DNA of 33,459 nt, taken from positions 1 to 33,459 of the forward strand of contig CAJOIC010000033.1 of the NCBI GenBank assembly GCA_905234625.1, written 5' to 3'. Position numbers and translations under genes: made by a program. This DNA is from an uncultured Oscillospiraceae bacterium. Its GTDB lineage: Bacteria; Bacillota; Clostridia; Oscillospirales; Oscillospiraceae. Shown here piece after piece: positions 1 through 33,459 of this stretch (position 1 is its first letter; the number at the start of each line of letters is the position of its first letter). The notes beneath the pieces were generated by a model, which ran no database searches, was not told the origin of the DNA, and was given only the letters and a program-made list of their open reading frames with translations.

Positions 1-108
1 CTGCGCGGTCTGGGCATCGCCATCATCTCCACCTCCAAGGGCGTCATGACCGACAAGGAAGCCCGCAAGCTCCATGTCGGCGGCGAGGTCCTTGCGTTCG
101 TATGGTAA
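1..108 (+). CDS. rpsH: 30S ribosomal protein S8, C-terminal part (cut by window edge)
   Basis: The first 35 codons, ending in TAA at 106-108, encode the C-terminal third of ribosomal protein S8. The stretch [20 protein letters not shown] followed by a GGEVLAFVW ending is characteristic of the family. S8 binds 16S rRNA in the central domain of the 30S subunit. The gene lies 14 bases before rplF, the normal spc-operon order. The 5' end lies outside the window. Confidence 0.96.
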
Positions 109-122
109 GGGGGTAACGCGAT

Positions 123-665
123 ATGTCTAGAATCGGTAGAGCTCCCATCACCATTCCCGCCGGCGTCGACGTGAAGGTCGCCGAGGGGAACGTCGTCACC
201 GTCAAAGGACCCAAGGGCGAGCTGACTCAGGCGCTTGAGCCCACCATGGAGATCAAGGTCGACGGCGGCGTCGTCACCGTGGCCCGTCCCAACGACGAGG
301 CCCAGAACCGTTCTCTGCACGGCCTGACCCGTACCCTTCTCCACAACATGGTCGTCGGTGTGACCGAAGGTTTCACCAAGACCCTGGAGATCAACGGCGT
401 CGGCTACCGCGCCTCCAAGGAAGGAAAGAACCTTGTCCTGAACGTTGGCTACAGCCACCCCGTGAACATCCCCGATACGGACGATGTCCAGACCGAGGTG
501 CCTAACCCCAACCAGATCATCGTCAAGGGTATCAACAAACAGAAGGTCGGCCAGTTTGCGGCTGAGATCCGTGGCAAGCGTCCCCCCGAACCCTACAAGG
601 GCAAGGGCATCAAGTACGCTGACGAGGTCATCATCCGCAAGGAAGGCAAGACCGGCGCGAAGTAA
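123..665 (+). CDS. rplF: 50S ribosomal protein L6
   Basis: The 180-residue product is a full-length L6, which binds 23S rRNA near the factor-binding site of the large subunit. It begins [17 protein letters not shown] and contains the conserved [21 protein letters not shown] segment and a [20 protein letters not shown]-terminal signature. Its ATG follows rpsH after 14 bases, and an rplR gene follows after a strong AGGAGG site. It is co-transcribed in the spc-type operon. Nothing is unusual about it. Confidence 0.98.
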
Positions 666-680
666 GAGGAGGTGTGCTGA

Positions 681-1041
681 ATGGGTTTCAAGACCCAATA
701 CGAGAGCTAAGCGTGACAGACGTCACTACAGACTGCGCTTCAAGATCAAAGGCACTCCCGAGCGTCCCCGTCTGTGCGTCTTCCGCAGTGAAAAACACAT
801 ATATGCCCAGATCATCGACGACGTGGCCGGCAACACCCTGGTGGCCGCCGCTTCCAATGAGAAGGGCTTCGAGGGTTCCGGTTCCAACAAGGAAGGCGCC
901 CGCGCTGTCGGTAAGCTCGTCGCCGAGCGCGCCCTGGCCAAGGGCATCGACACCGTGGTGTTCGACCGCGGCGGCTATGTGTATCACGGCCGCGTCCAGG
1001 AACTGGCTGACGGCGCCCGCGAGGGCGGCCTGAAATTCTAA
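681..1041 (+). CDS. rplR: 50S ribosomal protein L18, with start codon out of frame (apparent one-base insertion)
   Basis: The body of this gene encodes L18, the 5S rRNA-binding protein of the large subunit: [20 protein letters not shown], then [20 protein letters not shown] to the TAA at 1039-1041. A well-spaced GGAGGT (668-673) precedes ATG at 681-683, but from that ATG the frame reads MGFKTQYES and stops at 708-710. The L18 frame is +1 to it; removing one G of the GGG at 683-685 would give [20 protein letters not shown], a normal start and a product of 119 residues. No ATG, GTG or TTG exists in the L18 frame near the Shine-Dalgarno site. L18 is normally essential, so a base-call or assembly error is the simplest explanation, with translational frameshifting or a rare upstream or internal start as alternatives. 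Confidence 0.85.
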
Positions 1042-1060
1042 GCGGGAGGAGGAAACGAAA

Positions 1061-1579
1061 ATGGCTTATCAGAATGATCGCAACGATCGCCGCGGCAACC
1101 GCCGCAACCGCGAGGAGCAGGAAGCTCCCGAGTTCGTGGAAAAAGTAGTTTCCCTCAACCGTGTCGCCAAGACCGTCAAGGGCGGCCGCATCATGCGCTT
1201 CGCCGCTCTGTGCGTCGTGGGCGACGGCAAGGGCCGCGTCGGCTTCGGCACCGGTAAGGCAAACGAAGTCTCCGAGGCTATCCGCAAGGGCCTCGAGGAC
1301 GCCAAGAAGAATCTGACCAACGTGACCCTGTCCGGGACCACGATCCCCCACGAGGTCATCGGCGAGTTCGGCGCCGGCCGCGTGCTGCTCAAGCCCGCCG
1401 CCCCCGGTACCGGCATCATCATGGAGGCCGCCGGTATCTCCGATATCCGCGCCAAGTGCCTGCGCAGCAACAACCCCGGCAACGTCGTGGCCGCCACCAT
1501 GCAGGGCCTGCTTTCCCTGCGTGACGCGCAGCAGGTGGCTGCCGTCCGCGGCAAGGCGCCCAGCGATATTCTGGGTTAA
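1061..1579 (+). CDS. rpsE: 30S ribosomal protein S5
   Basis: This 172-residue protein is S5, a 30S protein at the mRNA entry channel and decoding-fidelity region. The N-terminal double-stranded RNA-binding fold is seen in [19 protein letters not shown] and [17 protein letters not shown], and the C-terminal fold in [30 protein letters not shown] site precedes the ATG. The N-terminus is extended and rich in Arg, Asn and Asp (about 25 residues), as in other Clostridia. It lies between rplR and rpmD in the operon. Confidence 0.98.
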
Positions 1580-1591
1580 GGAGGAGCGGTC

Positions 1592-1774
1592 ATGGCTAAT
1601 AAGATCACCATCGAGCTCGTCAAGAGCCTGAACGGTCGGAACGACAAGCACATCGCTACCGCCGCTTCCCTGGGTCTGCGCAAGGTCGGCAACAAGACCG
1701 TGCAGCCCGACAACCCCCAGACCCGCGGCAAGATCGCCCAGATCGGCTACCTTGTCAAGGTCACGGAAGAATAA
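1592..1774 (+). CDS. rpmD: 50S ribosomal protein L30
   Basis: The 60-residue product matches L30 in size and pattern: [20 protein letters not shown], then [24 protein letters not shown]30 is a small 50S protein that binds 23S rRNA. It begins 12 bases after rpsE with AAGGAGG upstream and is followed by rplO 13 bases later, the standard order. Confidence 0.97.
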
Positions 1775-1787
1775 GGAGGGGCAACCA

Positions 1788-2231
1788 ATGGAACTTCATG
1801 AACTTTCCCCCGCTCCCGGCAGCCGCAAGGCAGCCTGGCGCAAAGGCCGGGGCCACGCCACCGGCAACGGCAAGACGGCCGGCCGCGGCCACAAGGGTCA
1901 GAAGGCCCGTTCCGGCGGCGGCGTCCGCGTCGGCTTCGAGGGCGGCCAGATGCCTCTGGCCCGCCGTGTCCCGAAGCGCGGCTTCAACAACATTTTCGCC
2001 AAACCCCTCGAGTCTGTGAACGTCAGCGTTCTCAACGACCGTTTCGAGGACGGTGCTGAGATCGACGCGCAGGTCCTGCTGGACTCCGGCGTGCTCTCCA
2101 AGTGCGAGTATGGCGTCAAGATCCTGGGCAACGGCGAGCTCACCAAAAAACTCACGGTGCGTGCCAAGGCCTTCTCCGCTTCTGCCAAAGAAAAGATAGA
2201 GGCCGCAGGCGGAAAGGCTGAGGTGGTGTAA
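1788..2231 (+). CDS. rplO: 50S ribosomal protein L15
   Basis: This gene encodes L15 (147 residues), a late-assembly 50S protein. It starts [20 protein letters not shown], followed by the glycine-rich [20 protein letters not shown] segment typical of L15 and a [19 protein letters not shown] motif. The ATG at 1788 is preceded by AAGGAGGGG; a longer in-frame extension back to 1752 overlaps rpmD and is rejected. Its stop codon directly abuts the secY start, which suggests translational coupling. Confidence 0.97.
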
Positions 2232-3515
2232 TTGTTCAAGACATTCGCCAACGCCTGGCGTATCGAGGATATCCGTAAGAAGATCCTCTTCACGCTGTTC
2301 ATCGTCCTGATGTACCGCGTGGGCAACGCCGTCCCCGTACCGTATGTCAACGTGGCGTACCTCCAGCAGTATTTCCAGTCTCTGGAAAACACCGTCCTTG
2401 GCCTGTACAACGTCATGTCCGGCGGCGCCTTCTCCTCCGCGACTATCTTCGCGCTGAGCATCCAGCCGTACATCAACTCCTCCATCATCATCCAGCTGCT
2501 CTGCGTAGCGATCCCCTACCTGGAGCGGCTGTCGAAGGATGAAGGAGAGGAAGGCCGGAAGAAGATCGCCTCCATCACCCGTTACACCACCGTGGGCATC
2601 GCCCTTCTCCAGGGCTGGGCCTACTACGTCCTCATCCGCAACAACGGCCTGCTGACCAGCGACGGTCAGGGCGTCTGGGCGGCCATCGTCATCGTCATGA
2701 CCTTCACCGCCGGCTCCGCCCTCATCATGTGGCTTGGCGAGCAGATCACCGAGTTCGGCATCGGAAACGGCATCTCGATCATCCTGTTTGCCAGCATCGT
2801 CAGCCGCTTCCCCTCCGCCGTCATCACCTCCGTCTCCAATATCTCCAACGGCACCCTGACCTGGTGGGCCGCGCTGCTGGAGCTTGTCGGAGCCCTGCTC
2901 ATGATCATCCTGATCGTGTTCGTGAACGACGCGGAGCGCCGCATCCCCGTGCAGTATTCCAAGCGCGTGGTCGGCCGTAAGATGTATGGCGGCCAGAGCA
3001 CCCACCTGCCCATGAAGGTGAACATGTCCGGCGTCATGCCCGTCATCTTCGCCCAGTCCATCGTGAGCCTGCCCGCCACCATCGTGCAGCTCGTGGGGGC
3101 CACCGGTGCTTTCGCCCAGTATATCTCCAAGACCAACACCTGGACCTATGTCATCTTCTATGCGCTGCTGATCGTCTTCTTCGGTTACTTCTATTCGACG
3201 ATCCAGTTCAACCCCATCGAGATCAGCAACAACCTCCGGAAGAACGGCGGCTTCATCCCCGGCTATCGCCCGGGCAAGCCCACCAGCCAGTTCATCCAGA
3301 AGGTCCTCAACAAGATCACCCTGTTTGGCAGCCTGTATCTGTGCATCATCGCCGCTGTGCCCTATATCGTGAGCATCTACTCCAACGTGGCCCAGCGGGT
3401 GGGCATCTCCCTGGGCGGCACCTCCATCATCATCGTGGTGGGCGTCGCGCTGGAGACCGTCCAGGCTCTCGAGAGCCAGATGCTGATGCGGCACTACAAG
3501 GGCTTCCTGGACTGA
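2232..3515 (+). CDS. secY: Protein translocase subunit SecY
   Basis: SecY forms the protein-conducting channel of the Sec translocon in the cytoplasmic membrane. The 427-residue product has about ten hydrophobic segments and family motifs such as [32 protein letters not shown] and the [10 protein letters not shown] loop. The start is a TTG at 2232, immediately after the rplO stop, with GAGGTGG upstream inside rplO, so the two genes are probably coupled. The C-terminal [13 protein letters not shown] is also typical. It is the only Sec channel gene in the window; the separate Tat genes lie at 23424-24847. Confidence 0.98.
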
Positions 3516-3528
3516 GAGGTGCGCTGAT

Positions 3529-4161
3529 ATGAAGCTCATCATGCTCGGCGCTCCCGGCGCCGGTAAGGGCACCCAGGCGGAGATCCTCTCCAAGAAGCTG
3601 GGCATCCCCACTATTTCCACGGGCAATATCCTGCGGGCGGCCGTCAAGGCCGGAACGCCCATCGGCCTGAAGGCCAAGTCCTTCATGGACGCGGGCGCCC
3701 TGGTCCCCGATGATGTCATTATCGGCATCATCGCGGAGGCCCTGCAGGGTCCCGACTGTGCGAACGGCTACATCCTGGACGGCGTGCCCCGCACGATACC
3801 CCAGGCCGAGGCCATGGAGCAGCAGGGCGTCGAGATCGACGCGGCCCTGGACATCGAGGTGGATGACGCCACCATCATCGACCGCATGAGCGGCCGCCGC
3901 ACCTGCGAGGCATGCGGCGCCAGCTTCCATGTGGTGAACAATCCTCCCAAGCAGGAGGGCGTCTGCGACGTGTGCGGCAAGCCCCTGACCATCCGCAAGG
4001 ACGACGCGCCCGAGACCGTCAAGGCCCGGCTTGAGACCTACCACGCCCAGACAGAGCCCCTCATCAAATTCTATGAGGAGCGAGGCAAGCTCAAGACCGT
4101 GAGAAATAAGCCCACCATCGAGGCTACCACGGCTGAGATAGAGAAAGCACTGGGGATATGA
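3529..4161 (+). CDS. adk: Adenylate kinase, zinc-type
   Basis: Adenylate kinase interconverts ATP + AMP and 2 ADP in the cytoplasm. The P-loop GAPGAGKGT lies at residues 7-15, the DGVPRT AMP-site segment at 84-89, and the long LID domain carries four cysteines (C126, C129, C146, C149) in the CxxC...CxxC pattern that binds structural zinc. The 210-residue length is normal for the long form. The ATG follows GAGAGGTGC. The TGA stop overlaps the ATG of map (ATGA), so the two are coupled. Confidence 0.98.
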
Positions 4162-4925
4162 GCGCTATAACGATCAAATCCCCCCGTGAGATCGAGATCA
4201 TGCGACAGGCGGGAAGAATTACCGCGGCTGCCCGCAGCTTAGCGCGGGAAATGGTAACCCCCGGCATCACGACTGCTCAGATCGATCGGGAAGTGCGGCA
4301 CTTCATCGAGAAGAGCGGCGCCACCCCCACCTTCCTGGGGTACGGCGGATATCCTGCCAGCGTCTGCCTCTCCGTAAATGAGGAAGTGATCCACGGCATC
4401 CCCGGCAAGCGCGTCCTGAAGGAAGGAGACATCGTCTCCGTGGACGTGGGCGCCACATACAAGGGCTTTGTGGGCGACTGCGCCGGCACCTACGTTGCAG
4501 GTCAGCCGTCGGAGGAGGCGAAACGCCTCATCGACGTCACCCGGCAGAGCTTCTTCGAGGGGATCAAGTTTGCCCGTGCGGGCTGCCGCATCGGCGACAT
4601 ATCCCACGCGGTCCAGGAATACGTTGAAAAAAACGGCTTCGGGATCGTCCGGGACTATGTGGGCCACGGTGTCGGCAGCGTCATGCACGAGGCACCGGAG
4701 GTCCCGAACTACGGCGAACCCGGACGGGGGCCCAGGCTCCTGGCCGGAATGACCATCGCGGTGGAGCCCATGGTGACCCAGGGCACGTGGGAGGTCCGGG
4801 TCCTGAAGGACGGCTGGACGGTCGTCACAAAGGACAGGAAGCTCGCGGCCCACTACGAGAACACCATCGCCATCACCGACGGCGAGCCGGAGATCCTCAC
4901 CTATGCGGAGGACCTGTATGCTTGA
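4158..4925 (+). CDS. map: Methionine aminopeptidase, type I
   Basis: The enzyme removes N-terminal methionine from new proteins after deformylation. All metal ligands and the catalytic histidine are visible: H79 (VIHG), D96 (SVDVGA), D107 (VGDCAG), H170 (GHGVG), E203 (AVEPM) and E234 (YENTIAIT). Its 255 residues fit the short type Ia form without an N-terminal extension. The start overlaps adk by four bases, and its end overlaps the KOW gene start (ATG at 4918). Confidence 0.98.
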
Positions 4926-5190
4926 CCCCAAGCCCTACGATGTGGTCGAGTCCCTGGCGGGGCACGACCGGGGCAAGCTCTTTCTGGCGGTCGGCGTCCG
5001 GGAGGGGAGACTCCTCCTGTGCGACGGCAAAAACCGGAGGCTCGCGGACCCCAAAAGCAAAAGTCCCAAACACGTACGCGTCGTCCTGCGAGGCTCGGAA
5101 GAGCCCGCAAGCGACAAGGTGATCCGAACGACATTAGCACAGGCGGCGAAGGCCGCTGCGAAGGAGGAGAAACTTCTTGGCGAAAGATGA
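4918..5190 (+). CDS. KOW-domain RNA-binding protein
   Basis: This 90-residue protein is of the small KOW (L14e-like) family found between map and infA in many Clostridia. The N-terminal half ([19 protein letters not shown]) is the KOW/SH3-like segment, and the C-terminal half is basic and Ala/Lys-rich. ATG at 4918 is preceded by GGAGGA within the end of map and overlaps map by eight bases; a start 15 bases upstream is less well placed. It overlaps infA by 14 bases. The precise role is not established; ribosome or rRNA association is an inference from fold and position. Confidence 0.87.
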
Positions 5191-5395
5191 TGTTATTGAG
5201 CTGGAGGGTACGGTAGTCGAATCCCTGCCCAACACCATGTTCCAGGTGGATATCGGCAACGGGCACACGATCCTCGCCCATATCTCCGGCAAGCTTCGTA
5301 TGAATTTTATCCGCATCCTTCCGGGTGATAAGGTCACGGTGCAGATGTCACCCTATGACCTCACGAGAGGCCGCATCACCTGGCGTACGAAGTAA
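5177..5395 (+). CDS. infA: Translation initiation factor IF-1
   Basis: IF-1 is a single OB-fold protein that binds the 30S A site during initiation. The product (72 residues) reads [20 protein letters not shown], then [19 protein letters not shown], which is canonical. The start is a TTG at 5177 with GGAGGAG seven bases upstream; no in-frame ATG is placed better. The start lies inside the KOW gene. Confidence 0.97.
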
Positions 5396-5437
5396 ACGAC
5401 GTAATAAGCACAGAGTAATTTAGGGAGGCTGAAACCT

Positions 5438-5551
5438 ATGAAAGTCAGACCCAGTGTCAAGCCCATGTGCGAGAAATGCAAGGTCATTAAGCGCCATGGC
5501 CGGGTTATGGTGATCTGCCCCAACCCGAAGCACAAGCAGAGACAAGGCTGA
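5438..5551 (+). CDS. rpmJ: 50S ribosomal protein L36 (zinc-binding form)
   Basis: A 37-residue L36: it begins [20 protein letters not shown] and continues with [17 protein letters not shown]. The C..C...C....H ligands (C11, C14, C27, H32) mark the zinc-binding form rather than the zinc-independent paralogue. The ATG at 5438 is preceded by AGGGAGG. It sits in the usual infA-rpmJ-rpsM order. Confidence 0.97.
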
Positions 5552-5586
5552 GAGCCTATCTTCAAGAAAGGATTGATTGCAAAAAA

Positions 5587-5955
5587 ATGGCAAGAATCGC
5601 TGGCGTTGACCTGCCCAAGGACAAGCGTATCGAGATAGGCCTGACCTATGTCTACGGTATCGGCAGGACCTCCGCAAAGAAGATACTGGAAGCGACCGGG
5701 GTCGATCCCGACACCCGCGTCAAGGACCTCTCCGAGGCCGACGAGTCCAAGCTGCGTGAGTATATCGGCAACCACTACATCGTGGAAGGCGACCTCCGCC
5801 GTCAGAACGGCATGGACCTGAAGCGCCTGATGGAGATCGGCTGCTATCGCGGCACCCGTCACCGCAAGGGCCTGCCCGTCCGCGGTCAGCGCACCAAGAC
5901 AAACGCCCGCACCCGCAAGGGTCCGAAGCGCACCATCGCTAATAAGAAGAAGTAA
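5587..5955 (+). CDS. rpsM: 30S ribosomal protein S13
   Basis: S13 (122 residues) lies in the 30S head and contacts the P-site tRNA and L5. It starts [20 protein letters not shown], has the [12 protein letters not shown] helix-hairpin segment, and ends in the basic [20 protein letters not shown] tail. The nearest purine-rich site (AAAGGA) is about 14 bases upstream of the ATG, a longer spacing than for its neighbours. Confidence 0.97.
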
Positions 5956-5970
5956 GGAGGGAAGAGAGAA

Positions 5971-6372
5971 ATGGCAACTGCTCAGAAGGGCAAGAAAGTC
6001 CGCACTCGCCGCAGAGAGCGCAAGAATATCGAGAAGGGCCAGGTCCATATCAGCTCTTCCTTCAACAACACCATGGTCACCGTGACCGACACCAACGGCA
6101 ACGCCATCAGCTGGGCTTCCGCCGGCGGTATGGGCTTCCGCGGCAGCCGCAAGTCCACTCCGTTCGCGGCCGCTACCGCCGCTGAGACCGCGGCCCGCGC
6201 CGCCATGGAGCATGGCCTGAAGACCGTCGAAGTGTTCGTCAAGGGTCCCGGCAGCGGCCGTGAGGCTGCCATCCGCGCTCTGCAGACGGCCGGCCTTGAG
6301 GTGACGATGATCAAAGACGTGACGCCCATCCCTCACAACGGATGCCGTCCGCCCAAACGTCGTCGCGTCTGA
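5971..6372 (+). CDS. rpsK: 30S ribosomal protein S11
   Basis: S11 (133 residues) is a platform protein of the 30S subunit near the E site. Diagnostic segments are [50 protein letters not shown] and the C-terminal [22 protein letters not shown] site precedes the start. It lies between rpsM and rpsD as expected. Confidence 0.98.
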
Positions 6373-6393
6373 TGTAAGGGAGGTTCAAAGAAT

Positions 6394-7005
6394 ATGGCTA
6401 GAAATATGCAGCCTGTCCTCAAGCGCTGCCGCGCTCTGGGCATCTCTCCCGCCGTCATGGGTTATACCGGCAAGGCGAAGTCCAACATCTCCAACCGGAA
6501 CCCCGGCGGCCAGCGGAGGACCAAGAAGTCAGAGTATGCTCTGCAGCTCAATGAGAAGCAGAAGGTGAAGTTCGTTTACGGCGTTCTTGAGAAGCAGTTC
6601 CGTGCTTACTACGAGAAGGCCGCCAAGATGCCCGGCAAGACCGGCGATAACCTCATGTCCCTGGTGGAGCGCCGCCTGGACAACGTGGTCTTCCGTCTGG
6701 GCCTGGCGTCCACCCGCCGCGAGGCACGCCAGCTCGTCACCCACGGTCACTACACCGTCAACGGCAAGCGCGTCGACATCCCCTCCTACATGGTGAAGGT
6801 GGGCGACGTCATTGCCGTCAGCGAGAAGAGCAACGGCACCGCCCGCTTCAAGACCATGAAGGAAGAGGACGCGTTCGTCACCACTCCCAAGTGGCTCGAT
6901 CGCGACAAAAACAGCCTCCAGGGCAAAGTCACCGCTCTGCCCGCGCGTGATGATATCGACTTTGAGGTCGAGGACCATCTTATCGTCGAGCTCTACTCCA
7001 AGTAA
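6394..7005 (+). CDS. rpsD: 30S ribosomal protein S4
   Basis: S4 (203 residues) is a primary 16S rRNA-binding assembly protein and often a translational repressor of its operon. The S4 RNA-binding domain is visible as ERRLDNVVFRLGLASTRREA and HYTVNGKRVDIPSY. The N-terminal region keeps only one cysteine (C12), so this is the zinc-free form. The 73-base gap before rpoA (7006-7078) shows no strong terminator. Confidence 0.97.
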   Translation: MARNMQPVLKRCRALGISPAVMGYTGKAKSNISNRNPGGQRRTKKSEYALQLNEKQKVKFVYGVLEKQFRAYYEKAAKMPGKTGDNLMSLVERRLDNVVFRLGLASTRREARQLVTHGHYTVNGKRVDIPSYMVKVGDVIAVSEKSNGTARFKTMKEEDAFVTTPKWLDRDKNSLQGKVTALPARDDIDFEVEDHLIVELYSK

Positions 7006-7078
7006 GACCCTCACAAGTTGGTAAGCTGAAACACCGCAACGCGCTTTTTAGCGTACATTTTGAAGGAGGGTATGTACC

Positions 7079-8032
7079 ATGATAGAGATCGAGAAGCCCC
7101 GCATCGAGTGCGTCGAGAGCCCCGCTGACGAGAGCTACGGCAAGTTCGTCGTGGAGCCGCTGGAGCGCGGATACGGCACGACTCTCGGAAACTCTCTCCG
7201 CAGGGTCCTGCTCAGCTCCCTGCCCGGCACAGCTGTCACCACGGTGAAGATCGCCGGCGTGCAGCATGAGTTCTCCACCGTCCCCGGCGTCAAGGAGGAC
7301 GTGCCCGAGATCATTCTGAACCTGAAGGGTCTCATCGCGCGGCTCCACAGCGAGGGCGCCAAGACCGTCTATATCGAGGCGGCCGGCGAGTGCGAGGTCA
7401 AGGCAGGCGATATCAAGGCGGACGCGGAGGTCGAGATACTCAATCCCGATATGCATATCGCCACCCTGGGTCCGGATGCGTCGCTCTCCATGGAGCTGAC
7501 CATCTCCCACGGTCGGGGCTATGTGACCGCGGACAAAAACAAACCCGCCCAGGTGGTGGCGGGCGTCATCCCCATTGATTCCATCTACACCCCGGTGCTG
7601 AAGGTCAATTACTCCGTCGAGAATACCCGCGTGGGCAATCAGACGGACTATGACAAGCTGACCATTGAGATCTGGACCGATAAGACGATCTCCCCCCGCG
7701 ACGCCGTGTCCCTTGGCGCGAAGATCCTCTGCGACCACTTCGCTTTGTTCATGGATCTGAGCCAGACCATGAGCGTGGGCTCTACCGTGGTGGAGAAGAC
7801 CGAGACGGTCAAGGACAAGATCATGGAGATGACCATCGAGGAGCTGGATCTTTCCGTTCGCAGCTTCAACTGCCTTAAACGCGCAAACATCAACACGGTG
7901 GAGGACCTTGTCTCCAAGACCCAGGACGAGATGATCAAAGTTCGGAACCTGGGCCGGAAGTCCCTGGAGGAAGTCATCCAGAAGCTGGCCATGATGGGGC
8001 TGTCCCTCGCCAGCGACGACGACGGCAAGTGA
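7079..8032 (+). CDS. rpoA: DNA-directed RNA polymerase subunit alpha
   Basis: The alpha subunit nucleates RNA polymerase assembly, and its C-terminal domain contacts promoter DNA and activators. The N-terminal domain shows [20 protein letters not shown], and the C-terminal domain (about residues 245-317) shows [19 protein letters not shown] and [11 protein letters not shown]. The length of 317 residues is standard. AAGGAGGG precedes the ATG. It is followed by rplQ. Confidence 0.98.
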
Positions 8033-8075
8033 CCCGCTGTACCAATACGAAACTCACTTTTGGAGGTAAACGAAA

Positions 8076-8417
8076 ATGCCCGGAACACGTAAGCTCGGCA
8101 AGCCGACGGCCGCTCGCATGGCCATGCTTCGCCAGCAGGTGACCGATCTGCTGGATACCGGCCGCATGGAAACCACGGTCACCCGCGCCAAGGAGATCCG
8201 TCCCCTGGCCGAGAAGATGATCACCCTCGGGAAGAAGAAGGGCCTCGCCAACTATCGTCTGGCCCTGCGCTTCATCACCCGCGAGGATGTGGCGAAGAAG
8301 GTTTTCGACGAGCTGTCCGTCAAGTATGCCGACCGCGAAGGCGGCTATACCCGGATCACCCGCACCGGCAACCGCCGCGGCGACGCCGCGGAGATGGCCG
8401 TCATCGAGCTGGTCTGA
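8076..8417 (+). CDS. rplQ: 50S ribosomal protein L17
   Basis: The 113-residue L17 lies around the polypeptide exit tunnel of the 50S subunit. It begins [20 protein letters not shown] and ends with [28 protein letters not shown] precedes the ATG. It is the last gene of the ribosomal operon; a strong hairpin terminator follows 18 bases after the stop. Confidence 0.97.
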
Positions 8418-8435
8418 CGCGATAGACAAAACAAA

Positions 8436-8462
8436 AACCCGGAACATGATGTTCCGGGTTTT
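8436..8462 (+). terminator. Bidirectional terminator after rplQ
   Basis: A ten-base-pair stem (AACCCGGAAC with GTTCCGGGTT) around a five-base loop is followed by TTATTG on this strand. An A-rich run upstream gives TTTTTGTTTTG on the other strand, so it can also end the converging AbrB-like transcript. Confidence 0.85.
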
Positions 8463-8510
8463 ATTGTTTACGAAGTGGATCTATCGGCCTTGAAAACCGA
8501 GCCGCAGGCG

Positions 8511-8756
8511 TCAGCCCTTGGCGCCCAGAGCGGAGGCGCAGGTGGAGCAGACGTTCTTGCCCTTGTAGGAGATGATGTTCTTAGAACTGTCGCAGAAGAC
8601 GCATGTGGGCTGGAATTTCTTAAGGATAATGGTATCTTCGGACACGAAGATCTCCAGAGAATCGCGTTCAGCGATGTCGAGCGTCCGCCGAAGCTCAATG
8701 GGGAGAACGATGCGTCCAAGCTCGTCCACCTTACGCACAATGCCGGTGGATTTCAT
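8511..8756 (-). CDS. AbrB/SpoVT-type transition-state regulator with two Cys pairs
   Basis: The 81-residue product starts MKSTGIVRKVDELGRIVLPI and continues ELRRTLDIAERDSLEIFV, the swapped-hairpin AbrB DNA-binding domain (residues 1-50). In Bacillus, AbrB represses stationary-phase and sporulation genes. The C-terminal part carries CVFC and CSTC separated by about 16 residues, a possible zinc ribbon or redox site that Bacillus AbrB lacks but clostridial homologues often have. The start is the ATG with AGGAGGG seven bases upstream; a longer frame adding nine residues is rejected. It is monocistronic with its own promoter at 8808-8836. Confidence 0.9.
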   Translation of the reverse strand: MKSTGIVRKVDELGRIVLPIELRRTLDIAERDSLEIFVSEDTIILKKFQPTCVFCDSSKNIISYKGKNVCSTCASALGAKG

Positions 8757-8807
8757 ATGGAATCCCTCCTCTGTGATAATCAAAACACTACTTTATGCAA
8801 TATATTT

Positions 8808-8836
8808 ACATTAACACAGTTAAAAGAAGGTGTCAA
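8808..8836 (-). promoter_or_regulatory. Promoter of the AbrB-like gene
   Basis: On the minus strand a consensus TTGACA (8831-8836) and a TAATGT (8808-8813) are separated by 17 bases, upstream of the AbrB-like start. The surrounding 8784-8940 is AT-rich and otherwise empty; AT-rich leaders are usual AbrB targets, so autoregulation is possible. Confidence 0.75.
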
Positions 8837-8947
8837 TAGTAAATCTCCGAGATTTGTCGAGGAATGTTTGTGAAAATATAGGCTTAAACATGGACTGAAT
8901 TATAATGGATTAATTTGAAAAATTATATACTGCGCTCAGATGGCGAT

Positions 8948-8979
8948 AAATAAACCCCCGGTCATTTTTTGACCGGGGG
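8948..8979 (-). terminator. Terminator of argS
   Basis: A nine-base-pair GC stem (CCCCCGGTC with GACCGGGGG) is followed on the minus strand by TTTATTTAT, directly downstream of the argS stop. Confidence 0.85.
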
Positions 8980-9001
8980 CGAGAAATATAAGAGAAGAGG
9001 T

Positions 9002-10666
9002 TCACATGCTTTCCGGCGCGGAGACGCCCAGGATACGCAGGGCATTGCGCAGGACGATGCGGGTGGCTGCGGCTAGGGCCAGCCGGGCCTCGGCCACGGT
9101 CTTTTCCTCGCCGCGGATGCGGCAGGCATTGTAGAACTTGTGGAACCGGGAGGCCAGCTCCGTGGCATAGCGGTTGATGCGGGAGGGGTCCAGGTCTTCC
9201 GCCGCCATGCGGATCTCTCCGGGGAAGGAGGCGATGGCCTTGATGAGGTCCCGCTCCTGGTCAGCGGTGAGGAGGGCGGCGTCGGCCTTCGAGGGAACGG
9301 TCAGTCCGTCCTCTGCCAGGGTATTCAGAAGGGAGCAGATGCGGGCGTGGGCGTACTGGACGTAGTAGACGGGATTCTCGCTGTCCTGCCGGACGGCCAG
9401 ATCAAGGTCAAACTCCAGGTGATTGTCGGGCTTGGCGTTGAAAAAGAACCGGCAGGGATCGGGTCCGATCTCGTCCATGAGGTCCGCCAGGGTCAGGGCT
9501 TTGCCCGTGCGCTTGGATACCTTGATGGTCTCGCCGTTCCGGGTCAGGCGCACCATCTGCATGATGAGGAACTCCAGAGCCCGCCCGTTCAGGCCCAGCT
9601 CCGGGCAGGTCATGGTGGAGCCGAAGCGGATGGCGTGGCCGTGATGGTCCGCGCCCCAGACGTCGATGACCCGGTCGAAGCCCCGCTCCACGAACTTGTT
9701 GCGGTGGTAGGCGATGTCCACGGCATAGTAGGTCCAGGTACCGTCCGCCCGGCGCATGCACTCGTCCTTGTCCGCGCCGAAGTCGGTGTTCCGGAGCCAG
9801 AGCTGGCCGTCCTTCTCGTAGGTGTGTCCGGCCTTCTCCAGGATGCCCACGGTCTCGGCCACATAGCCGGAATCGTGGAGGTCCGTCTCCAGGAACCACT
9901 TGTCGAAGCTGATGCGGTAGCGCTCCAGGTCCGTCTTCATACGCTGGATGTTCCGGGGGATGCCGTAGTCGATGAAGGCCTTCTGACGCTCCTCGGCGGG
10001 CATGGAGAGATACTTGTCCCCCTCCGCGTCGGCGATCTCCCGGGCCAGGGCGCGGATATCGTCGCCGTGGTAGCCGTTGTCGGGAAACTCTACGGCATCC
10101 TCTCCCAGGAGGAGCTGGAGATACCGGGCCTCCACGGAGCGGCCGAAGAGTTCCACCTGGTGTCCGGCGTTGTTCACATAGAACTCCCGCCAGACGTCCC
10201 AGCCGGACCAGTCCAGCACGGAGGCCATGGTGTCGCCCAGGACGCCGCCCCGGGCGTTTCCGATGGTCATGGGTCCGGTGGGGTTGGCGGAGACGAACTC
10301 CACCATGACGCGCTTGCCGTTGCGCTCGTCGGCGCGGCCGTAATCGTCCCCCTCGGAGAAGACGGCCTCCAGTACGTCGCTGTACCAGCCGTCTCCCAGG
10401 CGGAAGTTCAGAAAGCCGGGGCCGGCAGCCTCGGCGGAGGTGAACCAGGTCCCCTCCAGCTCCAGGCCCGCCAGGATATCCTCGGCGATCTTACGGGGCG
10501 CCGCCCGGAGGGCCTTGGCGCCGGCCATGGCATGGTTGGCGGCAAAGTCGCCGTTCTGGGTGTTTTTCGGGATGCTGACCGAGCCGGAGGCTTCGGCCAG
10601 GGCGGGGACGGCTGCCTTGATCAGCTCGTCGATCTTCGTTTTTGCTCTTTCTGTCAAATCAGCCAT
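9002..10666 (-). CDS. argS: Arginyl-tRNA synthetase
   Basis: ArgRS charges tRNA-Arg with arginine using ATP. The 554-residue product has the class I core: EFVSANPTGPMTIGNARGGV around the first signature, VSKRTGKALTLADLMDEIGP for the KMSKS-type loop, and a C-terminal DALR anticodon-binding domain starting near YVQYAHARICSL. The first signature reads TIGN where HIGH or HIGN is expected, so the first histidine is Thr. The start overlaps the end of the upstream DUF1934 gene by eight bases, so the two form an operon. A strong terminator follows. Confidence 0.96.
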   Translation of the reverse strand: MADLTERAKTKIDELIKAAVPALAEASGSVSIPKNTQNGDFAANHAMAGAKALRAAPRKIAEDILAGLELEGTWFTSAEAAGPGFLNFRLGDGWYSDVLEAVFSEGDDYGRADERNGKRVMVEFVSANPTGPMTIGNARGGVLGDTMASVLDWSGWDVWREFYVNNAGHQVELFGRSVEARYLQLLLGEDAVEFPDNGYHGDDIRALAREIADAEGDKYLSMPAEERQKAFIDYGIPRNIQRMKTDLERYRISFDKWFLETDLHDSGYVAETVGILEKAGHTYEKDGQLWLRNTDFGADKDECMRRADGTWTYYAVDIAYHRNKFVERGFDRVIDVWGADHHGHAIRFGSTMTCPELGLNGRALEFLIMQMVRLTRNGETIKVSKRTGKALTLADLMDEIGPDPCRFFFNAKPDNHLEFDLDLAVRQDSENPVYYVQYAHARICSLLNTLAEDGLTVPSKADAALLTADQERDLIKAIASFPGEIRMAAEDLDPSRINRYATELASRFHKFYNACRIRGEEKTVAEARLALAAATRIVLRNALRILGVSAPESM

Positions 10667-11105
10667 TGGGATTCTCTCTTACGTTGATTTTGAATTTGTT
10701 GCGGCCCATGAGGGTGTGGTTGAAATCGATGTCGTAGTCCAGCTCCAGGTCGCCGCCGTGCTCGCCCAGGCGGGTGTCGATCCGGCGGGTGTCCACGCCC
10801 ATGGTGGCGCTGCCGAAGGGGGTCTCGTAGAGGAAGAAGTTCTTCCGGCCCTGCTCGAACACCATCTCGGAGTTCAGGCTCCCCTCCCGGCGGAGCACGA
10901 CGCCCATGGGGCTGATGGTGAAGGTGGTGCGTGTGCCGCTGAGGCCGGTCAGGTCGCTCTCTTCGTAGGTGAAGCGGCTCTCGCCGTCTTCGAATCCATA
11001 CTGTCCGGCGGTGACCAGCTCCACGGCGTCTTTCTCGCCGGAGGGGTCGTTTTGGATGCCGGTGATGGAAATAATCGCTTCTTTCATATCCATAGTCCAT
11101 ATCAT
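10659..11105 (-). CDS. DUF1934 (YwiB-like) beta-barrel protein
   Basis: This 148-residue protein matches DUF1934, a calycin-like beta-barrel family without established function, often next to argS in Bacillota. Typical segments are GTRTTFTISPMGVVLRREG, FEQGRKNFFLYETPFGSATM and ELDYDIDFNHTLMGRNKFKI. The first ATG (11105) is preceded by GAGGG nine bases upstream; starts at the fifth or seventh codon are also possible. It overlaps argS, so it may matter for translation or tRNA charging, but that is only context. Confidence 0.85.
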   Translation of the reverse strand: MIWTMDMKEAIISITGIQNDPSGEKDAVELVTAGQYGFEDGESRFTYEESDLTGLSGTRTTFTISPMGVVLRREGSLNSEMVFEQGRKNFFLYETPFGSATMGVDTRRIDTRLGEHGGDLELDYDIDFNHTLMGRNKFKINVRENPNG

Positions 11106-11135
11106 ATAATAAATCCCTCGCTAAAACAAGGAAAA

Positions 11136-11185
11136 AATGATGGGCAATGTGCATGAATCGTGTTATAATACTTGTGCCCATCATT
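11136..11185 (+). promoter_or_regulatory. Inverted repeat enclosing an extended -10 promoter
   Basis: An 11-bp perfect inverted repeat (AATGATGGGCA at 11136-11146, TGCCCATCATT at 11175-11185) encloses TGTTATAAT, with the -10 at 11164-11169 and a weak -35 TGGGCA at 11141-11146, 17 bases away. The left arm covers the -35. A second TATAAT lies at about 11212. This looks like an operator over the promoter of the gene at 11241, or a divergent switch with the DUF1934-argS operon. Confidence 0.5.
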
Positions 11186-11240
11186 GGCTCACGTCAGGCG
11201 CGTCCGCGCGCTATAATGATATCGGGGAGGTGAGCGGCTT

Positions 11241-11648
11241 ATGACCATAGAGCTCAGCGAGAAAGAATTCCGGCGGCTGCTGGACCTTGTATATATCGGA
11301 GACTGGATCCTAAACTCCGCCAGGGGGGAGGACCGGTTCGAGGACTACGACAACGTGCTGGAGAAGCTGTTTGCCCTCTGTCCCGGCGTGGGGATGACCG
11401 CGCTGATGGACTCCTGGCAGGGGCATGTTTTCCCCTCCAAGGCATACCGGGAGGGGGGCATCCACGAGGCCATCGCGGACTATGAGGACGCGGTGTTCTT
11501 CGATATCCTGGCGGAGGAGTTGGCCCGCCGCGACATGGAGGGCGAGGGCATCGCTGCCGACGACGAGACGGAGCTTGCCGACCGCATGGAGGAGTACTAC
11601 CAGGAATTCGAGCAGCACGGTATCGACAATCTCACCGTGGACAACTGA
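11241..11648 (+). CDS. Conserved-looking acidic protein of unknown function
   Basis: I do not recognise this 135-residue protein. It is strongly acidic and mostly helical in character, with no signal peptide or membrane segment: it starts MTIELSEKEFRRLLDLVYIG and ends EEYYQEFEQHGIDNLTVDN. GGGGAGGTG precedes the ATG at good spacing, and codon use resembles its neighbours, so it is likely a real cytoplasmic protein. It is followed by a hairpin and then spoVAC. Confidence 0.75.
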   Translation: MTIELSEKEFRRLLDLVYIGDWILNSARGEDRFEDYDNVLEKLFALCPGVGMTALMDSWQGHVFPSKAYREGGIHEAIADYEDAVFFDILAEELARRDMEGEGIAADDETELADRMEEYYQEFEQHGIDNLTVDN

Positions 11649-11668
11649 CCGACCGCATAATTTTACCG

Positions 11669-11700
11669 CCTGTGCCGAATACTAGGCACAGGTGATTTTT
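11669..11700 (+). terminator. Hairpin with T-run overlapping the spoVAC ribosome-binding site
   Basis: An eight-base-pair stem (CCTGTGCC with GGCACAGG, eight-base loop) is followed by TGATTTTT. It can terminate the upstream gene. The 3' arm and following bases also contain AGGTGA (11690-11695), the only Shine-Dalgarno sequence for the spoVAC ATG at 11702, so the folded hairpin would hide that site. Confidence 0.65.
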
Positions 11701-11701
11701 A

Positions 11702-12142
11702 ATGAATATGTCCAACAAAGACTACGCGGAGCTGGTAAAGCGCCGGGAGCCCAAGTCCCCTCTGGGGGCGGACCTTGTAAAAGCCTTCACGGTGGGAGGC
11801 CTCATCTGCTGCCTGGGACAGGCCCTGTCGATTCTGTACGGGGAGGTGGCCGGCCTCGACGAGGAGGCCGCCGCCACGGCGGTGAGCATGACCCTCATCT
11901 TCCTGTCCGCCCTGCTGACGGGCCTGAACGTGTACGACCGGCTGGCACGCTTCGCCGGAGCCGGAACCCTGGTGCCCATCACGGGCTTTGCCAACGCCAT
12001 GGCATCCCCGGCCATGGAATATCGGTCGGAGGGCTTCGTCCTGGGCCTTGCGGCGAAAATGTTTTCCATCACGGGTCCCGTCATCGTCTACGGTATCGCC
12101 GCCAGCGTGGTCTACGGGCTCATACTGTGCCTTATAAAGTGA
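11702..12142 (+). CDS. spoVAC: Stage V sporulation protein AC
   Basis: SpoVAC is a membrane subunit of the SpoVA channel, which moves Ca-dipicolinic acid during sporulation and germination; the Bacillus protein has been described as mechanosensitive. The 146-residue product has family motifs VKAFTVGGLICCLGQALS, LTGLNVYDRLARFAGAGTLV, PITGFANAMASPAMEYRSEG and four to five hydrophobic segments. The first ATG has AGGTGA seven bases upstream, inside a hairpin arm. The usual partners spoVAD and spoVAE do not follow: the next gene is a convergent esterase. Confidence 0.95.
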   Translation: MNMSNKDYAELVKRREPKSPLGADLVKAFTVGGLICCLGQALSILYGEVAGLDEEAAATAVSMTLIFLSALLTGLNVYDRLARFAGAGTLVPITGFANAMASPAMEYRSEGFVLGLAAKMFSITGPVIVYGIAASVVYGLILCLIK

Positions 12143-12241
12143 CGGGTACAGCGGAGCGCGAGAAGTCCATGGAGGAGGACACCCGTCGCCGGGAGCCGGA
12201 GGAATGATCCCGATCGTATTTTGGACGTTTTGAAAAGAGAA

Positions 12242-12269
12242 GACGGCGAGGGCATGAGCCTTCGCCGTC
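12242..12269. terminator. Hairpin between spoVAC and the esterase gene
   Basis: A twelve-base-pair stem (GACGGCGAGGGC with GCCTTCGCCGTC, one G-T pair, ATGA loop) lies between two converging genes. On the minus strand TTCTCTTTTC follows, fitting termination of the esterase transcript. On the plus strand the T-run is about 16 bases away. Confidence 0.65.
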
Positions 12270-12291
12270 ATATTGATTCATCAACTTTTTT

Positions 12292-13284
12292 TCAGGACGC
12301 GGCGGCCTGGAGGATATAGTCGAAGGCCTCCTCGGTCTCGGGGATGCCGTAGCCGATGTACAGGGGCCAGACGTGGAACATGCCCTCCGCCACGTAGGTG
12401 TCGTGATCGATGCCCTGCTGGGTGAGGAGCCGGTCCAGGACCATGATGTCAGGATAGAGTAGCTCCGCCGTGCCGGTGAGGATGGTGATATGGCCCAGAC
12501 CCTCAAAGTCGCCGAAGAGGGGACTGACGGCGGGGTCCCGGGGACTCAGCTCCCCGGCCCAAAGCTCCCCGAGTCCTCTCAGCTGCTGAGAGTCCAGGGC
12601 AGGGTCCTTTTTCTCGTAGACAGGGATCTCGTCGTTCGTCAGGGTCACGTCCACCCACGGGCAGATGAGGATGAGCCTGTCCGGTCCCTCGATCCCATCG
12701 TCCCGCAGCCACATGGCGAAGGAGAGGGCGAGACCGCCCCCGGCGGAGTCTCCCATGAAGACGATCTCCCCGTGGACCATGCCCGTCATGAACTGGGTGT
12801 AGGTCTCCTCCAGGGCCGCGAGGCAGGTCTCCGCGTTGCTGTCCGGCAGCTTGGGGTAGATAGGGACCACCACCGTGCAGTCCAGCTCCTGGGCCAGCCT
12901 GTCCAGGAAGATCCAGTGCACCCCCCGGGGCTGGTCGATGTAGGACCCGCCGGGGAAGTAGAAGACCATGAGCTGCGACTGGGCGGCGCCGTTCAGGATG
13001 TACAGAGGCATCTCGGCCACCTCCTGGCGGACCAGGGAGGAGGTGAGCTCCACGTCCTCCGGCAGCTCGTACTCCGCCGTATTCTGCTGCCGCTTCTCCA
13101 GGAGGTACTCGGTGAAATAGTAGTCGTTTAAGTAGCTCTCCTTCTTCAGCTGCCAGGCGAAGAGCGTGGCCTGCTGGGAGCGGCCGTAGATGAGCCGGGA
13201 GAGCAGGGGGATACCCAGCAGCAGCGCCAGGATCAGAGCCGCCGCTACCAGGACCCATATCAGTTTCTTCATAGGATCCCTCAT
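12292..13284 (-). CDS. Membrane-anchored alpha/beta-hydrolase (HSL-type esterase)
   Basis: This 330-residue protein has one N-terminal hydrophobic segment (about 8-32) that looks like an uncleaved anchor, then an alpha/beta-hydrolase domain of the hormone-sensitive-lipase type. The oxyanion segment is FPGGSY (HGGG in classic members) at about 110-115, the nucleophile elbow is GDSAGG with S180, and the late MFHVWPLY supplies the catalytic histidine. It should hydrolyse small acyl esters outside the membrane; the substrate is unknown. The first ATG has GGAGGG five bases upstream, but a second ATG four codons on also has a good site. Confidence 0.88.
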   Translation of the reverse strand: MRDPMKKLIWVLVAAALILALLLGIPLLSRLIYGRSQQATLFAWQLKKESYLNDYYFTEYLLEKRQQNTAEYELPEDVELTSSLVRQEVAEMPLYILNGAAQSQLMVFYFPGGSYIDQPRGVHWIFLDRLAQELDCTVVVPIYPKLPDSNAETCLAALEETYTQFMTGMVHGEIVFMGDSAGGGLALSFAMWLRDDGIEGPDRLILICPWVDVTLTNDEIPVYEKKDPALDSQQLRGLGELWAGELSPRDPAVSPLFGDFEGLGHITILTGTAELLYPDIMVLDRLLTQQGIDHDTYVAEGMFHVWPLYIGYGIPETEEAFDYILQAAAS

Positions 13285-13399
13285 TTCTACCCTCCATAGT
13301 AATGGAATACGCGCCCTTCGTCAAACGATTTTTTTCTGAAAGGCAAAACCGACAAAGATATAACGAAATTGTTGTGAATATGACCAAAACAGAGGCGGC

Positions 13400-13429
13400 T
13401 TAACGTTAATTTTATGTTGATGTTATAAT
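13400..13429 (+). promoter_or_regulatory. Promoter of the NTF2-like secreted protein
   Basis: An extended -10 (TGTTATAAT, -10 at 13424-13429) and a TTAACG about 18 bases upstream lie in an AT-rich stretch. A leader of about 45 bases with a small TGGCC/GGCCA hairpin precedes GGAGGA and the ATG at 13483. The rest of 13285-13399 holds no gene. Confidence 0.65.
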
Positions 13430-13482
13430 ATGGATTTAGATATGGCCCGCTGCGGCCAAGTTCATAAGAATGGAGGAGCAAC

Positions 13483-14436
13483 ATGAAAAAATCACTGAAA
13501 ATCATCCTCAGCCTCGTCTGCGTCATCGCGATGATCGCCTCCCTCGGCATCGGCGCCCTGGCCTACACCGACGAGGAGATCGCCAAGATCGCCTCCGACG
13601 CTCAGCGCGCGCTGGACGTGCAGGCGGTGGAGAACATCATGAACCGTCACGTCATGTACCACTGCTATGGCGAGCACCGCGAGGAAATGGAAGAGCTCTG
13701 GGTCCAGGAGCCCGAGAATCAGGCCACGGCCTCCTTCGGCCAGAACCAGGGCTTCATGGTGGGCTACGGTTCCATTTGGGACGGCTATGTGACCGGCCAT
13801 GACGAATCCTGGCTCTCCAGCGCCAAGCGCTACTGCCAGAACAACGGCATCGACGTCTCCGGTTGGACCGACGACCAGATCCTGGAGGTTTACGGCGGCG
13901 TGGGCCAGCTGCTGCTGCATGTCACCACCACCGCCATCATTGAGATCGCCGAGGACGGCAAGACTGCCAAGGGCTTCTGGTACTCCCCCGGCATGATCGC
14001 CGAATCCGGCCAGTCCGGCAATACCATCTATGAGGCATACGGCTGCGACTTCATCAAGGAAGGCGACGAGTGGAAGATGTGGCATCTGCATATGTTCACC
14101 GACTTCATGGGCAGCTTCTACATCACCCTCGGAGGCTCCTCCGGTGAGCCCAACACCTCCGTGGCTCCCACCGCTGCCGCCTCTGCCGAGGCGCCTGCCG
14201 ACAGCAGCGCCCAGGGCGACATGACTGAGGTGGACGAGTTCCTGCGTCACGACTATCTGTCCAGCCCGCAGTACAGCGAGTTCTCCAAGCACCGCCTGCG
14301 CAGCGAGATGGAAGTCATCCCCATCCCCGTGCCCTATGAGAGCTGGAGCTTCGATGTTCCCAACTTCGGCCCCACCGCGGAGGAGTGGGAGAGCATCGGC
14401 GTGGATCTCAGCGCTTGGTACGCGGCCCACAAGTAA
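13483..14436 (+). CDS. Secreted NTF2/SnoaL-like protein
   Basis: The 317-residue product has a Sec signal peptide (basic MKKSLK, hydrophobic core, GALA-YTDEE cleavage near residue 27). Residues about 40-205 look like an NTF2/SnoaL cone-shaped fold: DVQAVENIMNRHVMYHCYGE near its start and KMWHLHMFTDF near its end, a pattern often annotated as a nuclear transport factor 2 family protein. An Ala/Ser/Pro linker (about 222-246) leads to a C-terminal segment ending in VDLSAWYAAHK. A ligand-binding or isomerase-like function is possible but unproven. It is monocistronic, with strong signals at both ends. Confidence 0.78.
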   Translation: MKKSLKIILSLVCVIAMIASLGIGALAYTDEEIAKIASDAQRALDVQAVENIMNRHVMYHCYGEHREEMEELWVQEPENQATASFGQNQGFMVGYGSIWDGYVTGHDESWLSSAKRYCQNNGIDVSGWTDDQILEVYGGVGQLLLHVTTTAIIEIAEDGKTAKGFWYSPGMIAESGQSGNTIYEAYGCDFIKEGDEWKMWHLHMFTDFMGSFYITLGGSSGEPNTSVAPTAAASAEAPADSSAQGDMTEVDEFLRHDYLSSPQYSEFSKHRLRSEMEVIPIPVPYESWSFDVPNFGPTAEEWESIGVDLSAWYAAHK

Positions 14437-14449
14437 ATCCGTAAAACAG

Positions 14450-14481
14450 ACAGCGCCTCCCGCAAGAGAGGCGCTGTTTTT
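14450..14481 (+). terminator. Intrinsic terminator of the NTF2-like gene
   Basis: A stem of ACAGCGCCTC with GAGGCGCTGT around an eight-base loop is followed by TTTTT, 13 bases after the stop codon. It is a textbook intrinsic terminator. Confidence 0.93.
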
Positions 14482-14507
14482 GCGCGTTTTAAGAGAAATC
14501 CAGTCCG

Positions 14508-14966
14508 TCATTCCGAAGTTGTCAGCTCCATGGTGGCGTCGGTGATGGCGCACATGTAGACGTTCTGCTCGTCCCGGGAGAAGGTCCCTACCACGGTGAC
14601 GGTGTCGCCGTTTTCCGGATAATCGTCCGGGTAGACGAGACTGTCCCCATCCGCCGGGAAAAACTGCAGGCCCTGGGAGCAGCAGGCGGTGGCGTCCGGG
14701 ATGATGCAGTTGAAGTAGGGCTCCCCCGTCATGGGGTTCTCATAGGCGGAGAAGAGGCCCTGGATGCGCACCACCTTGCCGTAGTATTCCTCGGGCTCGT
14801 AGCGCATGTTGTATACCTCAGAGTAGACCATGGTGCTGCTCAGCCGGGTGAGGTCCAGGTCGATGCCGTCCTCGCCGGCGTAGAAGTCCGCGGCGTTCCG
14901 GCTGGCGCAGGCTGGCAGGAGCAAAAAGCCCGCCAGCAGGAGGGGGAGGAGTATTCGTCGTTTCAT
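14508..14966 (-). CDS. Small lipoprotein, possible OB-fold, of unknown function
   Basis: This 152-residue protein carries a lipoprotein signal peptide with lipobox LPAC (about residues 17-20). The mature part, with YYGKVVRIQGLFSAYENPM and NGDTVTVVGTFSRDEQNVYM, has the alternating pattern of an OB-fold-like beta barrel. It begins four bases after the histidine kinase stop, so it is the third gene of the response regulator / kinase operon. A surface accessory or sensing role for that kinase is an inference from position only. Minor cysteines (CC in ATACCSQG) could form a disulfide or bind a ligand. Confidence 0.8.
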   Translation of the reverse strand: MKRRILLPLLLAGFLLLPACASRNAADFYAGEDGIDLDLTRLSSTMVYSEVYNMRYEPEEYYGKVVRIQGLFSAYENPMTGEPYFNCIIPDATACCSQGLQFFPADGDSLVYPDDYPENGDTVTVVGTFSRDEQNVYMCAITDATMELTTSE

Positions 14967-14970
14967 GGCT

Positions 14971-16203
14971 TTATCCTATCTCTGCGGTGAAGGTGACAGA
15001 GCGGCCCCCGTCCCGTGTCTCGGCCCGGATACTGCCGCCGTACATGGAGGCGATCTCCTGGGCGATGGACAGGCCCAGGCCGTGGCCATCCTGAGCGGCG
15101 CGATGCCCCGGGGCTCGATAGAAGCGCTCGAAGATGCGGTCCAGGTCCGGGGCGGTCAGCCCGTCGCAGTCGTTGGTGAGTTCTATGACAGCGCGTTTGT
15201 CCTGCCGGATGACCAGACGGATGCCGCCCCCTTCGGGGGTGTATTTGACGGCGTTGTCCATGAGGACGGACAGCAGCGTCCGCAGGGCCTCCTCGTTTCC
15301 CGTGACGGTGACGTCGGGCTCGATGTCCGCCGTGACGGTCTGGTCTCGGGACAGGGCCAGAGGCCGGAAGTCCGAGAGGATCCCCTCTCCCAGGGCGCTG
15401 AGGTCCACGGGCAGGTCGGCGTCGTGCTGCTTCTTCTCGCTCAGGAGGGAGTAGGTGGTGAGCTGGTCGATGAGCAGAGAGAGGTGGTCCGCCTGGAGCT
15501 GGGCGTTTTCCAGCCACTCCGAGGTCTTCCCGTCCTCCATGATCTGCATATCCAGGTCGGAGATGATGACGCCGAGAGGCGTTTTGAGCTCATGGCTGGC
15601 GTTGGAGATGAATCGGCGCTGGCTCTCGATGTTTTCCGCGAAGGGACGGATGGCCCGGCCGGAGAGGAGGGTCACCATGGCCAGCACCAGCAGGAAGCTG
15701 ATGAGCCCCACCAGCAGGGAGGTGTCCCACAGGGAGCGTATGGAGGAAAACTCCGTCTCGCACCGGAGAAAGACCAGCTTATAAGGTGTTTCCCGAACCG
15801 CCACATAGTAGCGGTAGGGCCCCACGTCCCCCCGGTCACGGCTGTCTGCCAGGATGCTGGCGATGAGGGCGGAGGCGTCCAGCTCCGCAGCGGCGGAGAG
15901 CACTTCCAGCTGATGGTTCAGAATGGGGCCCGTCATGCCCCCGGAGAAGATGAAGTAGCTGGCCTCGTTCATGATGCCCGCGCTGTTCAGATCCACCCAG
16001 CTGCGGATCTGCTGGGGGGTGCTCATGACCATGCCAACAGGGGGGCCCATATCGCTTTCGGCCAGATAGTCCAGACGGCGGTCGATGCCGACGTAGACGT
16101 TCCGGGTGTTCACGAGATTCACCCCCAGGAGGATGAGAAGCAGCACCGCCAGGAAGGACCACATGACGATGAGGATGAAGCGGCGTCGGAGGTTCGAGAT
16201 CAT
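14971..16203 (-). CDS. Two-component sensor histidine kinase
   Basis: The 410-residue kinase has two membrane segments (about 8-30 and 162-181) around an extracytoplasmic domain of some 130 residues with no obvious known fold. It continues with a dimerisation/phosphoacceptor domain, SNASHELKTPLG with H204, and an ATPase domain: N box LLSVLMDNAVKYTP and a GHGLGLSIA G2 box. The G1 box reads NDCDGL rather than a standard DxGxG. Its ATG overlaps the response regulator stop (ATGA), so the pair are coupled. The stimulus is unknown; the nearest divergent gene encodes a Tat-exported flavoprotein. Confidence 0.93.
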   Translation of the reverse strand: MISNLRRRFILIVMWSFLAVLLLILLGVNLVNTRNVYVGIDRRLDYLAESDMGPPVGMVMSTPQQIRSWVDLNSAGIMNEASYFIFSGGMTGPILNHQLEVLSAAAELDASALIASILADSRDRGDVGPYRYYVAVRETPYKLVFLRCETEFSSIRSLWDTSLLVGLISFLLVLAMVTLLSGRAIRPFAENIESQRRFISNASHELKTPLGVIISDLDMQIMEDGKTSEWLENAQLQADHLSLLIDQLTTYSLLSEKKQHDADLPVDLSALGEGILSDFRPLALSRDQTVTADIEPDVTVTGNEEALRTLLSVLMDNAVKYTPEGGGIRLVIRQDKRAVIELTNDCDGLTAPDLDRIFERFYRAPGHRAAQDGHGLGLSIAQEIASMYGGSIRAETRDGGRSVTFTAEIG

Positions 16204-16880
16204 GACCGCTCCGCCTCCTGGAGGGAGTAGCCCACGCCCCGTTCGCCCCGGATGGACAGGGAGCCCCCGGCCTGGTCAAGCTTCTTCCGCAGGGAGGAGA
16301 TGTGGACCCGGACGACGCTCATGTCGGGCATGTCCTCCCAGCACCAGACCCGCTTGCAGAACTCGTCCGTGGAGACGCTGCGCCCCGGGTCCCTGGCCAT
16401 GAGCTCCAGGATCTGATACTCCTTGCCGGTGAGCTTCACCCGGCCCGCGGGACCGGTGACGCTGTGGTCGCCGCTGTCCAGAACCACATCCCCGATGGTC
16501 AGTGTGTCCGGGCGGTAGGAGGGCCGCCGCCGCAGCAGCGCCCGCACCCGGGCCAGGAGCTCCTCGGAGTGGAAGGGCTTAGGGAGGTAATCGTCCGCCC
16601 CGGCGTCGTAGCCCTCGATCCGGTCCCCTACCTGGGTCTTGGCGGTGAGGATCATCACCGGGACGGACACTCCCGCGGCCCGGAGGCGGCGGATGACCTC
16701 CACCCCGTCCAGCCCGGGCATCATGATGTCCAGGATAAGACCGTCGTAAAGATTCGCCACGGCGTATTCCAGAGCGTCGCTGCCGTTATATACGGCGTCC
16801 ACGGTATAGCCTGCGTGCTCCAGAATGGCGGACAGCGCCCGACAGTAGGAGCGGTTGTCCTCCGCTACGAGGATGCGCAT
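16200..16880 (-). CDS. OmpR/PhoB-family response regulator
   Basis: A 226-residue DNA-binding regulator. The receiver domain has the acidic pocket (E7, D8), phosphoacceptor D51 (LILDIMMPG) and K101 (LPKPF). The winged-helix domain (about 128-222) ends with RVHISSLRKKLDQ and RGERGVGYSLQ. It is first in the regulator-kinase-lipoprotein operon and is transcribed divergently from the flavoprotein gene at 17064, whose promoter lies within 120 bases, so it may control that gene. Confidence 0.95.
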   Translation of the reverse strand: MRILVAEDNRSYCRALSAILEHAGYTVDAVYNGSDALEYAVANLYDGLILDIMMPGLDGVEVIRRLRAAGVSVPVMILTAKTQVGDRIEGYDAGADDYLPKPFHSEELLARVRALLRRRPSYRPDTLTIGDVVLDSGDHSVTGPAGRVKLTGKEYQILELMARDPGRSVSTDEFCKRVWCWEDMPDMSVVRVHISSLRKKLDQAGGSLSIRGERGVGYSLQEAERS

Positions 16881-16910
16881 GGTTCAGCCCCCTTGCATTG
16901 GTGTAGTCCC

Positions 16911-16939
16911 ATTATAAAACGTTCCGGTCCCGTTGGGAA
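16911..16939 (-). promoter_or_regulatory. Promoter of the response regulator operon
   Basis: On the minus strand TTCCCA (16934-16939) and a perfect TATAAT (16911-16916) are separated by 17 bases. AGGGGG precedes the regulator ATG. Confidence 0.65.
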
Positions 16940-16968
16940 GGGAAATGCCAAGATTTATCGGATTATTA

Positions 16969-16997
16969 TTGCAAAACAACTGAGGATATTATACAAT
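16969..16997 (+). promoter_or_regulatory. Promoter of the first Tat flavoprotein gene
   Basis: TTGCAA (16969-16974) and TACAAT (16992-16997) are spaced by 17 bases, upstream of the flavoprotein start at 17064. The leader contains purine-rich AAAGGAA before the ATG. Confidence 0.7.
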
Positions 16998-17063
16998 ATA
17001 AAGGTCCATTAATCAAACACGTCCGGAGGCTCGGCCCCGGTCGGAAAGGGAAAGGAACATATC

Positions 17064-18779
17064 ATGAGCAAGCTCGACAAAAAAATCGCGCGGCGCGACT
17101 TTCTGAAGGGCGCCGGTGCGGCGACCATGGGCGTTGCGGCTGTCAGCGTGCTGGGGGGCGTTGCCTTGGCGGACGCGGAGCCTGACGCAGTTACCGCCGC
17201 CACCGCCGTAGCTGCGGAGCAGGAGTACAGCGCCCCTGTGGCCGGCGGCACGAAGTACACCACCTTCGCGAATCCGGATGAGATCGGCATCCTCCACACC
17301 GCCTCCTTTACAGCTGCGGCGGACGTGGTAGTAGTGGGAACCGGCATCGGCGGCATGATGGGCGCCATGATCCTGGCGGAGCAGGCTCCCGACGCGAAGA
17401 TCGTCCTTCTGGAGAAGAACGCCGACTGCGGCGGCTCCACCAACTACGCCGAGTGCAACACCCCCTCCGGCGGCGCCTCCGACCGCAAGGCGGCCTATAA
17501 GTCCGGCTATACCCAGGCCGCCGCCAGCAGCTATATCAAGGACCCCATCCTCATCGCCGAAATGTCCCTGGATCGGGGCAAGAACTCCGCCTGGCTCTTC
17601 ACGAAGCACAATATCGGCTGGAGCGGCATGTTCTATGAAGGCGGCAATGGCCGCATCCCCATCCAGAAGCTCCGGGCCGAGGTGGAGAGCGATCCCGCCT
17701 ATAAGAACATCGACCTGTACCTCAACTGCCGCGCCACCGCCCTGGTGGTGTCTGACGACGGCTACGAGGTCACCGGCATCCAGGTGAAGAACGCCGACGG
17801 TACCTATACCACCATCAGCTGCAAGGCGGTGCTCCTGGCCACCGGCGGCCTGTCCACGAACTTCGCCCTCCTGAGCTACTATACCGGCCAGGACGTGCAG
17901 GAGAAGTGCCATGGCTGGGGCGAGGGCCAGGACGGCGACGGTCACCTCCTGGTGGAGCAGACCGCCCACGGCCAGTGCAAGGGCATCACCGTGTCCAGCC
18001 TCTTCAACAATGTCAAGGGCTTCGAGTACGATTCCGCCCTGGGCGTAGCTGCCACGATGCAGCCCGCGAACCTCTATGTGAACCAGTACGGCCTGCGCTT
18101 CACCAGCGAGGCTATCAACGACACAGCCGCCTCCGGCAAGATGGTGGAGCTGGCGGGCAAGGTCTTCTCCATCATGGGCCAGGGCCTCATCTCCCACTTT
18201 GAGAACGGCGGCTGCACCCGTCACTATTCCCAGTTCTCCGACGCCCTGGTGGGCGCGCCCTGCGACCTGCAGAGCGAGTTTGTGAAATACGCTGACAACG
18301 AGAACGTCTGCAAGGCCGACATGATCCGGGAGCTGGCTCAGAAGATCGGCGTGGATCCGGACCGGCTGGAATCCACCGTGGAGCAGTACGAGGCCGACTG
18401 CGCTTCCGGCGAGGGAGACAGCTACTTCGGCAAGGCCGCGTCCTATATGATCCCTCTGGGGGAGGGACCTTACTACGCGCTGCGCCTGTCCTCCGGTGTC
18501 CTGAACACCAACGGCGGCATCCGCATCGACTATAACGCCAACGTCTGCGACCCCTATTACACCCCTATCAAGGGCCTGTTCGCCGCGGGCGTGTGCTGCT
18601 CCGGCTGGGACGGCGAGGTCTACGGCGGCGGCACCTGCCAGACCTCCGGCATGTGGGGCGGCTCCAAGGCGGCCCGGGTCATCGTGGAGGATTATCTGGG
18701 CGGCAAGGTGGCCGACGACTGGTTCGGTCCCGAGGAGTACGTCTCCGCGTCCGGCGAGGCCTCCGGCGGACCTTCGTGA
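17064..18779 (+). CDS. Tat-exported FAD-dependent reductase of the fumarate/urocanate-reductase superfamily (first)
   Basis: The 571-residue protein begins with a twin-arginine signal, ARRDFLKGAG, followed by a weakly hydrophobic core and a probable cleavage after ALA near residue 36. The FAD-binding fold starts at about residue 86, with GTGIGG (92-97) and the E of LLEKN. The end carries an FAD-contacting segment, GLFAAGVCCSG, then GGGTCQTSGMWGGSKAA. The C-terminal loop differs from the fumarate-reductase NRLGGN type, so the electron acceptor is probably another organic compound. There is no attached FMN-binding domain. Right after the signal, D41-T47 reads DAVTAAT, a near match to an ApbE flavinylation site. 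A terminator follows and an unlike paralogue converges on it. Confidence 0.9.
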   Translation: MSKLDKKIARRDFLKGAGAATMGVAAVSVLGGVALADAEPDAVTAATAVAAEQEYSAPVAGGTKYTTFANPDEIGILHTASFTAAADVVVVGTGIGGMMGAMILAEQAPDAKIVLLEKNADCGGSTNYAECNTPSGGASDRKAAYKSGYTQAAASSYIKDPILIAEMSLDRGKNSAWLFTKHNIGWSGMFYEGGNGRIPIQKLRAEVESDPAYKNIDLYLNCRATALVVSDDGYEVTGIQVKNADGTYTTISCKAVLLATGGLSTNFALLSYYTGQDVQEKCHGWGEGQDGDGHLLVEQTAHGQCKGITVSSLFNNVKGFEYDSALGVAATMQPANLYVNQYGLRFTSEAINDTAASGKMVELAGKVFSIMGQGLISHFENGGCTRHYSQFSDALVGAPCDLQSEFVKYADNENVCKADMIRELAQKIGVDPDRLESTVEQYEADCASGEGDSYFGKAASYMIPLGEGPYYALRLSSGVLNTNGGIRIDYNANVCDPYYTPIKGLFAAGVCCSGWDGEVYGGGTCQTSGMWGGSKAARVIVEDYLGGKVADDWFGPEEYVSASGEASGGPS

Positions 18780-18800
18780 TACGCAGAATACAGAAATGGC

Positions 18801-18830
18801 ACGGGAGCGGTCCGAAAGGACCGCTCCCGT
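18801..18830 (+). terminator. Terminator between the converging flavoprotein genes
   Basis: A thirteen-base-pair stem (ACGGGAGCGGTCC with its complement) closed by a GAAA loop is followed by TTCTG. It lies 21 bases after the first flavoprotein stop. Confidence 0.8.
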
Positions 18831-18858
18831 TTCTGATGTTCAGCAGGGTTTTGGATCG

Positions 18859-20820
18859 TCAATTATCATCGACTACGAACTGACCTGCCAGGCGGCCGTG
18901 GGTGCCCGCCATGCCGATGGAGTTGCCGGCGCAGGGGGTATTGTAGCCTGTGCCGTAGCGCCCGCCCAGGGAGTTGCCGCAGGTATAGAGGCCTTTGATG
19001 GGGTTGCCGTTCAGATCCGTGACGTTCAGGCGGTTGTTGGTCATGACGCCGGACATGGTGACCATGCTGACGCTGGCGCCGCCGCCGCCCACGGAGCCGG
19101 AGCAGGCATAGAAGGGACCCTCCTCCACGGGGATCATGGCCTCGGCGCGCTTGCCGAAGTCGGAGTCCACTCCCGCGTGGCACAGCTCATTGTAGCGCTT
19201 GACGCTCTCCACCACGTTGGGGACGATATCGTCGGAGTAGCCGATCATCTTCGCCAGCTCCTCGATGGTGTTGGCGCACATGACGCCGGCGCTCATGCGC
19301 TCCGCCACGGTGCAGCCCATGACGCTGCCCCGGCTGCCGGGCTGGATGGCGGCCATGCCGTCGATGATATCCTGATAGAACTGGGGACGTCCCGCGTTGG
19401 GACCGCCGTGCTCCAGGCCGCAGGCGCACAGGGCCTTCATCCAGTTCTTGTCCACGATGCAGCAGGCGATGCCCCGCTTCTGACGGGCGCAGGCGGTCTG
19501 CGCGCCGGTGACGTTGCCCTCGTTGCAGAAGCGCTTGCCCTCGGCGTTGAGCCAGAGCATGGAGTTGGTGCCCCAGGGACCGCCGGGGCCGCCGCCCAGG
19601 ACCATGGTGCCGCGGGGCGCGGGCTCCACGAAGCCGCCCGCCCAGCACATCATCTTGACGGAGGAGCCGTCCCGGCCGGAGGAATAGAACCGGTCCACGG
19701 AGCCGCCGGCGCGTTCGCTTCTCTCCATGTACTCGTTCAGCAGGGCCCAGCTCATCTCCTTGTTGCCGGCATAGTCGCCGCCGGCCATGACCACGCCCTT
19801 GCTGGTGTTCAGCTGGATGTACTCGCCGGTGGTATCGTCCTGGACGATGACGCCGGTGACGTCGCCGTCGTCGTTCTGCACCAGGACCACGCCGGAGGTG
19901 CCGTACATGAGCTCCGTACCGTAATCCCGGACGCACTTGTCAAGGCACGCCTGGTTCACCAGGGGGAGCTTGGAGTTGGCCGCAACACCCGCCACCATGT
20001 GATCGTTGTACTCTCCCATGAACTGGCAGGAGGCCGCCCAGGTCTTGGTGCCGGGCCAGATGGGATAGTCCTTGCGCAGGCAGTCGTAGATGTCCGCGCC
20101 GGAGGCCCACTTGTCATAGTCGAAGTTGGCCTGGATGATGAGCCAGCCGTCCTCGGTGTTGTCGTAGGTGTAGACCCTGGGGTCCACGCCCATCTCCTCG
20201 GCCACCTCCAGCATCCGGTCCATGGTGGGGCCGGAATTGTAGACGTACAGCCGGATGATCTCCGGGAAGACGCGGCCGCCGGAGCGGGTGACGAACTCGT
20301 CCACCACCTCGCCCAGATCATAGGGGCCGAAGCCCGCCTGCTCCACCTGGACCTTGGAGTTCCAGGCGCCGAAGTCCTCGCCGAACCAGGAGTGGGTGTC
20401 CTTGGGGTGCTTCTCCACGCCGATGACCTTCGCGCCCTTCTCTGCAGCGCCCAGCACCGCCTGGACGCCGGAGTGGCCCAGGCCGATGACTGCCACATCG
20501 CACTCGATGGTGCGGGCAATGGACAGAGAGCCGATCTCCGGGGCCTTGCCCAGCCAGTCGCCGGGACCGGAATAGCCCCATACGCGCTCGCCGGTGGTGA
20601 CCTCGCCCGGGGTCACCTCGCCGGAGCCGCCGCCGGAGGCTCCGCCCTGCCGGGAGCGGGGCTCCTCTTCCTCTACGGTGGCGCCGGAGACAGCGTCCGT
20701 CTCGCCGGAGGCGAAAACGCCCGTCCCCAGGATGCCCACGGCGGCCGCGCCCACGGTGGCCGCTCCGGCGCCCTTTAGAAAGTCACGCCGGGAGAGCATT
20801 TTCTTCTTCTTGTTTTCCAT
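18859..20820 (-). CDS. Tat-exported FAD-dependent reductase with an N-terminal flavinylation-like tag (second)
   Basis: The 653-residue protein has a twin-arginine signal, SRRDFLKGAG, with likely cleavage after VFA (residue 37). The mature start is SGETDAVSGATVEEEE: D42-T48 fits the ApbE flavinylation motif D-x-x-[S/T]-G-A-T. A Gly/Glu-rich linker leads to the FAD fold (GLGHSG at 113-118, E136) and a C-terminal cofactor segment GLYTCGNSLGGRYGTGYN, then PCAGNSIGMAGTHGRLAG. That ending resembles large reductase families of gut anaerobes (Eggerthella-type) acting on unsaturated organic acids; the substrate is not known. The ATG lies 37 bases after the S41-like gene, with AAGGAG upstream, so they form an operon. 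Confidence 0.9.
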   Translation of the reverse strand: MENKKKKMLSRRDFLKGAGAATVGAAAVGILGTGVFASGETDAVSGATVEEEEPRSRQGGASGGGSGEVTPGEVTTGERVWGYSGPGDWLGKAPEIGSLSIARTIECDVAVIGLGHSGVQAVLGAAEKGAKVIGVEKHPKDTHSWFGEDFGAWNSKVQVEQAGFGPYDLGEVVDEFVTRSGGRVFPEIIRLYVYNSGPTMDRMLEVAEEMGVDPRVYTYDNTEDGWLIIQANFDYDKWASGADIYDCLRKDYPIWPGTKTWAASCQFMGEYNDHMVAGVAANSKLPLVNQACLDKCVRDYGTELMYGTSGVVLVQNDDGDVTGVIVQDDTTGEYIQLNTSKGVVMAGGDYAGNKEMSWALLNEYMERSERAGGSVDRFYSSGRDGSSVKMMCWAGGFVEPAPRGTMVLGGGPGGPWGTNSMLWLNAEGKRFCNEGNVTGAQTACARQKRGIACCIVDKNWMKALCACGLEHGGPNAGRPQFYQDIIDGMAAIQPGSRGSVMGCTVAERMSAGVMCANTIEELAKMIGYSDDIVPNVVESVKRYNELCHAGVDSDFGKRAEAMIPVEEGPFYACSGSVGGGGASVSMVTMSGVMTNNRLNVTDLNGNPIKGLYTCGNSLGGRYGTGYNTPCAGNSIGMAGTHGRLAGQFVVDDN

Positions 20821-20857
20821 GCGATTCTCCTTTTTGATGGTGGTGTATTTTCAGTTC

Positions 20858-21997
20858 TTACTCAACGTAGTCAAGTGCCCGCTCCATGAGCACGTCCCGA
20901 CGGCATTCCTCCGGGGTCCAGGGGACGTACACGTCCGGCACGACGCCCTTGCCCAGCACACCCCGGCCTTCCCGGGCGGATTTGGTGACGGCGGTGGGCC
21001 AGGTGAGGACGAAGCGTTCGTCCAGCTCCAGAGACACGTCCCCGCAGAGGTCGATGGTGCCCAGGGTGGGCCGCCCCATGAGGACTGCCCCTGCGCGCTT
21101 GGCGGCGAGAGCCAGGGTCTCCGCGCCGTCCCGGGTCCAGGTGTCCGTCAGGACGATCACGGGCTTATCACCGAGGCCCCGGACCACCGTGCCGTCGTCA
21201 TCGTTCTCCGGAAGAAGCCCCCTGCCGGATTTCTCCCGCAGCTCGGTGATGAAGCCCTCCGCTCCCTCGACGCCCCGGAGCCCGGCGGCCTTCACCAGGC
21301 AGTTGAGCCGGGTGTAGTTCACGAAAAGCTCCGTGTCCGCAAGGGCCGACAGGGGGATGTCCTCCCGACAGACGCGGGACAGAATAGAGGGCAGCTCGTC
21401 CTCGTCGAAGTCCGGCACGTTCCGCAGGTCCAGGATGAGAGCCTTTTCCGTCTCGCGGATGCCGACTGCCGGGGCGGCGTCCGTCCTCGGCAGGCGGCGC
21501 AGCTCCAGCCGCTCCGTCGTACCGTCGGCATGGGTCACGTCCATGACCTGGGCCATCTTGAGGAGCCCATGCCAGTCCTCCCGCTCCGGCTCTCGGGCGT
21601 AGAAAAAATCCTTCTGGATGGACCTGCGCTGTCTGGCGGGGGAGGCGCCGTTTACGGCGGTGATCCGGTCCCCCACGGAGAGCCGGTCGTCCCCCGTCAC
21701 GGCGGTGATGTATAGGTCGTCCCCGTACCGCCGGGTGAAAAAACCCGGCTGCCAGGGGGCATACTCCGCCGAGGGACGCAGCGTGAGCCGCAGATGCCTG
21801 TCCCCGGTGCAGGCCAGCATCTGGCTGACATACCGGAGAAACAGAAGCTCGTCCAGCCGCCGGTCCTTCCACGCCTGGCCCACGGCTTGATTGTAGTATC
21901 GGGGATCGAGGCGGTCGCCTGTCAGCTCCGCGCCGGCATAGTCCCGGCGGAGGATCATCACGATCTCACCAAACAGCTCGTCAAAATTTTTACTCAT
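20858..21997 (-). CDS. S41 (C-terminal processing peptidase)-like protein, apparently inactive
   Basis: The 379-residue protein has the layout of an S41 peptidase: helical N-terminus (1-75), a PDZ-like segment with VGDRITAVNG (108-117), and a crotonase-like catalytic domain from about 184 (ALILDLRNVPDFDEDE). Where active enzymes have the nucleophile, as in SASASE, this one reads WTRDGAE with D290, and the GKG lysine of the GexTfGKG motif is replaced in GRPTLGTIDL. It therefore looks like a non-proteolytic relative. No signal peptide is seen. ATG at 21997 sits at the predicted transcription start; the ATG at codon 14 has GGTGAG six bases upstream and could be the true start. It is upstream of the second Tat reductase. 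Confidence 0.8.
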   Translation of the reverse strand: MSKNFDELFGEIVMILRRDYAGAELTGDRLDPRYYNQAVGQAWKDRRLDELLFLRYVSQMLACTGDRHLRLTLRPSAEYAPWQPGFFTRRYGDDLYITAVTGDDRLSVGDRITAVNGASPARQRRSIQKDFFYAREPEREDWHGLLKMAQVMDVTHADGTTERLELRRLPRTDAAPAVGIRETEKALILDLRNVPDFDEDELPSILSRVCREDIPLSALADTELFVNYTRLNCLVKAAGLRGVEGAEGFITELREKSGRGLLPENDDDGTVVRGLGDKPVIVLTDTWTRDGAETLALAAKRAGAVLMGRPTLGTIDLCGDVSLELDERFVLTWPTAVTKSAREGRGVLGKGVVPDVYVPWTPEECRRDVLMERALDYVE

Positions 21998-22003
21998 ACT
22001 CTC

Positions 22004-22032
22004 ATTATAATTAATAAACGGTTATTTGGCAA
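22004..22032 (-). promoter_or_regulatory. Promoter of the S41-like / second reductase operon
   Basis: On the minus strand TTGCCA (22027-22032) and TATAAT (22004-22009) are separated by 17 bases. Transcription would begin at about 21997, on the annotated start codon, so the mRNA may be leaderless or start at a later codon. Confidence 0.75.
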
Positions 22033-22053
22033 TGCAATTTGTATGTTTTTTTC

Positions 22054-22082
22054 TTGCGTGGGCACAGGTGGCGTGCTATGAT
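22054..22082 (+). promoter_or_regulatory. Promoter of the FMN-protein/tat operon
   Basis: TTGCGT (22054-22059) and an extended -10 TGCTATGAT (-10 at 22077-22082) are spaced by 17 bases. It is divergent from the promoter at 22004-22032, with the two -35 boxes only 21 bases apart, so a shared regulator is possible. Confidence 0.75.
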
Positions 22083-22123
22083 AAGGAAGTGAGAAAATAT
22101 CGAGAGTATGCAGGGTGCTGTGT

Positions 22124-23410
22124 ATGAAAACAGGATTCAGGAAAATTCTGCTTCAGCCCTATGTGATGCTGATGCTGGTGGCCATGGTCATGAGCTTCGC
22201 CATCGCCGGGGTCTACGCCGTCACGAAGGACACCATCGAAGCCGCCGCTCTGGAGGCCCAGGCCGCGGCGCGCACCGCCGTCATGCCAGAGGCCGCAGCC
22301 ATGGCGGAGCTGCCCCTGGGGGAGGACGATCCCGTGGATTACTGTTATGAGGCGTATGACGCCGCCGGGAACGTCGTCGGCTATGTGAGCCAGATCACGG
22401 TGGTGGGCTTCGGCGGGGAGATCGAGGTCACCGTGGGCATGGATATGACGGGCGCCATCACCGCTGTCTCCGTGGGTGGCTCGGACTTTTCCGAGACCTC
22501 CGGTCTGGGCGCAAAAACCCGGGAGCCCGGCTTCACGGAGCAGTTTTCCGGTAAGAGCGGGATGCTGGTGCTCAAACAGAATATCGACAGCGTCACCGGC
22601 GCGTCCGTCAGCTCCGGCGCGGTGGTCAGCGGCGTGAACAAGGCCGTGAGCTATATGTCCGCTCTCCTGCCCGAGGACCCGGACACCGCGGCGGAGGAGA
22701 TCCCTCTGACAGCGGAGCAGCTTCTCGCCCTGGGGGCGGAAAACCCCGTCTGGATGGGCGGAGGCTCCGGCATCGACGGCTGGTGGCGGACGGACGGCGG
22801 TTATATCGTCCGGGCTACGGGCTTCGGCGAGGGGCCCATCGTGGTGCTCATGGCCTTCGATAACGACGGTGTCGTCACCGGCATCGTCATCGGCGACGAG
22901 AATTTTATGGAGACCGAAGGCCGCGGAGACCGCGTGCTGGAGGATTGGTACAGAGCCCAGTTCCTGGGACGCAGCGGCGTCCAGGCCTACGGCGCCGGAC
23001 TGGACGCGATCTCCGGCGCCACGGTCACCTCCGATGCCACCCTGGCGGCCATCAACGCCTGCATGAGCTTCGACCCGGCTACGGGCATTTCGGCAGTATC
23101 GGCAGTGGAGGATACGCTTCCCGGCGAAGCCTCTGCGGAGACGGACGCCGTGACGGAGGCCTCCGTTCCCGAGAAGGAGACCACGGCGGAGCCCGTGTCG
23201 GCAGAGCCGGATGCGGTGACAGAGGCCTCCGTTCCCGAGGAGGAGGCGGTGTTGGTCACACCCAGTCCCACGTTTGCGCCGGCAGAGCCGGATGCGGTGA
23301 CGGAGGCGACCGTCCCGGAGGAGGAAGAGGCGCGGACCCCGCTGCCCAGGGTGTCCCTGGCGCCGCTGCCCACGCCGGACGCTGTGACCGAGGCGTCCGT
23401 TACGGAGTAA
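22124..23410 (+). CDS. Membrane-anchored protein with two FMN-binding domains and a tag-like tail
   Basis: The 428-residue product has one N-terminal membrane segment (about 9-34) and two FMN_bind domains of the RnfG/NqrC type, which receive FMN covalently from ApbE. The first domain ends in DSVTGASV (D155, acceptor S161) and the second in DAISGATV (D294, acceptor T300). The acidic, Pro-rich tail (about 335-428) repeats D-A-V-T-E-A-[S/T]-V four times, at D341, D363, D390 and D419. It probably carries electrons from membrane donors to extracytoplasmic reductases; that role is inferred from the family. ATG at 22124 has AGGG eight bases upstream; a GTG three codons earlier is an alternative. It heads the operon with tatB, tatA and tatC. 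Confidence 0.9.
   Translation: MKTGFRKILLQPYVMLMLVAMVMSFAIAGVYAVTKDTIEAAALEAQAAARTAVMPEAAAMAELPLGEDDPVDYCYEAYDAAGNVVGYVSQITVVGFGGEIEVTVGMDMTGAITAVSVGGSDFSETSGLGAKTREPGFTEQFSGKSGMLVLKQNIDSVTGASVSSGAVVSGVNKAVSYMSALLPEDPDTAAEEIPLTAEQLLALGAENPVWMGGGSGIDGWWRTDGGYIVRATGFGEGPIVVLMAFDNDGVVTGIVIGDENFMETEGRGDRVLEDWYRAQFLGRSGVQAYGAGLDAISGATVTSDATLAAINACMSFDPATGISAVSAVEDTLPGEASAETDAVTEASVPEKETTAEPVSAEPDAVTEASVPEEEAVLVTPSPTFAPAEPDAVTEATVPEEEEARTPLPRVSLAPLPTPDAVTEASVTE
23144..23407 (+). repeat. Four in-frame repeats coding DAVTEA[S/T]V in the FMN protein tail
   Basis: The repeats begin at 23144, 23210, 23291 and 23378 and code for DAVTEASV, DAVTEASV, DAVTEATV and DAVTEASV. The spacing is 22, 27 and 29 residues, with acidic and Pro-rich linkers. 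Synonymous codons differ between copies (gacgccgtgacg, gatgcggtgaca and others), which suggests selection on the protein rather than a recent DNA duplication. Confidence 0.85.
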
Positions 23411-23423
23411 GGGAGGCGAGCGC

Positions 23424-23825
23424 ATGGGAGCGAGACTGGGATGGGGCGAGGTCGTCATCATCCTCATCATCGCCCTGATCGTGCTGGGGCCGGACAAACT
23501 GCCCCAGGCAGGGCGCGCCCTGGGCAAGGCCGTGCGGGGCGTGAAGAAATATATCCGCGAGGCCACCCAGGAGCTGGAGGACTTCGACGAGCTCAAGGAC
23601 ATCAAGGAGGACGTGGAGGGTATCCGGAAGGATCTGCGCACCATGGGCCGGGACCTTGAAAAATCCGTCGCCGAGGAGACGGAGGCCCTGGAGCGGGAGG
23701 CGGAAGCGGCGGCGGAGGAGATCCGCACCGCCGTGGAGAAGGAACCGGAGCCGGACCCGGCCCCGGAAGAAACAGAAAACGGACCGGCTGACGAGGCCGG
23801 CGTGAATACACAGGAGGAAACTTAA
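23424..23825 (+). CDS. tatB: Twin-arginine translocase subunit, TatB-like
   Basis: This 133-residue protein has the short N-terminal membrane helix with E9 (GWGEVVIILIIALIVLGP), then a hinge and amphipathic helix (LPQAGRALGKAVRGVKKY). The LGPDKLP hinge and long coiled, charged C-terminal region favour a TatB-like role (cargo binding with TatC) over pore-forming TatA. GGGAGG precedes the ATG, 13 bases after the FMN-protein stop. Many Clostridia have no Tat system, so its linkage to Tat-signal flavoproteins here is informative. Confidence 0.85.
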   Translation: MGARLGWGEVVIILIIALIVLGPDKLPQAGRALGKAVRGVKKYIREATQELEDFDELKDIKEDVEGIRKDLRTMGRDLEKSVAEETEALEREAEAAAEEIRTAVEKEPEPDPAPEETENGPADEAGVNTQEET

Positions 23826-24062
23826 ATGAAAGCTGGAATATGGGAACTTTTGATCGTTCTGGCCATCGCGCTTCTGATCTTCGGACCGAAGGCCCTGCCG
23901 AAGCTGGGGAAATCCCTGGGCAAGACCGTGGGCAACTTCAAGAAGGGCCTCGGCGAAGACGATGAGGATGACGACGAGGACGAAAAGCCCAGAAAGTCGA
24001 CCAAGGCCGCGGCGGAGGAGACCGCCGAGGATGAGAAGAAGCCCTACGACCCCGAGCGTTGA
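23826..24062 (+). CDS. tatA: Twin-arginine translocase subunit TatA
   Basis: The 78-residue product has the TatA layout: helix WELLIVLAIALLIFGP with E7, then the amphipathic PKLGKSLGKTVGNFKKG, and an acidic tail (EDDEDDDEDEK). It is shorter than its neighbour, consistent with the pore-forming role. The ATG directly follows the tatB stop, with AGGAGG upstream. Its stop overlaps the TTG start of tatC. Confidence 0.9.
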   Translation: MKAGIWELLIVLAIALLIFGPKALPKLGKSLGKTVGNFKKGLGEDDEDDDEDEKPRKSTKAAAEETAEDEKKPYDPER

Positions 24063-24847
24063 GCAAGGCCGCTAAAAAACAGGACGATAAGGCCATGACC
24101 GTGGCGGGACATCTGCGGGAGCTGCGCCAGAGACTCTTTTGGAGCGTTCTCGTGTTCGTCGCGCTGTCGGTGCTGTGCTTCGTCTTTATACAGCGGTTCG
24201 TGGACGCCGCCCTGGCGCTGAGCACGGGCTTCGAGTTCGTCTATCTGTCTCCCTCGGAGCTTTTGACGAGCTATATGAAGCTGTCGCTGGTGCTGGGGCT
24301 CGTGCTGTCGTCGCCCTTCATCCTGTGGCAGGTCTGGGCCTTCGTGCAGCCGGGCCTCACCCGGAAGGAGGCCTCCTCCGCCCGGTCCGCCATCGTGGCG
24401 GGGTTTGTGTTCTTCATCCTGGGCGTGGCGTTCTGCTATCTCCTCATCCTGCCGCTGACGCTGCAGTTCCTTTACAGCTTCAACGGCTCCCGGGATATCA
24501 CCGCCAGCATCTCCTTCAACAACTACATGAACTTCATCCTGGGGATGCTGGTGGCCTTCGGCGTGGTGTTCGAGATGCCGGTGCTGAGCTTCCTGCTGTC
24601 CCGTCTGGGTCTTCTGGATCCGAAGATCCTGGTGAAGGGCCGGAAGTACGCCGTGCTGGTGGTGTTCCTGGTGGCGGCCATCATCACCCCGCCGGATGTC
24701 CTCAGTCAGATCATGACGGCTGTGCCCATGCTGGGCCTGTATGAGCTGAGCATCCTGGTGGCCCGGGCAGCCTGCAGGCAGCGCGCGGACGACGAGGAAG
24801 AGGACGAAGAGGAAGGCGACGAGGAAGAGGACGAATCCGACGAATGA
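24059..24847 (+). CDS. tatC: Twin-arginine translocase core subunit TatC
   Basis: TatC (262 residues) is the receptor for twin-arginine signals. The N-terminal HLRELRQRLFWSVLVF and the following loop SPSELLTSYMKLSLVLGLVL, with six hydrophobic segments, are diagnostic. TTG at 24059 overlaps the tatA stop (TTGA) and is preceded by acidic coding sequence without a strong ribosome site, so coupling is likely. An unusual C-terminal tail of about 20 acidic residues follows the last helix. Confidence 0.95.
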   Translation: MSKAAKKQDDKAMTVAGHLRELRQRLFWSVLVFVALSVLCFVFIQRFVDAALALSTGFEFVYLSPSELLTSYMKLSLVLGLVLSSPFILWQVWAFVQPGLTRKEASSARSAIVAGFVFFILGVAFCYLLILPLTLQFLYSFNGSRDITASISFNNYMNFILGMLVAFGVVFEMPVLSFLLSRLGLLDPKILVKGRKYAVLVVFLVAAIITPPDVLSQIMTAVPMLGLYELSILVARAACRQRADDEEEDEEEGDEEEDESDE

Positions 24848-24858
24848 CGTAAAAAGAG

Positions 24859-24889
24859 GACCGCACCGTTCATGTTGGACGGTGCGGTC
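24859..24889. terminator. Hairpin between tatC and the tRNA methyltransferase gene
   Basis: A stem of GACCGCACCGT with its complement around a nine-base loop lies between converging genes. On the minus strand CTCTTTTTAC follows, so it terminates the methyltransferase transcript. It may also stop tatC, though T-richness is poor on that side. Confidence 0.75.
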
Positions 24890-24894
24890 TAATG

Positions 24895-25593
24895 TCATTT
24901 GGAGTGCATGTGGTAGATGGCCCGGACCTCCTCGGAGGGGGAGCCGTCGGCGTTCCGGAGAATGAGGGACGGCAGAGCCGTCAGGCCGGGACGGCCGCCC
25001 CGCCGGCCGGAGATGAGCACCAGGGAGGGGGCGCTGTCGGCCTGGTGGACAACGAAGCGCATTTTCTTTGGCTCGATGTCCGCAAGACGCATGGCGGCGA
25101 AGATGTCCGTCAGGAATTCCGGCTTGTGGACGAGGCAGAATTCCCCGCCCTTTTTCAGCAGGTACGAGGCCGCCCCGGAGAACTGGGCTGGGGACAGGGC
25201 GCCGCCTCGGGCGGCGGCTCTGGCGGGATCGGGGGATTTGGGGCCGTTATAGTAGTACGGCGGGTTGCAGACGACGAGGTCGCAGTTTCCGCCCTCTCCC
25301 AGCTCCCGGTGGGAGCGCACGTCGGCGCAGAGGACCTGCCCGCGGATGCGGTTGGCCTGGAAATTCTTCCGGCAAAGAGCCGTAGCGTCCTCCCGGATAT
25401 CCGCGGCCAGGAAGACCGCTTCGGGACAGGCGTGGTGCAGCAGCACCGTCAGGAGCCCACCGCCGCAGCCCAGGTCCGCGCACCGGGAGAAGATGTTTCC
25501 GGAGGCGAAGCTGGAGAGCAGGACGGAGTCGGTGGTTATCTTAAAAGCCGGATCGTCCTCATACTGAGGGCCGCCGGGCCATAGCTGCTTCAT
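24895..25593 (-). CDS. tRNA1(Val) adenine-N6-methyltransferase-like enzyme
   Basis: The 232-residue protein is a SAM-dependent N6-adenine methyltransferase of the TrmN6 family, which in E. coli methylates A37 of tRNA1(Val). It has the SAM site ADLGCGGGLLTVLL (39-52) and the catalytic NPPY (110-113, in VVCNPPYYYNG), plus the N-terminal FKITTDSVLLSSF segment common to the family. AAGGAG precedes the ATG. The ferredoxin gene lies 59 bases upstream on the same strand. The tRNA target in Clostridia is inferred. Confidence 0.87.
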   Translation of the reverse strand: MKQLWPGGPQYEDDPAFKITTDSVLLSSFASGNIFSRCADLGCGGGLLTVLLHHACPEAVFLAADIREDATALCRKNFQANRIRGQVLCADVRSHRELGEGGNCDLVVCNPPYYYNGPKSPDPARAAARGGALSPAQFSGAASYLLKKGGEFCLVHKPEFLTDIFAAMRLADIEPKKMRFVVHQADSAPSLVLISGRRGGRPGLTALPSLILRNADGSPSEEVRAIYHMHSK

Positions 25594-25652
25594 GGTGTGT
25601 CTCCTTCACGAAGACGGGCGATATGCGGATGCATTTTTTGTTGGGGGGAGAA

Positions 25653-25823
25653 TTACTCCTCAACGATAGCGCTCATGGGGCACTGCTCGGCGCAGGCGCC
25701 GCAGGACAGGCAGGTGTCGGGATCGATCACATACTGGGTGTCGCCCTGAGAGATTGCTTCGGCCGGGCACTGATCCGCGCAGGAACCGCAGGAGATGCAG
25801 GCGTCGGTGATTCTGTAAGCCAT
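25653..25823 (-). CDS. 2[4Fe-4S] ferredoxin, clostridial type
   Basis: A 56-residue ferredoxin with two CxxCxxCxxxCP motifs (CISCGSCADQCP and CLSCGACAEQCP), each pair sharing two [4Fe-4S] clusters. It is a low-potential soluble electron carrier of anaerobes. The start is the ATG at 25823 with GGAGGT seven bases upstream; an upstream in-frame extension codes hydrophobic non-family sequence and is rejected. A plausible minus-strand promoter (TTGATT, TAATAT) lies in the AT-rich stretch at about 25860-25890. Confidence 0.95.
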   Translation of the reverse strand: MAYRITDACISCGSCADQCPAEAISQGDTQYVIDPDTCLSCGACAEQCPMSAIVEE

Positions 25824-25944
25824 GATGATACCTCCAATGTATTTGTTGACACATTCACATATTATCACAAAAATACAAAAAATCAACAGGTTATTGTTCT
25901 TTTCTTCGCATATGTTGGGCTATAATCCCCCCGGAGGGGATCGC

Positions 25945-28347
25945 ATGAAAAGCAAAGAACGATTCACAAAACGCGCGGAGGCGGCCATCGAAGGCGCCTG
26001 GGCTGCGGCCACGGAGCTTGGTCATAGCTATGTGGGGACGGAGCATATCCTCCTGGGGCTCCTGCGGGAGGGGGAGGGGCTGGCCTGCCGTGTGATGCGC
26101 CGGGCGGGCCTGGAGGAAAAGGTCCTCACGGAGGTGATCGCAGCCTCCGGACGTGGCACTCCGGGGCCTCCCGCCCACGGTCTCAGTTCCAAGGCGAAGC
26201 GGTGTGTGGAGCTGGCGGTGTCCGACGCGGGGAGATTGGGCCACGGCTTCGTGGGCACGGAGCATCTGCTCCTGGGGGTGCTGCGGCAGCCGGACTCCGC
26301 CGGATGCCTCGCCCTGGTGACCGCCGGAGCGGACCCTGACGCCCTCTACACGGCGGTGATGGACGTCTTCGCCGGGGCAGAGCAGGTCCCGGGTACGCCG
26401 GATATCGGCGCGGTACGCCCCGCTCAGGCCCGTCGGGAGCCCACCAAGACCCTGGACCAGTACAGCCGGGACCTGACGGCCCTGGCTCAGAGAGGAGCGC
26501 TGGACCCGGTGATCGGCCGGGAACGGGAGCTGAGGAGGGTCGTCCGCATCCTGTCCCGGAGAACGAAGAACAACCCCGTACTCATCGGGGAGCCGGGGGT
26601 GGGGAAGACCGCCGTGGCGGAGGCGCTGGCCCGGCGGATGGTCTCCGGAGGCGTGCCGGAGGAGCTCGCCCGGAAGCGTCTGGTGGCCCTGGACATACCC
26701 TCCATGCTGGCGGGGACGAAGTACCGGGGCGACTTCGAGGAGCGGCTCAAGGCGGTGCTCAAGGAGATCCAGCGGGCGGGGGACGTGATCCTGTTCGTGG
26801 ACGAGCTCCATACCATCATGGGCGCGGGGGCGGCAGAGGGGGCTATCGACGCGGCGAACATCCTGAAGCCTGCCCTGGGTCGGGGCCTCATCCAGCTCAT
26901 GGGGGCCACTACTGTCCAGGAGTACCGCCGCCACATCGAGAAGGACGCCGCCCTGGAGCGCCGCTTCCAGCCGGTGCTGGTGGAGGAGCCGGACCGGGAG
27001 GAGAGCGTCCGCATCCTGACGGGGCTCCGAGGGCGGTACGAGGGCCATCATCGCCTGGTCATCACCGACGAGGCCATCCGGGCGGCGGTGGAGCTCTCCG
27101 TCCGGTATATCCCCGACCGGTTCCTGCCGGATAAGGCCGTCGATCTCATGGACGAGGCGGCGAGTCTCGTGCGGATGGGACCGGGAGCGGACCCGGCGGG
27201 GGAGACCCCCGAGGCCCTGCGGGCTGCCCGGGAGGAGGCCTTCCGAAAGGGGGAGCTGGAGGAGGCGTCCCGGCTCCGGGAGAGAGAGCGTGTCCTGCGG
27301 TCGTCCGGCGGGGAAAAGCAGGTCCGGGCCTCGGATGTGGCGGCGGTGGTGTCCGGGTGGACGGGGGTGCCGGTCGAGACCCTGACCCAGAGCGAGCGAG
27401 AGCGGCTGTCAAAGCTGGAGGAGGTCATCCACCGCCGGGTGATCGGTCAGGACGAGGCGGTGTCCGCCGTCTGCCGGGCCATCCGCCTGGGCCGGGTGGG
27501 TCTGTCCGATCCCCGTCGGCCCGTGGGGAGCTTCCTGTTCCTGGGCCCCACGGGGGTGGGGAAGACGGAGCTCTGCCGCGCCCTGGCGGAGGCGGTCTAC
27601 GGCGACGCGGAGGCCATGATCCGGGTGGATATGTCGGAGTATATGGAAAAGCACGCCGTGTCCCGGCTCATCGGCGCGCCGCCGGGGTATGTGGGCCACG
27701 ACGAGGGCGGGTACCTCACCGACCGGGTCCGGCGCAGGCCATGGAGCGTGGTCCTGCTGGACGAGATCGAGAAGGCCCACGGGGACGTGCTGAACCTGCT
27801 GCTGCAGATCCTGGAGGAGGGGGTGCTGACGGACGCGCGGTCCCGGAAGACGGATTTCCGCAACACCGTGGTGGTCATGACCTCCAACGTGGGCGGCACG
27901 GCGGGCGGCGGGCATCCCCTGGGGTTTTCCGGCTCGGAGGGGATCTCTGCCCGGTATGAGGCCGTCCGGAAAAAGGCCATGGAGGAGGCGGAGAGGACCT
28001 TCCGCCCGGAGCTTCTGGGGCGGATGGATGAGATCATCGTCTTCCGCCCCCTGGCGTCAGAGGAGATCGAGAAGATCGCGGCGGGGATGCTCGAAGGCAT
28101 CGCCCTTCGGCTCCGGGAGCGAGGGGTGGAGCTCACCGTGGAGCCGGAGGCCCTCCGCGCCCTGGCGGAGGCAGGATACGACGTCCGCTACGGCGCGAGG
28201 CCCCTGCGCCGCGTCCTGCGGGAGAGGGTGGAGGACCGGCTGGCGGAGCTGTTTCTGCAGGGGGAGCTGGTCCCCGGAGACAGGGCCGCCGTGACGCTGC
28301 GGGACGGCCTCCCCGCGGTGGAAAGGGTTGACGAGGCTGTCGTGTGA
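25945..28347 (+). CDS. clpC: ATP-dependent Clp protease ATP-binding subunit ClpC
   Basis: ClpC is an AAA+ unfoldase that feeds ClpP. The 800-residue product has two N-domain repeats (GTEHILLGLL about 31-40, GTEHLLLGVL about 104-113), the first ATPase (Walker A GEPGVGKT 215-222, Walker B VILFVDE 281-287), a UVR-like middle segment (AFRKGELEEASRLRERERV, about 432-450), and the second ATPase (GPTGVGKT 534-541, VVLLDEIEK). The ATG at 25945 has GGAGGGG upstream; a 41-codon extension is rejected. A TATAAT at 25921-25926 would give a very short leader. No ctsR, mcsA or mcsB is adjacent. Confidence 0.95.
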   Translation: MKSKERFTKRAEAAIEGAWAAATELGHSYVGTEHILLGLLREGEGLACRVMRRAGLEEKVLTEVIAASGRGTPGPPAHGLSSKAKRCVELAVSDAGRLGHGFVGTEHLLLGVLRQPDSAGCLALVTAGADPDALYTAVMDVFAGAEQVPGTPDIGAVRPAQARREPTKTLDQYSRDLTALAQRGALDPVIGRERELRRVVRILSRRTKNNPVLIGEPGVGKTAVAEALARRMVSGGVPEELARKRLVALDIPSMLAGTKYRGDFEERLKAVLKEIQRAGDVILFVDELHTIMGAGAAEGAIDAANILKPALGRGLIQLMGATTVQEYRRHIEKDAALERRFQPVLVEEPDREESVRILTGLRGRYEGHHRLVITDEAIRAAVELSVRYIPDRFLPDKAVDLMDEAASLVRMGPGADPAGETPEALRAAREEAFRKGELEEASRLRERERVLRSSGGEKQVRASDVAAVVSGWTGVPVETLTQSERERLSKLEEVIHRRVIGQDEAVSAVCRAIRLGRVGLSDPRRPVGSFLFLGPTGVGKTELCRALAEAVYGDAEAMIRVDMSEYMEKHAVSRLIGAPPGYVGHDEGGYLTDRVRRRPWSVVLLDEIEKAHGDVLNLLLQILEEGVLTDARSRKTDFRNTVVVMTSNVGGTAGGGHPLGFSGSEGISARYEAVRKKAMEEAERTFRPELLGRMDEIIVFRPLASEEIEKIAAGMLEGIALRLRERGVELTVEPEALRALAEAGYDVRYGARPLRRVLRERVEDRLAELFLQGELVPGDRAAVTLRDGLPAVERVDEAVV

Positions 28348-28357
28348 ATGCTATACT
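28328..28357 (+). promoter_or_regulatory. Promoter inside the clpC end, for the thioesterase gene
   Basis: TTGACG (28328-28333) and extended -10 TGCTATACT (-10 at 28352-28357) are 18 bases apart. A weak GGCAG/CTGCC hairpin with a T-rich tail follows in the leader. Confidence 0.55.
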
Positions 28358-28407
28358 TCCAAAAGGCAGAAAATACTGCCCTTTCTTTTTGACGGAGGTA
28401 GGCATCC

Positions 28408-28875
28408 ATGCTGGATATGGACCTTTTCAAGACGTATATGAACGAATCCGAGGGCTTCAACCGGCACAACGGCATCGTCTTCACCGTGGTGGAGGAGGGC
28501 TACTGTGAGTGCGAGGTGGACATGGGCCGCCAGAGCCTCAATCCCCAGGGCGTGGCCCACGGGAGCCTTCTGTTCGCCCTGTGCGACTGCGTCACGGGCA
28601 TGGCTACGGCCACTACCGGCCGCAGTATGCTCACCCAATCCGCCAACATCCACTATCTCCGTCCCGGTGTGGGCGGCAAGCTCAAGGCCCGGTCCCGCCT
28701 CATCAAAAACGGCCGGACCACCGCCCTGTGCGTTGGGGAGGTCTTCGACGAAAACGGGAAGCTCTTGGTCACCAGCCAGTTCGAGGTGTTCTATACCAGC
28801 GATACCCTGACCCTGCCACAGAAGGGTGAGGACGGCAAGTGGCACCCCGCCGACGGCGAGGGTCGGTGGATCTGA
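28408..28875 (+). CDS. Hotdog-fold thioesterase of the PaaI type
   Basis: The 155-residue protein has the hotdog-fold thioesterase signature NPQGVAHGSLLFALCDCVTG, with the conserved His-Gly and the following acidic residue. Members hydrolyse acyl-CoA thioesters, often aryl- or medium-chain acyl-CoA. The substrate cannot be told from sequence. GGAGGT lies nine bases before the ATG; starts at the second Met (codon 4) are also possible. It converges on spoIID with only ten bases between them. Confidence 0.88.
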   Translation: MLDMDLFKTYMNESEGFNRHNGIVFTVVEEGYCECEVDMGRQSLNPQGVAHGSLLFALCDCVTGMATATTGRSMLTQSANIHYLRPGVGGKLKARSRLIKNGRTTALCVGEVFDENGKLLVTSQFEVFYTSDTLTLPQKGEDGKWHPADGEGRWI

Positions 28876-28885
28876 AGCCGCGGGA

Positions 28886-29815
28886 TCACGGCGCCGTCAG
28901 CTCGGTCCCCGGATAGTAGTGGGCCAGGATGGCGTCGTAGGTCCAGCCCTGATCCGCCATGAGCCTGGCTCCGACCTGGCTCATGCCCACGCCGTGACCC
29001 TTCCCGGCGGCGGTGAAGACGAAGACGTTTGCGTCCTCGTCGTACCGGGCGAGAAAGTCCGTGCTGGTAAGGGCCAGGGCGCCGCGCAGATAGGCGCCCG
29101 TGAAGGTCTGGCCCCCGATGGCGAGGGTGCGTACCCGTCCGGCGGCGTCCTCCTCCGGATCGCCCAGCCAGGTCTCCGGCGGGCCGTCCGGCGCAAGACC
29201 CAGGCGTTCGGAAAGCTCCGCGGGCGTGTAAGTCACGTCGGTGACGAGGTCCGGCACGGTCTCCGCGGTCTCGGGACTGGACACCGTCACAAGGTAGGGC
29301 CGGGCGGACCAGACGGCGGCGCTGTCCTCGGTGCTCCCGGCGGAGCTTGCGTGGAATACGGCCTGGATGATCTCCCCGTCATAGGTGAGGACCTGTCCGT
29401 CCGTGGCGGCTGCGGCGGCGGTGACGGCGGCCATGTTCGCCTCGAAGTCCCCGCCCCAGAAAGCGCGCAGGTCGTCCTCCGTCCGATAGGCAAGACAGCA
29501 GCCGCTGTCCGTGCAGATATCGGCGTCCTCGTGCCGGCGGGAAGCAAGGACGTAGGACCGGGCGGCCACGGCCTGGGCCTTCAGGGCCTCGGGACCGAAG
29601 GAGACGGGCATCTCCGCGGCCACGGCCCGGGGCAGATACTCCGCCATGGTCATCTTTACGGGACCCTCCTCGGTCTGGACGGTGAGGACGGTCTCAGCGT
29701 CGGATACCGCCCGGACGGCGGTGACGCCGAAGGTCTTGAACAGGATGAGAAGGGCGGCGAATACCCCTGCCCACAGGAGCAGCCGCAGGGCAATGTGGTG
29801 TGACTTCATGCGCAT
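28886..29815 (-). CDS. spoIID: Stage II sporulation protein D (peptidoglycan lytic transglycosylase)
   Basis: SpoIID cleaves glycan strands during forespore engulfment. The 309-residue product has an N-terminal membrane anchor (about 10-30), the EYLPRAVAAEMPVSFGPEAL segment with the likely catalytic Glu, the KAQAVAARSYVL motif, and C-terminal GKGHGVGMSQVGARLM. GGAGGG lies five bases before the first ATG (29815). The usual neighbours spoIIQ and spoIIID are not beside it. Confidence 0.93.
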   Translation of the reverse strand: MRMKSHHIALRLLLWAGVFAALLILFKTFGVTAVRAVSDAETVLTVQTEEGPVKMTMAEYLPRAVAAEMPVSFGPEALKAQAVAARSYVLASRRHEDADICTDSGCCLAYRTEDDLRAFWGGDFEANMAAVTAAAAATDGQVLTYDGEIIQAVFHASSAGSTEDSAAVWSARPYLVTVSSPETAETVPDLVTDVTYTPAELSERLGLAPDGPPETWLGDPEEDAAGRVRTLAIGGQTFTGAYLRGALALTSTDFLARYDEDANVFVFTAAGKGHGVGMSQVGARLMADQGWTYDAILAHYYPGTELTAP

Positions 29816-29831
29816 TTGTTCCCTCCGTGAC

Positions 29832-29860
29832 TTGACGCGGGCTCGTCCCGGGTATAAAAT
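29832..29860 (+). promoter_or_regulatory. Promoter of the polytopic membrane protein gene
   Basis: TTGACG (29832-29837) and TAAAAT (29855-29860) are 17 bases apart, just upstream of the gene at 29898. The gap from spoIID is only 82 bases. Confidence 0.65.
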
Positions 29861-29897
29861 CAGCTACGGACAATCTTATGAATGATCGGAGAAGGAT

Positions 29898-30698
29898 ATG
29901 CAGAGCGAGGCATATAAACTGACAGGCTTCACCGCGGTGGCCGGAGCGCTGGGCTTTCTGCTGCGCTGGCTCCAGGATATGCAGATCCTGGACGCGGAGA
30001 CGGGGCTTGCGGAGCAGGGCAGGCCCATAAGCTACATCGTGGCGGCGGTCATCGTGCTGATGGCGGCGGGTCTTGGCGCGGCGGCGTTCAGCCTGCGGCG
30101 CTGTGAGATACCTGCGGAGCCGGAGAAGGCCCTGGCGGGAAAATCGTTTCTTTACACGGCGGTGTGCGTGGTCCCGGCGGTGCTCCTGTTCGCGGCGGGA
30201 GTCATGATGCTCTTCACCGCCTGGCCGGAAAGCCAGGCCACGGTGCGGCGTCTCAGCGGTGCCGGGGCAATGCTGGCCGCCATCGGCACGGTGCTGGTGG
30301 CCGTGAACCTGAAGGACCCTGAAAAGGCAGGTCCCCGGCGGGTGGGGGTGGCGCTGCTCATCCTCTTCGGCGGGCTTTGGCTCATCGCGGAGTATAAATC
30401 CGCGGCGTCGGACCCGGTGCTGTGGCGGTACGCGGTGGAGATCCTGGCGGTGTGTGCGGCGCTGCTGTCCTACTACTACATCGCAGGTTACTTCTACGGG
30501 GAGCCCAGCCCCAGGCTGGCGGTGTTCTGCTGCTTCATGGGGACCTTCCTGTGCATCATGTCTGCGGTGGACGAGCACACTCTGGCCGTGAGCGTATGCT
30601 ACGGCGCGGTGGCGGTGCAGCAGCTGGCCTGGGGCTACGCCCTGGTGACCAACATGCGTCCGGCGGCGGAGAGGATCCCCGGCGCGGAGACCGACTGA
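29898..30698 (+). CDS. Polytopic membrane protein of unknown function
   Basis: I do not recognise this 266-residue protein. It has about seven hydrophobic segments (roughly 10-25, 45-65, 84-105, 117-133, 146-160, 175-195, 205-260 in two parts) joined by short charged loops, and no known catalytic motif. GGAGAAGG precedes the ATG. It is divergent from spoIID and convergent with fakA, and transcribed alone between a promoter and a strong terminator. Confidence 0.75.
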   Translation: MQSEAYKLTGFTAVAGALGFLLRWLQDMQILDAETGLAEQGRPISYIVAAVIVLMAAGLGAAAFSLRRCEIPAEPEKALAGKSFLYTAVCVVPAVLLFAAGVMMLFTAWPESQATVRRLSGAGAMLAAIGTVLVAVNLKDPEKAGPRRVGVALLILFGGLWLIAEYKSAASDPVLWRYAVEILAVCAALLSYYYIAGYFYGEPSPRLAVFCCFMGTFLCIMSAVDEHTLAVSVCYGAVAVQQLAWGYALVTNMRPAAERIPGAETD

Positions 30699-30716
30699 AC
30701 CCCGACAAACGAAGAA

Positions 30717-30749
30717 GACCTCCCCTTCCCGTCCTGGGAAGGGGAGGTC
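30717..30749. terminator. Bidirectional terminator between the membrane protein gene and fakA
   Basis: A fourteen-base-pair stem (GACCTCCCCTTCCC with its complement, five-base loop) stands between converging stop codons. CTGTTTATATG follows on the plus strand and TTCTTCGTTTG on the minus strand. Confidence 0.85.
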
Positions 30750-30764
30750 CTGTTTATATGAGGA

Positions 30765-32492
30765 TCACTCCACGGAGATTATGTAGTAGTACACCGGCTG
30801 GCCGCCTCGGATGAGAGCGGTCTCCGCGTCCCCGAAGCGGGCGCCTAGTGCATCGCTGAAGCTTTGGGCGTCGGCGTCGGCTACCTCCTGGCCGTAATAC
30901 ACGGTGATGAATTCGGGGGTCAGAGGCTCGATGGTCTCGGCCAGGCGGTCCACCAGCTCCTTCACGTCCTGGAAGGAGCCCACGAGACCACCATCCATCA
31001 GGGTGAGGTACTCGCCGGCGTGGATGTCGTGACCGTCGAACTCGGAGTCCCGGGCGGCGTAGGTCACCTGGGCGGTATGGACGGTGCCGATGGCCTCGCT
31101 GAACTCCTCGGTCAGGGATTCGGGGGAGCTGTCCGGGGACAGGCGCATCATGGCGGAGACGCCCTGGGGCACGGTCTTCGTGGGGATCACGATGACCCTC
31201 TTTGTGGTCAGGGGTGCGCACTGCTCGGCGGCCATGATGATGTTCTTGTTGTTGGGGAAGACGAACACGGTCTCTGCGGGGGTCCGGTTCACCGCCCGGA
31301 GGATATCCTCCGTGGAGGGGTTCATGGTCTGGCCTCCGGAGACGATCTGATCCGCTCCCAGCTGGAGGAAGAGCTCCTCCAGACCGTCGCCTGCGCAGAC
31401 GCACACGGCGCCGATGGCCTTCTCCGCGGCCACGGGCTCGGGCACGCCGGGGGCTTCCTCCTCCGGCTCGCCGGATGCGGGGGCCTCGGGCTCTGCGGAC
31501 TTCTCCTCGGCGGCCTTCGCGTCCAGGGAGGTGTGCTGCTCCCGCATGTTTTCCACCTTCACGGTGATGAGCTGACCGTAGGACAGGGCCTTCGTCAAGG
31601 CCTTGCCGGGGTCGTTGGTGTGGACGTGGGTCTTGATGATCTCGTCGTCCTCCACGATGACAAGGGAGTCGCCGATATTATCGAGGTAGGCCCGGAGCAG
31701 GTCCACGTTTTTGCCGTTGGCCTTTCGGACGATGAACTCGGTGCAGTAGGTGTATTTGATGTCCTCCGTGGCGAAGGCGGAGAAGTCGGCCTTTTTCTGG
31801 GCTGCGGCGGGACCGTTCTCGCTGACGGCGATCTGACCCCGCAGGTAGCCAAGCATGGCCTCCAGCATGATGACATAGCCGTGACCGCCGGCATCCACCA
31901 CGCCCGCCTTCGTCAGGACGGGGTTCTGGTGGACGGTGTCCGCCAGGGCCACCCGGGCGCTCTCCAGGGCGGACTCCAGGACCTCCTCCACGTCCGCCGT
32001 CTGCTCAGCGCAGTTCTTCGCGGCCTCGGCAGCCAGACGGCTGACGGTGAGGATGGTGCCCTCGGCAGGCTTCATGACGGCCTTGTAAGCGGCGTCCACG
32101 CCGGTGCCCATGGCGGCGGCGTACTGGGCGGCGGAGGCGGTCTCCAGCTTCTTGAGTCCCTTGGAGATGCCCCGGAAGAGCAGGGAAGTGATGACGCCGG
32201 AGTTGCCCCGGGCGCCCCGGAGCAGCGCCGAGGCCACGCGGTCGGCGGTGGCGGTCAGCGTGGGGGAGGGGCCGTTCTTCCGCAGGTCCGCGGCAGCGGA
32301 GCTCATGGTCAGGCACATGTTGGTGCCGGTGTCGCCGTCCGGGACGGGGAAGACGTTCAGTTCGTTGATCGTCTGCTCGTTGGCAGACAGGGCGTCGTAC
32401 GCGCACAGGACCATGTCCCGGAATACGGCGCCGTCGATGTATTCTCTCAAAGTTCCATACCTCTCAGCGGAATAGTAATGCACCCGCTCCAT
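30765..32492 (-). CDS. fakA: DAK2/DegV-type fatty acid kinase A-like protein
   Basis: FakA-type proteins phosphorylate fatty acids held by a FakB (DegV) partner. The 575-residue product has the DhaL/DAK2 kinase domain (LNVFPVPDGDTGTNM at 45-59, with the metal-binding Asp residues, and LRGARGNSGVI), a middle domain, an acidic linker (about 325-355) and a C-terminal domain with VFVFPNNKNIIMAAEQ. ATG at 32492 has no ribosome site; TTG at 32450, with GAGAGG nine bases upstream, gives an N-terminus (REYIDGAVFRDM) closer to relatives. It is the second gene after asp23. No fakB is in the window. Confidence 0.9.
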   Translation of the reverse strand: MERVHYYSAERYGTLREYIDGAVFRDMVLCAYDALSANEQTINELNVFPVPDGDTGTNMCLTMSSAAADLRKNGPSPTLTATADRVASALLRGARGNSGVITSLLFRGISKGLKKLETASAAQYAAAMGTGVDAAYKAVMKPAEGTILTVSRLAAEAAKNCAEQTADVEEVLESALESARVALADTVHQNPVLTKAGVVDAGGHGYVIMLEAMLGYLRGQIAVSENGPAAAQKKADFSAFATEDIKYTYCTEFIVRKANGKNVDLLRAYLDNIGDSLVIVEDDEIIKTHVHTNDPGKALTKALSYGQLITVKVENMREQHTSLDAKAAEEKSAEPEAPASGEPEEEAPGVPEPVAAEKAIGAVCVCAGDGLEELFLQLGADQIVSGGQTMNPSTEDILRAVNRTPAETVFVFPNNKNIIMAAEQCAPLTTKRVIVIPTKTVPQGVSAMMRLSPDSSPESLTEEFSEAIGTVHTAQVTYAARDSEFDGHDIHAGEYLTLMDGGLVGSFQDVKELVDRLAETIEPLTPEFITVYYGQEVADADAQSFSDALGARFGDAETALIRGGQPVYYYIISVE

Positions 32493-32511
32493 GGGCGGGT
32501 CGAGCGTGAGC

Positions 32512-32859
32512 TCAGTCCATATTCATGGAGTCGATGTATACGTCCACCTGATTGACGATGACACCGGTGGCGGCGGTGACTTTATAGCTGACTTCGGACA
32601 TGATGCTCTCGCTGACGGCGGAGAGATTCACACCGTGATCCACCACGATGTGGAGCTCTACGGCCACGGTACCGTCCTCGCTGTAATGGACGGTGACGCC
32701 CTTGGACATGGATTCCCGGACAAGGAGCTGCCAGATGCCGCTCTCCTTCGACTGGCTCGCCATGCCCTTCACGCCGAAGCAGCTGGAGGCCGCGTCGCCT
32801 ACGATGTTGGAAAAAACATCGTTCGCTATATCGATGGTGCCTTTGTCGCTGGTTTTCAT
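32512..32859 (-). CDS. Asp23/Gls24-family protein
   Basis: This 115-residue protein is an Asp23/Gls24 (YloU-like) protein, a small envelope-stress-related family usually placed directly before fakA. Typical segments are IDIANDVFSNIVGDAASSCF, VELHIVVDHGVNLSAVSES and VNQVDVYIDSMN. ATG at 32859 lies 14 bases after AAGGGGG; the in-frame TTG at 32865 is better spaced (8 bases) and may be used. Frames that reach back to 33018 cross the promoter and are rejected. Confidence 0.9.
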   Translation of the reverse strand: MKTSDKGTIDIANDVFSNIVGDAASSCFGVKGMASQSKESGIWQLLVRESMSKGVTVHYSEDGTVAVELHIVVDHGVNLSAVSESIMSEVSYKVTAATGVIVNQVDVYIDSMNMD

Positions 32860-32949
32860 TAACAAGGTCAAGACCCCCTTTATGGTCAGGTAGCGCAGCG
32901 TGCCGAACCCTGGGGGATGGGCGCGCTGATTTCGTGGGCATACGCAATT

Positions 32950-32978
32950 ATTATACCCTACATTCTCCTGGGAAACAA
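32950..32978 (-). promoter_or_regulatory. Promoter of the asp23-fakA operon
   Basis: On the minus strand TTGTTT (32973-32978) and a perfect TATAAT (32950-32955) are 17 bases apart. The leader of about 85 bases before the start has no clear riboswitch. Confidence 0.75.
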
Positions 32979-33053
32979 GCAAAACTTTTCCGGGAGCCAA
33001 GGCCGGAATTGCTTGCAAATGTCAAGAAAAAAGTAGAATAACAATGTAAATCT

Positions 33054-33081
33054 TTCCCAGGGGCAAATTTGCCCCTGGGAA
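33054..33081. repeat. 28-bp perfect palindrome
   Basis: Positions 33054-33081 read identically on both strands, centred on AAATTT with GGGGC/GCCCC arms. There is no loop, so it is either a protein-binding site or a cruciform/hairpin end element. It lies about 75 bases upstream of the asp23 promoter and about 180 bases past the transposase stop. Confidence 0.9.
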
Positions 33082-33095
33082 TAGTATTGAAAGGA

Positions 33096-33268
33096 GATTG
33101 CAATTCAACCAGCTCCGGCGCCGCCGACCTTTCAGCCATGGCAAAAGACCCACCGTCTTCAACGGCGGGAATACGGTTTTGTTACGCGCCGGATTGCAAT
33201 ACCGCCAGCGCGGGAAAGGGCGGTATTGCTGGCGCTAGATCTGAGCCGCTGCCGCTCTCAGATTGCAA
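33096..33268 (-). repeat. Direct repeats TTGCAATC bounding hairpin-rich modules
   Basis: On the minus strand TTGCAATC occurs at 33268-33261, 33199-33192 and 33103-33096 (spacings 69 and 96). The first module holds two hairpins: GCAATACCGCC/GGCGGTATTGC (33196-33206 with 33219-33229) and ATCTGAG/CTCAGAT (33239-33245 with 33257-33263). The second is flanked by CCGGCGC and GCGCCGG. No gene explains the stretch 33082-33257. It may be the end of an IS30-type element or a small non-coding repeat. Confidence 0.6.
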
Positions 33269-33459
33269 GATCTGCAGCACAGCGCCAATCAAGTATCTTC
33301 CTGGGATAGTGATTCATCCAATGCTGGACCTTATCAACCTCAGCCTGGGTAACATCTGTTAAATCGGTCCCCTTCGGGAAGAAGCGTCTTATAATGCTGT
33401 TCGCATTCTCGTTACTGCCACGCTCAGAGCTGCAATAAGGGTGACAATAGTAAATTTCT
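33258..33459 (-). mobile_element. IS30-family transposase, C-terminal 66 residues (cut by window edge)
   Basis: The minus-strand frame from the window end to TGA at 33258-33260 encodes the C-terminal part of an IS30 transposase: EIYYCHPYCSSERGSNENAN, then IIRRFFPKGTDLTDVT and NHYPRKILDWRCAADLA. The SERGSNEN segment carries the final Glu of the DDE catalytic triad. The rest lies outside the window, so the copy's integrity is unknown. The stop codon lies within a hairpin of the adjacent repeat region. Confidence 0.93.

Follow-up and report, generated by a model that had tools for sequence, protein, structure and literature searches.

A seven-residue attachment tag seems to have taken the place of an entire flavin-carrying domain in exported reductases of an uncultured Oscillospiraceae bacterium

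In this study, we analyzed a stretch of 33,459 nucleotides from an uncultured Oscillospiraceae bacterium (referred to as the window), in which genes for two Tat-signal reductases and an FMN protein lie close to tatA and tatC. The first reductase, R1 (571 amino acids; 17064..18779, plus strand), is fumarate-reductase-like, and both R1 and the second reductase, R2 (653 amino acids; 18859..20820, minus strand), were assigned by domain and signal matches, with PF00890 scores of 110 bits for R1 and 81 bits for R2 (cut-off 20.4). The TAT_signal profile gave 26.5 bits for R2, above its cut-off of 22.7, and 20.0 bits for R1, below it; R1 has the sequence RRDFLKGAG and a hydrophobic stretch. The predicted structure of R2 resembles flavocytochrome c3 and urocanate reductase according to model matches. 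Next to R2, an S41-peptidase-like protein is encoded (20858..21997, minus strand; PF03572, 26.4 bits, cut-off 24). The FMN protein (22115..23410, plus strand) consists of an N-terminal hydrophobic stretch, two FMN_bind domains (PF04205) and a Pro/Glu-rich tail. It matches the RnfG model TIGR01947 with 115 bits (cut-off 102) and is encoded apart from the organism's own rnf genes, which are located on contig C16. Its predicted FMN acceptor sites are DSVTGAS in domain 1 (residues 158-164; 22586..22606, plus strand) and DAISGAT in domain 2 (residues 297-303; 23003..23023, plus strand). Downstream follow TatA (23424..23825, plus strand; PF02416) and TatC (24059..24847, plus strand; PF00902). TatA was also found close to R2 in five related loci among those examined.

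The original prediction had placed an ApbE-like flavinylation motif directly after both Tat signals, and there it was found: DAVTAAT at residues 41-47 of R1 (17184..17204, plus strand) and DAVSGAT at residues 42-48 of R2 (20677..20697, minus strand), each with its Asp at predicted mature residue +5. Four copies of DAVTEA[ST] in the tail of the FMN protein could likewise be located, namely DAVTEAS from residue 344 (23144..23164), DAVTEAS from residue 366 (23210..23230), DAVTEAT from residue 393 (23291..23311) and DAVTEAS from residue 422 (23378..23398), the last being followed by VTE and the stop codon (all plus strand). All six motifs lie outside FMN-binding domains as claimed, since the tail is situated behind the second FMN_bind domain and neither reductase matched PF04205 in Pfam at E 0.001, while the FMN protein did. 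The preceding E-T or E-P was found for five of the six motifs, whereas T-P stands in front of the fourth tail copy. Only R2 keeps the Gly and thereby the ApbE-target motif D-x-x-[ST]-G-A-[ST], from which R1 departs by an Ala and the tail copies of the window by a Glu in the Gly position, as had been noted. Together with the two FMN_bind sites, these six motifs are all matches to D-x-x-[ST]-x-A-[ST] in the three proteins.

For an estimate of rarity, D-A-[VIM]-[ST]-x-A-[ST] was searched as degenerate DNA pattern in the 2.18-Mb genome, which yielded 10 matches compared to 2 for the reversed-pattern control. Seven of the 10 are on this contig, six of them being the motifs of R1, R2 and the tail and one the FMN_bind site DAISGAT; the binomial value for this clustering, 2e-11, treats the tail copies as independent, though they are possibly duplicates. 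The three matches on other contigs are an RnfG site, a sequence with Cys at the last position, and one in an ORF judged spurious by eye.

In the genus, the motif of the reductases, in the following termed tag, was present as D-A-x-[ST]-[GAS]-A-[ST] in 16/16 Tat-signal PF00890 reductases found. These comprise four R1, ten R2 and two R3 proteins, i.e. three subfamilies with catalytic bodies only 25-36% identical; the assignment to PF00890 is based on Pfam for the R1 and R2 proteins of the window, for one further R1 and for both R3, and on orthology for the others. As the 16 proteins stem from 10 genomes of one genus, they are not independent. The count excludes genus PF00890 proteins lacking a Tat signal (L065, L126, L099-L103, L107), the N-termini of L009 and L011 from the own genome and of fragment L104 (G692) are lost at contig ends, and L045-L053, which are the same contigs as nine G genomes (9/9), were counted once. 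In all 16 reductases the tag starts at mature residue +3 or +5 according to predicted cleavage. Positions 1, 2 and 6 are always Asp, Ala and Ala, positions 4 and 7 are exclusively Ser or Thr, and position 5 is Gly in 11, Ala in four and Ser in one; at position 7 the codons vary (TCN, AGY, ACN) while the residue class is constant. R2 orthologues occur in 10 of 35 genus genomes including the own one, with the tag in all ten. The R1 orthologues in G691, G692 and G693 carry DAATAAS, DAVTAAS and DAATGAS, respectively, but R1 alone says little because these proteins are 83-91% identical, the consensus Gly is absent from three of the four R1 proteins, and some residues behind the tag are conserved as well.

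A chance likeness in a linker rich in Ala, Ser, Thr and Gly would be conceivable from the shuffled linkers of R2 orthologues, which give the motif in 0.3-4% of cases when its position is left free. With the Asp confined to mature residues +1 to +6, the shuffled R2 linker of the window gave it in 0.02% and the R1 linker in 0.10-0.12%, the latter having been shuffled twice with slightly different linker ends; one uniform cleavage rule was applied throughout. Given also the conservation in 16/16 proteins, the fixed position and the genome-wide rarity, chance is an extremely improbable explanation.

The tag might also belong to a leader cassette, i.e. a Tat signal plus a few mature residues copied among reductases and retained for a role in export or in processing by signal peptidase, the likeness to the ApbE motif being secondary. 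Indeed, leader plus tag are 53-71% identical between the R1, R2 and R3 subfamilies (five pairs compared), far above the values for the bodies, so that inheritance of the tag with such a cassette is possible. However, two genus Tat proteins without FAD_binding_2 (L186, L187) share a similar leader and have no tag, and in R2 the tag persists while the surrounding residues vary, the linker immediately behind it differing in length and sequence between orthologues. We therefore consider export or processing alone a quite unlikely reason for the conservation of the tag. In an AlphaFold model of R2 from 26 sequences (mean pLDDT 79.6), residues 1-77 including the tag had pLDDT values below 50, which may reflect disorder or, alternatively, the thin alignment in this region; an earlier model from 13 close sequences was unusable (mean pLDDT 43.8).

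For the search for similar leaders, a profile was built from 13 of the 16 leaders of tagged proteins, omitting the near-copies of R2 in G095, G257 and G163. It gave 68 places, of which eight were known R1, R2 or R3 proteins, 52 were read and eight with E values of 0.003-0.009 were omitted (L180, L181, L183, L184, L185 and places in G123, G295 and G148). Five of the 52 had no Tat-like start, and the Pfam scans were confined to the other 47; the sequences of L203, L213 and L220 are incomplete. Enrichment of the motif at the mature N-termini of homologues, as expected in the original prediction, was thereby checked for one genus and its family, and the outcome is in favor of the prediction: compared to the 16/16 tagged proteins of the genus, a full FMN_bind domain is present in 28/31 Tat-signal PF00890 proteins outside it, and the bare N-terminal tag in 0/31, the motif being absent from the first 95 or so residues counted from the leader start. 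The three proteins with neither Pfam FMN_bind nor tag are L200, the incomplete L203, and L204, an old-yellow-enzyme type protein in which FMN_bind was found by a home-made HMM.

The relation between tag and domain can be followed for R2. Its tag aligns with the FMN acceptor site of domain-bearing R2 relatives (SNEPDAATGASVS vs SSEIDGVSGASVT), while the remaining domain is missing in R2. On the tree, L055 is the nearest domain-bearing relative, with a support of 93/91, which is below the program's star level; FMN_bind requires three changes on this tree and the tag two, and long branches meet. The notion of a tag replacing a fused FMN-binding domain is supported by this alignment (A2) and, to a moderate degree, by the tree, which leaves the direction of the change open. 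The R2 relatives L062 and L063 (about 59-63% identity) have neither Tat signal nor FMN_bind nor tag. The S41-like gene adjoins R2 relatives of three kinds, those with the tag, those with FMN_bind and those with neither, and because of the latter two its product was set aside as tag partner. At E<=1e-45 and 1e-60, the window itself was the sole match of R1 and R2 in 391 genomes of the class. Of 300 family genomes, R2 matched seven and the FMN protein 29, own genome included in both cases; the 28 other matches of the FMN protein covered about one RnfG domain each (query residues within 4-202), so that among these genomes no tailed two-domain protein was detected outside the genus.

No ApbE domain (PF02424) was detected in R1 or R2 by Pfam, and the ApbE search, which covered the own genome, gave a single ApbE, encoded on a different contig from the reductases. 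It scores 252 bits with PF02424, above the cut-off, and 103 bits with the NCBIfam ApbE equivalog, below the cut-off of 498; its N-terminus looks lipoprotein-like, with a lipobox-like stretch as read by eye. In the accessible text on an engineered flavin-tag, seven residues are described as enough and terminal placement as best, and about half of the flavinylation remains after exchange of Gly for Ala (PMC12052999), the residue present in R1.

The tail of the FMN protein is more ambiguous. In three species (window, G692, G693), position 5 is Glu in 10/12 tail copies, compared to 87 Gly, two Ser and no Glu in 89 FMN_bind site segments, which come from overlapping loci and are not independent. 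Differences between copies were residue-preserving versus residue-changing in 18 vs 3 cases for the window and 8 vs 0 for G693, which points to constraint as a peptide in two of the three tails. The five copies of G692, which include one with Ala (DASTAAS) and one with Ser at position 5, showed 25 vs 53 (about 32% versus an expected 27% or so), i.e. no clear excess; the tails of G692 and G693 likewise end 3-4 residues past a copy.

Such a tail would suit a docking peptide, in which the unflavinylated motif on reductases and tail is bound by a common partner (ApbE acting as scaffold, a component of the wall, or reductases and tail binding one another); this accounts for the Glu absent from the FMN_bind sites read and for the constraint in the tails of the window and G693. 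Docking gives no reason, however, why the reductases keep ApbE chemistry (Ser/Thr at positions 4 and 7 and, between them, a small residue followed by Ala), a coincidence with the acceptor site of a missing domain would be unexpected, and among the Tat proteins read, those lacking FAD_binding_2 do not have the motif. A shared docking site, the other option of the original prediction, thus explains less than a flavin tag and is improbable.

Alternatively, in addition to flavin tags on the reductases, the tail copies could be flavinylated too, in which case the FMN protein would act as a brush of several flavins extending across the wall towards the reductases. Non-Gly residues at position 5 do occur at real sites, e.g. 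in Clostridium tetanomorphum RnfD (D-G-V-T-T-A-T, FMN on Thr153, according to the accessible part of PMC9588780), the own RnfD carries DAATYAT, and an RnfG of another genus has DAVSSAT at its C-terminal end. The Ala and Ser copies of G692 fit as well, as does the same-genus relative L129, which has an NrfA-like cytochrome domain where the tail would be. On the other hand, RnfD sites lie in a membrane pocket, unlike a loose peptide, the copies in the window are 22-29 residues apart, and G692 lacks a clear excess of residue-preserving change. As none of the FMN_bind sites read has a Glu at position 5, flavinylation of the tail is left uncertain; it is a serious possibility which we do not favor.

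For the reductases, we consider it likely that R1 and R2 carry natural flavin tags, which replace FMN_bind, receive their flavin in trans once the proteins have been exported, and are fed by RnfG-type proteins. Both would be extracytosolic fumarate-reductase-like enzymes with FMN_bind pared down to a seven-residue acceptor peptide, which follows the Tat signal close to the N-terminus of the mature protein, only a few residues in. An ApbE at the surface would move FMN from FAD onto the last Thr or Ser of the tag, and the covalent FMN would then swing on a flexible arm, about 40-60 residues long. It would take up electrons from an RnfG-type protein, namely from the FMN of the latter, and hand them on to the catalytic-domain FAD. 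The presumed donor is the two-domain FMN protein here; in sister species this part would fall to RnfG, and one of these species has its Rnf genes about 5 kb away from R2. As a tentative and rather doubtful extension, external respiration of the whole genus might run on natural flavin tags, with ApbE labeling loose termini, so that mobile FMN arms and a multi-flavin tail on an RnfG-like donor form a relay in which the reductases need no folded carrier domain.

If seven-residue tags can stand in for a domain, flavin-linked external respiration is undercounted, and tagged proteins would escape censuses based on FMN_bind; a large survey of flavinylated proteins began, as far as its accessible text describes, from FMN_bind (PF04205) and ApbE (PMC8238504). 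Also, the locus suggests how a carrier domain pares down to an attachment peptide, and it offers natural candidate substrates with Gly, Ala, Ser and Glu at position 5 for measuring ApbE acceptance. A bacterial N-terminal flavin tag was found in none of the titles and abstract openings searched, which mostly exclude subscription papers and hence give no proof of novelty.

Among known systems, the extracytosolic FMN_bind fumarate/urocanate reductases (Listeria FrdA, Shewanella UrdA) share with R1 and R2 the PF00890 body and, as predicted for R1 and R2, the extracytosolic location and a covalent flavin towards a membrane electron source, but are described with an FMN-binding domain, of which R1 and R2 retain the acceptor peptide only (accessible part of PMC8238504). 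According to the same text, multi-flavinylated RnfG proteins are proposed as a side exit by which Rnf would serve external acceptors; the FMN protein of the window has two RnfG-type FMN_bind domains and a repeated motif-like tail that the available part of this source does not mention. The engineered flavin-tag is likewise a terminal seven-residue peptide, flavinylated by ApbE (PMC12052999, PMC10722498, as far as accessible), but a laboratory construct, whereas the putative tag of R1 and R2 is apparently natural and conserved. For ApbE-targeted FMN_red proteins of Lactococcus, the accessible text reports a flavoprotein with predicted sites in an unstructured extension at one terminus and flavinylation demonstrated by co-expression (PMC10979944); they differ in having a C-terminal extension, an FMN_red fold and a position near the family's own flavin-binding site. 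Trypanosomatid NADH:fumarate reductase (Leptomonas, T. brucei FRDg) combines, like R1 and R2, a fumarate reductase domain with a bare N-terminal motif, and in the Leptomonas enzyme FMN is reported on Ser9 of the motif D3..S9, at the very N-terminus, and required for activity (accessible part of PMC8065229). This enzyme is eukaryotic and glycosomal with ApbE fused in cis, whereas R1 and R2 are bacterial, carry a predicted Tat signal and would be served by a separately encoded ApbE.

The two Tat-signal reductases of the window, R1 (17064-18779, + strand) and R2 (18859-20820, − strand), are PF00890 flavoenzymes encoded by a convergent gene pair. The FMN protein (22115-23410, +) carries two FMN_bind (PF04205) domains, matches the RnfG model above cut-off and is followed by TatA and then TatC. 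The original prediction had located ApbE-like motifs in these three proteins, near the mature N-termini of the reductases and in the tail of the FMN protein; every position was borne out, and the three proteins contain no further D-x-x-[ST]-x-A-[ST]. The own genome, a 2.18-Mb draft (82% complete) including the window as contig C33, was scanned with a degenerate DNA pattern encoding D-A-[VIM]-[ST]-x-A-[ST], using the reversed pattern as control. This yielded 10 matches compared with 2 for the control. Seven were on the window contig (R1, R2, four tail copies and the FMN_bind site DAISGAT), while the other three were the RnfG site on contig C16, one match with a terminal Cys and one in an ORF judged spurious.

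The seven-residue N-terminal peptide, here called tag, was followed through the genus. R2 orthologues were found in 10 of 35 genomes, own included, and R1 orthologues in four of the 35; a third subfamily, R3, with ~30-36% identity to R2, occurs in the related genomes G691 and G693. All 16 reductases have the tag: DAVTAAT, DAATAAS, DAVTAAS and DAATGAS in R1, DAVSGAT (twice), DAVTAAT, DAVTGAS and DAATGAS (six times) in R2, and DAVTGAS and DAVSSAT in R3. The tag is fixed at Asp 1, Ala 2 and Ala 6 and restricted to Ser/Thr at positions 4 and 7; position 5 is Gly in 11, Ala in four and Ser in one, and codons for position 7 vary (TCN or AGY for Ser, ACN for Thr). Just after the tag, both length and sequence vary in R2, and residues are partly conserved as well in R1, which is represented by only four close orthologues. 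Over all pairs of the seven-codon tags, residue-preserving versus residue-changing nucleotide differences were 18 versus 14 (R1) and 127 versus 118 (R2), the changes being confined to V/A, S/T and G/A; random changes are expected to be residue-preserving in ~27%, a figure computed on tail codons. With cleavage sites predicted by rule (VFA, ALA, AFA and similar), the tag Asp is mature residue +5, or +3 in R2 of G691 and G693. After shuffling of the linkers, the motif arose with its Asp in the range +1 to +6 in 0.02% for window R2 (orthologues 0.04-0.45%), 0.10-0.12% for window R1 (orthologues 0.06-0.17%) and 0.06-0.26% for R3.

For comparison across the family, a profile built from 13 of the 16 tagged leaders (Tat signal regions) was searched in 400 family genomes and found 68 places in 36 genomes. 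The 10 places within the genus were eight tagged reductases plus L186 and L187, Tat proteins with a similar leader lacking the tag, which were used as negative controls. Pfam named no family for their bodies; a stretch 'SDQH', spotted by eye, suggests a metallophosphoesterase. Including these two, 52 further stretches were read, and the 47 with a Tat-like start, 45 of them from outside the genus, were scanned by Pfam. PF00890 was present in 31 of the 45, accompanied by PF04205 in 28; in two of these, L207 and L209, FMN_bind is C-terminal instead of N-terminal. The other three are L200 (succinate-dehydrogenase type), L203 (incomplete sequence) and L204 (old-yellow-enzyme type, FMN_bind detected by a home-made HMM). 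None of the 31 has the motif within ~95 residues of the leader start, even with position 5 left free. The remaining 14 proteins have neither PF00890 nor tag; L213 and L220 are incomplete, and L216 has FMN_bind on another body. Fisher's test for 16/16 in the genus versus 0/31 outside gave 7e-13, a value that overstates the difference, given the relatedness of the proteins and a profile derived from tagged members.

In an alignment of R2 with FMN_bind-bearing relatives, the tag coincides with the FMN_bind acceptor site in L054, L055 and L057, and ~75 residues between signal and acceptor site are absent from R2. The simplest history would be the loss, in an R2 ancestor that carried the whole FMN_bind domain, of everything except the acceptor peptide. 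In the tree, FMN_bind-bearing L055 was the sister of the ten R2 (support 93/91, under the program's star level), followed outward by L054/L057, which have FMN_bind, and L062/L063, which lack both Tat signal and tag. Since the root is a midpoint, the program flags long branches uniting R1 and R3, and the FMN_bind label requires three changes, the tree does not fix the direction of change. Alternatively, the FMN_bind domain of the R2 ancestor may have given way to a cassette of leader plus tag taken over from R1 or R3, as leaders are more alike across subfamilies (53-71% identical, five pairs) than bodies (25-36%).

An AlphaFold2 model of R2 (26 sequences; mean pLDDT 79.6, pTM 0.82) has a flavoenzyme body matching flavocytochrome c3 and urocanate reductase. 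This body is mostly confident from about residue 91, and residues 1-77 have pLDDT <50; the modeled tag therefore probably sits on a flexible arm of ~50 residues. We propose that the folded enzyme would be exported by Tat, that the accessible tag would then be flavinylated by a surface ApbE, and that the tethered FMN would shuttle electrons from an RnfG-type FMN to the FAD of the reductase. One ApbE is encoded in the own genome, and its N-terminus resembles a lipoprotein signal.

The FMN protein and an S41-peptidase-like protein without evident signal (20858-21997, −) are encoded near R2 in the window, G691, G692 and G693. TatA/TatC are also at this locus in the window, G692 and G693; the G691 contig ends ahead of that point. 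In six sister genomes FMN_bind was detected once each, in a protein reading as RnfG, and in G163 tatC, tatA and the S41-like gene separate the tagged R2 from genes reading as rnfD and rnfG ~5 kb away. An RnfG-type protein is therefore the likely electron donor both in window-type loci and in the sister genomes. The S41-like gene adjoins R2 relatives across families, irrespective of their flavin carrier. R1 is flanked by a two-component system (14971-16880, −), likewise in G692 and G693, which may sense its substrate. A SnoaL-like protein with a signal-like start (13483-14436, +) has a homologue next to R1 in G692 (L108), and L056 has another SnoaL-like match beside a flavoenzyme.

Behind the second FMN_bind site, the FMN protein has four motif copies in the window, five in G692 and three in G693, and all three tails stop three or four residues past the last copy. 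Ten of these 12 copies have Glu at position 5, one has Ala and one Ser; in the readable FMN_bind site segments (n=89, overlapping loci included) this position is occupied by Gly 87 times and by Ser twice. Residue-preserving versus residue-changing differences among copies were 18 versus 3 (window), 8 versus 0 (G693) and 25 versus 53 (G692); the peptide is thus under constraint in the window and G693 tails, with no clear sign of this in that of G692. True sites tolerate variation at position 5, as RnfD shows: the Clostridium tetanomorphum chain aligns as D-G-V-T-T-A-T with last residue 153, Thr153 bears FMN according to the available text of PMC9588780, and the own-genome RnfD (L115 6314-7375, −) has DAATYAT, with Tyr at the place of the consensus Gly. 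Flavinylation of the tail copies is conceivable, and we lean slightly against it. RnfG of another family genus ends in a bare DAVSSAT behind FMN_bind in two genomes (L111 1020-1742, −; L112 2268-2984, −). In L129 (G695:C111, same genus), a two-domain RnfG-like homologue of the FMN protein continues into a domain resembling NrfA, the ammonia-forming nitrite reductase, which occupies the place of the tail after the second FMN_bind and within which the contig ends; RnfG with multihaem domains was already described (PMC8238504, in the portion available).

There is precedent for exported PF00890 reductases with covalent FMN, for terminal tags and for multi-flavin RnfG. ApbE accepts seven-residue terminal tags well, with about half retained upon Gly-to-Ala exchange, as stated in the accessible part of PMC12052999; on the necessity of the motif Asp, that part and the corresponding excerpt of PMC10722498 disagree. 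Trypanosomatid fumarate reductase activity depends on a bare N-terminal site whose Ser9 bears FMN (PMC8065229, accessible sections). The literature searched, available in part, contained no natural bacterial reductase with a bare N-terminal acceptor peptide in place of an FMN_bind domain, the arrangement that the sequences suggest for the reductases described here.
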